Shown here: in pieces, positions 1 to 64,000 of the stretch
Layout: every line of letters begins with the position of its first letter
Numbering within the stretch: position 1 is the stretch's first letter
Source of the DNA: Melaminivora suipulveris
GTDB taxonomy: Bacteria > Pseudomonadota > Gammaproteobacteria > Burkholderiales > Burkholderiaceae_C
Length of the DNA: 64,000 bases
Assembly: GCF_003008575.1 (NCBI RefSeq)
Contig: NZ_CP027667.1
Span: 3,434,001-3,498,000 of the forward strand
Direction: 5' to 3'
Position numbers and translations under genes: made by a program
Notes under the pieces: generated by a model
Seen by the model: only the letters and a program-made list of their open reading frames with translations
What the model was told of the DNA's origin: nothing
The model's database searches: none

Positions 1-602
<602 letters not shown>

Positions 603-606
<4 letters not shown>

Positions 607-1550
607 GTGCAGCTCCTGGCGTCTGGCAGGGCCGCATCGACGACGAAGAACCTGGCACCACCGATCGCTGGCACCAGCGCGTGCGCGTTTTCGATGCCGC
701 TAGCCGCGGTGGCGTGGCGTTGATCGGTTTCGCGGTGGACGAGGGCGTGCGCCGCAACCACGGCCGGCCCGGCGCCGCGCAAGCGCCGCAGGCAGTTCGC
801 AAGGCGCTGGCCAATGTACCCATCATGGGCGAGCCGCCGCTTTGGGATGCGGGCGACATCGAGTGCACGGGCGATGATCTGGAGGCCGCGCAAGCGGCGC
901 TGGCGCAGCGCGTCGCGCAGGCGGCAGGGCAGGGCTGCTTGCCGCTGGTGCTGGGCGGCGGACATGAGGTGGCGTGGGGCACGTTCCAAGGTTTGGTGCA
1001 GGCGCAGCCTGATCGGCAGCGCCTCCTGGTGCTGAACCTGGACGCGCATTTCGACCTGCGCATGGCCGCGCACGCGAACTCGGGCACGCCGTTCAGGCAG
1101 ATGCACGAGAGTTGCGCCGCGCGCGGCAAGCCTTTCATCTACCGCGTGCTGGGCATCAGCCGTTTTGCCAACACGCAGGCGCTGTTCGACCGCGCCGACG
1201 CACTGGATGTGCGCTATTGGCTGGACGAAGCATTACAGACCGAAAGCGGCGTGCGCGCGGCGCTAGCCGAGCTGGCGCGCGAGCTGCAGGAGTGCGATGC
1301 GGTGTACCTCACTGTCGATATCGACGCGCTGCCGGCGGGCGTTGCGCCCGGCGTTTCGGCGCCGGCGCCGCTGGGCGTGCCGCTGTGGGCGCTGGAGCAG
1401 GCCATCGACCTGGTGCTCGCCAGCGGCAAGCTGTGCGGCGCCGACCTGGCCGAGATGAACCCGCAATTCGACCGCGACAACCTGACGGCCAAGGTCGCGG
1501 CGCGCATCGCAGCGCGCATCGCGCGTGGCAGCAACGTACAAGGAGACTGA
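603..1550 (+). CDS. hutG: N-formimidoylglutamase (formiminoglutamate hydrolase)
   Basis: This 315-residue ureohydrolase would release formamide and glutamate from N-formimino-glutamate, the last step of the short histidine pathway. Binuclear Mn ligands are visible: His121 (GGGHEVAWG), Asp147/His149/Asp151 (NLDAHFDLR) and Asp239/Asp241 (TVDID). The frame is open further upstream, but the start at 603 overlaps the hutU stop by 4 bp (ATGA), keeps the usual family length and begins the conserved sequence. An arginase or agmatinase role is less likely given the hut context. Confidence 0.95.
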
Positions 1551-1551
1551 T

Positions 1552-2400
1552 ATGCAGATGCGTGCGCGAGTGACCGACGCGATCGAACAACGCGTGCGCG
1601 AGCGCGTTACGCCAGAGCTGGTGCAGGCCTTTGCGCGCGATGGCGCCGTGTGCCTGCGCCGGTTGCTTACGCCCGACGAAGTGGCGCTGCTGCGCGCCGG
1701 CATCGACGCCAACCTGGCCCAGCCCAGCCCGCGCGCCAAGATCGCGAGCCGGCCGGATGATCCGGGGCGCTTTTTCGAGGATTTTTGCAACTGGCAGCAC
1801 ATCGAGCAGTTCGCACGCTTCGTCACCGATTCGCCGGTGGCGCTGGCGGCGCAGCGACTGATGCAGTCTCCCAGCGTGCGCCTGTACCACGACCACGTGC
1901 TGGTCAAGGAGCCCGGCACACGCCAGCGCACGCCCTGGCATCAGGACCAGCCCTACTACAACATCGAGGGCCGGCAGAACATCAGCATGTGGATACCGGT
2001 CGACCCGGTGCCGCGCAAGGCGACGCTGGAGTTCGTCGCTGGCTCGCACCTCGGGCCGTGGCTGATGCCGCGCAGCTTCATGGATCACCAGGCCAAGTGG
2101 TTCCCCGAAGGCAGCCTGGCCGACATGCCCGATATCGAAGCCGACCGCGCCGCGCACCCCATCCTGGGCTGGGCGGTCGAGCCTGGCGACGTAGTGTGTT
2201 TTCACATGCTGGCGCTGCACGGGGCCGGCGGCTTCGAGGGGCCGGGCCGCAGACGGGTGTTCTCGGTGCGTTTCATGGGCGGGGACACGCGCCATGCGCC
2301 GCGCGCCTGGAAGACTTCGCCTGAGTTTCCTGGCCTGCAATCCGAGCTGCCGTCCGGCGCGCCCATGGAGCATGCGCTGTTTCCCCTACTGCTCGGGTGA
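1552..2400 (+). CDS. PhyH-family Fe(II)/2-oxoglutarate dioxygenase within the hut operon
   Basis: This 282-residue protein belongs to the phytanoyl-CoA dioxygenase family of non-haem iron hydroxylases. The facial triad is visible as His130 and Asp132 (TPWHQDQPYYN) and His223 (LALHGAGG); a downstream Arg-rich strand (GRRRVFSVRF) would bind 2-oxoglutarate. An AAGGAG ribosome site precedes the ATG, which lies 1 bp after the hutG stop. Its substrate is unknown. Its position between hutG and hutD suggests it acts on an imidazole compound or related amino acid, but that is inference from context only. Confidence 0.9.
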   Translation: MQMRARVTDAIEQRVRERVTPELVQAFARDGAVCLRRLLTPDEVALLRAGIDANLAQPSPRAKIASRPDDPGRFFEDFCNWQHIEQFARFVTDSPVALAAQRLMQSPSVRLYHDHVLVKEPGTRQRTPWHQDQPYYNIEGRQNISMWIPVDPVPRKATLEFVAGSHLGPWLMPRSFMDHQAKWFPEGSLADMPDIEADRAAHPILGWAVEPGDVVCFHMLALHGAGGFEGPGRRRVFSVRFMGGDTRHAPRAWKTSPEFPGLQSELPSGAPMEHALFPLLLG

Positions 2401-2421
2401 GAAGGTGTGAGCGGGGCGCGT

Positions 2422-2988
2422 ATGCAGCGCTTTGATCTGCGCACCATCACCCCCACGCCGTGGAAGAACGGCGGCGGCAGCACGCGCGAGCTGGCTTGCT
2501 GGCCGCAGGGTGCGGGGCTGGAGGACTTCGGCTGGCGCGTGAGCGCCGCGCGCATCGAGCGCGCCGGGCCGTTCTCGGCCTTCGCCGGTGTGGATCGGCA
2601 GATCATGTTGCTGACGGGCGATGGCGTGCACCTGCGCGGCGCCGGCATCGACCACTGCCTGGATCAGCCCTGGCAGCCTTTCGCATTCGCCGGCGAGGTG
2701 CCTGTGCAATGCGAACTGCTGGGCGGCGCCTCCATGGATTTCAATCTGATGCTGCGCCGGGGTGCATGGCGCGGCAATGTTGCCGTGGTGCACGACCAGC
2801 CGGTATCTGCCAGCGGACACGCGGCCGGGCTGTGCCTGGTGTTGCGCGGCGCCTGGCGCGCGAATGCGGGCGCTGTCTTGTCCGAAGGCCAGGGCCTGTG
2901 GTGGAGCGAGCCTTGCGCGCTGGTCATGCAGCCCGCGTCGTCTCAGGGTTGCACGCTGGCCTGGGTGAGTCTTGAAATGGCCGAATAA
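2422..2988 (+). CDS. hutD: HutD-family cupin protein
   Basis: HutD proteins are small bicupins encoded in many hut operons and thought to limit histidine catabolism; no enzyme activity is established. The product (188 residues) begins MQRFDLRTITPTPWKNGGGS, and the PWKNGGGSTRE block is the family signature. The start at 2422 is chosen because it places Met directly before RFDL as in relatives; GTG codons at 2405 and 2407 are also possible. It lies 21 bp after the dioxygenase gene and is probably cotranscribed. Confidence 0.92.
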   Translation: MQRFDLRTITPTPWKNGGGSTRELACWPQGAGLEDFGWRVSAARIERAGPFSAFAGVDRQIMLLTGDGVHLRGAGIDHCLDQPWQPFAFAGEVPVQCELLGGASMDFNLMLRRGAWRGNVAVVHDQPVSASGHAAGLCLVLRGAWRANAGAVLSEGQGLWWSEPCALVMQPASSQGCTLAWVSLEMAE

Positions 2989-3000
2989 TGATGAAAACAG

Positions 3001-3050
3001 CCTTCAGTCAGCGTGAAATATACGCTCGCAGCTATGAATAATGTAGCGAA
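3001..3050 (+). repeat. Dispersed intergenic repeat, copy A
   Basis: The segment reads CCTTCAGTCAGCGTG, then ATATACGCTCG, then AGCTATGAATAATGTAGC. It is one copy of a family of about 50-60 bp seen throughout the window. This copy overlaps the candidate start codons of hutI at 3013 and 3034, so it now supplies the start region of that gene. Confidence 0.8.
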
Positions 3051-4308
3051 TAAACAAAGCCGGAACTTGGCACTGAAGAGCGCTGACGGCGTCTGGCACA
3101 ACCTGCGCCTGGCTGATGGCCTGGCCCGGCCGGATGTGGCGGTGCCGGTCGGCGCCACGGCCAGCGTGGTGGTGCAGGGCGGCAGCGTCCGCTGGGTGGG
3201 ACCGGATGCGTCGCTGCCGGCCGACTGCGCCGGCCTGCCGCGCCACGATGGCGCCGGGCTGCTGGCCACGCCCGGCCTGGTGGACTGCCACACGCACCTG
3301 GTCTACGGCGGCCAGCGCGCCAACGAATTCGCCATGCGCCTAGCAGGCGCCAGCTACGAGGAGGTGGCGCGCGCGGGCGGCGGCATCGTGAGCAGCGTGC
3401 GCGCCACGCGCGCGGCCAGCGAGGACGAACTGTTCGCCGCCGCGCTGCCGCGTCTGCACAGCCTGCTGGACGAGGGTGTATGCGCCATCGAGATCAAGTC
3501 CGGCTACGGCCTGGCTCTGGAGCATGAGGCCAAGCAGTTGCGGGTGGCGCGCCGGCTGGGCCGGGAGTTGGGCGTTACCGTGCGCACGACTTTTCTGGGC
3601 GCGCACGCGCTGCCGCCCGAATACGCCGGCCGCAGCCAGGACTACATCGACCTGATCTGCCGCGAGATGCTGCCCGCGCTGCACGCCGAAGGTCTGGTGG
3701 ACGCCGTGGACGTGTTCTGCGAGCGCATTGCGTTCTCGCTGGCCGAGACCGAGCAGGTCTTCGCCGCCGCCGCGCGCTTGAGGCTGCCGGTCAAGCTGCA
3801 TGCCGAGCAGCTGTCCGATATGCAGGGTGCGCAGCTGGCCGCGCGCTATGGCGCGCTGTCGTGCGATCACATCGAGCATCTGTCGGAAGACGGCGTCGCG
3901 GCCATGGCGCGCGCCGGCACAGTCGCCGTGCTGCTGCCCGGCGCCTTCTACACCCTGCGCGACACACAACTGCCGCCCATCGGCGCGCTGCGCGCCGCTG
4001 GCGTACCCATGGCCGTCGCCACCGACCACAACCCCGGCACCTCGCCGGCCTTGAGCCTGCTGCTCATGGCCAACATGGCGTGCACGCTGTTTCGATTGAC
4101 GGTGCCCGAGGCGCTGGCCGGCATCACCACACATGCGGCGCGCGCGCTGGGCTTGCAGGACACGCACGGCCTGCTCGCATCCGGCCGCCCGGCCAACTTC
4201 GTGCTCTGGCCGTTCAGTGACGCGGCCGAGCTGGCCTACTGGTTCGGTCACAAGCCGGCGCACACCATCGTGCGCCAGGGCCGCATCGTCAACCCAAGAC
4301 ACCCGTAG
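3034..4308 (+). CDS. hutI: Imidazolonepropionase
   Basis: HutI hydrolyses 4-imidazolone-5-propionate to N-formimino-glutamate, the third step of histidine degradation. It is an amidohydrolase-superfamily enzyme. The metal-binding blocks are visible: [30 protein letters not shown] and [10 protein letters not shown]. From 3034 it is 424 residues, slightly longer than the usual 400-410. The 5' end is uncertain because repeat copy A covers both ATG codons (3013 and 3034) and neither has a good ribosome site. The conserved part starts near [14 protein letters not shown]. It is the last hut gene here. Confidence 0.94.
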
Positions 4309-4335
4309 ACCAACGCCGGCGCGAATCCGGGCCTG

Positions 4336-4363
4336 TTGCCGCCGGCACCTGTGTCGCTAAAAT
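4336..4363 (+). promoter_or_regulatory. Candidate sigma-70 promoter of the 4373 gene
   Basis: TTGCCG at 4336-4341 and TAAAAT at 4358-4363 are separated by 16 bp. The ATG at 4373 begins only 9 nt after the -10 box, so a transcript starting at the usual distance would have almost no leader. Confidence 0.5.
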
Positions 4364-4372
4364 CCCCTCGCC

Positions 4373-4633
4373 ATGGACACCTTCGCCGCCTTACCCGCCG
4401 TGCCGGATCAGCCCGAGTCGCCACAGGGCTGGGGCCCGCGTTTTCGCATGCCGCTATACCGCCCCGGCACACGCGTGCGCCACGCCGGCTCCTGGGAGAC
4501 GGTGAGCCACGTCGCGCTGCGCCGCCACGATTTGAGCGTGTACCTGGTCGGACGCAACGAGCCGGTCGATCCGCTGCACATCGAGCTCGAACCCACGGTA
4601 TTCACCACACTGCGCGCGTCAACCGCGCAGTGA
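4373..4633 (+). CDS. Small conserved-type hypothetical protein
   Basis: An 86-residue soluble protein of unknown function. The middle (RFRMPLYRPGTRVRHAGSWETVSHV) looks like a small beta-barrel or SH3-like fold of the kind that begins many short bacterial proteins, but I cannot name a family. No signal peptide or membrane segment is seen. It ends 7 bp from the convergent psd stop. The likely promoter is 9 nt before the ATG. Confidence 0.7.
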   Translation: MDTFAALPAVPDQPESPQGWGPRFRMPLYRPGTRVRHAGSWETVSHVALRRHDLSVYLVGRNEPVDPLHIELEPTVFTTLRASTAQ

Positions 4634-4640
4634 CGAGGGC

Positions 4641-5486
4641 TCAGGCGCGGCGTGCCATCGCCTCGCCCAGCGTCGCCACGCGCCCTGCCTGCCAGCCCGG
4701 CTCGAAGCGGATCGCGCTGCGCTGGAACAGCACGATGGCCGTGGAGCCCAGCATGAAGCGCCCCATTTCCTCGCCCTTGCGCAGCGCGATGGCCTGATCG
4801 GCGTAGTCCCAGCGGCGCGGCGCGCTGGTGCGCGGCGGGTTGACCTGGCCGTGCCAGACCGTGGCCATGCTGCCGACGATGGTGGCGCCCACCAACACCA
4901 GCACCATGGGGCCCAGGGGCGTCTCGAACAGCGAGACCACGCGCTCGTTGCGCGCGAAAAGCCCCGGCACGCCGCGCGCCGTGAGCGCGTTGACGGAAAA
5001 CAGCGCGCCCGGCACGTATTCCATGCGCAGCAGGCGCCCGTCGCAGGGCATGTGCACGCGGTGGTAGTCGCGCGGGCTCAGGTAGATGGTGGCAAAGCTG
5101 CCGTCCTGGAACGTGGCGGCCAGCGCCGCGTCGCCCCCCACCAGCGCGGTGGTGCTGTAGCGGTGCCCCTTGGCCTGGAAGATCTGGTCGCCCTCGATGG
5201 CGCCCAGCTGGCTGACTGCGCCATCGGCCGGGCAGACCACGGCGGCATCTGCAATGGGCCGCGCGCCGGGGCGCAGGGCGCGGGTGAAGAAATCGTTGAA
5301 CGTGGCGTAGCTGGCGATGTCCGGGTCCGCCGCCTCCTGCATGTCGACGCGGTAGTAATCCACGAAGCGGCTGATGGCGCGGGTGGTCAGCGCGCCGGCG
5401 CGCGCCGAGGCGAACTTGCCGGCCAGCACGGTCATGGCCTGTTTGGGCAACAAATACTGGGGCAGGACGGCAAGGCGATCGGACAC
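4641..5486 (-). CDS. psd: Phosphatidylserine decarboxylase proenzyme
   Basis: Psd makes phosphatidylethanolamine from phosphatidylserine at the inner membrane. The 281-residue proenzyme is the usual length. It contains the self-cleavage motif LGST at 246-249, where Gly247-Ser248 is cut and Ser248 becomes the pyruvoyl group. Asp88 (CPADGAV) and His145 (DYHRVHMP) complete the maturation triad by comparison with the E. coli enzyme. It is convergent with the small gene at 4373 and apparently monocistronic. The pathway links to the phosphoethanolamine transferase at 30.6 kb, which would use its product. Confidence 0.97.
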
Positions 5487-5800
5487 GGCGTGGGGCTAGG
5501 TTGGCTGGGGCCGGCCCATTGTAGGGGCGGGCTTGAGGCGCCGGCATGGCGCTTTGCGGGGCAAAGCGGTACAATCGACCGGTTTAGCACAGCGCCACGC
5601 CTGCTGCTGTCACGGGGCCAAACCCGGCCAAGCCTCCACGCGGCCGCCACCCCGTCTCCCTGCGCCTACGGGCGCAGTGTCTTTTCCAGCCTGCAATAGC
5701 ACCGTGCTTCGCGCCCGCGAAGGGTCTGCGTGGTTCCCGGCCTACGGGCGCCTCGGACTCGGACGCACCCGCAAACCGTTTCATCAAAATATCATCATTC
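5487..5800 (+). other. Intergenic region: long leader of infA
   Basis: This 314-bp gap lies between the psd start and infA. A TACAAT -10-like hexamer sits at 5570-5575. If used it gives a leader of over 200 nt. The leader holds the attenuator-like hairpin at 5660-5685 and a second copy of the hairpin loop segment CCTACGGGCGC near 5743. No coding sequence is supported. Confidence 0.45.
5660..5685 (+). terminator. Attenuator-like hairpin in the infA leader
   Basis: CTGCGCC (5660-5666) and GGCGCAG (5671-5677) pair around TACG, followed by TGTCTTTT. It resembles an intrinsic terminator on the plus strand about 115 nt before infA. Confidence 0.45.
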
Positions 5801-6070
5801 ATGGCCAAAGAAGAACTCATCGAGATGCAGGGCAGCGTCACCGAAGTGCTGCCCGACTCGCGCTTTCGCGTGACGCTGGACAACGGACACCAGCTGATCG
5901 CCTACACCGGCGGCAAGATGCGCAAGCACCACATCCGCATCCTGGCCGGCGACAAGGTGTCGCTGGAGATGTCGCCCTACGACCTGACCAAGGGCCGCAT
6001 CACCTTCCGCCACCTGCCCGGCCGTGGTCCTGGCCCCGGCCCTGGGGCGCGGCCGGGCGCACGGCGCTGA
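5801..6070 (+). CDS. infA: Translation initiation factor IF-1 with C-terminal Gly/Pro/Arg tail
   Basis: IF-1 binds the 30S A site during initiation. Residues 1-70 form the S1/OB fold with the family blocks [36 protein letters not shown] and [11 protein letters not shown]. The protein is 89 residues against 72 in E. coli; the extra tail is rich in Gly, Pro and Arg (about residues 72-89). Longer IF-1 variants are known in Burkholderiales, so this may be a second infA copy rather than the one in the ribosomal-protein cluster. tRNA-Pro follows 65 bp later. Confidence 0.95.
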
Positions 6071-6135
6071 AGGCTCAGCAAATAATGGTCGTGCTGGCCG
6101 TCGCCTGCTCTCCAGCGGGTTAGAATTCCGGCTGT

Positions 6136-6212
6136 CGGAGCGTAGCGCAGCCTGGTAGCGCATCTGCTTTGGGAGCAGAGGGTCGCGAGTTCGAATCCCG
6201 CCGCTCCGACCA
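6136..6212 (+). tRNA. tRNA-Pro (anticodon TGG)
   Basis: A 77-nt cloverleaf with acceptor stem CGGAGCG/CGCTCCG, discriminator A and encoded CCA (6210-6212). The anticodon stem TCTGC/GCAGA closes loop TTTGGGA with anticodon TGG at 6170-6172. The T arm has GTTCGAATCC. It is followed by a terminator at 6221. Confidence 0.98.
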
Positions 6213-6220
6213 ATGAAATC

Positions 6221-6252
6221 AAGGGGTTGCATCGTTTTGGTGCAACCCCTTT
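6221..6252 (+). terminator. Intrinsic terminator after tRNA-Pro
   Basis: An 11-bp stem, AAGGGGTTGCA with TGCAACCCCTT, closes a 9-nt loop and starts 8 bp after the tRNA 3' end, followed by TTC. Confidence 0.8.
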
Positions 6253-6315
6253 CACATTGGTGCGGTCTGCCCATCATCACGCGTGCCGCACCTGCCATGG
6301 CTTAAGCTTGCAGCC

Positions 6316-7074
6316 ATGGCCCACATCACCTTTTCCCCGCCGTACACCCCGGCATGCCACGTCGTGCAACAGCTGCGCGAGCGGGGTTATGCCGTACTGC
6401 GGCCCAGCGATACCGCCAGCTGGGCCGGCTGCACGCTGGCACAGCTGCAGGCGCTGGCGGCTGACTGGGCGGGGCTGCCGCCCGACGAGCATTTGAAGGA
6501 CGGCGGGCGCTACCGCAACCGCAGGCACGCCAGCTTCGTGCTGGCGGACGGATCGATTGCGCCGGTGCCGCACCGGGCGCATTACCAGCCGGTGGAATAC
6601 AACGCCCTGCACGGCGGCATGCGCCGCTGGTTTGCGCCCATGCTGGATGCCACGCTGGCGCAGCCCGGCTGGCAGGCGCTGGTCAAGGCTGCGGCGGACA
6701 CGGCACGCGCGGCGCTGGACCCCGCGGCCGCGCGCTGGTTCGTCGAGGCGCACCAGTTCCGCATCGACACCGAAGGCGGCATCGGCCGGCCCACGCCCGA
6801 GGGCGCGCACCGCGATGGGGTGGACCTGGTGGCGGTCTTCCTCATCGCGCGCGAGGGCGTCAAAGGCGGCGAGACACGCATCTTCGAGGCGACCGGCCCG
6901 AGCGGGCAGCGCTTCACCCTGGACGAGCCCTGGTCGGTCATGCTGCTGGACGACGCGCGCATGATCCACGAGACCACACCCATCCAGCCCGAATCCGGCC
7001 ACGGCTGGCGCGACACGCTGGTGCTGACCTGTCGGCGCGGCGGCTTTCTGGGAGATGATGACGCGACGGCATGA
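6316..7074 (+). CDS. 2OG-Fe dioxygenase family protein
   Basis: A 252-residue protein of the 2OG-Fe dioxygenase family that includes free amino-acid hydroxylases (PF10014 type, from memory). Iron ligands are seen as His165 and Asp167 (GAHRDGVDLV) and His218 (MIHETTPI). The sequence NRRHASFVLADG near the N-terminus and the C-terminal WRDTLVLTCRR also fit the family. ATG 6316 is preferred over the upstream GTG at 6283 because the fold begins there. No partner genes indicate a substrate; amino-acid hydroxylation is inference from family members. Confidence 0.85.
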   Translation: MAHITFSPPYTPACHVVQQLRERGYAVLRPSDTASWAGCTLAQLQALAADWAGLPPDEHLKDGGRYRNRRHASFVLADGSIAPVPHRAHYQPVEYNALHGGMRRWFAPMLDATLAQPGWQALVKAAADTARAALDPAAARWFVEAHQFRIDTEGGIGRPTPEGAHRDGVDLVAVFLIAREGVKGGETRIFEATGPSGQRFTLDEPWSVMLLDDARMIHETTPIQPESGHGWRDTLVLTCRRGGFLGDDDATA

Positions 7075-7150
7075 GCCAGCCGCCGCATGCACCCGGCGCG
7101 CGGCGCGGAGCCAGCACCCTTCATTCATGCAACTACCGAGGAGGTAACCC

Positions 7151-7591
7151 ATGTTCCAGCACATCCTGATTCCCGTTGACGGTTCCGAGACATCGATGCA
7201 GGCGGTCGCCAAGGGGGCCGCCCTGGCCAAGATTTTTGGCAGCAGGGTCACGGTGATGTACGTGGTCGATCCCTATCCGTTCACCGGCGTCGGGGCCGAT
7301 TTCGCCTACGGCCAGGCGCAGTACCTGAGCGCGGCGACGGCCGAGGCCAACACCGCGCTGGATGCCGCCAAGGCCGCCGTCCAGCAGGCGGGCGTCGAGT
7401 CTGTGACCTCGTTGGTCGGTGAGGGCCACGCCATCCATGACGGCATCGTGCGCGCCGTCGAGAGCACCGGCGCCGACCTGATCGTCATGGGCTCGCACGG
7501 CCGCCGCGGGCTGGAAAAGCTGGTGCTGGGCAGCGTGACGCAGCGCGTGCTGGGCGCGGCCCACATCCCGGTGCTGGTCGTGCGCGCCTGA
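7151..7591 (+). CDS. Universal stress protein, UspA family
   Basis: A 146-residue single-domain Usp protein, likely a homodimer. The ATP-binding signature is present as GSHGRRGLEKLVLGSVTQRV near residues 115-134, so it belongs to the ATP-binding branch. An excellent ribosome site (GAGGAGGT) precedes the ATG by 7 nt. It is monocistronic and ends at a strong terminator shared with the convergent thiolase gene. Confidence 0.95.
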   Translation: MFQHILIPVDGSETSMQAVAKGAALAKIFGSRVTVMYVVDPYPFTGVGADFAYGQAQYLSAATAEANTALDAAKAAVQQAGVESVTSLVGEGHAIHDGIVRAVESTGADLIVMGSHGRRGLEKLVLGSVTQRVLGAAHIPVLVVRA

Positions 7592-7607
7592 ACATCACCG
7601 CTTCCAC

Positions 7608-7637
7608 AAAAAACGGCTGCCGAGGCAGCCGTTTTTC
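7608..7637. terminator. Bidirectional intrinsic terminator
   Basis: AAAAAACGGCTGC and GCAGCCGTTTTTC pair around CGAG. Flanking A and T runs let it stop both the universal stress protein transcript and the convergent thiolase transcript. Confidence 0.9.
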
Positions 7638-7658
7638 ATGGGCGCAGATGCGCTGCGC

Positions 7659-8843
7659 TCAGATGCGCTCGAAGATCGCCGCGATACCCTGGCCGCCACC
7701 GATGCACATGGTCACCAGCGCGTAGCGGCCCTGGATGCGCTGCAACTCGTGCAACGCCTTCACGGTGATCAGCGCGCCGGTGGCGCCGATGGGGTGACCC
7801 AGCGAGATGCCCGAGCCGTTGGGGTTGACGCGGGCCGGGTCCAGCCCCAGGTCGCGCGTGACGGCGCAGGCCTGCGCGGCAAAGGCCTCGTTGGCCTCGA
7901 TCACGTCCAGGTCGGAGGCTTTGAGGCCCGCCTTCTTCAGTGCCGCCTGCGTGGCTGGCACCGGGCCGATGCCCATGTACTTGGGGTCCACGCCCGCATG
8001 CGCGTAGGCCACCAAGCGCGCCATGGGCTTGGCGCCGCGCGCCTGGGCCGCCTTGGCGTCCATCAGCACCAGTGCGGCGGCGGCGTCGTTGATGCCCGAG
8101 GCGTTGCCGGCGGTGACGGTGCCGTTTTCCTTGGTGAACACCGGCTTGAGCTTGGCCATGTCGTCCATGCTGGCGCCAGCGCGGAAGTGCTCGTCGTTAG
8201 TGAACTGCACCTCGCCCTTTTTCGACTTGAGCGTGACCGGGACGATCTGCTCCTTGAAGTGGCCCGCCTGCGTGGCGCGCTCGGCGCGGTTGTGGCTCTC
8301 CACCGCCAGGCGGTCCTGGTCCTCGCGCGTGATGCCCCACTTGGCGGCGATGTTCTCGGCCGTCACGCCCATGTGGATGTTGTGGAACGGGTCGTGCAGC
8401 GCGCCCATCATCATGTCGATCATCTTGAAATCGCCCATGCGCGCGCCCCAGCGGCTGGTGAGGCTGGCGTACGGCGCACGGCTCATGTTCTCGGCACCGG
8501 CGCCGATGGCGATGTCGGCGTCGCCCAGCAGGATGCTCTGCGCGGCCGAGACCACGGCCTGCAGGCCCGAACCGCACAGGCGGTTGACGTTGAAGGCGGG
8601 CGTGGACTCCGCGCAGCCGCCCTCGATGGCGGCCACGCGCGAGAGGTACATGTCGCGCGGCTCGGTGTTCACGACGTGGCCGAACACCACATGGCCCACG
8701 TCCTTGCCTTCGACCTGCGCGCGGGCGAGCGCCTCGCGCACCACGGTCGCCCCCAGTTGCGTGGGCGGCACATCCTTCAGGCTGCCGCCAAAGGTGCCGA
8801 TGGCGGTGCGCACGGCGCTGACGACGACGACTTCACGGGTCAT
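7659..8843 (-). CDS. bktB: Beta-ketothiolase, BktB type
   Basis: A 394-residue thiolase that would interconvert acyl-CoA plus acetyl-CoA with 3-ketoacyl-CoA. Active-site residues are Cys90 (VNRLCGSGLQ), His350 (SLGHPIGATGA) and Cys380 (MCIGGGQG). It is closely similar over its length, from memory, to BktB of Cupriavidus, which accepts C4-C5 substrates and can feed polyhydroxyalkanoate synthesis. The start at 8843 is set by AGGAG 8 nt upstream; a frame extension to 8861 lacks this. There is no phaB or phaC nearby, so its pathway role is unproven. Confidence 0.94.
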   Translation of the reverse strand: MTREVVVVSAVRTAIGTFGGSLKDVPPTQLGATVVREALARAQVEGKDVGHVVFGHVVNTEPRDMYLSRVAAIEGGCAESTPAFNVNRLCGSGLQAVVSAAQSILLGDADIAIGAGAENMSRAPYASLTSRWGARMGDFKMIDMMMGALHDPFHNIHMGVTAENIAAKWGITREDQDRLAVESHNRAERATQAGHFKEQIVPVTLKSKKGEVQFTNDEHFRAGASMDDMAKLKPVFTKENGTVTAGNASGINDAAAALVLMDAKAAQARGAKPMARLVAYAHAGVDPKYMGIGPVPATQAALKKAGLKASDLDVIEANEAFAAQACAVTRDLGLDPARVNPNGSGISLGHPIGATGALITVKALHELQRIQGRYALVTMCIGGGQGIAAIFERI

Positions 8844-8880
8844 GGTTTTCTCCTGTTGCAATGAAAAATCAAGTCAAAAG

Positions 8881-8931
8881 TGCCTTCAGTCGGCGTGAAT
8901 AAAGCGCATCATGCTATAAAAATAGTAGTGA
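8881..8931 (+). repeat. Dispersed intergenic repeat, copy B
   Basis: It reads CCTTCAGTCGGCGTGAATAA, then AGCGCATCAT, then GCTATAAAAATAGTAGTG. It lies between the bktB start and the SDR stop. Together with copies H and I it is one of the best-preserved members. Confidence 0.85.
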
Positions 8932-8937
8932 AACGCC

Positions 8938-9690
8938 TCAGGCGTCGCGCACGTCGGCCACCGGGTTGGTGCCGAAATCCGGCCGCGCCAGCCAGGCCAG
9001 CACGCGCCGCGCCGCCTCCTCGGGCGAGGTCAGGCTGCCGCTGGCCTTCAGATGCGCGAAGTTGCCCACGTCCGGGAACTGCGCTGCATCGGCGCTGCGC
9101 AGCTGCACTTGCATGTCGGTGTCGATCACGCCCGGCGCCAGCGAGCACACGCGCGCGCCGCGGCGCTTGTTCGCCTCGTCCAGCGCCAGGCAGCGCGTGA
9201 AGTGGTCCATGCCGGCCTTGGCCGCGCAATACGCGGCCTGCGAGGCCATGGCGCGCCGGCCCAGGCCCGAGGAGATGTTGAGCACCTTGCGCGGAATGTC
9301 CCAGCCTTCCGTGGCGCCCAGGAAGGCGGCGGTGAGCTGCATCGGCGCTTCCAGCCCCACGCGCAAGGCGTGCGCCAGGTCCTGCGGATCGCTGGCGGAC
9401 AGCGGCGCGATGCGCGGGATGACGCCGGCGTTGTTGATCAACGTGGCGCTGGCGAACTGCCCGCCCGACTGCTCGGCCAGCCACGCGCGCAGGCGCTCGG
9501 CCGCCTGCGCGCCTTCGGCCAGGTCCAGGGGCCACTGCTGCAGCGTGGCGCCGGCGGGGGCTGCCAGCTCGGGGTTGGTGCGTCGCGCGATGCTGATCAG
9601 GGTGTGGCCGGCGGCCAGCAGCTGCCGGGCCATGGCCAGGCCCATGCCGCGCGAGCCGCCGGTGAGGATGGTGAGATGGGGAGACGTCAT
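8938..9690 (-). CDS. Short-chain dehydrogenase/reductase
   Basis: A 250-residue classical SDR oxidoreductase. The NAD(P) site is TILTGGSRGMGLAMAR near residues 8-23, the NNAG motif is LINNAGVIP, and the catalytic Tyr-x-x-x-Lys is AAYCAAKAG. The ATG at 9690 gives the normal family length; the frame is open upstream but those codons are the shadow of the neighbouring gene. It lies 13 bp downstream of the pseudouridine synthase stop and may be cotranscribed with it. The substrate cannot be assigned. Confidence 0.9.
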   Translation of the reverse strand: MTSPHLTILTGGSRGMGLAMARQLLAAGHTLISIARRTNPELAAPAGATLQQWPLDLAEGAQAAERLRAWLAEQSGGQFASATLINNAGVIPRIAPLSASDPQDLAHALRVGLEAPMQLTAAFLGATEGWDIPRKVLNISSGLGRRAMASQAAYCAAKAGMDHFTRCLALDEANKRRGARVCSLAPGVIDTDMQVQLRSADAAQFPDVGNFAHLKASGSLTSPEEAARRVLAWLARPDFGTNPVADVRDA

Positions 9691-9703
9691 GCGGCAATGG
9701 TAG

Positions 9704-10358
9704 TCAGAAAGGGCAGGGCGCCTCGAAGTGCAGCGCGCCGCCGTGATCCGGGTGCGCCAGCCGCAGCGCACAGGCATGCAGCAGCAGGCGTGGCGCGGCC
9801 TGCTGAGTGGCCGCGTCGGCGTAGAGGGTGTCGCCCAGGATGGGGTGGCCGATGTGCGCCAGGTGCACACGCAACTGGTGCGTGCGCCCGGTCAGCGGCT
9901 CGAGTTCCAGCAGCGCGTTGCCGCCGCGCTCGGCCAGCAGGCGCCAGCGCGTGCGGCTGGGTTTGCCGACGGCATGGTCCACTTTCTGCATCGGGCGGCG
10001 CGGCCAGTCGGCCATCAGGGGCGCGTCGATCAGCGTCCAGCCGGCGGCGGGCGGCGCGCTTGGGCAGCCGCGCACCACGGCGCGGTAGCGTTTGACTATC
10101 TGCTGCTGCTCGAACGCCTGGCCCAGGGCGCGCTGCGCCGCTGGCGTGCGCGCCATGAGCACCAGGCCGGAGGTGGCCTGATCGAGCCGGTGCACGACCA
10201 GCGCGCCCGGCCAGCGCTGGCTGGCGCGCTCACTCAGGCAATCCTGTTTATCAGCACCGCGCCCCGGCACGCACAGCAGACCGGAGGGTTTGTCCAGCAC
10301 CAGCAAGTGCGCGTCTTCGTACACGCAGGTGACGCCGCCGGCGAGGGCGGCCGGCGTC

Positions 10359-10369
<11 letters not shown>
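9704..10369 (-). CDS. RluA-family RNA pseudouridine synthase
   Basis: A 221-residue enzyme that isomerises uridine to pseudouridine in rRNA or tRNA. The catalytic block HRLDQATSGLVLMA holds the essential Asp. LEPLTGRTHQLRVHLAHIGHPILGD is the C-terminal signature, given here only to identify the family. It lacks an S4 domain. Its start overlaps the 3' end of the upstream kinase gene by 11 bp, indicating coupling. Length and the lack of S4 suggest the RluA/TruC type, but the target is not certain. Confidence 0.92.
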
Positions 10370-12563
<2,194 letters not shown>

Positions 12564-12638
12564 GGGTTCAAGCATCGACGCGGCGGGCGGCCTTTGCGCT
12601 GCGGCTCTTCAGCTCGGTGCAGCGGACGCGAGGGCCGA

Positions 12639-13058
12639 TCAGCGCACCGACAGCAGCTCGATCTCGAAGTTCAGCGTGGCATTGGGCGGGATCACGCCGC
12701 CGGCGCCACGTGCGCCGTAGGCAATCGCCGGCGGGCAAGTCAGGCGCGCCTTGCCACCCGGCTTCATGCGCTGCACCCCTTCGGTCCAGCAAGGGATGAC
12801 GCGGTTCAAGGGGAATTCTGTCGGCTCGCCGCGCTTGTAGGAGCTGTCGAACTCCTTGCCGTCGGCCAGGGTGCCGCGGTAGTGCACCTTGACGGTGTCG
12901 GTGGCCTTGGGCGATTCGCCGCTGCCTTCCTTGAGGGATTCGTAGACCATGCCGCTGGCGGTGGTCACGGGCTTGCCGGTCTGCGCGCAGGCGGCAAGCG
13001 AGAGGGAGAGGCCGGCGAGCAGGGCGCAGGCGAAGGTGGAGCGCATGGAGCGGGACAT
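12639..13058 (-). CDS. FKBP-type peptidyl-prolyl isomerase, lipoprotein
   Basis: A 139-residue protein with a lipoprotein signal peptide (LSLAAC; Cys24 would be lipidated) followed by one FKBP domain. The motifs VKVHYRGTLADGKEFDSSY and GVQRMKPGGKARLTCPP are typical; the final GVIPPNATLNFEIELL closes the barrel. It likely catalyses proline isomerisation in the periplasm as a folding catalyst. The long upstream frame extension is rejected because the signal peptide starts at 13058. It lies between a terminator and the kinase gene. Confidence 0.93.
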   Translation of the reverse strand: MSRSMRSTFACALLAGLSLSLAACAQTGKPVTTASGMVYESLKEGSGESPKATDTVKVHYRGTLADGKEFDSSYKRGEPTEFPLNRVIPCWTEGVQRMKPGGKARLTCPPAIAYGARGAGGVIPPNATLNFEIELLSVR

Positions 13059-13075
13059 CGGTTTGCTTCGGAGAT

Positions 13076-13107
13076 GAAAAGGAAAGGGCCCGATGGTAGG
13101 GCCCTTT
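13076..13107 (-). terminator. Terminator of the gcvTHP operon
   Basis: On the minus strand AAAGGGCCC and GGGCCCTTT form a 9-bp stem with a 7-nt loop, followed by CCTTTTC. It lies 25 bp after the gcvP stop. Confidence 0.8.
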
Positions 13108-13131
13108 GCGCGTGGTGGGTGTGGTGGGCGG

Positions 13132-16029
<2,898 letters not shown>

Positions 16030-16043
16030 GGGTGAGACCTTCA

Positions 16044-16096
16044 GTTTGCTATTAAAAAAAGAGCTACATACGCTTTATTTACGCCGACTCAAGCCT
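16044..16096 (-). repeat. Dispersed intergenic repeat, copy C
   Basis: On the minus strand it reads GAGTCGGCGTAAATAAAGCG, then TATGTAGCTC, then a T-run and AATAGC. It sits inside the gcv operon between gcvH and gcvP, so it is transcribed as part of that mRNA. Confidence 0.8.
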
Positions 16097-16173
16097 CTTA
16101 TGACCAAAAATTGGCGTGCCGGGCGCCGCTTCGGCGCCAAAACGGGCCCGAAGCGATCACCCGGCCAGGCGCG

Positions 16174-16548
16174 TCAGGCGTTGGCGGCGAAGTCCTGGTA
16201 GGCCGTCTCGTCCATCAGGCCCGACAGCTCTTTCTCGTCGCTCAGCTTGACCTTGAAGAACCAGCCCGCGCCCAGGGGGTCGGAGTTGGCCAGCGACGGG
16301 TCGGCGCGCAGCTGCTCGTTGACCTCGACGATCTCGCCCGAGATCGGCATGTACACGTCGGCGGCGGCCTTCACCGACTCCACCACGCCGGCCACCTCGC
16401 CCTGCTTGAAGGATGTGCCCACGGCTGGCAGGTCCACGAAGACGATGTCGCCCAACGCGTCCTGCGCGTGCACGGTGATGCCGACCACGGCGGCGGCCGG
16501 CTCGGCGGTGTTGATCCACTCGTGGTCTTTGGAATATTGGATGGTCAT
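16174..16548 (-). CDS. gcvH: Glycine cleavage system H protein
   Basis: The 124-residue lipoyl carrier of the glycine cleavage complex, shuttling the aminomethyl intermediate between P and T proteins. The lipoylated residue is Lys60 in GVVESVKAAADVYMPISGE. Length and fold are standard. It lies 93 bp after the gcvT stop in the operon order T-H-P. Confidence 0.98.
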   Translation of the reverse strand: MTIQYSKDHEWINTAEPAAAVVGITVHAQDALGDIVFVDLPAVGTSFKQGEVAGVVESVKAAADVYMPISGEIVEVNEQLRADPSLANSDPLGAGWFFKVKLSDEKELSGLMDETAYQDFAANA

Positions 16549-16641
16549 GGCGGTCTTTCGAAGAATAGAAAAGAGAGGGAAAAGGGGCAGGCAGGGCGCC
16601 CGCGTGCACTGTAGCTGCGCTTGCGCTGGTGCTGACGCCCC

Positions 16642-17790
16642 TCAGCCGCGGTGGTAGCGCGGGGGCAGGAAGGGCGTGGGCGCCACCTCCATGGGCACGG
16701 CCTTGCCGCGCACCAGGGCGTTCAGGCGCGTGCCGGGCTGGGCCAGGTGGGGCGCCACGTAGCCCAGGGCGACGGGCTTGTCCAGGCTGGGCGCCAGCAG
16801 GCCGCTGGTTACCGTGCCGGCGCTCTGGCCGTCTTCGGTTTGCAGCGGCGTGCCCTCGCGCACGGGCACGCGCTCCAACGCCACCAGGCCGACGCGCTTG
16901 CGCTTCAGGCTGGCCGGGTCGTCGATCTGCGCCAGCACCACGCCCGCGCCCGGAAAGCCGCCCGCGCGCGCGCCACCCGTGCGGCGCACCTTCTGGATGG
17001 CCCAGTTCAGGCTGGCCTCGGGCGGGGTGGTGGTCGTGTCGATGTCGTTGCCATGCAGGCACAGGCCGGCCTCCAGGCGCAGCGAGTTGCGCGCGCCCAG
17101 GCCGATGGGTTTCACTTCGGGCTGCGCCAGCAGCGCGCGCGCCAGCGCCTCGGCTTGAGCGGCCGACACGGAGATCTCGAAGCCGTCCTCGCCCGTGTAG
17201 CCGCTGCGCGTAATGAACAGCGGCACGCCCTGCCAGTCGAACTGGCCGCCGCTCATGAAGACCAATTGCTGCACCTCCGGCACCAGACGCGCCAGCGCCG
17301 CGGCGGCCTGCGGGCCTTGCAGCGCCAGCAGGCCCTGGTCGGGCAGTGAGCGCACTTCGCAGCGGCTGCCGATGCGCTCCTGGATGTGAGCGATGTCGGC
17401 CGCCTTGCAGGCGCCGTTGACGATCAAAAACAGCGTGTGTTCGCCTTCGACCTCGCCCTGATTGAAGAACATCAGGTCGTCGATCACGCCGCCTTCGTCG
17501 TTCAGCAGCAGGCCGTAGCGCTGGCGGCCTGGGGCCAAGTCGATCACGTCCACGGGCATGAGCGACTCCAGCGCCGCGGCCGCATCCGGGCCCTTGAGCA
17601 GCAGCTGGCCCATGTGCGAGACGTCGAACAGCCCGGCCTGCGCGCGCGTGTGCAGGTGCTCGGCCATCAGGCCGGCCGGGTACTGCACGGGCATGGAATA
17701 GCCGGCAAAGGGCACCATGCGTGCGCCCAACTCCAGGTGCAGGGCGTGCAGGGGGGTCTTGAGCAGGGTGGCGTCGGCGGTCGTGGACAT
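16642..17790 (-). CDS. gcvT: Aminomethyltransferase (glycine cleavage T protein)
   Basis: The T protein releases ammonia and makes 5,10-methylene-tetrahydrofolate from the H-protein intermediate. The product is 382 residues. Motifs include MVPFAGYSMPVQYPAGLMAEH at the N-terminus, the folate-site region VSHMGQ and SGYTGEDGFEI, and the C-terminal barrel ending PFLPPRYHRG. The start at 17790 is chosen because the frame upstream runs through the riboswitch. It is the first gene of the operon. Confidence 0.97.
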   Translation of the reverse strand: MSTTADATLLKTPLHALHLELGARMVPFAGYSMPVQYPAGLMAEHLHTRAQAGLFDVSHMGQLLLKGPDAAAALESLMPVDVIDLAPGRQRYGLLLNDEGGVIDDLMFFNQGEVEGEHTLFLIVNGACKAADIAHIQERIGSRCEVRSLPDQGLLALQGPQAAAALARLVPEVQQLVFMSGGQFDWQGVPLFITRSGYTGEDGFEISVSAAQAEALARALLAQPEVKPIGLGARNSLRLEAGLCLHGNDIDTTTTPPEASLNWAIQKVRRTGGARAGGFPGAGVVLAQIDDPASLKRKRVGLVALERVPVREGTPLQTEDGQSAGTVTSGLLAPSLDKPVALGYVAPHLAQPGTRLNALVRGKAVPMEVAPTPFLPPRYHRG

Positions 17791-17859
17791 GGGCGGGCAG
17801 GTTCCAAAGCAAATGGTGGTGCGGCCCCGCCTGCTGGCTGGAGCCCCAAGATTTGCCCG

Positions 17860-18062
17860 GCTGTCCGCTTTACCTGAGAGATTCACCCCGTGTGCGGGGC
17901 TTGCTCCTTCGGTGGGCCGGATCGTGCTTGCATGCGCGCGTCCGGCCTCTCTCCAGCAAGGGAAACGCCCGCATCCCTGCGGGCGTGTCGCCAGTCCTTT
18001 TGCCTGAGCGTTCGGCCGCTGCCTGCGCCTTCGGCGGTGCCGCGTGGGCACTCTCTCCTGAC
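17860..18062 (-). promoter_or_regulatory. Tandem glycine riboswitch
   Basis: On the minus strand two glycine aptamers occur in series upstream of gcvT. The first has GGAGAGAGTG, then CGCCGAAGGCGCAGGC and CAGGCAAAAGGAC. The second has TGGAGAGAGGCC, then CACCGAAGGAGCAAGC and CTCAGGTAAAGCGGACAG. The paired CCGAAGG cores and the closing AGGACAG-type strands are the known signature. It should turn on gcvTHP when glycine is abundant. About 70 bp separate it from the gcvT start. Confidence 0.95.
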
Positions 18063-18100
18063 GCGGCGGATTCTATGCCAGCGCCACGCCGCTCGCGGGC

Positions 18101-19378
18101 TCATCGCGCATAGACGATGTCGCGCAGGAACAGCGACAGCTGCGGCACATAGGTGATGACCAGCAGGCACATCAGGATCACCCCCACGAAGGGCAGCAGA
18201 TGCCCCACGATGCGGTCCAGCGAGATGCGTGCCACCGTGCAGGCGGCGAACAGGTTCACGCCGAAGGGCGGGGTGATCATGCCCAGGGCCAGGTTGACCA
18301 CCATGATCAGCCCGAAGTGCACCGGGTCCACCCCGAAGTGCTGCGCCACCGGCGCCAGGATGGGCCCCAGCACGATGATGGCGGCGCTGGTCTCGATGAA
18401 CATGCCGATCAAAAACAGCGCGACGTTCACGCCCAGCAGGAACAGCGCGGGCGTTTGCAGCACCTCTTGCAGCCAGCGGCCGATGGCGTCGGGCACGCCG
18501 GCGCGGGTGATCAGGAAGGCGAACAGCCCGGCGTTGGCGATGATGAACATGATCACCGCCGAGGACATGGCGGATTTCTTCAGCACCGCGTACAGGTCGC
18601 GCGGCTTGATCTCGCGGTAGATCAGCATGCCCACCACCAGCGCATAGAACACCGCCACGGCCGAGGCCTCGGTCGGAGTGAAGATGCCGCCATAGATGCC
18701 GCCCAGGATGATCACGGGCATCAGGAGTGCCCAGCCGGCCTGCAAGAGCGCGCGGCCAAAGGGCATGCGGCCGTCGCCGTCGTGCTTGCCCCAGCCCTTG
18801 TATTTGCAATAGACCCAGACGAACAGCATCAGCGCGCCGCTGATCAGGATGCCCGGGCCGAAGCCGGCGATGAACAGCTCGCCGATCGACACCTCGGCGC
18901 TGACGCCGTACAGGATCATGGGGATCGACGGCGGGATGATCACGCCCAGCTCCGCGCTGGTGGCCTGCAGCGCGGCGGCGTAGCTGGTCGGGTAGCCGTG
19001 CTTGATCAGCGCCGGGATCAGGATGGCGCCGATGGCGAACGTGGTGGCCACTGACGAGCCCGAGACGGCCGCGAAGATCATGCAGGTCAGCACGCAGGTC
19101 ATGGGCAGGCCGCCCTGCACGCCGCCCACCAGGCTCTTGGCAAATTCGACCAGGCGGCGCGAGATGCCGCCGGTCTCCATCAGGTTGCCCGCCAGGATGA
19201 AGAAGGGAATGGCGGCCAGCGGAAACTTGTTGATCGCGCCGAACATTTCCTTCACGGCGATCAGCATGTTGGCGCCCGCCACCTGGATGCCCAGGATGGA
19301 CGCAAGCCCGATGGATACGGCCACCGAGATGCTTAAAGCGAAGCACAGCGCCATGGTGGAGATCATCACGACGCTCAT
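18101..19378 (-). CDS. dctM: TRAP transporter large permease (DctM type)
   Basis: The 425-residue membrane subunit with about 11-12 hydrophobic helices that carries out Na+-driven uptake of a carboxylate or similar acid delivered by the binding protein. The sequences IPFFILAGNLMETGGISRRL and PPFGVNLFAA are characteristic of the DctM family. Its start overlaps the small permease stop by 4 bp (ATGA). Substrate is not predictable from sequence alone. Confidence 0.95.
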   Translation of the reverse strand: MSVVMISTMALCFALSISVAVSIGLASILGIQVAGANMLIAVKEMFGAINKFPLAAIPFFILAGNLMETGGISRRLVEFAKSLVGGVQGGLPMTCVLTCMIFAAVSGSSVATTFAIGAILIPALIKHGYPTSYAAALQATSAELGVIIPPSIPMILYGVSAEVSIGELFIAGFGPGILISGALMLFVWVYCKYKGWGKHDGDGRMPFGRALLQAGWALLMPVIILGGIYGGIFTPTEASAVAVFYALVVGMLIYREIKPRDLYAVLKKSAMSSAVIMFIIANAGLFAFLITRAGVPDAIGRWLQEVLQTPALFLLGVNVALFLIGMFIETSAAIIVLGPILAPVAQHFGVDPVHFGLIMVVNLALGMITPPFGVNLFAACTVARISLDRIVGHLLPFVGVILMCLLVITYVPQLSLFLRDIVYAR

Positions 19379-19875
19379 TGCGCGGTCTCCAGTTCCTGGC
19401 GGCGCGGGTCCAGCAGGTTGCCGACGATGCCAGGGATGCTGAGCAGCCCCCCCACCGGCACGGCCAGGTAGGCCCAGAACATGGACAGCGACTCCAGCCC
19501 CGCCATGGTCTGCACGCCGCCGCGGCGCGCGTAGTCAAAACCCCACCAGATCAGCACGGCGCACAGCGCGAGCGCGGCCAGGCACACCACCCAGTCCAGC
19601 ACACGGCGCAGCGGCGGCGGGCTCCAGCGGTACAGCACGTCCACGCTGACCATGGCGCCCTGGCGGAACGCCATGGGAATGGCCAGGAACACCATCCAGA
19701 TCAGGCTGAAGCGGATCAGCACCTCGGTCCACTCGGCCGGCTCCTCGAACACGAAGCGCATCAATATCTGGAACATGCCCAGGCTGGCGGCCACGGCCAG
19801 CATGGCGCAGGCCAGCACCATGGACGCGCCGGTGCTCCAGCGCTCCAGGCCGAGGAAAAGGGGTTTCATGCGCAT
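19375..19875 (-). CDS. dctQ: TRAP transporter small permease (DctQ type)
   Basis: A 167-residue integral membrane protein with four predicted helices, the usual DctQ topology; it stabilises the large permease. The block FEEPAEWTEVLIRFSLIWMVFL is the family signature region. Start codons at 19875 and 19869 are both possible; no strong ribosome site separates them. Between this gene and dctP lies a hairpin-T-tract that would lower its expression relative to the binding protein. Confidence 0.92.
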   Translation of the reverse strand: MRMKPLFLGLERWSTGASMVLACAMLAVAASLGMFQILMRFVFEEPAEWTEVLIRFSLIWMVFLAIPMAFRQGAMVSVDVLYRWSPPPLRRVLDWVVCLAALALCAVLIWWGFDYARRGGVQTMAGLESLSMFWAYLAVPVGGLLSIPGIVGNLLDPRRQELETAQ

Positions 19876-19908
19876 GGCAGGCAGGCTCTCTTGTCTTGCA
19901 ACGAAAAA

Positions 19909-19934
19909 CGCCCGTGGCGCATGATCCACGGGCG
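19909..19934 (-). terminator. Hairpin with T-tract between dctP and dctQ
   Basis: CGCCCGTGG and CCACGGGCG form a perfect 9-bp stem with an 8-nt loop; on the minus strand it is followed by TTTTTCG. It lies 33 bp after the dctP stop and before dctQ, so partial termination would give more binding protein than permease. Confidence 0.75.
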
Positions 19935-19936
19935 CT

Positions 19937-19962
19937 GGAAGCTATTAAAAGCGTAGCGCTGG
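19937..19962. repeat. Dispersed intergenic repeat, copy D (partial)
   Basis: Only the terminal part is recognisable: AGCTATTAAAAGCGTAGCG. It lies between the dctP stop and the terminator hairpin. Confidence 0.5.
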
Positions 19963-19967
19963 CGCGC

Positions 19968-20939
19968 TCACTTGTAGTTGCGGATCTTGTCCAGGTTGGC
20001 CTTGCCAAAGTCTTTTTCGAACTGCGCGTTCACGTTGCTGAGCGCGGCGACGAACTTGGCCTTGTCCAGGTCGTCGATGACGGTCATGCCCTTGGCGCGC
20101 AGGTCGGCAACGCCCTTGGCATCGTCCTCGTCCACGCGGGCGCGGTTGGCCTTGGTGCCTTCCTTGGCGGCGTCGAGGAAGGCCTGCTTGTCAGCGGCCG
20201 AGAGCTTGTCGAATACGCCCTTGTTCATCACGAAGATGCAGGGTGAATAGACGTGGCCGGTGAGCGACAGGTGCTTTTGCACCTGGTCGAACTTGGCCGA
20301 GATGATGACCGGCAGCGGATTTTCCTGGCCGTCCACCGTGCCCTGCTGCAGGGCGGTGAACACTTCGGGGAAGGCCATGGGCGTGGTGATGATGCCAAAG
20401 CCCTTGTACGCGGCGATGTGCACCGGGTTCTCCATGGTGCGCATCTTCAGGCCCTTCAGGTCCTCGGGCGTCTTCACGTCGCGCTTGCTGTTGGTCATGT
20501 GGCGGAAGCCGTTTTCCGCCCAGGCCAGCGCCTTGAAGCCCTTGGCGTCGAACTTGGCCAGCAGGTCCTGGCCGATGGGGCCGTCCAGCACCGCGCGGGC
20601 GTGCGCCTTGTCGCGGAACAGGAAGGGCACGTCCAGGATCTTGGTCTCGGGCACGAAATTGGGCACCGGGCCGGTGGAGGAGAAGGCCAGCTCTTGCGTG
20701 CCCAGCTGCACCGCCTCGATGGATTCGCGCTCGCCGCCCAGGGCGCCGTTGTAGAAGGTCTGCACCTTGTAGCGGCCGCCCGTGCGCTTTTCCACTTCCT
20801 TGGCAAAGGTGTCGATGGCCACGCCCTGGTGGGAGTTTTGCGCCGTGGAGATGCTGATGCGCATGGTGGTCTGCGCCAGGGCGCTGCCGGCGATGCCGAG
20901 CGCAAGGGCCAGGCCCAGGGCCAGTTTGGTGGGTCGCAT
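19968..20939 (-). CDS. dctP: TRAP transporter substrate-binding protein (DctP family)
   Basis: A 323-residue periplasmic binding protein with a signal peptide (cleavage after SALAQ, near residue 22). The family block GPVPNFVPETKILDVPFLFR and the MRTMENPVHIAAYKGFG region with its conserved Arg, which binds a substrate carboxylate, are present. It is the first gene of dctP-dctQ-dctM. An Lrp/AsnC regulator is divergent 318 bp upstream and could control it. Confidence 0.95.
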   Translation of the reverse strand: MRPTKLALGLALALGIAGSALAQTTMRISISTAQNSHQGVAIDTFAKEVEKRTGGRYKVQTFYNGALGGERESIEAVQLGTQELAFSSTGPVPNFVPETKILDVPFLFRDKAHARAVLDGPIGQDLLAKFDAKGFKALAWAENGFRHMTNSKRDVKTPEDLKGLKMRTMENPVHIAAYKGFGIITTPMAFPEVFTALQQGTVDGQENPLPVIISAKFDQVQKHLSLTGHVYSPCIFVMNKGVFDKLSAADKQAFLDAAKEGTKANRARVDEDDAKGVADLRAKGMTVIDDLDKAKFVAALSNVNAQFEKDFGKANLDKIRNYK

Positions 20940-21257
20940 GGGTGATGTCTCCTGAATGCTGTCGAACGAACCAAAAAATTATGGCGGTGCAGCATCCAGG
21001 GGGCATCGGGGTTTGTGCCGGTCTTGATAGCGCTTGTGACGCCAGGGTGACAGCCCATCGGCGGAGCCTCTTGCCAAGCCCCCGTCCGGCGGTAACCGGG
21101 CGGGGCTGTGGTCAATGTCGTGCGCCCCGGTAAGAGCGCCTTGATGGGGAGGAAGTATGCGCGTGGGTGCGTGGATGGATTTGCTGAATTTCCACGATTT
21201 TGGCGTGTGGGCAGAAAATTTTTCTGTGCATGCGCCGTTTTGTGAATAATCATCGGA
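20940..21257. other. Divergent regulatory region dctP / lrp
   Basis: This 318-bp gap holds the promoters of dctP and of the Lrp-type gene. A 7-1-7 palindrome lies near the regulator start (separate entry). No coding sequence or clear promoter pair is otherwise evident. Confidence 0.5.
21212..21226. promoter_or_regulatory. Palindrome, candidate Lrp/AsnC operator
   Basis: CAGAAAATTTTTCTG is a perfect 7-1-7 inverted repeat with an AT core, 31 bp before the ATG of the Lrp-type regulator. AT-centred palindromes of this form are typical operators of this family, so autoregulation and control of dctP are plausible. Confidence 0.6.
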
Positions 21258-21713
21258 ATGGATCGCCTCGACAGAAAAATCCTCTCCGTCCTGCAGCGCG
21301 ACGCGCGCGCCAGCCTGCAGGAGATCGGCGCCGCCGTGGGCCTGTCGCCCTCACCCTGCTGGGGCCGCATCAAGAAGATGGAGGAAGCCGGCGTCATCCA
21401 GGGCTACACCGTACGGCTGGACCCGTTGGCCCTGGGCCTGGGCGACACGGTGCTGGTCATGGTGACGCTGGACAGCCACTCGGACAACACGCTGGAGAAG
21501 TTCGGCGAGGTGCTGGCCAGCATCCCCGAGGTGGTGGAGGCGCACCTGGTCTCGGGCGACTACGACTACCTGCTGCGCGTGGTGGTGAAAGACACGCGCG
21601 ACTACGAGCGATTGCTGCGCGAGAAGCTCTACAAGATCCGCGGCATACGCCACAGCCGCTCGAGCTTCGTGCTGCGGACATTGAAGAAGGCCGATCTGCC
21701 CCTGGGGGTGTGA
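21258..21713 (+). CDS. Lrp/AsnC-family transcriptional regulator
   Basis: A 151-residue feast/famine regulator. The N-terminal helix-turn-helix (MDRLDRKILSVLQRDARASL to about residue 60, ending GYTVRLDPLALG) is followed by a RAM ligand domain with VVEAHLVSGDYDYLLRVVVKD. The ligand is probably an amino acid. It is divergent from the TRAP operon, which makes that operon the best candidate target. The 3' end faces the small zeta-partner gene convergently. Confidence 0.93.
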   Translation: MDRLDRKILSVLQRDARASLQEIGAAVGLSPSPCWGRIKKMEEAGVIQGYTVRLDPLALGLGDTVLVMVTLDSHSDNTLEKFGEVLASIPEVVEAHLVSGDYDYLLRVVVKDTRDYERLLREKLYKIRGIRHSRSSFVLRTLKKADLPLGV

Positions 21714-21755
21714 GAGAAGCGGCGCGGCATGTGGGGCGGACCGTCGCCCCGGCTT

Positions 21756-21953
21756 TTACTGCGCTGGCGCTGTGCGTGCCTGCTTTCGCAGCATGTCGGC
21801 GGTCACGCGCACGGGCTTGCCGTCCTGCACGATCACGATGGCGGTTTCAGTCTGCAGGGCGGTCCGGCGCGCCAGCTCGGCGGCCCGCCGCATGGCCTGC
21901 ACCGATGCGCGCAGGTCCGGATTGCGCGCTTTGGAGATGTCTTGCGGGTTCAT
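21756..21953 (-). CDS. Small protein, partner of the zeta-like gene
   Basis: A 65-residue protein starting MNPQDISKARNPDLRASVQA. It looks like a helical N-terminus followed by a short beta segment (TAIVIVQDGKPVRVTADML). Its start overlaps the stop of the upstream zeta-toxin-like gene by 4 bp (ATGA), so the two are coupled. Such pairs are often annotated as toxin and partner; antitoxin function is inference only. Confidence 0.7.
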   Translation of the reverse strand: MNPQDISKARNPDLRASVQAMRRAAELARRTALQTETAIVIVQDGKPVRVTADMLRKQARTAPAQ

Positions 21954-22478
21954 GGATTCTCTCCCCACTGCAAAAGAACGGGTGTCGGTCCCGAATTGTC
22001 GTACACCGCCCAGTCATCGACCGCATCGCGGTAAAAGCGCTCGAAGTTCTGCCAGCCCGCGGCAAAGCGGCGCCCGATGACGGCGGCAGGAATGTCGTGC
22101 CCGCCCTGGCGGACGCGTTCGGCCAACGCGAGCGACAGCGGTGCCCGCGTCAGGCAGCTTCAGGAAGAACACGCTGACGCGATAGCCCTGGGTTCGCCAC
22201 CGGGCGATGTGCCGCAGGTAGCCCATGCCCGACAGCGCGGTTTCGATGGCGAAACTCTGGCGTGTCCGGACCGAGTGTTCGATCTCCTGAAGCATCAGCC
22301 GCCCGGCTCTCACTGCTGCCGTTTCCGGAGCGAACGGGGCGAGGCCCGCTGCAATCAGATCGGCATTGATGAAGCGGGGCAGCTGCGCTTCCGCTGGCAG
22401 GAAAGACCGTGCAAAAGTCGTTTTGCCAGCCCCGTTGGGGCCTGCGATCACGATGACCTTTTTGGCGGGCTGCGTCAT
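21950..22478 (-). pseudogene. Zeta-toxin-like P-loop kinase gene, frameshifted
   Basis: The start region (MTQPAKKVIVIAGPNGAGKT) has a Walker A motif, followed by FINADLIAAGLAPF and the SFAIETALSG block typical of zeta-toxin-like kinases. The frame is lost near 22125: reading on with one base removed from GTTGGCC restores AERVRQGGHDIPAAV, then FAAGWQNFERFYRDAVDDW and a stop at 21950 overlapping the small partner gene. The total length, 529 nt, is one more than a multiple of three. It is either a recent inactivating insertion or a sequencing error. The intact product would be about 175 residues. Confidence 0.85.
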
Positions 22479-22501
22479 ATCCGAAGCCGACGCGCCAGGA
22501 C

Positions 22502-23296
22502 TCAACCCAGCAGCAGCGCGTCGTCCGACAGTTTCTCGCCGCGCACGCGCTCGAACATCTGCAGCAGGTCGGGCACGTCCATGCGCGCGCGCTCCTCGCC
22601 CGAGACGTCCAGCACCACCTGGCCCTGGTGCAGCATGACGGTGCGTTGGCCCACGTCCAGCGCCTGGCGCATGCTGTGCGTGACCATCATGGTGGTCAAC
22701 TTGTTCTCGGCCACGATGCGGCTCGTGAGCTGCAGCACGAAGTCGGCGGTGCGCGGGTCCAGCGCCGCGGTGTGCTCGTCCAGCAGCAGGATGCGCGACG
22801 GCTGCAGCGCCGCCATGAGCAGGCTCACGGCCTGGCGCTGGCCGCCCGAGAGCAGGCCGATGCGGTCGGTGAGGCGGTTTTCCAGGCCCAGGCCCAGGGT
22901 GGCCAGGCGCTCGCGGTACATGGCGCGCTCGGCAGCCTTGACGGCACCGCGCAGCCCGCGGCGCGTGCCGCGTTGCTGGGCCAGGGCCATGTTTTCCTCG
23001 ATGGTCAGATCCTCGCAGGTGCCGGCCATCGGGTCCTGGAACACACGCGCCACGCGCTGGGCGCGCGACCATACGGGCTGGCGCGTCACGTCCAGGCCGT
23101 CGATGGCGATGCGCCCGGAGTCCACGCCCAGATCGCCCGAGATGGCGTTCAGGAAGGTGGACTTGCCGGCGCCGTTGGAGCCTATGACGGTGGTGAACTG
23201 CCCGGCCGGGATCTCCAGCGACATGCCGCGCAGGGCGCGGGTCTCGATGGGCGTGCCGGGGTTGAAAGTGATGTGCAGGTCTTGTGCGCTCAGCAT
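22502..23296 (-). CDS. ABC transporter ATP-binding protein (TrpZ-like)
   Basis: A 264-residue cytoplasmic ATPase. Walker A is GSNGAGKSTF (about 38-47), the signature is LLSGGQRQAVSLL, and Walker B is ILLLDEHTAALDP. GGPGxP-type markers of lipid exporters are absent. An AGGAGG-type ribosome site precedes the ATG. With the downstream-encoded permease and the TrpX-type binding protein it forms an importer that is annotated as a tryptophan/tyrosine or uncharacterised ABC system in other bacteria; the substrate here is unknown. Confidence 0.93.
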   Translation of the reverse strand: MLSAQDLHITFNPGTPIETRALRGMSLEIPAGQFTTVIGSNGAGKSTFLNAISGDLGVDSGRIAIDGLDVTRQPVWSRAQRVARVFQDPMAGTCEDLTIEENMALAQQRGTRRGLRGAVKAAERAMYRERLATLGLGLENRLTDRIGLLSGGQRQAVSLLMAALQPSRILLLDEHTAALDPRTADFVLQLTSRIVAENKLTTMMVTHSMRQALDVGQRTVMLHQGQVVLDVSGEERARMDVPDLLQMFERVRGEKLSDDALLLG

Positions 23297-23312
23297 GGTC
23301 TGTTCCTCCGAG

Positions 23313-24221
23313 TCACAGGCTCTTGGGCGCGTCCGGCACGCGCTTGCTGCGCAGGCGGCGCTTGAGCTGCGGGATGACCAGCGCGATGGTCACCAGCACG
23401 GCGGTGACCAGGTTCAGATCCTGCGCCTTCAGGCCGATGAAATCGCTGTTGAGCGCGGCAGCGATGAAGAAGCGGTAGACGATGGCGCCGATGATCACGG
23501 CCAGCGTGGCGAGGGCGATGCGCCGCGACGGCAGGATGCTCTCGCCCACGATCACCGCTGCCAGTCCGATGACGATGGTGCCGATGCCCATGGAGATGTC
23601 CGAGCCGCCCTGCGTCTGCGCAAACAGCGCGCCGGCCAGGCCCACCAACGCGTTGGATACCGCCATGCCCAGCAGCACCATGGCGCCGGTGTTGATGCCC
23701 TGGGCGCGCGCCATGCGGGCGTTGGAGCCGGTGGCGCGGATGGCCAGGCCGCGCTCGGTGGCGAAGAACCAGTCCATGGCCAGCTTGGCGGCGACCACGA
23801 TCACCACCAGCAGCAGCGGGCGCCACCAATAGTCCTCCAGCCCGCCCGGCTGCAGCAGCGTGAACACCGTCGGATCGTTGATCAGCGGCACGTTGGGCCC
23901 ACCCATGATGCGCAGGTTGACCGAGTACAGCGCGATCATCATCAGGATGGAGGCCAGCAGATCCATGATTTTGAGGCGCACGTTCAGCCAGCCGGTGACC
24001 AGACCGGCCACGGCACCCGCGGCTGTCGCCACCAGTGTCGCCATGAAGGGATTGATGCCATTGGCGATCAGGATGGCGCAGACCGCGCCGCCGAGCGGGA
24101 AGCTGCCGTCCACCGTCAGGTCGGGAAAGCGCAGCAAGCGAAAAGAGATCAGGACGCCCAAGGCGACCAGGCTGAAGATCAGCCCGATCTCGATTGCGCC
24201 GAGCAGGGAAAACAGGGACAT
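23313..24221 (-). CDS. ABC transporter permease (TrpY-like)
   Basis: A 302-residue permease of the branched-chain type (BPD_transp_2 family) with about eight to nine hydrophobic helices. The start MSLFSLLGAIEIGLIFSLVA and LLRFPDLTVDGSFPLGGAVC match the family that partners PF04392 binding proteins. The gap to the ATPase gene is 16 bp. A terminator-like hairpin separates it from the binding-protein gene. Confidence 0.93.
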   Translation of the reverse strand: MSLFSLLGAIEIGLIFSLVALGVLISFRLLRFPDLTVDGSFPLGGAVCAILIANGINPFMATLVATAAGAVAGLVTGWLNVRLKIMDLLASILMMIALYSVNLRIMGGPNVPLINDPTVFTLLQPGGLEDYWWRPLLLVVIVVAAKLAMDWFFATERGLAIRATGSNARMARAQGINTGAMVLLGMAVSNALVGLAGALFAQTQGGSDISMGIGTIVIGLAAVIVGESILPSRRIALATLAVIIGAIVYRFFIAAALNSDFIGLKAQDLNLVTAVLVTIALVIPQLKRRLRSKRVPDAPKSL

Positions 24222-24241
24222 GGCGGCAGACGCTTGAAAAC

Positions 24242-24267
24242 AAAAAAGCAGGAGCCGAAGCTCCTGC
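24242..24267 (-). terminator. Strong hairpin with T-tract between binding protein and permease
   Basis: On the minus strand GCAGGAGC, loop TTCG, GCTCCTGC and then TTTTTTG. The stable tetraloop and six T's make a textbook intrinsic terminator inside the ABC operon, 38 bp after the binding-protein stop. Confidence 0.9.
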
Positions 24268-24305
24268 GGAACGCGCAGGCCGCTGCGGCGGCCAGGGGTG
24301 ACGTT

Positions 24306-25277
24306 TTACTGCACCACTTGCGCGGCGGACTTCACCAGTGCCTCGGGCAGCTTCACGCCCTGTTTTTCGGCGGCGCCGGGGTTCACAAACAGTTCCAGCT
24401 TGGTGCTGGTCTCGGGCTTGATATCGCCGGGCTGCTCGCCCTTCAGGATGCGCGCGACCATGCGGCCGGTTTGCTCGCCCAGATCGCGGTAGTTGATGCC
24501 CAGGGCGGCGATGGCGCCGCGCTTGACGCTGTCGGTGTCCGAGGCCACCAGCGGCAGCTTGGCCTCCTGGCCGACCTTGACCAGCGCCTCGTACGAAGAC
24601 ACCACGTTGTTGTCGGTGTTGGTGTAGACCACGTCCACCTTGCCGATCAGCGAGCGCGCGGCGCTGCCCACGTCCACCGAGCGCGGGGCAGAGGCCTCGA
24701 CCAGCGTCATGCCCTGCTTGGCCAGCAGCTCCTTCATCTCCTTGACCACCACGACCGAGTTGGCCTCGCCGGGGTTGTAGACCATGCCCACGCGCTTGGC
24801 ACTTGGCACGACCTGCTTGATCAGGTCGATCTGCTTGTCCAGCGCCAGCAGGTCGGATACGCCGGTCACGTTGTTCTTGGAAGGCTCCCAGCTCTTGACC
24901 AGCTTGGCCGCGACCGGGTCGGTCACCGCGGTGAAGACCACCGGCACGCTCTTGGTCGCGGCCACCACCGCCTGCGCCGAGGGCGTGGCGATGGCGACGA
25001 TGGCATCCGGCTTGTCGCCGACGAACTTGCGCGCGATCTGCGCCGCCGTGCCGGTGTTGCCTTGCGCGCTTTGGTACTGCCACTTGAGGTTCTTGCCCTC
25101 CTCATAGCCGGCGGCCTTCAGGGCGTCCTTCACGCCATCGCGCACGGCGTCCAGCGCGGGGTGCTCGACGATGGCGGTCACGGCCACGGACTTCATGTCG
25201 GCAGCGTGCGCTGCAGGGGCGATGGCGGCGGCGGCCAGGGCCAATGCGCTCAGTGGCGCCCAGGACAAGCTCTTCAT
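24306..25277 (-). CDS. ABC transporter substrate-binding protein (TrpX-like, PF04392 type)
   Basis: A 323-residue periplasmic protein with a signal peptide ending PAAHAAD. The sequence AVTAIVEHPALDAVRDGVKD, then NVTGVSDLLALDKQIDLIK and PVVFTAVTDPVAAKLV, are hallmarks of the TrpX family. The start at 25277 is chosen to give a normal signal peptide; the frame extends to 25301. It is the first gene of an importer operon with internal termination. Ligand is possibly an aromatic amino acid, by family only. Confidence 0.93.
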   Translation of the reverse strand: MKSLSWAPLSALALAAAAIAPAAHAADMKSVAVTAIVEHPALDAVRDGVKDALKAAGYEEGKNLKWQYQSAQGNTGTAAQIARKFVGDKPDAIVAIATPSAQAVVAATKSVPVVFTAVTDPVAAKLVKSWEPSKNNVTGVSDLLALDKQIDLIKQVVPSAKRVGMVYNPGEANSVVVVKEMKELLAKQGMTLVEASAPRSVDVGSAARSLIGKVDVVYTNTDNNVVSSYEALVKVGQEAKLPLVASDTDSVKRGAIAALGINYRDLGEQTGRMVARILKGEQPGDIKPETSTKLELFVNPGAAEKQGVKLPEALVKSAAQVVQ

Positions 25278-25419
25278 TTGAGATCTATCTCCAGTTGACA
25301 AGAATCGGTTCCATCAATCGTCCGCAGGCAGCCGGCGTGGAACCACGCGCCGGCATCAAGGGAGAAAGCTTTGCTGGCCGCGCCGGCCCGCCTGGGGGCG
25401 GCAGCCGGCGCGCGGACCC

Positions 25420-27126
25420 TCACATGCCCGTGTAGTTCGGCCCGCCGCCGCCCTCGGGCGTGACCCAGACGATGTTCTGCGTCGGGTCCTTGATGTCGCA
25501 GGTCTTGCAGTGCACGCAGTTTTGCGCGTTGATCTGCAGGCGCTCGGCATTGCCGCCCTTGGTCTCGTCGGGCACGAACTCGTACACGCCGGCGGGGCAG
25601 TAGCGGCTCTCCGGCCCGGCGTAGATCGGCAGGTTGATCTCGGTGGGCACCTTCGGGTCTTTCAGCTTCAGGTGCGCCGGCTGGTTTTCCGCATGGTTGG
25701 TGTTGCTGATGAACACGCTGGACAGGCGGTCGAAGGTCAGCTTGCCGTCGGGCTTGGGGTAGACGATGGGTTTGCACTCGGCGGCGGGCTTCAAGGCCGC
25801 GTGGTCGGGCGTGTCGCGGTGCAGCGTCCAGGGGATGTGGCCCTTGAGCACGAACTGCTCGATGCCGTTCATCAGCGTGGCCGTGGTCAGGCCCTTCTTG
25901 AACCAGGCCTTGAAGTTGCGCGCCTTGTTCAGTTCCTCGTACAGCCAGCTCTCCTCGAAAGCCTTGGGGTATGCCGTCAGCTCGTCGCCCTGGCGGCCGG
26001 CCACCACGGCGTCGTAGGCGGCCTCGGCTGCCAGCATGCCGGTCTTGATGGCGGCGTGGCTGCCCTTGATGCGGCTGGCGTTCAGGAAGCCCGCGTCGCA
26101 GCCCACCAGCGCGCCGCCGGGGAAGACGAACTTGGGCAGGCTCATCAGGCCGCCGGCGGTAATCGCCCGCGCGCCGTAGCTCAGGCGTTTGGCCGGCTTG
26201 ATGCCCTTGGCCTCGTCGCCCTCCAGGTACCAGCGGATGTTGGGGTGCAGCTTCCAGCGCTGCATTTCCTCGAAGGGGCTCAGATAGGGGTTGGCGTAAT
26301 CCAGCCCGGTGATGAAACCCAGCGTGACTTTGTTGTCTTCCAGGTGGTACAGAAAGCCGCCGCCGTAGGTGTCGTTGGCAAGGGGCCAGCCGGCGGTGTG
26401 CAGCACGAAGCCGGGCTGAGCGCGTTGCGGGTCGACTTCCCACAGTTCCTTCACACCGATGCCGTAGGTCTGCGGGTCGCGCCCGTCGTCGAGCTTGTAG
26501 CGTGCGATCAGCTGCTTGCCCAGATGGCCGCGCGAGCCTTCGGCGAAGATGGTGTACTTGCCATGCAGCTCCATGCCCAGCTGGAAGTCGCCGGTGGGCT
26601 CGCCCTCCTTGCCGATACCGACGTTGCCCGTGGCCACGCCCTTGACCGAGCCATCGTCGTTGTAGAGCACCTCGGCGGCGGCGAAGCCGGGGAAGATTTC
26701 CACGCCCAGGCCCTCGGCCTGCTCGGCCAGCCAGCGCACCACGTTGCCCAGGCTCACCACGTAGTTGCCGTGGTTCTGGAAGCACTGGGGCAGCAGGAAG
26801 TTGGGCGTGCGAAACGACGATTTCTCGCCCAGGAAGACCATGGCGTCGTCGGTCACCGGCTGATTCAAAGGGGCGCCCTTGGCCTTCCAGTCGGGGATCA
26901 ATTCGTTCAGGGCACGCGGGTCGACGATGGCGCCCGAGAGGATGTGTGCGCCGGGCTCGGAGCCCTTTTCCAGCACCACCACCGAGATGTCCTTGCCATT
27001 GGTCTCGGCCATCTGCTTGAGGCGGATGGCCGTGGCCAGCCCGCCGGGGCCGCCGCCGACGATCACCACGTCGTACTCCATGGCCTCGCGCGGGCCGTAT
27101 TGCTGCAGGATTTCCTCGTTGGTCAT
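25420..27126 (-). CDS. Electron transfer flavoprotein-ubiquinone oxidoreductase
   Basis: A 568-residue membrane-associated flavoprotein that passes electrons from ETF to ubiquinone during fatty-acid and amino-acid oxidation. The FAD motif VVIVGGGPGGLATAIRL is at about residues 19-35. The C-terminus carries the 4Fe-4S cluster (NCVHCKTCDIKDP) and ends VWVTPEGGGGPNYTGM. Length and both domains are complete. The start at 27126 is preferred over the open frame to 27225. It is monocistronic and divergent from a thioesterase gene. etfAB are not in the window. Confidence 0.97.
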   Translation of the reverse strand: MTNEEILQQYGPREAMEYDVVIVGGGPGGLATAIRLKQMAETNGKDISVVVLEKGSEPGAHILSGAIVDPRALNELIPDWKAKGAPLNQPVTDDAMVFLGEKSSFRTPNFLLPQCFQNHGNYVVSLGNVVRWLAEQAEGLGVEIFPGFAAAEVLYNDDGSVKGVATGNVGIGKEGEPTGDFQLGMELHGKYTIFAEGSRGHLGKQLIARYKLDDGRDPQTYGIGVKELWEVDPQRAQPGFVLHTAGWPLANDTYGGGFLYHLEDNKVTLGFITGLDYANPYLSPFEEMQRWKLHPNIRWYLEGDEAKGIKPAKRLSYGARAITAGGLMSLPKFVFPGGALVGCDAGFLNASRIKGSHAAIKTGMLAAEAAYDAVVAGRQGDELTAYPKAFEESWLYEELNKARNFKAWFKKGLTTATLMNGIEQFVLKGHIPWTLHRDTPDHAALKPAAECKPIVYPKPDGKLTFDRLSSVFISNTNHAENQPAHLKLKDPKVPTEINLPIYAGPESRYCPAGVYEFVPDETKGGNAERLQINAQNCVHCKTCDIKDPTQNIVWVTPEGGGGPNYTGM

Positions 27127-27277
27127 GGATGTCTCGTAGGCTGGAATGTTGAAAGGACGGCTGCGGCCGGAGGAGGGCCGCCAATGGCGGACGATTGTAT
27201 GCACCTGGCATCGGCAAAAGCGCACGGCCGTTCAATCGACTGCAAGCCAGGCGACAGCGCCGCGCGGGGCGCCGCCG

Positions 27278-27283
27278 CACAAT
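27278..27283 (+). promoter_or_regulatory. Candidate -10 box of the thioesterase gene
   Basis: CACAAT ends 7 nt before the ATG at 27291, a geometry implying a leaderless transcript. A convincing -35 box is not seen. Confidence 0.3.
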
Positions 27284-27290
27284 CGCGCCC

Positions 27291-27710
27291 ATGAAAATTC
27301 CCTTGCCTGAACATAAGAAGCTGGTGCACCAGATGAGCCTGGACGTGCGCTGGGGCGACATGGACGCCATGGGCCACGTCAACAACGCGGTGTACTTCCG
27401 CTACATGGAGAGCGTGCGCATCGCCTGGATGACGGCCGTGGGCGCCGATCCGCAGCCGCGGGGCGAAGGTCCGGTGATCGTCAACGCCTTTTGCAGCTTC
27501 CTGCGCCAGATCGAATATCCGGCGCGGCTGCTGCTCAAGCTCTACGTGAGCGACCCGGCGCGCACCACGTTCGAAACCTGGACCACCATCGAGCGCGAAG
27601 ATCAGCCCGGCGTGCTGTATGCCGAAGGCGGCGCCACCACCATCTGGGTGGACTTCCCGAAACAAAAGGCCATGCCCCTGCCCGACTGGATGCGCGAGGC
27701 CGTCAGCTAA
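27291..27710 (+). CDS. Acyl-CoA thioesterase, hotdog fold (4HBT family)
   Basis: A 139-residue single hotdog protein. The motif VRWGDMDAMGHVNNAVYFRYMES contains the catalytic Asp and the helix that defines 4-hydroxybenzoyl-CoA-type thioesterases. It would hydrolyse an acyl-CoA in the cytoplasm; chain specificity cannot be told. The frame is open upstream to 27195, but the family starts at 27291. It overlaps the stop of the convergent histidine kinase by 4 bp. Confidence 0.9.
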   Translation: MKIPLPEHKKLVHQMSLDVRWGDMDAMGHVNNAVYFRYMESVRIAWMTAVGADPQPRGEGPVIVNAFCSFLRQIEYPARLLLKLYVSDPARTTFETWTTIEREDQPGVLYAEGGATTIWVDFPKQKAMPLPDWMREAVS

Positions 27711-29086
27711 AGCGTCTGCATCTGCATCTGCGTCTGCGCCGGCGCGGGCAACACCAGCCGTGCTTCGAAGCCATCGCTGCGCCCTGGCAGGGGTGAGGCC
27801 AGCAACAACTGCCCGCCATGCTTGTGCGCGATGGTGCTGGCGATGGACAGGCCCAGGCCATAGCCGGCGCGGCTGGCGCTGTGGCGCACGTGGCGCTGCC
27901 GCAGACTGGCCAGCCGCTCGGGCGGCACGCCGGGACCGGCATCGCGCACGGCCAGCACTGATCCGGGGCCCACGATGATCTCCGCCGTGCTGCCGGCGCT
28001 GTAGTGCAGGGCGTTTTCCACCAGGTTGCGCAGCGCGATCGCCAGCGCGTCGAAGTCGCCCGCCGCCTGGGGCGCCAGCCCGTCCCGCGGCGCCAGCGTC
28101 AGCTCCAGCCGGTCGACCACGCTGGCGTCCTGCCAGAACTCCTGCGCCACGACGTCGGCCAGTTGTGCCAGATCCACCGGCTCACGCGCCAGGGGCGCGC
28201 TGGATTCGGCGCGCGACAGTTGCAGCAGCTTTTCCGTGCGCTGGCCCAGCGTCTGCAGCGAGGCCAGGGCTGCCTGCACGTCGCTGCGCGCCAGGCCGTG
28301 CTCCAGGGCCGTCTGCAGGCGCAGGCGCGCCGCTGCAAGCGGCGTGCGCAACTCGTGCGCGGCGTTGGCGGCCAGGGCGCGCTCCACGTCCAGCGCCTGC
28401 GACAGACGCGCCAGCAGATGGTTCACGTGCTCCTCCACGGTGTGCAGCTCGCGCGGCAGGTGGGCGAGGGCAATGGGCGCCAGCAGCTGCCCGTCGCGCC
28501 GGCTGATCTCGTGCGCGAGCTGCTCGAGCACGCGCAGCTCGCGCCGGGCGATGCGCCGCAGCAGCCAGGCCAGCAGCGGCAGCACGGCGGCCAGAGGCAC
28601 GATCAGGCCCAGCAGGGTGCGGTTCAGCGCCTGGCGCCGCTCGTCCAGTGGATCGGCCACCTGCAGAAATACGTCGCGCGCGGGGTGGCGCAGCGTGTAC
28701 ACGCGCCAGGCGCCGGCGTCGGCAAAACCCGGCGCCAGCGGCACGTCGAACTGCGCGTCGTTGGCGCCGGCCGAGTGCGCCAGCACGCGCGTGTCCGGTG
28801 CGACCAGGCGGTAGGGCACGTCCGAATCGGCGAACGAGGCTGGCGGCGGGATGCCCAGCGGGGCGCCGCCCGGCGGCTGCGGCGCGCCGTCCAGGTGCCG
28901 CAGCGCGATGTCGAACAGGCGATGCGAGACCTCCACCAGTTCGCTGTCGAAGTTGTAGTTGATCTCGCGGTCCACATACCAGACCACACCCAGAACGCCC
29001 ACCAGCCACACGCCGCCTACCCACAGGATGAGCGTGCGCGCCAGCCGCCCGGCCAGCGTCTCGCGACGACGCGCTGGCGCGCTCAT
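27707..29086 (-). CDS. Sensor histidine kinase (QseC/PmrB-like)
   Basis: A 459-residue membrane kinase. Helices at about 15-38 and 158-178 bracket a periplasmic sensor domain. The phospho-acceptor is His244 (ANAAHELRTPLAAAR); the ATPase domain has an N-box (LRNLVENALHY) and VRDAGPGVPPERL. Its start overlaps the response regulator stop by 4 bp. The pair is divergent from a PAP2 phosphatase and an EptA-type gene, so it probably controls lipid A or envelope modification, as PmrAB does elsewhere. Confidence 0.93.
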   Translation of the reverse strand: MSAPARRRETLAGRLARTLILWVGGVWLVGVLGVVWYVDREINYNFDSELVEVSHRLFDIALRHLDGAPQPPGGAPLGIPPPASFADSDVPYRLVAPDTRVLAHSAGANDAQFDVPLAPGFADAGAWRVYTLRHPARDVFLQVADPLDERRQALNRTLLGLIVPLAAVLPLLAWLLRRIARRELRVLEQLAHEISRRDGQLLAPIALAHLPRELHTVEEHVNHLLARLSQALDVERALAANAAHELRTPLAAARLRLQTALEHGLARSDVQAALASLQTLGQRTEKLLQLSRAESSAPLAREPVDLAQLADVVAQEFWQDASVVDRLELTLAPRDGLAPQAAGDFDALAIALRNLVENALHYSAGSTAEIIVGPGSVLAVRDAGPGVPPERLASLRQRHVRHSASRAGYGLGLSIASTIAHKHGGQLLLASPLPGRSDGFEARLVLPAPAQTQMQMQTL

Positions 29087-29760
29087 GCGTCGGCGCTGCC
29101 GTCAGGGCTGGCCAGGCGGTAGCCCAGGCCGCGCACGGTTTCGATGTGCGCGCGCCCCAGCTTCTTGCGCAGCCGGCTGATGAAGACCTCCAGCGTGTTG
29201 CTGTCGGATTCGCCGCCCCAGCCGTACAGGGCATCCTGCAGGTTGCCCCGCGTGTGCACTTGCTGCGCGCGCGTGGCCAGCACGCGCAAGAGCGCCCATT
29301 CTTTTTGCGTCAGCGCCACCGGCACGCCGGCGCGGCGCACCTGCTCGGCCCCCAGGTCGATCTGCAGATCGCCCAGGGCCAACACCGGCTGGCCGGCGCT
29401 GGCGCGGCGGCGCTCCACGGCGCGCAGGCGTGCCAGCAGCTCGCCAGGGTCATAGGGCTTGACCAGGTAGTCGTCGGCGCCGGCGTCCAGGCCGTGGATG
29501 CGGTCGCTGACCTGGTCGCGCGCCGTCAGCACGATGGCGATGGGACGCTCCTTGAGCGCGCGCACCTCGCGCAGCAGGGCCAGGCCGTCGCCGTCGGGAA
29601 GATGCAGATCCAGCAGCACGGCGGCGTATTGGGCGCTGTGCAGCGCGGCTGTGGCCTGCGCCAGCGTCGGCGCGGCGTCGACCACGAAGGCCTTGGCGCG
29701 CAGATAGCCGCACACGGCTTCGCGCAGGGCGCTGTCGTCTTCCACCAGCAGGATGCGCAT
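29083..29760 (-). CDS. OmpR-family response regulator (QseB/PmrA-like)
   Basis: A 225-residue regulator with a receiver (Asp51 in LLDLHLPDGDG; conserved Lys in YLVKPYDPGEL) and a winged-helix DNA-binding domain with the typical RVLATRAQQVHTRGNL and SNTLEVFISRLRKKLG. It is the first gene of the two-component operon. Candidate binding sites with TTCAG direct repeats lie in its divergent promoter region and before eptA. Confidence 0.94.
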   Translation of the reverse strand: MRILLVEDDSALREAVCGYLRAKAFVVDAAPTLAQATAALHSAQYAAVLLDLHLPDGDGLALLREVRALKERPIAIVLTARDQVSDRIHGLDAGADDYLVKPYDPGELLARLRAVERRRASAGQPVLALGDLQIDLGAEQVRRAGVPVALTQKEWALLRVLATRAQQVHTRGNLQDALYGWGGESDSNTLEVFISRLRKKLGRAHIETVRGLGYRLASPDGSADA

Positions 29761-29813
29761 GGGCAGGGCTCTCGGAGCGAACGGGCTGGAAAGTGTAGGG
29801 CAGGGCCGGCGCG

Positions 29814-29834
29814 CATTCAGCCGGCATTCAGGCG
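29814..29834. promoter_or_regulatory. TTCAG-N6-TTCAG direct repeat, site 1
   Basis: CATTCAGCCGGCATTCAGGCG contains two TTCAG half-sites with 11-bp spacing, between the divergent response regulator and PAP2 genes, 55 bp before the PAP2 ATG. Direct repeats of about 10-11 bp are typical OmpR-family operators. Site 2 before eptA matches it at 17 of 21 positions. Confidence 0.6.
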
Positions 29835-29888
29835 CCGCGCCTACGCTGCACGCACCGTTTCCGGCACGCGCCGCGCCGCCTCCTCCTC

Positions 29889-30602
29889 ATGACCGCTTCC
29901 ACTCTTTTGCCCCTGCGCCGCCTCGGCGCCTTCACCCTGCTGCTTCTGGCGCTGCTGCTGGCCTGGGACGCCAGCGGCCTGGATCTGCCGCTGGCGCGCC
30001 TGTTCGGCGACGCGCAGGGCTTTGCCTGGCGCGACCAGCCTGCCTTCGTGCTGCTGGCGCACACGCTGCCGCGCTGGGCCAGCAGCGCGCTGCTGCTGGC
30101 GCTGGCCTTTGGCGCGCTGCGGCCCTGGGGCTTTCTGCGCGCGCTGGCGCCGCGCGACCGCTGGCAACTGGTGCTGGCCATCGCCCTCGCCATGGCCGCC
30201 ATCACGCTGTTCAAGCGCGCGAGCAGCACCAGCTGCCCCTGGGATCTGGCGGAGTTTGGCGGCACGCTGGCGCACGTCTCGCATTGGCTGTGGGGTGTGC
30301 GCGATGGCGGCGCGGGACACTGCTTCCCGGCCGGCCACGCCTCGGCGGCCTTCGCCTACCTGGCCGGCTGTTTCGTGCTGCGGCGCTCTGTTGCGCGCGC
30401 CGTGGCCATGCGCTGGCTGGCGGCGGCGCTGGCGGCCGGCCTGCTGCTGGGCCTGGCGCAGCAGGTGCGCGGCGCGCACTACATGAGCCACACGCTGTGG
30501 ACGGCGTGGATCTGCTGGACGGTAGGCCTGGCGCTTGAGGGGCTGGCGCGCTGGCTGCCCGCCGCAGGCCAGCCCGCTGCGGTTCATCTGAACGAAGCCT
30601 GA
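29889..30602 (+). CDS. PAP2-family membrane phosphatase
   Basis: A 237-residue protein with about six hydrophobic helices and the PAP2 catalytic blocks: FKRASSTSCPWDL, CFPAGHASAAFAYL and a final QVRGAHYMSHTLW with Arg and His. Members hydrolyse lipid phosphates such as lipid A 1-phosphate, undecaprenyl pyrophosphate or phosphatidylglycerol phosphate in the inner membrane facing the periplasm. Being followed by eptA and divergent from a PmrAB-like pair suggests a lipid A or recycling role; the exact substrate is not known. Confidence 0.9.
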   Translation: MTASTLLPLRRLGAFTLLLLALLLAWDASGLDLPLARLFGDAQGFAWRDQPAFVLLAHTLPRWASSALLLALAFGALRPWGFLRALAPRDRWQLVLAIALAMAAITLFKRASSTSCPWDLAEFGGTLAHVSHWLWGVRDGGAGHCFPAGHASAAFAYLAGCFVLRRSVARAVAMRWLAAALAAGLLLGLAQQVRGAHYMSHTLWTAWICWTVGLALEGLARWLPAAGQPAAVHLNEA

Positions 30603-30607
30603 ACGGA

Positions 30608-30629
30608 CGCTTCAGCCGCCCTTCAGGCG
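30608..30629. promoter_or_regulatory. TTCAG-N6-TTCAG direct repeat, site 2
   Basis: GCTTCAGCCGCCCTTCAGGCG lies in the 38-bp gap between the PAP2 stop and the eptA start, and is the near-copy of site 1. It is very close to the start codon (12-24 bp), so it may act with a promoter giving a very short leader, or block or modulate readthrough. Confidence 0.55.
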
Positions 30630-30640
30630 GCGCGCCCACC

Positions 30641-32383
30641 ATGGCCGCCATGCTTGTTTCCGATCATTCACGCGCCGCCGGGTCTTTGGCGCCGGCCCTG
30701 CGGCTACCCGCCTGGCTGCGCCGCATCGATGCCTGGCTGGCGCGCCCCCTGAGCCCGCAGCAGATCGTGCTGCGCCTGTCGATCTACCTGCTCGTGGCGG
30801 CCAACGCGCCGCTGTGGCTGCAGCTGGCACGCATTGGCGGCGCCCCCAGTCTGTACATGCGCTCGGCGCTGGCGCTGGCGGTGCTGCTGGTGTGCGGCCT
30901 GGTGGCCATCCTGGCGTTCACCGCCTGGACGCGCGGCATGCGCCTGGTGTGGTGGCTGGTGGCGGCCGTGGCGGCGCTGGCGCAGTACTACATGCTCAGC
31001 TACAGCGTGGTCATGGACCCCGGCATGGCCGCCAACGTGCTGCAAACCGATGCGCGCGAGGTGGCCGACCTGCTGGGACCACGCCTGGTGCTGGCGGTGC
31101 TGGCGGTGCTGGCCCTGCCCACCTGGTGGCTGCTGCGCGTGCGCATCCCGGCCATGGGTGCGCTGCGCCAGCTGGGGCGCAATCTGGCGCTGCTGGCCCT
31201 GGCGCTGGGCATCGCCACGGCCACGGTGGCCCTGTCCTCGCGCGAGCTGGCGCCGCTCATGCGCAACCACCCGCAACTGCGCTACCTGATGAACCCGCTG
31301 GCCAGCCTGTACTCCACGGCGGTGGCGGCGGCGCGCCCGGCGTTCGCGCGCAGCCAGGCGCTGGTGCCGGTCAGCGGCGGCGCCGCGCTGGGCGCAAGCC
31401 ACGCGCCCGGTGCGCGGCCGCAGCTGTTCGTGCTGGTGGTGGGCGAGACGGCGCGCGCCGATCACTTTGCCCTGAACGGCTACGGGCGCGACACCACGCC
31501 GCTCCTGGCCGGGCAGCCGGGCGTTCTGTCGTGGCGCAACGTGCGCTCGTGCGGCACCAGCACGCTGGCCTCGCTGCCGTGCATGTTCTCGCCGCTGGGC
31601 AAGGAGAAATTCGAGTCGCGCGCCAGCGAGTACGAAAACCTGCTGGACGTGGTCCAGGCCACCGGCATGGCCGTGCTGTGGCTGGACAACCAGTCCGGCT
31701 GCAAGGGCGTGTGCGAGCGCGTGCCGCACGCCCAGGCTTCGGAGGGCCTGACGCCCGCGCAGCGCCAGCAGCTGTGCGACGCCAGCGGCGAGTGCCGCGA
31801 CGTGGCGCTGCTGGCCAGTCTGGACGAGCGCCTGGCGGCCCTTCCCGCAGCGCAGCGCGAGCAGGGCGTGCTGCTGGTGCTGCACCAGATGGGCAGCCAT
31901 GGCCCGGCCTACTACAAGCGCTCGGCACCGGAGGACAAGCGCTTCACCCCCGAATGCCGCACCGAGGTGCTGGCCGACTGCGCGCACGGCGAGCTGGTCA
32001 ACGCCTACGACAACACCATCGCCGCCACCGACGCTTTTCTGTCGCGCACCATCGACTGGCTGCGCGAGCGCGCCGGCGACTACGACACCGGCCTGCTGTA
32101 CGTGGGCGACCACGGCGAGTCGCTGGGCGAGTACGGCCTGTTCCTGCACGGCATGCCCTACGGCGTGGCTCCGGACGCGCAAAAGCACGTGCCGATGGTG
32201 GCCTGGCTGGGTGGCGCGCTGCAGCAGCGCCAGGGCCTGTCCGCCGATTGCCTGGCGCGCGGGCTGGACGCGCCTTTGACGCACGACAACCTCTACCACA
32301 CCATGCTGGGCGTGCTGGACGTGCGCTCGCCCAGCTACGTGCCGGCGCTGGACGCGCTGGCCGGCTGCCGGCGCGTGGCCTGA
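30641..32383 (+). CDS. eptA: Phosphoethanolamine-lipid A transferase (EptA type)
   Basis: A 580-residue inner-membrane enzyme that adds phosphoethanolamine from phosphatidylethanolamine to lipid A, lowering polymyxin binding. Five N-terminal helices (about 42-225) are followed by a periplasmic sulfatase-like domain. The metal ligand Glu269 lies in VVGETARADHF, the acceptor Thr306 in SCGTSTLASLPCMFS, and GDHGESLGEYG closes the site. ATG 30641 or 30650 could be used. It follows the PAP2 gene by 38 bp. Psd at 4.6 kb makes the donor lipid. Confidence 0.95.
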   Translation: MAAMLVSDHSRAAGSLAPALRLPAWLRRIDAWLARPLSPQQIVLRLSIYLLVAANAPLWLQLARIGGAPSLYMRSALALAVLLVCGLVAILAFTAWTRGMRLVWWLVAAVAALAQYYMLSYSVVMDPGMAANVLQTDAREVADLLGPRLVLAVLAVLALPTWWLLRVRIPAMGALRQLGRNLALLALALGIATATVALSSRELAPLMRNHPQLRYLMNPLASLYSTAVAAARPAFARSQALVPVSGGAALGASHAPGARPQLFVLVVGETARADHFALNGYGRDTTPLLAGQPGVLSWRNVRSCGTSTLASLPCMFSPLGKEKFESRASEYENLLDVVQATGMAVLWLDNQSGCKGVCERVPHAQASEGLTPAQRQQLCDASGECRDVALLASLDERLAALPAAQREQGVLLVLHQMGSHGPAYYKRSAPEDKRFTPECRTEVLADCAHGELVNAYDNTIAATDAFLSRTIDWLRERAGDYDTGLLYVGDHGESLGEYGLFLHGMPYGVAPDAQKHVPMVAWLGGALQQRQGLSADCLARGLDAPLTHDNLYHTMLGVLDVRSPSYVPALDALAGCRRVA

Positions 32384-32408
32384 TGGAGGCCTTCCACGCC
32401 TGTTTGGT

Positions 32409-32432
32409 GGCCGATTTCAAGCCAAATCGGCC
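32409..32432 (+). terminator. Hairpin after eptA
   Basis: GGCCGATTT and AAATCGGCC form a 9-bp stem with a 6-nt loop, 26 bp after the eptA stop. There is no T-tract, so termination is uncertain; it merges into repeat copy E. Confidence 0.4.
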
Positions 32433-32480
32433 CTCAATCGGCGTAGATCAATCGTGAGTAGCTATGCTTTGAATAGCAAT
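32431..32480 (+). repeat. Dispersed intergenic repeat, copy E
   Basis: It reads CCTCAATCGGCGTAGATCAA, then TCGTGAGTAG and CTATGCTTTGAATAGC. It lies between the convergent eptA and AhpD-like genes and reaches the last bases of the latter. Confidence 0.8.
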
Positions 32481-33079
32481 CACGCAGGCGACTTCTTCTC
32501 GCGCGGCACGCGGCCCATCAGGTAGAACTCGGCGTTGGGCAGCATGCTGGTGAAGCTGGCCATGCGGTTGGATAGGCCGAAGAACGCCGTGATGGCGGCG
32601 ATGTCCCAGATGTCCTCGTCGTCGAAGCCGTGCGCGTGCAGCGCGTCGAAGTCGGCGTCGTTGACCTCGTGCGAGCGCTGGTTGACCTTCGTCGCGAACT
32701 CCAGCATCGCGCGCTGGCGCGGGCTGATGTCGGCCTTGCGCCAGTTCACCGCCACCTGGTCGGCCACCAGCGGCTTTTTCTCGTAGATGCGCAGGAGCGC
32801 ACCGTGCGCCACCACGCAGTACAGGCAGCGGTTTTCGGCGCTGGTGGCCGTGACGATCATCTCCCGGTCGCCCTTGCTCAGGCCGCTCGCGCGCCCGCAG
32901 CCCTCGGGCTCCATCAGCGCGTCGTGGTAGGCGAAGAAGGCGCGCCACTCGGCCGGGCGGCGGGCGAAGGCGATGAACACGTTGGGGATGAAGCCGGCCT
33001 TTTCCTGCACGGCCAGGATGCGGTTGCGGATGTCTTCGGGCAGGTCATTCAGGTCGGGTGGGGCGAAGCGGTCGGTCAT
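32480..33079 (-). CDS. Peroxidase-related AhpD/CMD-family protein
   Basis: A 199-residue protein of the carboxymuconolactone decarboxylase/AhpD fold, of the type annotated as peroxidase-related. The redox motif is Cys85-Leu-Tyr-Cys88 with His92 (RCLYCVVAHG), the usual CxxC...H arrangement. It probably reduces hydroperoxides through a thiol relay in the cytoplasm, though the electron donor is unknown. AAGGAGA precedes the ATG by 5 nt. It is 9 bp downstream of the DTW gene, so probably cotranscribed. Confidence 0.9.
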   Translation of the reverse strand: MTDRFAPPDLNDLPEDIRNRILAVQEKAGFIPNVFIAFARRPAEWRAFFAYHDALMEPEGCGRASGLSKGDREMIVTATSAENRCLYCVVAHGALLRIYEKKPLVADQVAVNWRKADISPRQRAMLEFATKVNQRSHEVNDADFDALHAHGFDDEDIWDIAAITAFFGLSNRMASFTSMLPNAEFYLMGRVPREKKSPA

Positions 33080-33088
33080 GGGGTCTCC

Positions 33089-33751
33089 TTAGATCTCTCT
33101 GAGCATAGCGGCGGGCCAGCGCGGGGCCTGCAGCGTCATCAGGGCGTGCATGGCCTCGCCTAGCGCGTCGGCGGCGCCCGCGTTGGCGGGATCGAGCTGG
33201 CGCAGTGCACCTTCGATTGCCTCCAGCGTGCTGCGCTGCCGCGGCGCGTGCGCCTTGCGGATGGCATAGCGCGAGGGCGGCGCGCCGTGCAGAGCCAAGC
33301 GCGGCAGGGCTTGCAGGGCAGGGTGGGCGCGCAGCATCTGGCGGCTGTGGCGCCAGGTGCCATCGAGCACCACCAGGCGCAGCCGCGCGGGCTCGGCCAG
33401 CCACGCGGCGGGCAGTTCCGGCGGCTGGGGCAGGGGGTGCGATGGCTCGTGCGGTGTGGCCGGGTACAGCAGCAGCGCGCGGCGCGGGGCGGCCTGGTCG
33501 GCGTCGCTCCAGGGCTGCGTCAGCAGCTCGGGCGCGAAGGTCTCGCCCACCAGCAGGCGGCTGTGCGGCAGGCACAGGTGCGCCAGCCGCGCCGTGCCCT
33601 TGGCGTGGTGCTGCTCCAGCGGGTGCATGAGGATCAGCACCTGCACGGCGCTGTGCGCGCACCGCGCCGCGGCGCAGATGCACGCGCTGGCCGGACGCAG
33701 GCAGAGCGCGCAGCGCGGGCGGCGGGCGGGCGGATCGGCCGGGAGCAGCAC
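33089..33751 (-). CDS. tRNA-uridine aminocarboxypropyltransferase (DTW domain)
   Basis: A 220-residue DTW-domain protein. The motif D-G-T-W is in LVVLDGTWRHSRQM, and the zinc-type Cys cluster CALCLRPASACIC is near the N-terminus. Characterised members transfer the aminocarboxypropyl group of S-adenosylmethionine to tRNA uridine (acp3U). The start would be GTG at 33751 with no clear ribosome site and directly adjoins repeat copy F, so the true 5' end is uncertain. Confidence 0.9.
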   Translation of the reverse strand: MLLPADPPARRPRCALCLRPASACICAAARCAHSAVQVLILMHPLEQHHAKGTARLAHLCLPHSRLLVGETFAPELLTQPWSDADQAAPRRALLLYPATPHEPSHPLPQPPELPAAWLAEPARLRLVVLDGTWRHSRQMLRAHPALQALPRLALHGAPPSRYAIRKAHAPRQRSTLEAIEGALRQLDPANAGAADALGEAMHALMTLQAPRWPAAMLREI

Positions 33752-33802
33752 GCGCTATCGAAAGCGTAGCTATCTACGCTTTATCCTCAGCGGCTGAGGG
33801 CG
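33752..33802 (-). repeat. Dispersed intergenic repeat, copy F
   Basis: On the minus strand it reads CCTCAGCCGCTGAGGATAAA, then GCGTAGATAG and CTACGCTTTCGATAGCG. It sits between the catalase stop and the DTW start and borders the DTW start codon. Confidence 0.75.
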
Positions 33803-33833
33803 CTTTTGGCCCTTGATGCGGTTTGCAGAACCG

Positions 33834-35285
33834 TCACAGCGCACCGGCGCGCTGCGCCTCGATGGCCGCCTTGACGCCCGCGCCGTAGGCCGGATCGGCC
33901 TGCGTGCAGTGCGCGATGTGCCGCTCCACGATGGGCTGCGACACGCCGGCGATGGCGCGCGCGGTGTTCTCGCACAGCAGGCGGCGCTTTTCCGGCGTCA
34001 TCAGGCGAAAGAGGTCTCCGGGCTGGGTGAAATAGTCGTCGTCGTCCTCGCGGTAATCCCAGCGCGCGGCGTCGCCGTAGAGTTTTTCGACGGGTTCGGC
34101 GTACTCGGGCTGCTCTTGCCAGACGCCCTTGGTATTGGGCTCATAGGCGATGGTGCGGCCGAAGTTGCCGTCCACGCGCATGGCGCCGTCGCGGTGGTAG
34201 GAGTGCACCGGGCAGCGCGGCGCGTTCACCGGGATCTGGTGGTGGTTCACGCCCAGGCGGTAGCGCGCCGCGTCGGCGTACGAGAACAGGCGCGACTGCA
34301 GCATGCGGTCGGGCGAGGGGCCGATGCCGGGCACCAGGTTGCTCGGTGCGAACGAGGCTTGTTCGACTTCGGCGTGGTAGTTGTCGGGGTTGCGGTTGAG
34401 CTCCATCACGCCGACTTCGATCAGCGGGTAGTCCTTCTTGCTCCAGACCTTGGTCAGATCGAACGGGTGGAAGCGGTAGGTGCGCGCCTGCTCCTCGGTC
34501 ATGATCTGCACGCACAGCGTCCAGCGCGGGAATTCGCCGCGCTCGATGGCCTCCAGCAGGTCGCGCTGGCTGCTCTCGCGGTCGACCCCGGCGATGGCGG
34601 CGGCCTCGGTGTCCGACAGGTTCTCGATGCCCTGCTGGCTGACCCAGTGGAACTTCACCCAGTGGCGCTCACCGGCCTGGTTGATCAGACTGTAGGTGTG
34701 CGAGCCGAAGCCGTGCATGTGGCGATAGCCGCGCGGGATACCGCGGTCGCTCATGACGATGGTGACCTGGTGCAGCGCCTCGGGCAGGCCGGTCCAGAAG
34801 TCCCAGTTGCTCTCAGGCGAGCGCAGGTTGGTGTAGGGGTCGCGCTTGACGGCCTTGTTCAGGTCGGGAAATTTGAGCGGATCGCGGAAGAAGAACACCG
34901 GCGTGTTGTTGCCCACCAGGTCCCAGTTGCCCTCCTCGGTGTACATCTTCACGGCGAAGCCGCGGATGTCGCGCTCGGCGTCGGCCGCGCCGCGTTCGCC
35001 GGCCACAGTGGAAAAGCGCGCGAACAGCTCGGTCTTTTTGCCGACCTCAGAGAACACCCTGGCGCGGGTGTAGCGCGTGATGTCGCCGGTGACGGTGAAG
35101 CTGCCGTAGGCGCCCGAGCCCTTGGCGTGCATGCGTCGCTCGGGGATGACTTCACGGTGGAAGTGCGCGAGTTTTTCCAGGTGCCACAGATCCTGCAGCA
35201 GCATGGGTCCGCGCGGGCCGGCGGTCAGCGAATCCTGGTTGTTGGCGACGGGCGCGCCGGCGGCGGTGGTCAGGCGGTGGCTCAT
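33834..35285 (-). CDS. katA: Catalase (monofunctional haem type, small subunit)
   Basis: A 483-residue haem catalase that converts hydrogen peroxide to water and oxygen. The catalytic His53 is in [17 protein letters not shown]/haem-site blocks include [19 protein letters not shown], and the proximal Tyr lies in [14 protein letters not shown]. Length fits the clade 3 group. The start at 35285 has GAGGGG upstream. It is 50 bp downstream of a PAS-LuxR gene in the same direction and may be cotranscribed. The AhpD-like protein nearby would also deal with peroxides. Confidence 0.96.
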
Positions 35286-35335
35286 GGGAAATCCCCTCTC
35301 TTGGTGGGTGGTGATGCGACCATAGCCGCTGCGCT

Positions 35336-35881
35336 TCAGCCGGCCAGCAGCTTTTGCACCAGGTCGGCGGCGGTGGAGGCGCCATACTTGCGCATCAGCC
35401 GCGCGCGGTAGATCTCCACCGTGCGGTGGCTGATCTCCAGCGCACGGCCGATTTCCTTGCTGGTCATGCCGTCCAGCAGCCGCGCGGCGACTTCGCGCTC
35501 GCGCGCGGTGAGCTCGGCGCGCATCGGGCGCTCGGCGCTCAGGTCCTCGAAGGCCCAGATGCCCGAGGCGTGCGGCTGCTCGCGGTTGAGGGCGCGGCCC
35601 GAGACGTGGCACCAGAAGATCTCGCCGCTGGCGCGCTTCATCAGCCGACTGTCGGCGTAATGGCCGCGGGTGTTGAGAATGGGCTCCATGCGCCGGCCCA
35701 GGCGTTCGTACTCGTCGGCGGAGGGATACAGGATGCGAAACGACTGGCCGATCAAGAGCTCGCGCGAGGCGCCGAACATCTCGCAGACCTGGTGGTTGCA
35801 GTCCACCATGGTGCGGTTGCGCGAGATGACCAGGCCCACCGGGGCCATTTCGAAAGCCAGGCGATAGTCGGCAATGTCCAT
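35336..35881 (-). CDS. PAS-domain LuxR-family transcriptional regulator
   Basis: A 181-residue regulator with one PAS domain (about 5-115, [20 protein letters not shown]) and a C-terminal LuxR/GerE helix-turn-helix ([20 protein letters not shown] to about 178). It is divergent from scoAB and upstream of catalase. A perfect 7-bp inverted repeat lies in the shared upstream region. It may regulate scoAB, katA, or both; the signal for the PAS domain is unknown. Confidence 0.92.
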
Positions 35882-35896
35882 GGAATAACTTAGGCA

Positions 35897-35922
35897 ATAC
35901 TACTTATTGAGATACGTAGTAT
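35897..35922. promoter_or_regulatory. Inverted repeat between PAS-LuxR gene and scoA
   Basis: ATACTAC and GTAGTAT are perfect arms separated by 12 bp, 15 bp from the regulator start and 55 bp from scoA. It is a candidate operator for the PAS-LuxR protein; the AT-rich segment also would hold promoter elements. Confidence 0.5.
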
Positions 35923-35977
35923 CGTAGCGCATCACACCCACCGTTCCACAGCAGGACACAGCAAAAGGAGACAGCCA

Positions 35978-36679
35978 GTGAAAAAACTCTACCCCTCCGC
36001 GGCCAAGGCGCTTGAAGGCGTCGTGAAAGATGGCCAGATGCTCGCCGTCGGCGGCTTCGGCCTGTGCGGCATTCCCGAGGCGCTGATCGAAGCGCTCAAG
36101 GACAGCGGCGTGAAGAATCTCACGGTGGTGTCCAACAACGCCGGCGTCGATGGCTTCGGCCTGGGCAAGCTGCTCCAGACGCGCCAGATCAAGAAAATGA
36201 TCAGCTCCTACGTGGGCGAGAACAAGGAGTTCGAGCGCCAGTTCCTCGCCGGCGAGCTGGAGCTGGAGTTCACCCCGCAAGGCACGCTGGCCGAGAAGCT
36301 GCGCGCCGGCGGCGCCGGCATCCCGGCCTTCTTCACCAAGACCGGCGTGGGCACCATGGTCGCCGAGGGCAAGGAAACGCGCGAGTTCGACGGCCAGACC
36401 TACGTCATGGAGCGCTCGCTGGTGCCCGACGTGTCGCTGGTCAAGGCGCACCGCGCCGACAAGAGCGGCAACCTGCAATTTCGCCTGACGGCGCGCAACT
36501 TCAACCCGGCCGCGGCCACCGCCGGCAAGGTCTGCATCGTCGAGGTCGAGGAGATCGTCGAGACCGGCCAGATCGCGCCCGACGACGTGCACCTGCCCGG
36601 CATCTACGTGCACCGCATCGTGCACAACCCGAATCCCGAAAAGCGCATCGAAAAGCGCACCTTGAGCGAAGCCAAATAA
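35978..36679 (+). CDS. scoA: 3-oxoacid CoA-transferase subunit A
   Basis: A 233-residue alpha subunit of succinyl-CoA:3-ketoacid CoA-transferase, which activates acetoacetate for catabolism. Markers are [17 protein letters not shown] and the glycine-rich [14 protein letters not shown]. The start is GTG at 35978, with AAAGGAGA 8 nt upstream. scoB follows after 10 bp. The order with a divergent regulator suggests control by ketone-body or fatty-acid supply; BktB at 8 kb acts on related intermediates. Confidence 0.96.
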
Positions 36680-36689
36680 GGAGACCGAC

Positions 36690-37328
<639 letters not shown>

Positions 37329-37363
37329 GCATCTGAAGCCGCGCGCAGCCGCCGCGGCACAGC

Positions 37364-37391
37364 AGCCGGGCCGCGCGCCCGGCTTTTTTTT
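37364..37391 (+). terminator. Terminator of scoAB
   Basis: AGCCGGGC, loop CGCGC and GCCCGGCT are followed by a run of T (37384-37391). It is 35 bp after the scoB stop. Confidence 0.95.
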
Positions 37392-37463
37392 GCGCGCCTG
37401 CCAGTGCCGTATCGGAGCAGCTTCGTATAGTCGGCTTGACCTCCTCGAATCCACTGCCCCTGC

Positions 37464-38816
37464 ATGTCCGACCCCCGAGCGCTACCCCCTGCCTCTGTCC
37501 CGCCAGGGCAGGATGCCGACCAAGGCCACTACCTGCGCGCCGTGGCCGACATGGCCAGCCGCTGCTGCGTGACCACCCGCCAGGCGCTGTACAACGAGCA
37601 GGGCATCAAGCTGCTGGACCAGGGCGTGCGCGTGGACAGCGGCCTGTACGACCGGCTGGTGCGCCACAAGCTGCGCGGCCACCTCGACGAGCAGCTGGCG
37701 GTGGAGGACATGGTCGACGTGCAGGCGGTGGCGCAGGAGGCCGCCGCGCAGTGCGAGAGCGATGCGCTGATCCGGATGCTGGTGGGCGCGCGGCCGGACA
37801 TCGGCGCCGCGCAACTGCTGGCGCTGGTGCGCGGCATGACGCTGCCGCAGCCCCTGGCCTTCAAGCTCACCGTCATGCGCGAGCAGCGCGCCGAGCTGTA
37901 TCGCCATAGCGTGCGCATGATGCTGGCCAGCATCTTCCTGGGCCTGGCCAGCGGCATGGGCGCGCGCGAGTGCGTGCACCTGGCCGCCGCGGCGCTGCTG
38001 CACGACATCGGCGTGCTGCACATGAGCCCGGCCTGGAGCGACCCGGACCGGCGCCTGAACGTCGCCGAGCGGCGCGAACTGATGGCCCACCCGGTCACCG
38101 CCGCGCTGCTGATCCGGGCGCAGCAAATTTACCCGGCGAGCGTCGCCCAGGCCGTGCTGGAGCACCACGAGTGCCTGGACGGCAGCGGCTACCCGCGCGG
38201 GCTGAGCGGCGAACAGATCTCGCCCATGGGCCAGGTGCTGATGCTGGCCGAGGTGGCGGCGGCGTTCTTCGAGAAATACGCCAGCGATGGCGCGGCGCAG
38301 CGCCTGTCGCTGATGCTGCGCATGAATCACCGCAAGTTCGCCGCCCCCCTGGCGGCCTGCCTGTTGCCGGCGCTGGACGCGCAGGCGGCGCAGGCGCCGC
38401 TGCAGGTCACGCCCGGCCAGGTGCAGGCGCAGATCGAACTGCTGTCGCAAGCCTTTGCCGATTGGGACGCGCGTTGCATGGCGCTGCCGCCATCGGCCTT
38501 CGCGCAGGATGGCGGACGCTGCTGCGTCTTCGTCACGCAGCGCCTGATGATTTTGCAAAAGGCCTTGTTCGAGGCCGGCTCGCACCCCCAGCAGCAGGCC
38601 GAAGCGCTGGCCTATCTGCAGGATGACGCGCAAAGCCTGGCCGAGCTGGCGCTGCTTGGGCGCGAGGCGCTGTGGCAGTTGCGCAGCGTCGCCGATGCCG
38701 TGAACGGCCGCTGGCCGAAGCTGCAGGGCAGCGACGATGCCTGCGACCGGGCCGTTCTCGACTGGGTGCAGGCGCTGCTCGCGCAGATGCAGGAGATGGC
38801 CATCGCCGCGCCCTGA
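37464..38816 (+). CDS. HD-GYP domain protein (predicted c-di-GMP phosphodiesterase)
   Basis: A 450-residue cytoplasmic protein. An N-terminal segment (about 20-80) resembles the domain preceding many HD-GYP modules. The HD pair is at His180-Asp181 (ALLHDIGVLHMS), and HHECLDGSGYPRGL at 234-247 is the full HD-GYP signature (HHExxDGxGYP). It would degrade cyclic di-GMP and so affect motility, biofilm or surface structures. It stands alone between scoAB and the mutasome. A link with the curli-like locus at 44-51 kb is possible but not shown. Confidence 0.93.
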   Translation: MSDPRALPPASVPPGQDADQGHYLRAVADMASRCCVTTRQALYNEQGIKLLDQGVRVDSGLYDRLVRHKLRGHLDEQLAVEDMVDVQAVAQEAAAQCESDALIRMLVGARPDIGAAQLLALVRGMTLPQPLAFKLTVMREQRAELYRHSVRMMLASIFLGLASGMGARECVHLAAAALLHDIGVLHMSPAWSDPDRRLNVAERRELMAHPVTAALLIRAQQIYPASVAQAVLEHHECLDGSGYPRGLSGEQISPMGQVLMLAEVAAAFFEKYASDGAAQRLSLMLRMNHRKFAAPLAACLLPALDAQAAQAPLQVTPGQVQAQIELLSQAFADWDARCMALPPSAFAQDGGRCCVFVTQRLMILQKALFEAGSHPQQQAEALAYLQDDAQSLAELALLGREALWQLRSVADAVNGRWPKLQGSDDACDRAVLDWVQALLAQMQEMAIAAP

Positions 38817-38883
38817 GCGTGTGGCGACCGCGCATCACCTGGGCGCGTGAGCGCGGTCGAACTGCGGTGCCGGGCGGTTTTGA

Positions 38884-38903
38884 TACTGTATATTTAACCA
38901 GTA
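38884..38903. promoter_or_regulatory. LexA box (SOS operator)
   Basis: TACTGTATATTTAACCAGTA contains CTG (38886-38888), ten bases and CAG (38899-38901), fitting the classical CTG-N10-CAG SOS box, 12 bp before the imuA ATG. It should place the mutasome under DNA-damage control. Confidence 0.9.
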
Positions 38904-38915
38904 TCGAGGCCGCCC

Positions 38916-39722
38916 ATGACCGCAACCGCCCCTGCTCAACCCGCATCCGCACTGAACCTGCCCGGCCTGTGGCGTGGCCAGGACTGGCTGGGTGCGCCGC
39001 AGCCGGCGGTGAGCAGCGGCCACGCTGCGCTCGATGCCGAGCTGCCTGGCAGCGGCTGGCCGCTGGGCGCGTTGTGCGAGGTGCTGCTGGCGCCGCAGGC
39101 GCGCAGCGAGTGGGCGCTGGTGCTGCCCGCGCTGGCCGCGCGGCTGCAGGGCACGGGCGGACAGGCCGTGCTGGTGGCGCCGCCCCTGGAGCCGTTCGCC
39201 CCCGCCTTGCAGGCGGCCAGCGTGCCGGCGCAGCGCCTGTGCAGCGTGTCACCAGGGTTTGGTCCGGCTGACGGCGCCGCCGCAGCCTGGGCCTGCGAGC
39301 AGGCGCTGCGCTGCCGCGACGTGCGCGCCGTGCTGGCCTGGCTGCCGCTGGCCAGCACGGCCGTGCTGCGCCGGCTGCAGCTGGCCGCCGCCCAGCAACG
39401 GCAGCTGCTGTGGGTGTTCCGCCCGGCGCAGTCCCATCCGGCAGCTTCGCCCGCGCCGCTGCGCCTGCAACTGGAGAGCGCTCGCCGCGCGCTGCTGGTG
39501 CACGTGCTCAAGCGCCGGGGCCCGCCGCTGGAGCAGCCGGTGGCCTTGCCCGTCTGCAGCCCAGCCCTGGCGCAGGTGCTGACCGCGCAGGCGGCGCGGC
39601 GCCGGCAGATGCAGCAGCAGGCCGGCGCCCAGCGCCGGCCCTCGCCAGACACCCAGAGCGCAGCGCCCGGCGCGCCGCTCGTTCCCCATGCGCTGGCTGG
39701 CGTGGCTGCCGCCGCCGATTGA
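38916..39722 (+). CDS. imuA: ImuA, mutasome RecA-like protein
   Basis: A 268-residue protein of the SulA/RecA-like ImuA family, part of the imuA-imuB-dnaE2 damage-inducible mutagenesis cassette. The block ALDAELPGSGWPLGALCEVL corresponds to the start of the RecA-like fold, but a usable Walker A is not seen, as in other ImuA. The C-terminal 60 residues are Gln/Ala/Pro-rich. The gene overlaps imuB by 35 bp. A LexA box lies just upstream. Confidence 0.92.
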   Translation: MTATAPAQPASALNLPGLWRGQDWLGAPQPAVSSGHAALDAELPGSGWPLGALCEVLLAPQARSEWALVLPALAARLQGTGGQAVLVAPPLEPFAPALQAASVPAQRLCSVSPGFGPADGAAAAWACEQALRCRDVRAVLAWLPLASTAVLRRLQLAAAQQRQLLWVFRPAQSHPAASPAPLRLQLESARRALLVHVLKRRGPPLEQPVALPVCSPALAQVLTAQAARRRQMQQQAGAQRRPSPDTQSAAPGAPLVPHALAGVAAAAD

Positions 39723-41007
39723 GCTGCAGGGCGGCGCCGCCCTGCAGCCCGGTGCGCAGGGCTGGTGGGCATTGCGCTTCACGCCGCGCGTGGCGTTGCT
39801 GGAGGAAGCCCTGCTGCTGGAGGTAGCGGGCACCGAGCGCCTGTGGGGCGGGCCGGCGGCTCTACGCGAGCGCCTGCGTGAACAGGCGCCGGCGCACCGG
39901 CAGCCGCGCTTTTGGGCCGAGGGCGCGACCGCCTGGCAGGCACTGGCGCTGCTGCGCCTGCAGTGCGCCGACCGGCCGCCGCCGCGCCGCCTGCCGCACG
40001 ACCTGCCCATGGACACCCTCAGCGCGCTGCGTCCGCACGCGCAGGCGCTGGAGCACCTGGGCTGCCGCACCTGGGCCGACGTGCGTGCGCTGCCGCGCGC
40101 CGGTCTGGCGCGGCGCCTGGGCGCGCCCTGCCTGGTGGCGCTGGACCGCGCCTGGCACGAGTGCGGCCAGCCGCTGCCGTGGATCACGCTGCCCGAGCAT
40201 TTCTCGCTCGAAGTCGAATTGCCGGCGCTGGCCGAATCGGCCCAGGCGCTGCTGTGGACCGGCCAGCGCCTGCTGGACGCCCTGCAGGCCTGGCTGCGCG
40301 CGCGCCAGCGCGGCGTGCTGGCGCTGGAGCTGGCCTGGCACCACGACCTGCGCCGGATCGACGGCCAGCCGCTGCCGCCATGGCAGGCGCTTGAACTGCG
40401 CACCGCCGAGCCGCTGCAGGGCACGCAGCACCTGCGCCGCCTGCTGTCCGAGCGCCTGGCGCACCAGCGCCTGGCCGCGCCCGTGGACCGGCTGGCGCTG
40501 CGCAGCCTGCAGACAGCGCCGCTGGCGCCCGCCAGCCACGGGCTGCTGTCACCCGGCGCGGGCAAAGCGGGCGAGGAGGGCGAGCCCTGGCACCAGTTGC
40601 TGGAGCGCCTGTCGGCCCGCCTGGGCGCCCAATGCCTGCGCTCGCCCGCCCTGCACGACGACCACCGGCCCGAGCGCATGCAGCGCTGGCAGCCGGCCCT
40701 GGCGCCAGCCGCGCCGTCCCGGACGGCGCCGGACGGCCGCGCCGCTCTGTGGCCGGCCTGGCTGGTGCGCCCGCCCAGGCCGCTGGACCTGCGCAGCGAT
40801 CGCCCTTGCCTGCATGGCCAGCCGCTGGCGCTGCTGGCCGGCCCCGAGCGGCTGGAGTCCGGCTGGTGGGAGCCGCCCGGCGCCGCCGACGGGCAGGGCC
40901 TGGCGCGGCGCGACTATTTCGTGGCGCACAACGCGGCCGCCGGCTGGGTCTGGATCTTTCGCGACCGCGCCAGCGGCGACTGGTTTTTGCACGGGGTGTA
41001 CGCATGA
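39688..41007 (+). CDS. imuB: ImuB, Y-family-like mutasome protein
   Basis: A 439-residue DinB-like protein that acts as the adaptor between the beta clamp and DnaE2. The Y-family fold is recognisable (LEVAGTERLWGGPAALRERL and GCRTWADVRALPRAGLARRL), but the acidic catalytic residues of active Y-family polymerases are not in place, as expected. Its N-terminus is shorter than in some relatives, which usually start WLALHLPxL; here the start is MRWLAWLPPP. The stop overlaps the dnaE2 start (ATGA). Confidence 0.92.
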   Translation: MRWLAWLPPPIELQGGAALQPGAQGWWALRFTPRVALLEEALLLEVAGTERLWGGPAALRERLREQAPAHRQPRFWAEGATAWQALALLRLQCADRPPPRRLPHDLPMDTLSALRPHAQALEHLGCRTWADVRALPRAGLARRLGAPCLVALDRAWHECGQPLPWITLPEHFSLEVELPALAESAQALLWTGQRLLDALQAWLRARQRGVLALELAWHHDLRRIDGQPLPPWQALELRTAEPLQGTQHLRRLLSERLAHQRLAAPVDRLALRSLQTAPLAPASHGLLSPGAGKAGEEGEPWHQLLERLSARLGAQCLRSPALHDDHRPERMQRWQPALAPAAPSRTAPDGRAALWPAWLVRPPRPLDLRSDRPCLHGQPLALLAGPERLESGWWEPPGAADGQGLARRDYFVAHNAAAGWVWIFRDRASGDWFLHGVYA

Positions 41008-44000
41008 CGGCCGCCGCTGCGCTGCCCGGCTACGCCGAGCTGCATGCCTTGAGCTGTTTTTCCTTCCAGCGCGGCGCCTCGCATCCGCATGAGCTGGTCG
41101 AGCGCGCCCATGCCCTGGGTTACCGTGCCCTGGCGCTGACCGACGAATGCTCCGTCGCCGGCGTGGTGCGCGCCGATGAGGCGGCGCGCGAGCTGGGCCT
41201 GCAGCTGATCCTGGGCAGCGAGTTCTGCTGGGGCGAGCTGCGCATCGTCGCCCTGGCGCGCGACGCCCAGGGCTGGGGCGATCTGTGCGAGTTCATCACC
41301 GCCGCCCGCGCGCGCGGCCCGCACAAGGGCGGCTATCTGGTGGACCATCAATCGCCCTGGGCGCTGCTGCGCGGCGGGTGCGAGGTGCTGCTCGCCCCCC
41401 GTCGCGAGGCATTCGATGGCGCTATGGATTTAATAGCTATAAACCGTTGTTTGACGGCGGCTCATGCCCTTTTTGACCCAAAACAATGCTGGCTGGCCGT
41501 GGAATTGCACCTGGCCGCCGACGATGCGCTGTGGCTGCAGACGCTGGCGCAGGCCGGCGCGCAGCTCGGCCTGCCGCTGGTGGCCGCGGGCGACGTGCAT
41601 CTGCACGTGCGCAGCCGCAAGCCGCTGCACGACGTGATGACCGCCGTGCGCCTGGGCCGCGGCGTGGCCGAGTGCGGGCGCGAGCTGCAGCCGCACGCCG
41701 AACGCCACCTGCGCGCGCGCAGCCAGTTGGCCGGCCTGTACCCGGCGCCGCTGCTGGCGGCCACGCTCACCATTGCCGCGCGCTGCGGCTTCAGCCTGCG
41801 CGAGATCCGCTACCGCTATCCGCGCGAGAGCGTGCTGCCCGGCATGGACGCCGCGCAGACCCTGGCCTGGCTGACCTGGGAGGGCGCCCGCGCGCGTTAT
41901 CCGCAGGGCGTGCCGCAGGCCGTGCGCGAGCGCATCGCGCACGAGCTGGCGCTGATCTCCGAGTGCGGCTACGAGATGTACTTCCTCACCGTGCACGACA
42001 TCGTGCGCTACGCGCGCAGCCAGGGCATCCTGTGCCAGGGGCGCGGCTCGGCGGCCAACTCGGCGGTGTGCTTCGTGCTGGGCATCACGGCGGTCGATCC
42101 GGCGCAGTCGCATCTGTTGTTCGAGCGCTTCATCAGCAGGGAGCGCGGCGAGCCACCCGACATCGACGTGGACTTCGAGCACGACCGGCGCGAGACCGTC
42201 ATCCAGTACCTGTACACCCGCTACGGCCGCGAGCGCGCGGCGCTGACCGCCGTGGTCATCCGCTGGCGCACGCGCAGCGCGCTGCGCGACAGCGGCAAGG
42301 CGCTGGGCCTGCCGGCACGGCTGATCGACGCCTTCGCCAAGGACCACCACTGGTTCGACGACCTGCGCGCTGCTGAGCATCTGCTGGCGCTGGCTGCCGA
42401 GCTGGGCGAGACCATCACCGACCGCCAGGCAGATCTGTGGCTGACGCTGGCCGGCCAGCTGCGCGGCATGCCGCGCCACCTGAGCCAGCACGTCGGCGGC
42501 TTCGTGCTGACCGAGGACAGGCTGACGCGCCTGGTGCCGGTGGAGCCTGCCGCCATGGACGGGCGCTCCATCATCCAGTGGGACAAGGACGATCTGGACG
42601 CCATGGGCCTGCTCAAGGTGGACGTGCTGGCTTTAGGCATGCTCAGCGCGCTGCGCCGCTGCCTGGAGGCGCGCGCCGCGCTGCGCGGCGCCGCCTGGGG
42701 CCTGGCCGACATCCCGCAGGAGGACGCCGCCACCTACGCCATGGCCTGCGCGGCCGACACCGTGGGCGTGTTCCAGATCGAGAGCCGCGCGCAGATGGGC
42801 ATGCTGCCGCGCCTGCAGCCGCGCACCTTCTACGACCTGGTGGTGCAGGTGGCCATCGTGCGCCCAGGGCCGATCCAGGGCGGCATGGTCCACCCCTACC
42901 TGCGCGCGCGCCAGCGCCAGCGCGAACTGGCGCGCGCCGGCCACGCCGGGCCGTACCCGGCGGAGTTCCCGCAACTGGCCCACATCCTCGGGCGCACGCT
43001 GGGCGTGCCGATCTTCCAGGAGCAGGTCATGCAGGTCGCCGTCGACGCGGCCGGCTTCACGCCGGGCCAGGCCGACGGCCTGCGCCGCTCCATGGCCGCG
43101 TGGCGGCGCAAGGGGGGCGTGCACGCCTACGAGCAGCAACTCAAGGACGGCCTGGCGCAGCGCGGCTATCCGCCGGATTTTGCCGAGCAGCTGTTCCAGC
43201 AGATTCTGGGTTTTGGCGAATACGGCTTTCCCGAAAGCCACGCCGCCAGCTTCGCCCTGCTGGTCTACGCCAGCGCCTGGCTCAAGCGGCACGAGCCGGC
43301 GTGCTTTCTGGCGGCGCTGCTGAACGCCCAGCCCATGGGTTTTTATCCGCCCGCGCAACTGGTGCAGGACGCGCGCCGCCACGGCGTGCGCGTGCTGCCC
43401 GTCGACGTGACGGTCAGCGAGGTGGATTGCACGCTGGAGCCGCCGCTGGAGCCGCTGCCCAACGTGGAGCAGCCCCAGCCCGCCGTGCGCCTGGGCCTGC
43501 GCCTGGTGGCGCAGCTGTCGCAGTCCGGCGCCGCGCGGCTGGTGCGCGAGCGCGCGCACGGCGGTCCCTTTACCGGCACCGAAGACCTGGCGCTGCGCGC
43601 GCAACTGACGCGCGGCGACCTGCAAGCGCTGGCCGCCGCCGATGCGCTGCGCGCCCTGTCGGGCCACCGGCGCCAGCAAATGTGGGACGCGGCGGCGCAG
43701 CTGCCGGCCACCGCGCTGCTGCGCGCCGCCCCCGTGGGCGAAGCGCGCCTGGAGCTGCCCGCCGCGCCCGAGGGCGAGGACATCACCTTCGACTACGCCG
43801 CCACCGGCCTCACCCTGCGACGCCACCCGCTGGCGCTGCTGCGCGGGCGCCTGGCGCGCCTGCGCGTGCGCACGGCGCTGCAACTGCACGCCACGCAGGA
43901 TGGCCGCCAGGTGCGCGCCTGCGGCATCGTCACCGTCCGCCAGCGCCCAGGCTCGGCCGGCGGCACCATGTTCGTCACGCTGGAAGACGAGACCGGCCCG

Positions 44001-44213
44001 GTCAACGTCATCGTCTGGCCCCAGGTCATCGAACGCTGGCGCGAGCCACTGCTGCGCGCGCGGCTGCTGGCCGTGCAGGGACGCTGGCAGCGCCACGTCG
44101 AGCCGGATTCGGGCACGGCCGTGTGCAACCTGGTGGCGGCGCGCCTGCACGACTGCACGCCGCTTCTGGGCCGGCTGGCGCGGGCGCTGGGCGGCAGCCG
44201 CGACTTCCATTGA
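41004..44213 (+). CDS. dnaE2: Error-prone DNA polymerase DnaE2 (ImuC)
   Basis: A 1069-residue C-family polymerase that performs mutagenic translesion synthesis. Order: PHP domain (YAELHALSCFSFQRGASHP), catalytic palm with Asp386 and Asp388 (EPPDIDVDFEH), GRGSAANSAVC, fingers, then a C-terminal OB domain (VRACGIVTVRQRPGSAGGTM). Start 41004 overlaps the imuB stop. Residues about 139-161 (GAMDLIAINRCLTAAHALFD) are encoded by an AT-rich copy of the dispersed repeat, in a poorly conserved PHP-domain loop. The frame stays open through it, so the protein is probably still functional. Confidence 0.95.
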   Translation: MTAAAALPGYAELHALSCFSFQRGASHPHELVERAHALGYRALALTDECSVAGVVRADEAARELGLQLILGSEFCWGELRIVALARDAQGWGDLCEFITAARARGPHKGGYLVDHQSPWALLRGGCEVLLAPRREAFDGAMDLIAINRCLTAAHALFDPKQCWLAVELHLAADDALWLQTLAQAGAQLGLPLVAAGDVHLHVRSRKPLHDVMTAVRLGRGVAECGRELQPHAERHLRARSQLAGLYPAPLLAATLTIAARCGFSLREIRYRYPRESVLPGMDAAQTLAWLTWEGARARYPQGVPQAVRERIAHELALISECGYEMYFLTVHDIVRYARSQGILCQGRGSAANSAVCFVLGITAVDPAQSHLLFERFISRERGEPPDIDVDFEHDRRETVIQYLYTRYGRERAALTAVVIRWRTRSALRDSGKALGLPARLIDAFAKDHHWFDDLRAAEHLLALAAELGETITDRQADLWLTLAGQLRGMPRHLSQHVGGFVLTEDRLTRLVPVEPAAMDGRSIIQWDKDDLDAMGLLKVDVLALGMLSALRRCLEARAALRGAAWGLADIPQEDAATYAMACAADTVGVFQIESRAQMGMLPRLQPRTFYDLVVQVAIVRPGPIQGGMVHPYLRARQRQRELARAGHAGPYPAEFPQLAHILGRTLGVPIFQEQVMQVAVDAAGFTPGQADGLRRSMAAWRRKGGVHAYEQQLKDGLAQRGYPPDFAEQLFQQILGFGEYGFPESHAASFALLVYASAWLKRHEPACFLAALLNAQPMGFYPPAQLVQDARRHGVRVLPVDVTVSEVDCTLEPPLEPLPNVEQPQPAVRLGLRLVAQLSQSGAARLVRERAHGGPFTGTEDLALRAQLTRGDLQALAAADALRALSGHRRQQMWDAAAQLPATALLRAAPVGEARLELPAAPEGEDITFDYAATGLTLRRHPLALLRGRLARLRVRTALQLHATQDGRQVRACGIVTVRQRPGSAGGTMFVTLEDETGPVNVIVWPQVIERWREPLLRARLLAVQGRWQRHVEPDSGTAVCNLVAARLHDCTPLLGRLARALGGSRDFH
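41418..41480 (-). repeat. Dispersed repeat, copy G, inside dnaE2
   Basis: On the minus strand it reads AGCCGCCGTCAAACAACGG, then TTTATAGCTATTAAATCCATAGC, that is, the same order as the other copies. It is preceded by GGGTCAAAAAGGGC as in copy F. Its AT content stands out against the GC-rich dnaE2 gene. It keeps the frame. Confidence 0.75.
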
Positions 44214-44253
44214 GTGCATGGGGCGGCTTGCCCGCCGCACGCGCCCGAGCCGC

Positions 44254-45507
44254 TCAGGCGCCGGGCGCGGGCAGCTGGCGGCGCCAGAAGCCGGGCAGCA
44301 GGTCGGCCAGGGGGGTCGGCTCGCGCTGGAGCTGGTGGGCAATGATCGAGCTGCCGATGGTGGGCACGGGCGAGCCCGGATCCACGCGTGCGAGCTGCTG
44401 CATCCAGTAGATGTTCACGCCGCCCGCGGGGTCGGGCCGGGAATAGATCAGCGCCAGCATCTTGTGCGCCTGGGCACTGCCACGCTGCTCGGCCAGGCGG
44501 TAGAAGCGGATGGCTTCCGAGAAGTTGGCCGGCACGCCCTCGCCGCGGTGGTATTTGCGCGCCTGCGCCAGGGCCGCTGCCGCCTCGGCGCTTGCGGACG
44601 GCTCTGGCGGACGGGCGTCGCCTGCGCCGGCACGCGCCTGCAGCTCGCGCAGGTTGAAAGCCGCGGCGGGCGACTGCGCGGCGACCTGGCGGAAAAACAG
44701 CTCGGCCTGGTCCGCGCGCCCCTGGCTCACGGCGCCCATGCCCAGCTCGATCCGGGCCTGCAGATCGCCCGCCGCCGCAGCCTTCTTCAGCAGCGGCAGG
44801 TTGGACGCGGGCGGCTCCTGCGGGGTGACGCCCGGCCGCGCCACCTGCACCTGCGGCTGGCGCGACGCCAGCAGCCATGCAAGAAAATCGGCGCGCGCGG
44901 GGTGGCGCGGGCGCAGCAGCGCTATCTCGCGCTCGGCAGCGCCCGGTTTGGGCGGGCCGACGCAGCCGTCGATGTGGCACCAGGCCAGGCCGGCGTACGC
45001 CCAGGGCTCGCGCCCGAAGCGCGCCGCCTGCTCGAACCAGCGCTGCGCCTGGGCCGCGTCCTGGCGCACGCCCGCCCCGTGCAAATAGACCAGGCCGAGC
45101 TGCCACGCCGCCTGCGCCGACGCCACCGTGCTGCCGATGGGCTGCGCCGCCCGCACCAGCCGCTGCAGCTCGCGGTCGATGGCCTGCTGCCGTTGCGTAT
45201 CCGCCGGCCTCAGCGCCGCGTGGCCCACGGTGGCCGCGTCGATCGTGGGCGCATCGTTGGCCGGCCGCCCCTGCATGGGCGCCGTCCCAGGCGCCGGCGC
45301 CTCGATGGTGGGCGTGGCGACGCTGCGCCGCTCCATGCGCGCCGGGGCAGGGGGCGGCAGCTCCAGTTGCGCCACCACGATCGCCCTGGGCCGGGCTTCG
45401 GCCGCCACCGGTTGCAGGTCGGGCGCCAGAGCGGCCAGCAGTGCCGGTGCAAGGCCCAGGAGCGACCTGCGCCGCAACGCCGCCGGGCGCCGCAATGCGT
45501 TGTGCAT
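44254..45507 (-). CDS. Sel1-repeat exported protein
   Basis: A 417-residue protein with an N-terminal signal-like segment preceded by RRRSLLGLAPALLAAL, which could be a Tat-type leader. Sel1/TPR-like repeats occur at about 145-195 (AWQLGLVYLHGAGVRQDAAQ), 230-300 and 315-390 (AQARKYHRGEGVPANFSEAI). Such repeats scaffold protein complexes. It is the last gene of a minus-strand set with a CsgG-like lipoprotein, so it may assist assembly or secretion. The 112-bp gap to the lipoprotein gene has no terminator. Confidence 0.8.
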   Translation of the reverse strand: MHNALRRPAALRRRSLLGLAPALLAALAPDLQPVAAEARPRAIVVAQLELPPPAPARMERRSVATPTIEAPAPGTAPMQGRPANDAPTIDAATVGHAALRPADTQRQQAIDRELQRLVRAAQPIGSTVASAQAAWQLGLVYLHGAGVRQDAAQAQRWFEQAARFGREPWAYAGLAWCHIDGCVGPPKPGAAEREIALLRPRHPARADFLAWLLASRQPQVQVARPGVTPQEPPASNLPLLKKAAAAGDLQARIELGMGAVSQGRADQAELFFRQVAAQSPAAAFNLRELQARAGAGDARPPEPSASAEAAAALAQARKYHRGEGVPANFSEAIRFYRLAEQRGSAQAHKMLALIYSRPDPAGGVNIYWMQQLARVDPGSPVPTIGSSIIAHQLQREPTPLADLLPGFWRRQLPAPGA

Positions 45508-45619
45508 GATGCTTCAGGGCCCTGGGTTGGAGGTTGGTTGAAGAAGGGCGGGGCGGGTGGGCGGCGGTGCATGGCGCCGGTGTCGGGGCGATGGGTGCAC
45601 GGCTTTTCCAGTCAGGACG

Positions 45620-47302
45620 CTACTGGCGCTGCGCTGGCGCGCCGCCGTTGGCCTGGGCCGCCTTTCGCGGCCCGACCGTCCACTGCACGCTCTGCGTCAC
45701 CAGCCCCTCGGGCCCGGCGACCTCGGCGAAGCGCTCGCGCAACTCGTCCAGCGTGCGCACCGCCGGCATCCGCGCCAGCGGCGGGGTGCGCATCTGCGGC
45801 GCCATCTTGTGCAGCGCCTCCTCGGTGGTGGCCAGGCACATCACGGCCTCGGTTCCAGGGCGGCCGGCATCCAGGATGAAACCCGGATTGGGCGCCATCC
45901 AGTCGGGAATCCGGATCGCCTGATTGGCCGACACCAGCGTGTGCGGCTGCAGCAAATTGGGCAGCAGGCGCATGATGGCGCCAGCGGAATCGGCGAAGTA
46001 GCAGTACAGGTGCGAGGCGCGCGAGATGGTGGACGACAGGAAGATCTGCTCGCCTTCGTCAAAGGCCGGCCGCTCCCCGGCTGGCTGGGGGTTTTCGATC
46101 TGCAGGTCGATGGCCCAGCGCGCGGGTTTGGGCGGGCTCGGCCGCGCCGCCCTGGGGTCATCGCCCGCGGCAGCCGCCACGACGGGCTGCAAGTCGGCGC
46201 CATTCCAGCCCATGCGGGCCAGCGAGCCGTCTTCCGCCAGGCTGACGAAGTTGCCCAGCGCTGCCTCGTAGGTCGGGAAGTCGACCGTGCCGCTGACGGG
46301 AATGCCCCGATCCGCCTGAAACCTGGCCAGGGCGTCGCGCATGTCGGGATGGGCCACGCCCAGCTCGCCGCTGGCCGCGGGCAGGTAGCCCTGGCTGATC
46401 AGCGACGAGCGCAGCAGCTGGAACTGCCCCCCCGAGCCGCTCTCCACATACCACTCGCGCATCTGGCGCTGGAACTGCGGATGGCTCTGGTCCAGCGTCA
46501 GGCACTGCCAGTAGGGAACGCGCGCCCACTTGCCCACCAGTTCGATCATGGCCAGGTCCACCAGCGTGCGCAGCGCCGCGCCGGTGCCGACGGCGTAGTC
46601 GCGCCCGACGTTGAAGCGCACGCCGTAGCTGCCGATGCGCCCGCCGAGGTCCACGCCCTGGCCCCCGCTGCCGATCACCACTTCGTTGGCCGAGTCCAGG
46701 CCCGGGATGATGGTGCGGGTGCGAAAGTCGCCCAGATGCACTTCCAGCGCCACCACGGTGGCGTTGCGGCTGCGGCTGTAGCCCAGGTCCACGCGCGTGC
46801 CCGAGACGCCGGTGTCGAAGGTGTTGTTGATCACGCCCTGGTCCACGAAGGCGATGGCGCCCGAGACGTACAGCGCAGGGCGCTGCAGCTGCATCTGGTT
46901 GTTGTTCAGCAAGATGGTGGTCAGGTTTTGCACCGTGTCCTGGCGCGCGATGTCCACCTCGAAGTCGACGAAGCGAAACGCATTGCTGATGCGCGACATC
47001 TGCGACAGCGCCGTGATCACCATCTCCTTGGTGGCCGCTGGCACCTTGCCGGAGAAATCGACGAACTGCTTGCTGGTGATGAGCGTGGTGGGCAGCTCGG
47101 CGGCGCGCAGCATCTGGTCCATGCACATCAGGGACTGCGAGAAGCTGGAGACGGAGCGCACCGGCCGCACCACGGGCCGGTCGGCGACCGAGGCCGCCTC
47201 CTGGTAGGCGGCGTCCTTGCGCGCGTCCATCGGGGTGGCGCAGCCTGCCATCGCTGCCGCGACGGCCAGCGCGGCCAGCCAGCCGCCGGCTGGCCGGCGC
47301 AT
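45620..47302 (-). CDS. CsgG-like outer-membrane lipoprotein with peptidoglycan-binding and DUF4384-like domains
   Basis: A 560-residue lipoprotein (Cys21 after AAAMAG). Residues about 55-267 resemble CsgG/HfaB secretion pores: SGAIAFVDQGVIN, and near the end GTGAALRTLVDLAMIELVGK. About 295-350 resembles PG_binding_1 (DALARFQADRGIPVSGTVD), and about 396-495 resembles DUF4384 (ASHLYCYFADSAGAIMRLLPN). This is an unusual fusion. The start follows the short exported gene without its own ribosome site. By analogy it would form the export channel for the secreted repeat protein encoded upstream; this is inference. Confidence 0.85.
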   Translation of the reverse strand: MRRPAGGWLAALAVAAAMAGCATPMDARKDAAYQEAASVADRPVVRPVRSVSSFSQSLMCMDQMLRAAELPTTLITSKQFVDFSGKVPAATKEMVITALSQMSRISNAFRFVDFEVDIARQDTVQNLTTILLNNNQMQLQRPALYVSGAIAFVDQGVINNTFDTGVSGTRVDLGYSRSRNATVVALEVHLGDFRTRTIIPGLDSANEVVIGSGGQGVDLGGRIGSYGVRFNVGRDYAVGTGAALRTLVDLAMIELVGKWARVPYWQCLTLDQSHPQFQRQMREWYVESGSGGQFQLLRSSLISQGYLPAASGELGVAHPDMRDALARFQADRGIPVSGTVDFPTYEAALGNFVSLAEDGSLARMGWNGADLQPVVAAAAGDDPRAARPSPPKPARWAIDLQIENPQPAGERPAFDEGEQIFLSSTISRASHLYCYFADSAGAIMRLLPNLLQPHTLVSANQAIRIPDWMAPNPGFILDAGRPGTEAVMCLATTEEALHKMAPQMRTPPLARMPAVRTLDELRERFAEVAGPEGLVTQSVQWTVGPRKAAQANGGAPAQRQ

Positions 47303-47303
47303 G

Positions 47304-47516
47304 CCGGTGGGCGCGCCGCGCAGTGGTCGCGGTGATGTTGCAAAGCTCCCGGCGCTGGACCAGCGCGTATGACCCCGCCGGGCGCGGAGTCGGCAACTGC
47401 AGGTAGTTGACCCTGCTGTTGACGATCACCGGGTCCTCGCCAGGCGCGGCCGGGGCCAGGCCGGCAACTGCCAGGCCCGCCACCAGAGACAAAACCTCCA
47501 ACGTCCTGGACTTCAT
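47304..47516 (-). CDS. Short exported protein, 3' end unresolved
   Basis: A strong ribosome site (AAAGGAGG, 6 nt before ATG) and a signal peptide (MKSRTLEVLSLVAGLAVAGL, cleavage near LAPAAPG) support translation from 47516. The mature start is EDPVIVNSRVNYLQLPTPRP. After about 60 residues (YALVQRRELCNI) the frame becomes Arg-rich and has no stop until 46158, running antiparallel in sense over the lipoprotein gene. The true end is therefore unclear: a frameshift or long overlap. I list only the supported 5' part. A role as a minor fibre or chaperone component is speculation. Confidence 0.5.
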
Positions 47517-47541
47517 GGCGATCCTCCTTTCAAGCGTCAGA

Positions 47542-47571
47542 GAAAACCTGGCTGCCCATGGGCAGCCAGGT
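47542..47571 (-). terminator. Hairpin between the repeat-protein gene and the export genes
   Basis: ACCTGGCTGCC, loop CATG, GGCAGCCAGGT form a perfect 11-bp stem; on the minus strand TTTTCTC follows. It lies 9 bp after the repeat-protein stop and 25 bp before the next start, so partial termination would keep the export genes at a lower level than the fibre protein. Confidence 0.85.
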
Positions 47572-47579
47572 ATTGCCGG

Positions 47580-48605
47580 TCAATTGCTGGAAGCGGTGTT
47601 CCAGCAGTAGCCGGTGGGGCAGTCGGGGAGCTTGAACTTGGGCGGATCGCAGGCATCGTTGGAGGCCAGGTTCTGCACGGCGACGCTCTTGCCGCCATTG
47701 GCCCAGTTCATGACCGTGCCATTGACGGTGGTCATCTGCGTGGAGCTGCCGGCAATGGTCACGTCGCCAAAGTTCGACGACAGGTTCTGGAACGCCTGCG
47801 AGCCGACCCCATTGGCCTTGTTGGTCACCGTGCCGTTGGTGCCAGCCACGGTCTGCGTGGAGCTTCCTCCGTGCGCGATCTTGGTGCCGTCATAGTTGCT
47901 GGCGAGGTTTTGCACCGCCGTGGTCTTGGCGCCGCTGGCCGTATTCGACACGGTGGTGCCGGTCAGGCTGACGCTTTGCTTGCTCTTGCCGTCCACCGTC
48001 ACCTTGCCGGTGTTGCTGGCCAGGGCTTGCACCGCGATGGCGCCGGCGCCGGTGGCTTCGTTGGACACCGTGCTTCGGGTCAGGGAAGACTCCTGCTCGC
48101 TGTTTCCCGTGACCGAGACGTTGCCCACGTTGCTCGACACGTTCTGCATCGCGCGCGCCACCTTGTCGCAATCGACACCATGGCAGTTGGTGCTGCCGCT
48201 GCCATTGGCGACGTTGGATAGCGTGCCTCCGGTCATCGCGGTGGTCTGCTTGGACTTGCCGCCGTTGGTCATGCTGAAGTCGCCGTAGTTGGACGAGACG
48301 TTCTGCACGGCGATGTCGCCTGCGTTTTTGGCGTGGTTTTCAACCTCGGCTTTGCTGGAAAGGGTGGTTTCCTGGGTGGACTTGGTGTTGCTCGCGATGT
48401 TGATGTTCCCCCGGTTGCTCGACAGATCCTGGATGGCGGTGGCGTTGGCGTCCGCCCGGTTGTTGGCCTGCGAGCCGGAGTTCACCGTCACGGTCTGGCT
48501 GGAGGTTCCCGAGATGGAGATCTTGGGACTCGTGGCCAGCGTCGGCTGGGCGAATGCCGTTGCTGAAGCGATGGCGCTCAGCGCGAAGAAGGCAAGCGAT
48601 TTCAT
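47580..48605 (-). CDS. Secreted repeat protein, candidate curli-like fibre or adhesin
   Basis: A 341-residue protein with a signal peptide (MKSLAFFALSAIASATAFAQ) and GGAG before the ATG. The mature part consists of about six degenerate repeats of 38-45 residues with consensus AxQNLSSNxGxVxIxGxSxQ, then NGTVxNxANG, plus partial units at both ends. It is rich in Asn, Ser, Thr, Gly and Val. Five Cys occur: two in an insertion (NCHGVDCDK) and three in the tail (DACDPPKFKLPDCPTGYCW). Repeats with alternating hydrophobic and Ser/Thr/Asn/Gln residues suggest a beta-solenoid or amyloid strand stack. The adjacent CsgG-like gene supports export as a surface fibre. Confidence 0.85.
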   Translation of the reverse strand: MKSLAFFALSAIASATAFAQPTLATSPKISISGTSSQTVTVNSGSQANNRADANATAIQDLSSNRGNINIASNTKSTQETTLSSKAEVENHAKNAGDIAVQNVSSNYGDFSMTNGGKSKQTTAMTGGTLSNVANGSGSTNCHGVDCDKVARAMQNVSSNVGNVSVTGNSEQESSLTRSTVSNEATGAGAIAVQALASNTGKVTVDGKSKQSVSLTGTTVSNTASGAKTTAVQNLASNYDGTKIAHGGSSTQTVAGTNGTVTNKANGVGSQAFQNLSSNFGDVTIAGSSTQMTTVNGTVMNWANGGKSVAVQNLASNDACDPPKFKLPDCPTGYCWNTASSN

Positions 48606-49327
48606 GGAGTTTCTCCAAAATGATGTCTGTGAAAATCCGAAGTCTGTTTGCGTGAACAAATTCGCCTCGGCGAGCGACTTGGCCCGTCCCTCCCGGAATC
48701 TGGCCGGAGGGCCCTGGAACCTTGTCGCCTTCAGTGTCGGCGCCGCACGGGCCGTAAACAATCATTAAAACCATCTGCCTGACCGGAGGATGGTGCAGAC
48801 AGGTTGTTACATCAGCAGAATGGGCCTCAGTCGGCGTGGATATTAACTCATTAGCTATTAAAATAGTAGCGTTCTGGGTGCCCCGATAGGGTAGAAACGA
48901 AACGGATCAAAAGTAACTCGAAGGAATATAAGTGCGGTGCGGGTTCAAAAGCATGTCTCGCTCATTCTCCAAAAACGATTTCTCCAGCAGTCTCCCTCTC
49001 TTGGGCGTCGTGGCAGCTTCCAGGTGCTGCCAGCGCCAGCGCAAAATCACGATCCAGGACGTTGAAAGAAGCGGCATCGATTCAAAATGACGCAGCTCAG
49101 CGATTTTGACCAGATGGGCTGGAGCGGTTGCGAAACAAAGGACGCCTTTAACCACCGGTACCGAAGTCTGGCGTATTTATAAAGGTTACTTGTGTAATTG
49201 AGCAAAAATATTTCAATGGCCAGATTTTTTTGGGTGTACTTTGTTTCGTGTGGAAGCAAGCGCCTGCGAAGGCGCTCATTCCAGGCGGAGAAATTACACA
49301 TTCATGTACATTTGAAAGACTATTGCA
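48606..49327. other. Long divergent intergenic region of the curli-like locus
   Basis: This 722-bp gap separates the repeat-protein gene from the response regulator. Its right half (about 48890-49327) is markedly AT-rich. It holds repeat copy H and presumably both promoters. Short open frames in it (for example 48907-49155 minus) lack convincing ribosome sites. A large regulated intergenic region is also found between csgD and csgBA in enteric bacteria. Confidence 0.55.
48822..48872 (+). repeat. Dispersed intergenic repeat, copy H
   Basis: It reads GGCCTCAGTCGGCGTGGATA, then TTAACTCATT, then AGCTATTAAAATAGTAGCG. It is among the best-preserved copies and gives the clearest terminal inverted element. 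Confidence 0.85.
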
Positions 49328-50110
49328 ATGACTCCCCCTGTGGTTGAAAGCGACGCGGCACCGGTCGCACCCTTGCATGCCCGGCGGGGTCAATTCGCCA
49401 TGCATCCCGGCCCGGCCGCCATGTGGCCGGACTTCCTGGCCGGGCAGGTGGACAAGCCCGTTCGGGTCCTGCTGGTGGACGACGACGCGCACATGTGCCG
49501 CGTCATCGCGAACGAGTTGATGGCGGACACACGCACGCTGCTGGTGGGCCAGGCGGGCAGCGTGGCCGAAGGGCGCAAGGCCATCAGGCAGCACCAGTTC
49601 GACGTGCTGCTGCTGGACCTGCACCTGGGCGACGGTCTGGGCTTCACGCTGCTCGACCTCATGAAGTCCGTGCGTCCGTCGGCCGAGGCCATAGTCGTGT
49701 CCATCATGGAGTGCGACGACCAGGTCATGCGGGCGTTCGAGCTGGGCGCCGCGGGCTACCTGGTCAAGAACTCATGGTTTGGCAATTACCCGCAGGCGGT
49801 GCTGCAGGTGGCCAATGGCGGCGCCTCCATCACGCCCCACCTCGCGCGGCGGCTGCTGCAGCGCTTTGACCGAGGCTCGGCTGACGAGCCGCTCAAGCCC
49901 CGCGCGAACACCGAAAGCGCCTGCCTGTCGCCGCGGGAGAAAGAGGTGCTGCGCATGGTGGCGGGCGGCTACGTCACCGCCGAGATAGGCAGCCAGCTGC
50001 ATATCAGCGACGTCACCGTGAACACCCACATCAAGAACATCTACCGCAAGCTGCAGGTGCGCACGAGGGCCCAGGCGGTGCGATTTGCTTCGCTGCGCGG
50101 ACTGTTCTGA
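49328..50110 (+). CDS. NarL/LuxR-family response regulator
   Basis: A 260-residue regulator with a non-conserved 40-residue N-terminus, a receiver with phospho-Asp97 (LLLDLHLGDG), and a C-terminal LuxR-type helix-turn-helix (about 195-255, LSPREKEVLRMVAGGYVTAE). The ATG at 49328 or internal ATG codons at 49400 and 49421 could be used. It is divergent from the repeat-protein gene and followed by a kinase gene, so it is the likely local regulator, comparable in position to csgD. Confidence 0.92.
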   Translation: MTPPVVESDAAPVAPLHARRGQFAMHPGPAAMWPDFLAGQVDKPVRVLLVDDDAHMCRVIANELMADTRTLLVGQAGSVAEGRKAIRQHQFDVLLLDLHLGDGLGFTLLDLMKSVRPSAEAIVVSIMECDDQVMRAFELGAAGYLVKNSWFGNYPQAVLQVANGGASITPHLARRLLQRFDRGSADEPLKPRANTESACLSPREKEVLRMVAGGYVTAEIGSQLHISDVTVNTHIKNIYRKLQVRTRAQAVRFASLRGLF

Positions 50111-50137
50111 ACGGGTGGCGGCGGACCGGGGCACGTG

Positions 50138-51097
50138 ATGATGCGAGGCGAGCCAGGGGCGAAACGCACGGCGCAGGGGTCGGCGGCGTGGCCTTTTGCC
50201 TTCCCCTGGTCGCGGCCTTTTGCCCGCGCCCTGGCCTACCTGAGCCTGTGCGGCGTCCAGGTGGCGATGGCCCTGGTGTCGCTGTTGTGGGCCGAGGGGT
50301 GGGCTGCGCAATCGGTGGGCGCGTGGCAATCCGCCCAGCTGGTGCTGGCCGTTGTCCTGTGCATGCTGCTGCTGGGCAATTTCCTGCGGGTGCTGCGTTG
50401 GCGTCCCCGGCGCAGCAAGCGGGCCACGCCAGAGGTGGTGCAGGAGAGGTGGCGCATCGCGCAGGACCTGCACGACCATGTCGGCTCCCAGCTCGTGGGC
50501 GCCATGGCCCTGCTGGACGTCGGGGATGCCGCCACCCAGCCCCTGGCGCAGGCGCTGGAGCAATGTCTGCTGGACTTGCGCCTGCTGGCGGATTCGATGG
50601 ACGGCGAAGACGAGGCCTTGCCGCAGCGCCTGGCACGCCTGCGCCACCGCCTGCAGCCGGTGCTCGATCGCCGCGGGATAGCCCTGTGCTGGCAGGTTTC
50701 CCTGGCGCCTGATTTCCCCTGGCCCGTGGGCGAGCCGGCGCGGCAGGCCAGCGCCATCGTCCAGGAAGCCATCAGCAACGTCCTGCAGCACGCCGGCGCC
50801 ACCCGGCTGAGCGTGGTGCTGCAACCCTGGGGCAGCCCGGGCGACCAGGAATGGCGCCTGCAGATCAGCGACAACGGCTGCGGCATGGCCCAGCCCACGC
50901 CGGGCAGCAGGGCGCAGGAAGGGATGGGCTGCAGCGGCATGCGCCGCCGCGCCGCCGGCCTGAAGGCCCAGCTGGAGTTTCTGCCGGCAGCCAGCGGCGG
51001 CCTGTGCGTGCAGATGACCGTGCAGGTGCCCCGGCCCGCCAGGGACGGGCTGCGCTCCACAGGCGCTGCGCTGCAGCGCGGCACGGAGTTTTCCTGA
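50138..51097 (+). CDS. Sensor histidine kinase (NarX/DegS-like, HisKA_3)
   Basis: A 319-residue kinase with two hydrophobic helices (about 31-52 and 66-84) and little periplasmic sequence. The phospho-acceptor His112 lies in RIAQDLHDHVGSQLVGAMAL. The ATPase domain has an N-box (VQEAISNVLQHA) and ISDNGCGM. It would phosphorylate the regulator 27 bp upstream. Adjacent GTG 50135 and ATG 50141 are alternative starts. Confidence 0.9.
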   Translation: MMRGEPGAKRTAQGSAAWPFAFPWSRPFARALAYLSLCGVQVAMALVSLLWAEGWAAQSVGAWQSAQLVLAVVLCMLLLGNFLRVLRWRPRRSKRATPEVVQERWRIAQDLHDHVGSQLVGAMALLDVGDAATQPLAQALEQCLLDLRLLADSMDGEDEALPQRLARLRHRLQPVLDRRGIALCWQVSLAPDFPWPVGEPARQASAIVQEAISNVLQHAGATRLSVVLQPWGSPGDQEWRLQISDNGCGMAQPTPGSRAQEGMGCSGMRRRAAGLKAQLEFLPAASGGLCVQMTVQVPRPARDGLRSTGAALQRGTEFS

Positions 51098-51162
51098 GCC
51101 GCTGCGGGCAAGCCATGCGCCTCGGCCGCGCCGCCGCCTGACGGCGCGCCAGGGACGGCGCC

Positions 51163-53496
51163 TCATCGGCTGCGTGCAGCGCGCGGGTCTTGTGGCGCGG
51201 TTTTGCCCTGCACCGGCGCCAGCAGCTTGGCGCAGCTTGCGTCATCTTCCGCGCCCGGCACGGTGATGGGCACCAGCGCCAGCGCGGCCGGCGCGACGGC
51301 GGCGGCAGCAATAGCGGCGCCGGCGCGCAGCAGCAGCGGCCCGGCGTCCACGCCGACCTGCGGGTGAGCGAAGGTGCCGCGCACGTGCAGCGGCGTGCGC
51401 AGCGAGAAGAATTTCCACTCCAGCGACTTGGGCTTGATGGTCAGGCTCATCTCCTCCTCGCCCAGGTCGATCAGCCCGGTCACGTCGACGATGGCCTCCT
51501 CGGTGTTGAGGCTGACCCGATTGGCGTCGGCCATGCCGTCCCGCACCCGAAAATCCGCCACCGCGCAGCGCAGCCGGACCTCCTTGTCGCCGCCGAACAG
51601 CTTGGTCACGATCACGCTGCCCAGGTTCAGCGCGGCCAGGTCCAGCATCTCCTTGCTGAAAGTGCCATCGCGGATGAACAGCCGCGTGCCGCCGTGACTG
51701 GTGGCCAGCATGGCGGCGATCGAGTCGCCCTGGCCCGCCAGCTGCAGCGAGCCGTCGAGCCGGCCAAAGCTCTTTTTCATCAGCTCCACCTTCGGAAACA
51801 GCGCCGACAGCTGCAGCCCCTCCACGGAGCCCTTGAGCGTAGTTTTGATCGGTTTGCTGCGCCCGTCGATCAGCACGTCCGAATCGATGCGCCCCTTGGC
51901 GAAACCGAAACGCAGCGGCACCAGATGCAACTGCCGGTCGTCGAGCACCGCGCGCACGCTCAGGCGCTCCAGCGGCAGCGCTTCGGGGCGGATGACGTGC
52001 TCGCCGGAGAACGCCAGGTCCAGGTCCATCGCGTCCCAGCGCCCGGTGGCGAAATGCACGTCGGGCAGCACCTTGCCGGGGCGCTTCTCGGTGCCCTTTT
52101 CTTGCGGGCGCTTGCCGCTGGGCGCGCCCAGCACCGGACCCAGGTCGGCCAGGCGCAGTTGCTTGGAGGTGACGTGGCCCTGCAGCTTGGGCCGTGGCTT
52201 GCCCGAGGCGTAGCTCACCGTGCCATGCAGGTCGCTGTCGCCCACGGTGCCGTTGAAGTCGCGGTACTCCCACACGGCCTTGTCGGGCGCCAGGCTGCCC
52301 AGCAGGCGGCCCTGCACCTCGAACGGCGGCGTGTTGGGCAGCACCAGACCGGTCAGCGGGAACAGGTCGGCCATGCTCTTGCCGCCCAGCAGCACCTGCA
52401 AATCCATGCCCGAGAGCGCGGCCGGGTTGTTCAGCACGCCCTCGACCTGGGTGTGCACGCTGCCCGAACGCGCTGCCAGCTTGAGCGGAAACCGCACCTC
52501 GCGCTCTCGCAGTGCCAGCACCGGCCCGGCCAGGCCCTCGCCCTGCACGGCCGCCTTGCCGTACTGCCCTTGCAGGGCCACGCGCACGCCGTAGCGGCCG
52601 CCCTCGGTCTCGGGTGCGCCGTGCTCCAGCGTGTCCACGCGCGCGCGCAGCGCCAGGTTCTTGATGCCATCGACATAGCCCAGCCAGCCGCCGCGGATGA
52701 CGAGCTGGCCGACGCGCAGGTCCCAGGGGTTGTCGCCGCCCGGTCGCTCCTGGCCCTGCCGGGCCGTGGTGAAGGTCCAGTTGTTGCTGCCGTCCTGGCG
52801 CCGGGCGAAGGCGATATCGGGAGCGGTGAGCACGAGCGTGTCCAGCATCAGCGTGCGCGACAGCAGGGGCAGCAGGCGCAGCGTGGCGCTGGCGCTGCCG
52901 ATGGTGCCCATGTCCTGCGGCGGGCGGGGCGGGGGGGCGGCCTGCGGATCGTTGCCGGCCTCCAGCGCAGCGGCGCGCGCGGCCCTGGCGTCCGCTTGCG
53001 ACGCCGCTGCGGCGGGAGCGGATGCGGCAGGTGCGCTGGCAGCGGGCGCAGGCGCATCGGGGGCCGGCGCCTGCGTGTCGCCCCGGGGGGCCGGGCGGGG
53101 CGGCAGGGCGGGCAGACCGCCCGCCGCCTGCGCCGGCGCCTCGACCACGGCGAAGCCTTGCGGGTTGGACATCCGCAGCTGCTGCGCCTGCACCGTCACC
53201 CCCGGCACCCAGCGGCGCCAGCCGCTCTCCAGCGGCTGCGGCCAGTGCCAGCGCGCCGACAGGTCGCCCTCAATGGCGAACACGCGTCCGGTCGCGGCGC
53301 TGACTTTCTCGTTGATCCGCGGCTTGAGGCGGTTCCAGTCAAACGTGGCCACGAGCACGATGGCCAGCAGCAGCACGGCTGCCAGCGCCCCCAGCGCGAC
53401 CAGCGCCCAGCGCAGCAGGCGGTGCCCGCGCGCCGGCTGCCGCGGCTCAGAAGGCTGTCGGGACGGATGGGGGGCGGGGGAAGAGGAGGGCGTCAT
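51163..53496 (-). CDS. AsmA-family protein
   Basis: A 777-residue inner-membrane-anchored protein with one N-terminal helix (about residues 30-52, LVALGALAAVLLLAIVLVAT) followed by FDWNRLKPRINEKVSAATGR, which is the AsmA signature. An Ala/Pro-rich low-complexity linker spans about 115-160. The long beta-rich C-terminal part ends with a second hydrophobic stretch (GAAIAAAAVAPAALALVPIT). AsmA-like proteins act in phospholipid transport between membranes. The upstream open frame to 53796 is rejected. It is convergent with the kinase gene. Confidence 0.9.
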   Translation of the reverse strand: MTPSSSPAPHPSRQPSEPRQPARGHRLLRWALVALGALAAVLLLAIVLVATFDWNRLKPRINEKVSAATGRVFAIEGDLSARWHWPQPLESGWRRWVPGVTVQAQQLRMSNPQGFAVVEAPAQAAGGLPALPPRPAPRGDTQAPAPDAPAPAASAPAASAPAAAASQADARAARAAALEAGNDPQAAPPPRPPQDMGTIGSASATLRLLPLLSRTLMLDTLVLTAPDIAFARRQDGSNNWTFTTARQGQERPGGDNPWDLRVGQLVIRGGWLGYVDGIKNLALRARVDTLEHGAPETEGGRYGVRVALQGQYGKAAVQGEGLAGPVLALREREVRFPLKLAARSGSVHTQVEGVLNNPAALSGMDLQVLLGGKSMADLFPLTGLVLPNTPPFEVQGRLLGSLAPDKAVWEYRDFNGTVGDSDLHGTVSYASGKPRPKLQGHVTSKQLRLADLGPVLGAPSGKRPQEKGTEKRPGKVLPDVHFATGRWDAMDLDLAFSGEHVIRPEALPLERLSVRAVLDDRQLHLVPLRFGFAKGRIDSDVLIDGRSKPIKTTLKGSVEGLQLSALFPKVELMKKSFGRLDGSLQLAGQGDSIAAMLATSHGGTRLFIRDGTFSKEMLDLAALNLGSVIVTKLFGGDKEVRLRCAVADFRVRDGMADANRVSLNTEEAIVDVTGLIDLGEEEMSLTIKPKSLEWKFFSLRTPLHVRGTFAHPQVGVDAGPLLLRAGAAIAAAAVAPAALALVPITVPGAEDDASCAKLLAPVQGKTAPQDPRAARSR

Positions 53497-53777
53497 GGTG
53501 CGGCGGCTGCGTTGGGCATGGAGCGCGGCCAGCCAGGCGGCGGGGCGGCGCATCGCGGCGGCGCCTGCCATGCTAGTGGCGATGCCCGGTCGCGACGCGC
53601 CGCGCGGCGGGTTTGCCGCGCTTGTCCTACAGCCCCGGTGCGGTGGGCTTTCGTCAGGCAGGCCAGCGCGCCTTTGGCCTACGGGTGGGCGACATTTGTT
53701 GCAACCACAATCGCAACAGTTCGTAGCCTCTCCATGGCCGCCTTTCTTCAACCGCACCGATCCGCGAGGCAATCTCC

Positions 53778-54035
53778 ATGCGCACTGCAACCGCACTGAC
53801 CCAGGAAACCATCTTCGGCATGGCCGATGGTGCCACCTACTCGGGCATGCTGTGCCTGGAAGAGGATGGCAAACGCTATTTCTTCTCCCAGGCGCAGGTC
53901 GATGGCGAGCCGGTGACCCTGCCGCACGCGCGTTTCGATTCGCGCGAGGATGCGCTCAGGGGTCTGGCCAGCGTCGCCAGCGGCACGTGCCAGACGGCCC
54001 ACACGGCCCGGCAACCCACTTCCGACCGCACATGA
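53778..54035 (+). CDS. Small hypothetical protein
   Basis: An 85-residue soluble protein, MRTATALTQETIFGMADGAT onwards, without recognised family. The centre looks like a small beta-sheet domain. GAGG precedes the ATG by 8 nt. Its stop overlaps the start of the next small gene by 4 bp (ATGA), so the two are coupled. Function unknown. Confidence 0.7.
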   Translation: MRTATALTQETIFGMADGATYSGMLCLEEDGKRYFFSQAQVDGEPVTLPHARFDSREDALRGLASVASGTCQTAHTARQPTSDRT

Positions 54036-54322
54036 GCCAGCACACGCACATCCTGGAAGAAGGCTATCGCGGCTTTCTGATCCGCATTCCCGTTCCCGAG
54101 CAGGACGACGGGCGCATCGCCTCTGAGCCGGTCGAGGCCAGCGTCACCGCTGTCACCGACCACGCTGCGGCGCATCTGGACGACGTGCAGTGGGACGCGG
54201 TGGAGCGCTCGGAAGGCGATCTGCACACCCTGGCGCACATCAAGCACGCCATCGACGTGGCGCTGGACGGCTCCGAACACCAGCCGCCACTGCCGGGCGT
54301 GTTCGAGCCTTCTCCGGGGTAA
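54032..54322 (+). CDS. Small hypothetical protein coupled to the 53778 gene
   Basis: A 96-residue acidic protein starting MSQHTHILEEGYRGFLIRIP. It has no signal peptide or membrane helix and no recognised domain. The ATGA overlap with the previous stop supports this start inside a longer open frame. The stop abuts repeat copy I. Confidence 0.75.
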   Translation: MSQHTHILEEGYRGFLIRIPVPEQDDGRIASEPVEASVTAVTDHAAAHLDDVQWDAVERSEGDLHTLAHIKHAIDVALDGSEHQPPLPGVFEPSPG

Positions 54323-54378
54323 AAAAGCCCCCCAGTCGGCGTATCTAAAGGGATTTTAGCTATCAAATAGATAGTAAA
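54321..54378 (+). repeat. Dispersed intergenic repeat, copy I
   Basis: It reads AAAAAAGCCCCCCAGTCGGC, then GTATCTAAAG, then TTTTAGCTATCAAATAGATAG. It overlaps the stop codon of the preceding small gene and lies just upstream of the next gene's promoter. Confidence 0.8.
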
Positions 54379-54396
54379 CGGCGTGTGCGGCGCGAC

Positions 54397-54402
54397 TACA
54401 AT
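54397..54402 (+). promoter_or_regulatory. Candidate -10 box of the RluA-type gene
   Basis: TACAAT ends 9 nt before the ATG at 54412, suggesting a leaderless mRNA. The -35 region would fall inside or at the edge of repeat copy I and is weak. Confidence 0.4.
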
Positions 54403-54411
54403 GGCGCCCCC

Positions 54412-55365
54412 ATGCACAACCCGCACGACCCGCGCGTCCTGCCCATGCGCGACGGCGTCAGCCCCAGCTGCGTGGTGTTGCCGTCCACCGGCTCGGGGCT
54501 GCTGCTGGATTTTCTGACCCAACGCCTTCCGGCCGTGCCGCGCGCTGACTGGCTGCGCCGCATCGCAGCCGGCGAGGTGGTCGATGAGCTGGGCCGGGCC
54601 GCCAGCGCGGGCATGCCCTTCGCCCCTGGCCTGCGCTACTACTACTACCGCGAACTCGAGCATGAGCCGCCGCTGCCGTTCACCGAGGCCATCCTGCACC
54701 ACGACGAGCACCTGCTGGTGGCCGACAAGCCGCACTTCTTGCCCGTGGTCCCGGCCGGGCGGTACCTGCAGCAGACGCTGCTGGTGCGCCTGAAGCGCCG
54801 CCTGAACCTGCCCGAGCTGTCACCCGTGCACCGCATCGACGCCGGCACGGCCGGGCTGGTGCTGTTGTCGACGCAGCGCGCCACGCGCGGACGCTACCAG
54901 GCGCTGTTTCGCGAGCGCGCAGTTCGCAAGGTCTACGAAGCCATCGCCCCCTGGCGCGCCGACCTGGCCCTGCCGCGCGTGCACGAAAGCCGGCTGGAGG
55001 AATGCGGTCAGTTCTTTCGCATGCACGAGGTGCCCGGCGCGCCCAACGCCACCACCGCCATCGACGTGATCGAGCGCGCAGCGGACCTTGCGCGCTACCG
55101 CCTGGAGCCGGTGACCGGGCGGCGCCACCAACTGCGCGTGCAGATGGCGGCGCTGGGCCTGCCCTTGGTGGGCGACACGCTGTACCCGCAGGTCAACGAC
55201 CCGGCGCCGGGAGATTTTTCCAACCCGCTGCAACTGCTGGCGCGTGAGCTGAGCTTCACCGACCCGGTGTCGGGAGAGCGAAGGTATTGCACCAGTGGGC
55301 TGCGGCTGCGTTCGCTGGATGACTTCAGCGGACAGGGGCGGACGGCGCCCGACCGCTGCGCCTGA
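54412..55365 (+). CDS. RluA-family pseudouridine synthase (second copy type)
   Basis: A 317-residue pseudouridine synthase with the catalytic Asp in VHRIDAGTAGLVL and the C-terminal block LEPVTGRRHQLRVQMAALGL. The N-terminal 90 residues, including GLRYYYYRELEHEPPLPF, mark the subgroup with a degenerate RNA-binding start. It is different from the shorter enzyme at 9704-10369. ATG 54412 is chosen because the -10 box ends 9 nt upstream; an upstream in-frame ATG at 54385 lies before that box. Confidence 0.92.
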   Translation: MHNPHDPRVLPMRDGVSPSCVVLPSTGSGLLLDFLTQRLPAVPRADWLRRIAAGEVVDELGRAASAGMPFAPGLRYYYYRELEHEPPLPFTEAILHHDEHLLVADKPHFLPVVPAGRYLQQTLLVRLKRRLNLPELSPVHRIDAGTAGLVLLSTQRATRGRYQALFRERAVRKVYEAIAPWRADLALPRVHESRLEECGQFFRMHEVPGAPNATTAIDVIERAADLARYRLEPVTGRRHQLRVQMAALGLPLVGDTLYPQVNDPAPGDFSNPLQLLARELSFTDPVSGERRYCTSGLRLRSLDDFSGQGRTAPDRCA

Positions 55366-55878
55366 TCAGCACCGCAGGCGAAACTGCTGGTCGCGGGCGG
55401 CTTGGCGTTCGCGCCGCACCCAGTCCAGGTCGTAGTACTGGCTGCCAGCGCGGCCCATGCCGTCCAGTTGCTTGACGCGCTCGTCGAGCTGCGCGCAGGC
55501 GTCCTTGCGGCTCGCCTGGCTGCCGTACACGACGGGCGGCTGCGTGGCGCTGGCCTGGGCGGATCGGTATTGCGCCTGTGCAATCCCGACCTGCTCGTCC
55601 CACGAGGCATCGGCCGGCACGCGCGCGGTGCGCAGGAGCGTCCAGCCACGGGCGGAGCACGGCTCGCTGACCCAGTACGTCTGCCCGTCGCGCCTGCGAC
55701 AGAGCTGGATGACGGTGGAGGCGGGGCCGGCGGGATCCGACATGGCGGGCGTGACGTCCACCTGGACGCCCTGGGGGCATGGCGTCTGCGAGTAGGCGTT
55801 GCCGCAGCGATAGACCTGGGCGTTCGCGGGGCCGGCGACGGTGGCCAGCAGGGCAAAGGCGAGGGGGATGGCGAGCAT
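55366..55878 (-). CDS. Exported protein, DUF4124-like
   Basis: A 170-residue protein with a signal peptide (MLAIPLAFALLATVAGPANA) then VYRCGNAYSQTPCPQG, the typical beginning of DUF4124 domains, followed by a second Cys-containing segment (LCRRRDGQTYWVSEPCSARG) and a helical, Arg-rich tail. Four or more Cys may form periplasmic disulfides. Function unknown. The start at 55878 is chosen for the signal peptide; the frame is open to 55980. Its stop is 1 bp from the convergent RluA-type stop. Confidence 0.8.
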   Translation of the reverse strand: MLAIPLAFALLATVAGPANAQVYRCGNAYSQTPCPQGVQVDVTPAMSDPAGPASTVIQLCRRRDGQTYWVSEPCSARGWTLLRTARVPADASWDEQVGIAQAQYRSAQASATQPPVVYGSQASRKDACAQLDERVKQLDGMGRAGSQYYDLDWVRRERQAARDQQFRLRC

Positions 55879-56078
55879 CAAGCCACTACTGGCAGCGGCA
55901 GGACGCGCTGGCGGGCCTGGAAGCGCTCCCGTCGGGAGGCTGGAGCGGGTGATGGGAACGGTAACTTGCACCCAACCCATTGATTTATAAATGGTTATTC
56001 CCGTTCATAGAGCGTGAATAGGCCACATTGTGTACCAGTTTCTCGCTCGCTGGCAAGCTCTAGTCACCCGCTTCATAT

Positions 56079-56124
56079 TTCGCTATCATGGACAAATGAA
56101 TTTCATTTTGACTTGAATAGCGAA
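56079..56124. promoter_or_regulatory. Nested palindromes before hipB, candidate HipB operator
   Basis: TTCGCTAT (56079-56086) and ATAGCGAA (56117-56124) are perfect 8-bp arms. Inside them AAATGAATTTCATTT (56094-56108) is a 7-1-7 palindrome. The element ends 1 bp before the hipB ATG. Operators made of inverted repeats just upstream are usual for hipBA autoregulation. Confidence 0.65.
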
Positions 56125-56125
56125 C

Positions 56126-56479
56126 ATGCCTCGCAAACCACCCGTTGTCTTTCCACAGGAGCAGCGCCTGCTCTCCGAGCTCGGCGAACGGCTGCGCCTT
56201 GCCCGCAAGAGACGCAAGCTGAGCAACGCGGTGATAGCGCAACGCGCAGGGGTTTCCAGAACCACCGTGTACAAGGTCGAGGCAGGCGATCCTGGCGCTA
56301 CCCTGGGTGCCTATGTCCGGGTGCTGGCCGTGCTGGGCCTCGAAGGCGATCTCAATCTGCTGGCAGCCGACGACCGGATCGGGCGCAAGCTGCAGGATTT
56401 GGCGCTGGAGCCGTCACCCGGTGCCAGGCACCGAAAGGTCAATCCATCACCGGCTCAGAATCGCGAGGGGTCTGCATGA
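56126..56479 (+). CDS. hipB: HipB-like Xre-family antitoxin
   Basis: A 117-residue helix-turn-helix protein (about 20-75, LGERLRLARKRRKLSNAVIA and AGVSRTTVYKVEAG). The C-terminal 35 residues are polar and probably flexible. It should bind the upstream palindromes and neutralise HipA. The stop overlaps the hipA start by 4 bp. Codon use is already less GC-biased than in the preceding genes. Confidence 0.9.
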   Translation: MPRKPPVVFPQEQRLLSELGERLRLARKRRKLSNAVIAQRAGVSRTTVYKVEAGDPGATLGAYVRVLAVLGLEGDLNLLAADDRIGRKLQDLALEPSPGARHRKVNPSPAQNREGSA

Positions 56480-57744
56480 GCAAGCAGGACAACGCCCTGG
56501 AGGTCTGGCTGGACGATGATCTTGGCCCTCCATGCCTGGTCGGCACGCTGGCGCATGACCGTGGCCAGATTCGCTTCCACTATGAACGAGACTGGCTCAA
56601 GGATCCGCGCGCCTTCGCGCTGGACCCCGATCTCTCCTTGGACGAGCACCCTTTCTTTCCGAAGCCGGAACTGGGCAACTTCGGAATCTTCCTGGACTCA
56701 TCGCCGGACCGCTGGGGCCAAACGCTCATGAAGCGCCGTGAGGCCTTGCAGGCCAAGGACGAGAAGCGGCCACCCCGCACGCTCTACGCCTGGGACTTCC
56801 TCATCGGCGTACAGGACCAGACTCGTCAGGGCGCATTGCGCTTTCGCCGGCCGGGCACGGAAACCTTCCTTGGTGACGAGAAGATGGCGGCGCCTCCGGT
56901 GACGACCTTGTGCGAACTGGAAGCGGTGGCCTATCAGCTCAGCAACCGGCGCATCGACGACCTCGATGCCCTGCGCAGGTGGCTGGCGGTGCTCGTCGCG
57001 CCGGGTGCCTCGCTAGGCGGGGCTAGGCCGAAGGCCAACTTCACCGAAGCCGACGGTTCGCTCTGGATCGCCAAGTTCCCCGCCCGCGATGATGACCGGG
57101 ATGTCGGGGCCTGGGAGTACGTGGTTCACCAACTGGCCCGGAAGGCAGGCGTGGATGTACCGCCCGCAAGGCTAATCAGGCTGGGCAACGACTTCCACAC
57201 CTTTTGCGTGCAGAGGTTCGATCGTGCGCATGGTGCCCGGCGCTTCTATGCCTCGGCGATGACGTTGCTGCGCAAGACGCAGAGCGAGGGCACGAGCTAC
57301 CTGGAACTGGCGCAATTCATCCGCGCCCAGGGCGATGCAGAGCATGCAGACGCGGATCTGGCACAACTGTTCCGTCGCGTGGCATTCAACGTCGCGGTCG
57401 GCAACCGGGACGATCACCTGCGCAACCATGGCTTCGTGCTTGGCAAGACCGGGTGGCGCCTTGCGCCGGCGTTTGATGTCAACCCGAACATCGACAAGGC
57501 GGAGCATGTCCTGAACATCGACGATGTCGACAACCGGCCGAGCCTGGAGACGGTTCTCGGCACGGCGGCGTTCTACGGGCTTGGCGATGGCCCTGCTCGG
57601 CAGGTGGTGGAGGAAGTGGTGGCAGCGGTCGATGGCTGGCAGGACGCGGCGCGCAGGACCGGCATCTCAGGCGCCGACATTGACCTGACGGCGGGGGCCT
57701 TCTCGGCTCATCCTGCGCTTCGTACACGGCAGGGTAGACGGTGA
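56476..57744 (+). CDS. hipA: HipA-like serine/threonine kinase toxin
   Basis: A 422-residue kinase. The N-lobe carries the P-loop-like APGASLGGARPKANF, the catalytic loop is VAVGNRDDHLRNHGFV with the key Asp, and the metal-binding Asp is in LAPAFDVNPN. E. coli HipA phosphorylates glutamyl-tRNA synthetase and induces dormancy; the target here is unknown. The start at 56476 gives ATGA overlap with hipB. It is followed directly by the giant nuclease-ATPase gene; whether the two cooperate in phage defence is speculation. Confidence 0.93.
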   Translation: MSKQDNALEVWLDDDLGPPCLVGTLAHDRGQIRFHYERDWLKDPRAFALDPDLSLDEHPFFPKPELGNFGIFLDSSPDRWGQTLMKRREALQAKDEKRPPRTLYAWDFLIGVQDQTRQGALRFRRPGTETFLGDEKMAAPPVTTLCELEAVAYQLSNRRIDDLDALRRWLAVLVAPGASLGGARPKANFTEADGSLWIAKFPARDDDRDVGAWEYVVHQLARKAGVDVPPARLIRLGNDFHTFCVQRFDRAHGARRFYASAMTLLRKTQSEGTSYLELAQFIRAQGDAEHADADLAQLFRRVAFNVAVGNRDDHLRNHGFVLGKTGWRLAPAFDVNPNIDKAEHVLNIDDVDNRPSLETVLGTAAFYGLGDGPARQVVEEVVAAVDGWQDAARRTGISGADIDLTAGAFSAHPALRTRQGRR

Positions 57745-57770
57745 CTTTAGAGAAGAATCCGAGAAAAAGG

Positions 57771-57845
57771 ATGTCCGCACAGTACGTAGTCAGCGCAGGT
57801 AAATTCAGCCGCATTGAGATACTCAAAAAGACTAGATTCAAGTGA
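57771..57845 (+). CDS. Possible 24-codon leader ORF
   Basis: ATG at 57771 opens 24 codons (MSAQYVVSAGKFSRIEILKK and TRFK) ending 2 bp before the ATG of the giant gene. A GAG motif lies 7 nt upstream of the start. It is rich in Lys and Arg at the end. It may be a chance frame, a leader for translational coupling, or a tiny protein. Confidence 0.25.
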   Translation: MSAQYVVSAGKFSRIEILKKTRFK

Positions 57846-57847
57846 AG

Positions 57848-60800
57848 ATGACCTCAGAGTTCTTAGGCGCACGGGCGTCAAATGCTGGCGACGATTTCCA
57901 CGAGCTTTGGGCCGCGAGGCACGCCATTCGCCTGCTTTCCGGTGAGGACGATCTACAGGCCATCACGCTCGAGGGTGTTGCCGCAGAAGACGAAACAGGG
58001 GCTCCAAACGGAACCTGGGATGCTGTCGACTGCGCTCTTTACTTCGGTAGTGAGAATTGCGAGCAAGCGACACGGGTCGTGATTGAGCAGCTCAAATACT
58101 CCGCAGCGGCACCCACAACTCCTTGGACGGTCGCTCGATTTAGCTATGCCCCGAAACCGGGCCAGTCAGTTCTCGGCAAGCTTGCCCGAGCATGGAGTGC
58201 GATGCGTTCACGCGCTCCTTCACACGCCTCCATAGAAGTCAAGCTGGTCAGCAATCAAGCAACTGCTTCTGAACTGGTGGACTGTGCCAGGCGGCTCGCG
58301 CAGGCAACCAGTGCTGAACCTTGGCCAAGAGGTTCAGACGAGGAGCGCATGGTCAAAGCATCAGCCCTGCCGTCGCAAGATCAGGTAGCCTTCTGGTCCG
58401 CATTGCAGTTCGAAACAGGGGCCGGCTCCCGGTTCGCTGCTGAGGAGCGTGTCCTTGCAGAGATTTCACGATGGAGCGAAAGCGATCTGCTGCATGGTGT
58501 GCTTCGCCTAAGGGAGTATGTCCGTGCTCGGATGCGACCCGAGCATGTAGCTCAGGTGATTACGCGCCGTGCGGTTTTCCTCCACTACGGAGCATACTCC
58601 TCCGACGTTCTGCTTCCCTGTCCTGCTGCATTGGCGCAGGTCGATAAGCCCATCAGGCGTCAGTCCGCCGCACTGGCAGTGCAGGCGATGTCCGAGGATG
58701 TGCAGTTCATTGCGCTGCATGGCCAAGGTGGAATCGGCAAAACCACGGTACTGCAGGAGATCCGTGTACTCCTTCCCGCGGGGTCAGCCATGGTCGTCTT
58801 CGACTGCTATGGAGGCGGCACGTACCAGGATCCCAGCGCGTTTCGACATCGCGCGACCGATGCCTACATGCAGCTCATCAACCAGACCGCAATCCAACTT
58901 GGACTGCCTTTGTTGTTGGCGCGCTCGGGCGGAGACGACATGCCCCGCCTGTTTGTGCGAAGGCTGGAGCATGCTGCGGCCACACTCCATGCACAACAAC
59001 CCGGAGCCCTGCTCGTGATCGCGATTGATGCTGCGGACAACGCCATCATTGCAGCTGAAGGTCGTGAGCCGGCCGAGCGAGCCTTCGTCCTGGACTTCGT
59101 TCGCATCGAAACGATCCCGGAGAACGTCCGCTTCATCGTCAGCGCGCGCACAGGTCGCTTATCCCAACTCAACTTGCCTGCCAGCTACAAACACATCGAA
59201 CTAAACCCTTTCGACCTTACCCAGACTACGGAGTTCGTGCGCCGGCGGACCCATGCTTACGATGAATGGATCACCGACTTTCATGACTTGTCTGGTGGTG
59301 TGCCGCGCGTGCAGTCCTATGCGCTGGACCAGCTCGATGGGAATCCTGAAGCCGCATTGAACCGATTGCGGCCAACTGGCAAGAACTTGGACGATGTTTT
59401 CGGCGCGCGCCTGGATGCTGCAACCAAGAAGTCTGGCCGCGGCGACGTCGACCAGCTTTGCGCCGGACTGATCACGATGCCGCGGCCAATACCGGTTGAC
59501 GCACTGGCACAAGTCACCGGCCTCCAACCAGCTCAGGTGCTCGACATATGCTCTGATCTAGCGCCGGGCGTCAAGTTGCGCAATACCCTGCTGAGCTTCG
59601 CCGACGAGGATTTCGAGGAGTTCTTGCGCCACCGCAATGCTGTGGAAACGGCAGCAGCGCAAAAAGCTGCTGCCTCATGGATGCTCGCTCAATGCGCAAT
59701 CAACCCGTATGCGGCAATGCATGTCGCCCAGGCACTGGTCGCAACGAATCGCCATATCGAGCTGATCGAGCTCGTCGACCGGGAGCCGTCGCCTGGGATC
59801 ATCGCCGACCCCGTGATACGGCGGGAAGCGGAAATCTCAAGACTCAGACTTGCGATCCAAGTGTGCCGCGCGATTAGCGATGTCCCACGTGCGCTGCAGT
59901 TCGTGCTTCGAGGTGCCGAAGGCATGAAAACGGAAGCAGCTCTTCGAGATTTGTTGCTGGCCAATCCGGAAATGGCAGCGGCCTTTGCATTCGAGACCGT
60001 TGGGCGACTCCTGTTGTCCGATCCAAAACAGATGGATCGACATGGACCATTTCTGTTTCATCGCATGGCGCTTCATGCTCAAGGCGGTGACGCTGCCATG
60101 GTTCGCGAGAGCCGACGCATGCTAGGCGCCTGGCTGGATGCCAGACATACGCACCAGTCCGACAAACAGGGTCGGGCCGAGGCTTGGCCCATCGGATATG
60201 AGCACATCGGCTGCTTGGTCGAATCAACACTGCTGACGCGCGGTGTCGATTCAGCATTGAAAGTGCTGCGCTCTTGGCGTCCCTCGACGGCTATTGCACT
60301 CGCTGTTGGCCTTCAGCTTCCGACCAGGCTGATCAATGCAAGATTTGCAGAGTCCGTGGAAGCGGTGTGTGCCAGCGATGCCCTTGACCCGATTGGCCGG
60401 CTGTTGTGCTCGGTTCCTCTGGCACATGCCGGTCGCAACGTGTCGGACGCAGCACTTTCCGGCGGGCTTGCTGCCCTGTGCCGGAGGCGTCTTTCTATTC
60501 GGAAGTACTTCGAACAGCGGCATTCGACGGAATCCCGGCATGGGGCACTGTTGCGTACTGCTGTCGCCGCGGCAGAAATCCTGATAGCCCGCAAGGTGTC
60601 GTGCCCCGCCGCTGATTGTTTGCTGGAAGAGCTCAATGCCCCCGAACTTCGGCACATTGAGCTGCGCAGCAGCTATGAGCCGCATAAGTTGGATATGCTG
60701 CTGCGCAGTTTCACTCTGCAGCGCATTCGAAGTGGTCATGAACCATCGTCGGAAGACTTTTTCGTACCAAGGCCTGCCGAACCAGCGGATCTGGAGAGTG

Positions 60801-63800
60801 CAACACACGTCCGGCGAGATACTCGTCGGCATGAGCAGGAACACGATGCTGAGCTGAAGGAGTTGGTAGGTTCGGTTTTTGCGATCTACCGTGCACGAGC
60901 ACGGGCGATCATGGGCGATGCTTCGATGGACGAACTAGCTGCGGAGCTCACCTCGACTGCAAGCAAGGCAAGCGACATTGAATACCGTCGCAGACACTCT
61001 CATCAAGGTCGCGACTTGAAGGTCGCAACTGCGATCAGCCTCATGGATCTTGTTGCGGTGGGCCTTCCTCCGTCGCTCGCCAAACAAAGTTCAGATGCAC
61101 TTCACTGGTCGTGGGTAGATTCTGGCCTCTCGCCCTCGGATGAGCTCATCACGCGACAGTCGCTGTGCACCGAACTGCACCCCGCGCTCGCGGCCGATCT
61201 TGTTCGCGCGGCTGAAAACGTGCTCCGACAACGCGCAGGTGCTTCCGAAAAATGTTCCAACATGGTGAAACTGGCCAAGCTTCTGCGACCAATCAGTCCG
61301 CATGATGCGAATGCCGTCTTCAACAACGCCGTTCATGTCGCCGCGCACATAGACCGTGAAGCCATGACGCAGATCGAGCTGCTCGATAAGCTCGTCACCC
61401 GTGGGGCAGGTCTGTTCTCTGCTCAGGCAGAGCTGTCGCGCAATGTCACGACTGTGGCTGCTGACGCCAGCTTGCGGCTGGACGGCTACGATGGCTTCCC
61501 ATGGCCTGCTGCGATGTCAGCATTGGCACGGCTGGACGGTCCACGAGCGCTTGCTGACATCATCAGGTGGGACGACGAGAACGTCGCAGAACTTCAAAAT
61601 ACCTTGCCCGGTCTGCTTCAGGCAGGCCTTGCCCAAGGCTGGCTTCCTCCTGCGCACGCATCGTCACTGGCCCTGCTTACCAGCTCAGATGGGGATACTC
61701 TCAACGAGGCCGTGGCCCTGGCAATCGCAACCGACTCTGAGGAGGCCGCTACACTGGCCGAAGCGGCCGCCCACGACACCCTGATCCGGCATCGACGGGA
61801 CCGGAACCCGAGACTCAGCCAACTGATCCGGCAAGCCGGCCTGTCTGGGCCGTGGTGTTCAGCTCTGCTGGCACAAGAGATTTTCGTGGAAAAAATTCCT
61901 AAACCCCAAGGCGACAGATATCGCACGGAATATGTGCGGTCGGATCGTCAAGAGACCGTCGCCGACCTCCCTTGGACCTCGCTGGAGGTAACTGATGCCG
62001 ACATGCTTCGCCGGGCGCTCGATGCAAGGCTGAACGAGCTTCGGGTTCAGAAGCGCTATGACAGCGTTCGCGGTTTGCTGCGGCAGGCTCGGCTTGCAGT
62101 GCCGCTCAGAGACCGCGTCAAGCACCTGGATGCCCTCAGGCTTCTCGCGGCCGACCGGAGTTCGTACGATACGTCTTGGGCGCTTGTGGACGCGGCTCAG
62201 GAATGGAGGGCGACGTCACCTGCTGTAGCTCAATGGTGCAAGTCCAATCTGCCCGAGCGCATCAAGTCAAGCCTGGTTCACTATGCCAAACCATATGGCT
62301 ACGATGAAGATCGATTCGAGACCGTTCTGGCACTGGTAGACCTGCAGCCGGCTGAGATCACCGACCTCATGCTCGCCGGTATCGGCACCAATGTCAGCCG
62401 CCTCAGTGCTGAGCGTATACACCATCTCGTCGGCCTCCTTGCGCATAACCTCAGAGCGGGAGACGCCGCTGACCTGGCGCAGTGGTACGCGAGTCGGCTT
62501 GTGGATAGGCTTGCGGATGCTGATCGGGTGACGCTGCCAGCAGACGACTGCTACCCTACGGATGTCGACACGGCAGCGGCTGGAGCGGTCTTCGCATGTC
62601 TTGGCGATCCAGATCTCCGTGTGCGCTGGAGAGCAGCCCATGCTTCGCGCAGGCTTGCCACGACCGGCTGCGTCGCCGCGTTGCGAATCCTGGCATCCAT
62701 GTACGAAGTGCGCCAATTGCCGGCATTTCGTTCGACCGAGCTCCCCTTCTACTGGCTCGCCGCGCGTCTATGGTTCGTCCTTACCTGGGAGCGCATCGCT
62801 CACGAACGACCCGAAGTGGCTTTCCAGGCTGGCGACGTGCTTCTCAGCATCGCGCTCAATGATGACTTTCCACACATGCTGGTGCGAGCTGTAGCGCGTG
62901 ATGCATGCCTGGCGCTGATCGCTGCGGGCTGGGCACCCCAGCGAGCTGATGCTCGAGCCGTGCTGGAGCGCGTCAACAAGTCCAGCGTCCCTCATATGAA
63001 GCAGGCTGTTCAAAGCAGGAGGCGTGGACTGGCACGAGGTCGAAGATCGGCCGAGCGCACGACACGCTTTCACTTCGATGAAATGGATACCAAGCCCTAC
63101 TGGTACAGCAATATCGTCGGTGGTTTCGCCAATGTCGACCTTGACGCATTTTGCGCGGAGGCCGACCGTTGGATCGTCGACATGTGGGGTGCCAATGAAG
63201 AAACTTACCGCTGGGATCACGAACCACGCCGCAATTCACTGGAGCGATACAACTACAACCTGACCAGCCATAACCACGGCTCGCTTCCGACCGTCGAGCG
63301 TTTCAGCACTTACCTCGAATGGCACGCCATGTGGTGTGCCGCCGGTGAACTGCTCAAGACAGAGCCGCTGCCAAAACCCGACCGAACTGGCGGTAGTTGG
63401 GGCAGCCTTGACGAACGCATCCGCAACCACCGACCTGCTGAACCTCCGCTCTGGTCGATTGACTTGGCCTGCCCCACGCCGCTGGTACTTCAGAACTGGT
63501 TCTTCAGCCCAGGCGATACACGCGGGTGGGTCGAATCCGTCGACGAGGGTGAACACCGGCAGGAGATTTTTCCGGAGGATCGTCCAGAGTATGCGGTTGT
63601 CTATGCACGCGCGACGCGCCGCTTAGAAAAGCAGGAGGAGTCTATAGCAGTGTCGAGCGCTCTGGCCGATCGCCGCACGGCCCCTGCGTTGACCCGCGCG
63701 CTTCAAACAATGGAGAGCGCTTGGGACTATAGGTTGCCCCACGAAGAGGATGAGGATGCCGAAGAAAGCAGTGGTCCATTCAGGCTCACTGGCTGGCTGC

Positions 63801-64000
63801 ATTCAGTTCAAGCGGATGGCGGCTTGGACGATAAAGACGAGTTCAAAGGCTCGATCGCTTACATTCCCATGCGTCCCGGGCGCCTCGTCACGGCACGTTA
63901 CTCACTAGTCCGGGATCCCGAAGGCTTTATGCGATGGTCCCGGTCAGATGCGACAGATCAGGAACCCATGTTCCTTTTTGAGTCCTGGGGCGCAGAAGTA
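57848..64000 (+). CDS. Giant nuclease-STAND NTPase, Avs-like (3' end outside window)
   Basis: One frame stays open from ATG 57848 to the last base, 2051 codons without a stop. The N-terminus (GDDFHELWAARHAIRLL at 14-30, Asp61, then VVIEQLKYS with Gln81 and Lys83) resembles DUF4297/Cap4-type PD-(D/E)xK nucleases. Walker A is HGQGGIGKTT (291-300) and Walker B LLVIAIDAADN (388-398). About 500-2051 is a long mostly helical region, as in repeat sensor domains. This order and size match Avs2/Avs3-type antiphage NTPases that sense viral proteins. GC content and codon use (AGG, ATA, CGA, TTA) differ from the rest. GTG 57842 is an alternative start. Residues after 2051 are missing. Confidence 0.8.
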   Translation, partial: MTSEFLGARASNAGDDFHELWAARHAIRLLSGEDDLQAITLEGVAAEDETGAPNGTWDAVDCALYFGSENCEQATRVVIEQLKYSAAAPTTPWTVARFSYAPKPGQSVLGKLARAWSAMRSRAPSHASIEVKLVSNQATASELVDCARRLAQATSAEPWPRGSDEERMVKASALPSQDQVAFWSALQFETGAGSRFAAEERVLAEISRWSESDLLHGVLRLREYVRARMRPEHVAQVITRRAVFLHYGAYSSDVLLPCPAALAQVDKPIRRQSAALAVQAMSEDVQFIALHGQGGIGKTTVLQEIRVLLPAGSAMVVFDCYGGGTYQDPSAFRHRATDAYMQLINQTAIQLGLPLLLARSGGDDMPRLFVRRLEHAAATLHAQQPGALLVIAIDAADNAIIAAEGREPAERAFVLDFVRIETIPENVRFIVSARTGRLSQLNLPASYKHIELNPFDLTQTTEFVRRRTHAYDEWITDFHDLSGGVPRVQSYALDQLDGNPEAALNRLRPTGKNLDDVFGARLDAATKKSGRGDVDQLCAGLITMPRPIPVDALAQVTGLQPAQVLDICSDLAPGVKLRNTLLSFADEDFEEFLRHRNAVETAAAQKAAASWMLAQCAINPYAAMHVAQALVATNRHIELIELVDREPSPGIIADPVIRREAEISRLRLAIQVCRAISDVPRALQFVLRGAEGMKTEAALRDLLLANPEMAAAFAFETVGRLLLSDPKQMDRHGPFLFHRMALHAQGGDAAMVRESRRMLGAWLDARHTHQSDKQGRAEAWPIGYEHIGCLVESTLLTRGVDSALKVLRSWRPSTAIALAVGLQLPTRLINARFAESVEAVCASDALDPIGRLLCSVPLAHAGRNVSDAALSGGLAALCRRRLSIRKYFEQRHSTESRHGALLRTAVAAAEILIARKVSCPAADCLLEELNAPELRHIELRSSYEPHKLDMLLRSFTLQRIRSGHEPSSEDFFVPRPAEPADLESATHVRRDTRRHEQEHDAELKELVGSVFAIYRARARAIMGDASMDELAAELTSTASKASDIEYRRRHSHQGRDLKVATAISLMDLVAVGLPPSLAKQSSDALHWSWVDSGLSPSDELITRQSLCTELHPALAADLVRAAENVLRQRAGASEKCSNMVKLAKLLRPISPHDANAVFNNAVHVAAHIDREAMTQIELLDKLVTRGAGLFSAQAELSRNVTTVAADASLRLDGYDGFPWPAAMSALARLDGPRALADIIRWDDENVAELQNTLPGLLQAGLAQGWLPPAHASSLALLTSSDGDTLNEAVALAIATDSEEAATLAEAAAHDTLIRHRRDRNPRLSQLIRQAGLSGPWCSALLAQEIFVEKIPKPQGDRYRTEYVRSDRQETVADLPWTSLEVTDADMLRRALDARLNELRVQKRYDSVRGLLRQARLAVPLRDRVKHLDALRLLAADRSSYDTSWALVDAAQEWRATSPAVAQWCKSNLPERIKSSLVHYAKPYGYDEDRFETVLALVDLQPAEITDLMLAGIGTNVSRLSAERIHHLVGLLAHNLRAGDAADLAQWYASRLVDRLADADRVTLPADDCYPTDVDTAAAGAVFACLGDPDLRVRWRAAHASRRLATTGCVAALRILASMYEVRQLPAFRSTELPFYWLAARLWFVLTWERIAHERPEVAFQAGDVLLSIALNDDFPHMLVRAVARDACLALIAAGWAPQRADARAVLERVNKSSVPHMKQAVQSRRRGLARGRRSAERTTRFHFDEMDTKPYWYSNIVGGFANVDLDAFCAEADRWIVDMWGANEETYRWDHEPRRNSLERYNYNLTSHNHGSLPTVERFSTYLEWHAMWCAAGELLKTEPLPKPDRTGGSWGSLDERIRNHRPAEPPLWSIDLACPTPLVLQNWFFSPGDTRGWVESVDEGEHRQEIFPEDRPEYAVVYARATRRLEKQEESIAVSSALADRRTAPALTRALQTMESAWDYRLPHEEDEDAEESSGPFRLTGWLHSVQADGGLDDKDEFKGSIAYIPMRPGRLVTARYSLVRDPEGFMRWSRSDATDQEPMFLFESWGAEV

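Follow-up and report, generated by a model that had tools for sequence, protein, structure and literature searches.

A putative CsgG-type export operon with a predicted beta-helical subunit in Melaminivora suipulveris and its relatives

The window analysed here, a stretch of 64,000 nucleotides from Melaminivora suipulveris (NCBI RefSeq assembly GCF_003008575.1, contig NZ_CP027667.1, positions 3,434,001 to 3,498,000 of the forward strand), contains a compact operon that probably encodes an outer-membrane export system of CsgG type. The system would represent an undescribed branch, and the protein it exports would be a self-stacking beta-solenoid. The case is built on sequence features: kinship of the operon's lipoprotein with CsgG and HfaB, fusion of that domain to two others, a gene cassette conserved among relatives and a motif common to many of the intergenic regions.

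Locus Organisation

Six genes occupy positions 44254-51097 (Table 1): a repeat protein (REP), the remnant of a small exported protein (SMALL), the lipoprotein (LPP) and a Sel1-repeat protein (SEL1) on the minus strand, and a response regulator (RR) and histidine kinase (HK) on the plus strand. The open reading frames named in the initial annotation were found where it had placed them. Its description of a Sel1-repeat protein agrees with the two Sel1 stretches that Pfam finds in SEL1, and its NarL-type regulator and kinase across a 722-bp AT-rich gap agree both with Pfam (Response_reg and GerE in RR; HisKA_3 and HATPase_c in HK) and with base composition, the gap having a GC content of 49.9 % against 68.2 % for the window.

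Table 1. Positions within the window of the operon, its encoded domains and the divergent regulatory genes.
Feature	Positions	Strand	Method
REP: 341-aa exported protein with Asn/Ser/Thr-rich repeats; predicted beta-helix and proposed substrate of export	47580..48605	-	
What remains of SMALL, an exported two-Cys protein: signal peptide and the initial ~56-58 residues	47343..47516	-	
LPP: lipoprotein, CsgG/HfaB-like domain + PG_binding_1 + DUF4384, 560 aa from the ATG used here	45620..47302	-	
CsgG/HfaB-like domain of LPP, about residues 8-262	46517..47281	-	hhalign, Foldseek
PG_binding_1 domain of LPP, residues 292-347	46262..46429	-	
DUF4384 domain of LPP, residues 414-494, predicted beta-sandwich	45821..46063	-	
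SEL1: exported Sel1-repeat protein, 417 aa	44254..45507	-	
RR: NarL/FixJ-type response regulator, divergent	49328..50110	+	
HK: HisKA_3-type histidine kinase	50135..51097	+	
GTTTCTACC: window's 8-of-9 copy of the GTWACTACC motif, 293 bp ahead of REP start	48890..48898	-	

The flanking genes outside the locus encode a protein of DNA polymerase III alpha type and AsmA. Both neighbours are retained within the fetched DNA in just two of 48 loci from relatives, L002 and L032, and the polymerase gene borders the operon in L062, L064 and L068 as well; conservation of the operon therefore reaches farther than that of its surroundings. Rfam returned a single match over 44000-51300 (E 0.09, 20.6 of 50 bits), and a terminator scan found 5 candidates against 4.6 expected. 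Between REP and SMALL, at 47546-47571, lies a hairpin of 11 pairs (8 of them G-C) with a loop of 4, followed by TTTTCT; possibly it attenuates transcription and leaves REP in excess.

The Lipoprotein and Its Kinship with CsgG and HfaB

LPP has a lipobox whose Cys 21 is invariant in a 40-sequence alignment. The residue that follows the lipid-bearing Cys tells the membrane destination of a lipoprotein, and the Ala directly after it in LPP points to the outer membrane. The initial annotation had also read peptidoglycan-binding and DUF4384-like parts in this protein, and Pfam confirms both: PG_binding_1 scores 27.3 bits (cut-off 23) and DUF4384 45 bits (cut-off 27), and at E 1 they occur in 39 and 40, respectively, of 40 members of the LPP family.

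The likeness to CsgG/HfaB that had been claimed for the first 270 or so residues holds by profile and by fold, over about 260 residues, but not by the Pfam family for CsgG (PF03783), which matches 0 of 40 family members at E 1. Nothing passes the cut-off when LPP is compared with PF03783 and NCBIfam; the NCBIfam HfaB model (NF037935) matches residues 16-100 at E 0.05, with 12.8 of 300 bits, below its cut-off. In hhalign, columns 8-262 of LPP align with a profile of ten HfaB-type proteins at P 97.1 (E 7.3e-11), against P 1.6 for the reversed HfaB profile. Far relatives of LPP alone reach P 96.2 with HfaB (E 2.7e-9; reversed 0.2) and a joint profile of near and far relatives reaches P 97.9 (E 6e-13; reversed 0.8). 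A five-sequence CsgG profile alone fails (P 0.6 with LPP, 1.6 with the far relatives, 7.4 with the joint profile), so the link of LPP to CsgG runs through HfaB and the fold: LPP matches a combined HfaB plus CsgG profile at P 97.1, and HfaB matches CsgG at P 99.5. A bridge protein at locus L054 is 29 % identical to LPP and matches NCBIfam HfaB at E 0.0012.

The AlphaFold model of LPP has a mean pLDDT of 66, the first 270 residues lying at 29-66 per ten-residue block and the C-terminal part forming a beta-sandwich of high confidence. When the PDB was searched with this model using Foldseek, ranks 1-13 were all CsgG or curli-complex chains (best E 8.6e-6), at TM 0.14-0.35 and with the low-confidence N-terminus, and rank 14 was an unrelated arrestin (E 4e-4). 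Long pairs of strands are modelled at 144-192 and 206-231, and we take these to resemble the membrane hairpins of CsgG. VIA-align of the model was taken up by the C-terminal sandwich (393-548) and barely covered the CsgG part, and a PDB search with the LPP sequence profile gave no match at E 10. Having both a lipobox Cys and a CsgG/HfaB-like domain, LPP can be placed, by sequence comparison of its first ~260 residues, in the looser CsgG/HfaB superfamily.

Lipoproteins of this superfamily need not export, and LPP could instead be an envelope or cell-wall factor of CsgG fold with REP, SMALL and SEL1 as periplasmic partners. Its PG-binding part and the Sel1 protein suit a cell-wall role, and the sub-threshold NCBIfam matches of HK include the envelope-stress kinase LiaS (43.6 of 450 bits). 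The genome's one PF03783 match, L001 (G000:C1:1821794-1822294), lies far from the window's operon and encodes a protein of 360 aa with a weak LpoB match (E 0.24); it has a CsgG domain and then PG_binding_1, as LPP does, but is PF03783-positive and lacks DUF4384. We nevertheless consider a non-exporting role unlikely, as LPP aligns with HfaB over the whole domain and is modelled with long strand pairs like those of a pore former, a feature that LpoB-type proteins are not known to have. LPP is moreover paired with a REP of variable repeat number, and variation in repeat number among curli substrates is described in passages of a 2012 curli survey (PMC3521004).

The Repeat Protein

REP begins with a signal-peptide-like stretch. 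The initial annotation had described about six Asn/Ser/Thr-rich repeats in such a protein, and six copies of the motif [AI]xQ[NSD]x[ASV][ST]N are present, against a mean of 0.008 and a maximum of 1 when this protein was shuffled 5000 times; past residue 19, S, T and N account for 14.3, 12.7 and 11.5 % of residues. Structure prediction, which had been suggested as a check, gives a beta-helix (pLDDT 85.9, pTM 0.84) with about three predicted strands in each turn of ~40 residues, unlike the curlin repeat of 23 residues and two strands.

No credible Pfam match was found for REP, and curlin repeats (PF07012) match 0 of 29 REP members at E 1. In hhalign, REP against CsgA/B gave P 0.1 (the profile being two sequences from one locus), and comparisons of REP and SMALL with HfaA and of REP with HfaD gave P 0.2-11.7 over 7-23 columns. 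Lacking a Pfam or profile match, REP was dropped as a candidate curlin or HfaD. A PDB search with the REP sequence profile produced two matches at E 0.34-0.44, taken as chance, and Foldseek against the PDB nothing at E 0.001 or below. The Fap system (FapA-F) resembles the operon in having an exported repeat protein, and FapC is a weak Foldseek match of REP (rank 19, E 0.41); the Fap repeat protein is an amyloid, and FapF is an unrelated barrel.

Repeat number in REP varies across relatives, from two upward. At the Lysobacter loci L044 and L046, REP is a protein of 98-99 aa with a signal peptide and two repeats; a solenoid of this size would hardly be stable by itself, which makes stacking of REP likely. 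LPP might be a true exporter and REP a discrete beta-helix adhesin, like the passengers of HMW1, FHA and UpaB, rather than the subunit of a polymer or amyloid. A discrete adhesin is, in our judgement, the less probable reading of REP, if one to be taken seriously, and a self-stacking solenoid remains our preferred one.

The Small Protein and Its Damage in This Genome

In relatives, SMALL has 130-157 aa and a signal peptide (42 loci), gene starts in relatives having been set by a simple hydrophobicity and Shine-Dalgarno script. Two Cys are invariant in 35 aligned sequences, and SMALL is a two-Cys family with the pattern C...[IV]G...G[DS][VL][IV]N..C and without a Pfam family: Pfam searches gave weak chance matches only, none passing cut-off. 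Pfam families of CsgE/CsgF type match 0 of 35 members at E 1; hhalign gave P 0.4 with CsgF (two sequences) and P 0.6 with CsgE (one sequence); and a PDB search with the SMALL sequence profile gave one match, at E 0.8, taken as chance. CsgE, CsgF and HfaA were dropped as identities for SMALL, which has a profile match to none of them.

The initial annotation had listed a short exported protein in the window. An open reading frame with a signal peptide is indeed present, but it is a mere remnant of the protein seen in relatives, keeping model positions 10-64 of 139, and is the genome's sole SMALL match at E 10. It has no stop of its own, the shortened frame continuing for 452 codons over LPP. 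Against the intact operons of Oryzisolibacter propanilivorax (L002) and Melaminivora alkalimesophila (L003), the missing stretch amounts to about 340 and 314 bp, respectively; as judged from a single assembly, an internal deletion of ~310-340 bp has removed the C-terminal half of SMALL. The usual start of LPP was apparently lost with it, since the window has GGGAGC where ATGAGC is expected from the LPP of P0001, which is 99 % identical and begins MSFATSPRPL. An ATG at 47302 still precedes the LPP signal peptide. Three genomes of the same genus (G001, G003 and G004) have the operon with a SMALL match over all or nearly all its length, and a fourth (G002) lacks LPP. With SMALL damaged, the export system in this genome may be impaired.

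Conservation of the Cassette

A survey of gene order, proposed in the initial annotation as a means of support, came out in its favour. The 48 loci were sampled by their LPP match, and the counts are therefore LPP-selected: REP precedes LPP in all 42 loci whose upstream DNA extends 1500 bp or more, SMALL does so in 42 of the 44 that extend 700 bp or more, and SEL1 follows LPP in all 44 loci that have 1300 bp or more on the downstream side. The two loci without a SMALL match are L044 and L046 from Lysobacter, where a diverged SMALL is in place (P 97.9, E 3.6e-13). Within these same 48 loci, RR has the divergent orientation in 35 of the 39 whose upstream DNA reaches 4000 bp or more, and HK is present in 31 of the 38 that reach 5000 bp or more. 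RR is on the other strand in L010, and the fetched DNA of L035, L041 and L046 showed neither regulator nor kinase. For the farthest relatives, described below, the fetched flanks are about 1.5 kb.

An LPP-type match was found in 54 of 250 genomes of the family, in 30 of them with an E of 1e-160 or lower; some of the listed matches are interrupted by one or two stops. SMALL and REP each match 30 of the 250, the same 30 as the strong LPP matches and side by side. Both profiles derive from LPP-adjacent copies, a choice that makes hits at that place more likely, and certain of the 250 genomes are close or identical to those that supplied the copies. The other 220 genomes have no SMALL or REP match at E 0.001. 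At least four of them hold diverged versions of the cassette, so these data speak for pairing within the close family and not for absence elsewhere.

Weaker LPP matches occur in 24 genomes, from which five loci were fetched. In L102, L103, L104 and L108, LPP is closely preceded by an exported protein with repeats and by a two-Cys protein resembling SMALL, and near SMALL aligns with the latter at P 91.1 (E 1e-6; reversed 0.2). A different protein stands upstream of LPP in L106 (G172), where neither REP nor SMALL was found. DUF4384 is detected by Pfam in L103 and L108, and in the other distant loci by the reach of the LPP profile only. Near the distant LPP loci L108, L102 and L104 there are also caspase-like proteins, recognised in L108 by a Pfam match to Peptidase_C14 and in L102 by eye, as well as short proteins that by eye resemble anti-sigma or ECF sigma factors.

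Across 398 genomes of the phylum, LPP matches were found in 23, 16 of these in other classes. The best seven of the 16 other-class loci were inspected and, as L115 starts inside the gene, six could be tested; all six have SMALL and one to three REP-like proteins upstream, REP being cut by the locus edge in L114. Near SMALL aligns with five other-class SMALLs at P 94.6 (E 7e-8), and CsgE, CsgF and HfaA give P 0.1-1.1 with the same five. The REP of L110 is 100 % identical to P0188, a protein whose name assigns it to Magnetococcales; diverged cassettes are present in Lysobacter and Magnetococcales. Gene order and profile matches together indicate that REP, SMALL and LPP form one conserved three-gene cassette. 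The initial annotation had staked its proposal on a CsgG-fold match and on the joint conservation of repeat protein and lipoprotein: a match to the CsgG fold and HfaB was found, and REP and LPP are conserved together.

Regulator, Kinase and Candidate Operator

Against the CsgD family, RR scores 51 of 250 bits, and nine other NCBIfam families score higher. Of 38 intergenic regions, 21 have a GTWACTACC motif (8 of 9 positions or better) at -310 to -265 relative to the REP start, against a mean of 0.3 and a maximum of 3 in 200 shuffles, a test that is not independent because the motif was discovered in the same regions, the shuffles ignore relatedness and RR starts are approximate. In the remaining 17 regions it is absent at that position. 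Close matches to GTTACTACC in a two-strand scan all share one orientation, and GTTAC at 48913-48917 lies about two helical turns upstream of the window's copy of the motif. GTWACTACC is a candidate operator that RR may bind. By a simple hydropathy count over 32 loci, the membrane part of HK has two segments in many loci and five to eight elsewhere; RR is alike across loci while this part of HK varies, as if the input signal had been swapped.

Comparison with Curli and Hfa Systems

The operon resembles curli, the type VIII system, in that CsgG is the top fold match of LPP, REP is a repeat substrate rich in N, Q, S, T and G, and the divergent regulator is of LuxR type. It differs in having no PF03783, curlin-repeat, CsgE or CsgF match, and in having a full two-component system whose RR fails the CsgD cut-off. 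Passages of the 2012 survey report two betaproteobacterial curli systems, with no csgD there, and regard non-specific CsgG matches as likely paralogues (PMC3521004). The type VIII-like system of the initial annotation accordingly stands in part: CsgG/HfaB kinship, fused pore domains and the lack of a recognisable CsgE, CsgF, CsgA or CsgB were upheld, whereas the short exported protein proves damaged here, the repeat protein is predicted to fold as a beta-helix rather than as a curlin, and the regulator has a receiver domain and comes with a kinase.

HfaABD of Caulobacter likewise has a lipoprotein of the same superfamily beside small and repetitive exported proteins. HfaB is the nearest named family of LPP, with homology over the whole domain in hhalign, and the surface location of HfaA and HfaD depends on HfaB, according to passages of PMC6707917. 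The operon could accordingly be a divergent holdfast-anchor system, tethering polysaccharide through REP and SMALL; also in favour of this reading, G004, G022 and G150 hold a second locus that is closer to HfaB and encodes a large protein with repeats. We think such an anchor improbable here: REP and SMALL are unrelated by profile to HfaA and HfaD (profiles of three and four sequences), and the two genes flanking the window's operon are the polymerase and AsmA genes. LPP also differs from HfaB in adding PG_binding_1 and DUF4384 and falls far below the HfaB cut-off.

The second CsgG/HfaB-like locus (L054/L101 in G004, L105 in G022, L107 in G150) encodes a lipoprotein of 380-393 aa that matches the HfaB profile at E 2e-14 to 2e-15. 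Upstream of it lie a small exported protein (141-156 aa) and a large one with repeats, 1190 aa long in L105 and L107; downstream in L054 is a Sel1-like protein (30.2 bits, cut-off 30.7). This locus parallels the window's operon; its small and repeat proteins match neither SMALL nor REP.

Proposed Mechanism

Judged by kinship and neighbouring genes, the operon most likely serves to export REP, with LPP as the pore and SMALL as an accessory; we infer pore, export, polymerisation, regulation and any amyloid nature from the features set out above. LPP would be lipidated, placed in the outer membrane and oligomerised through its CsgG-like domain into a pore, which its PG-binding domain would tie to the cell wall, the DUF4384 beta-sandwich forming an extra periplasmic part. 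REP would cross the inner membrane by Sec, stay unfolded in the periplasm, leave through the pore and, once outside, fold into a beta-solenoid; stacked end to end, its turns would build a fibre or coat on the surface. SMALL, probably disulfide-bonded, may serve as gate, chaperone or anchor, by analogy with CsgE, CsgF and HfaA, and SEL1 as a periplasmic scaffold. HK and RR would switch the operon, perhaps through the GTWACTACC element.

So conceived, the system works like curli or Hfa export yet lacks the defining matches of both, and belongs with the looser CsgG/HfaB superfamily. On balance, we lean towards a third CsgG-type export branch beside curli and Hfa, with a variable-repeat beta-solenoid subunit, a two-Cys accessory and a self-anchored, DUF4384-capped pore. 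It would occur in Comamonadaceae, Lysobacter and Magnetococcales. In Comamonadaceae a dedicated two-component system would mostly control it, and about half of the loci have a candidate operator ~290 bp ahead of the gene for the subunit.

Novelty and Significance

We found no description of the REP-SMALL-LPP cassette in the open-licence PMC literature, and nothing there on CsgG with DUF4384, CsgG in Comamonas, curli in Acidovorax or a curli-like CsgG lipoprotein with a peptidoglycan-binding domain. Judged by title, DUF4384 papers in that literature are mostly on caspase-like proteins, and none is on export by title and start of abstract. Where the searched sources name these proteins, the names are 'DUF4384 domain-containing protein', 'peptidoglycan binding protein' or 'hypothetical protein'.

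As the operon is compact, the export idea is directly testable by gene deletion. If it is true, a share of environmental bacteria, magnetotactic ones included, would possess an unrecognised machine for building a protein coat or fibre. DUF4384 would gain a place in export, a small two-Cys family with a possible gate function would be added, and a pore with a built-in wall anchor would become available for comparison with CsgG.
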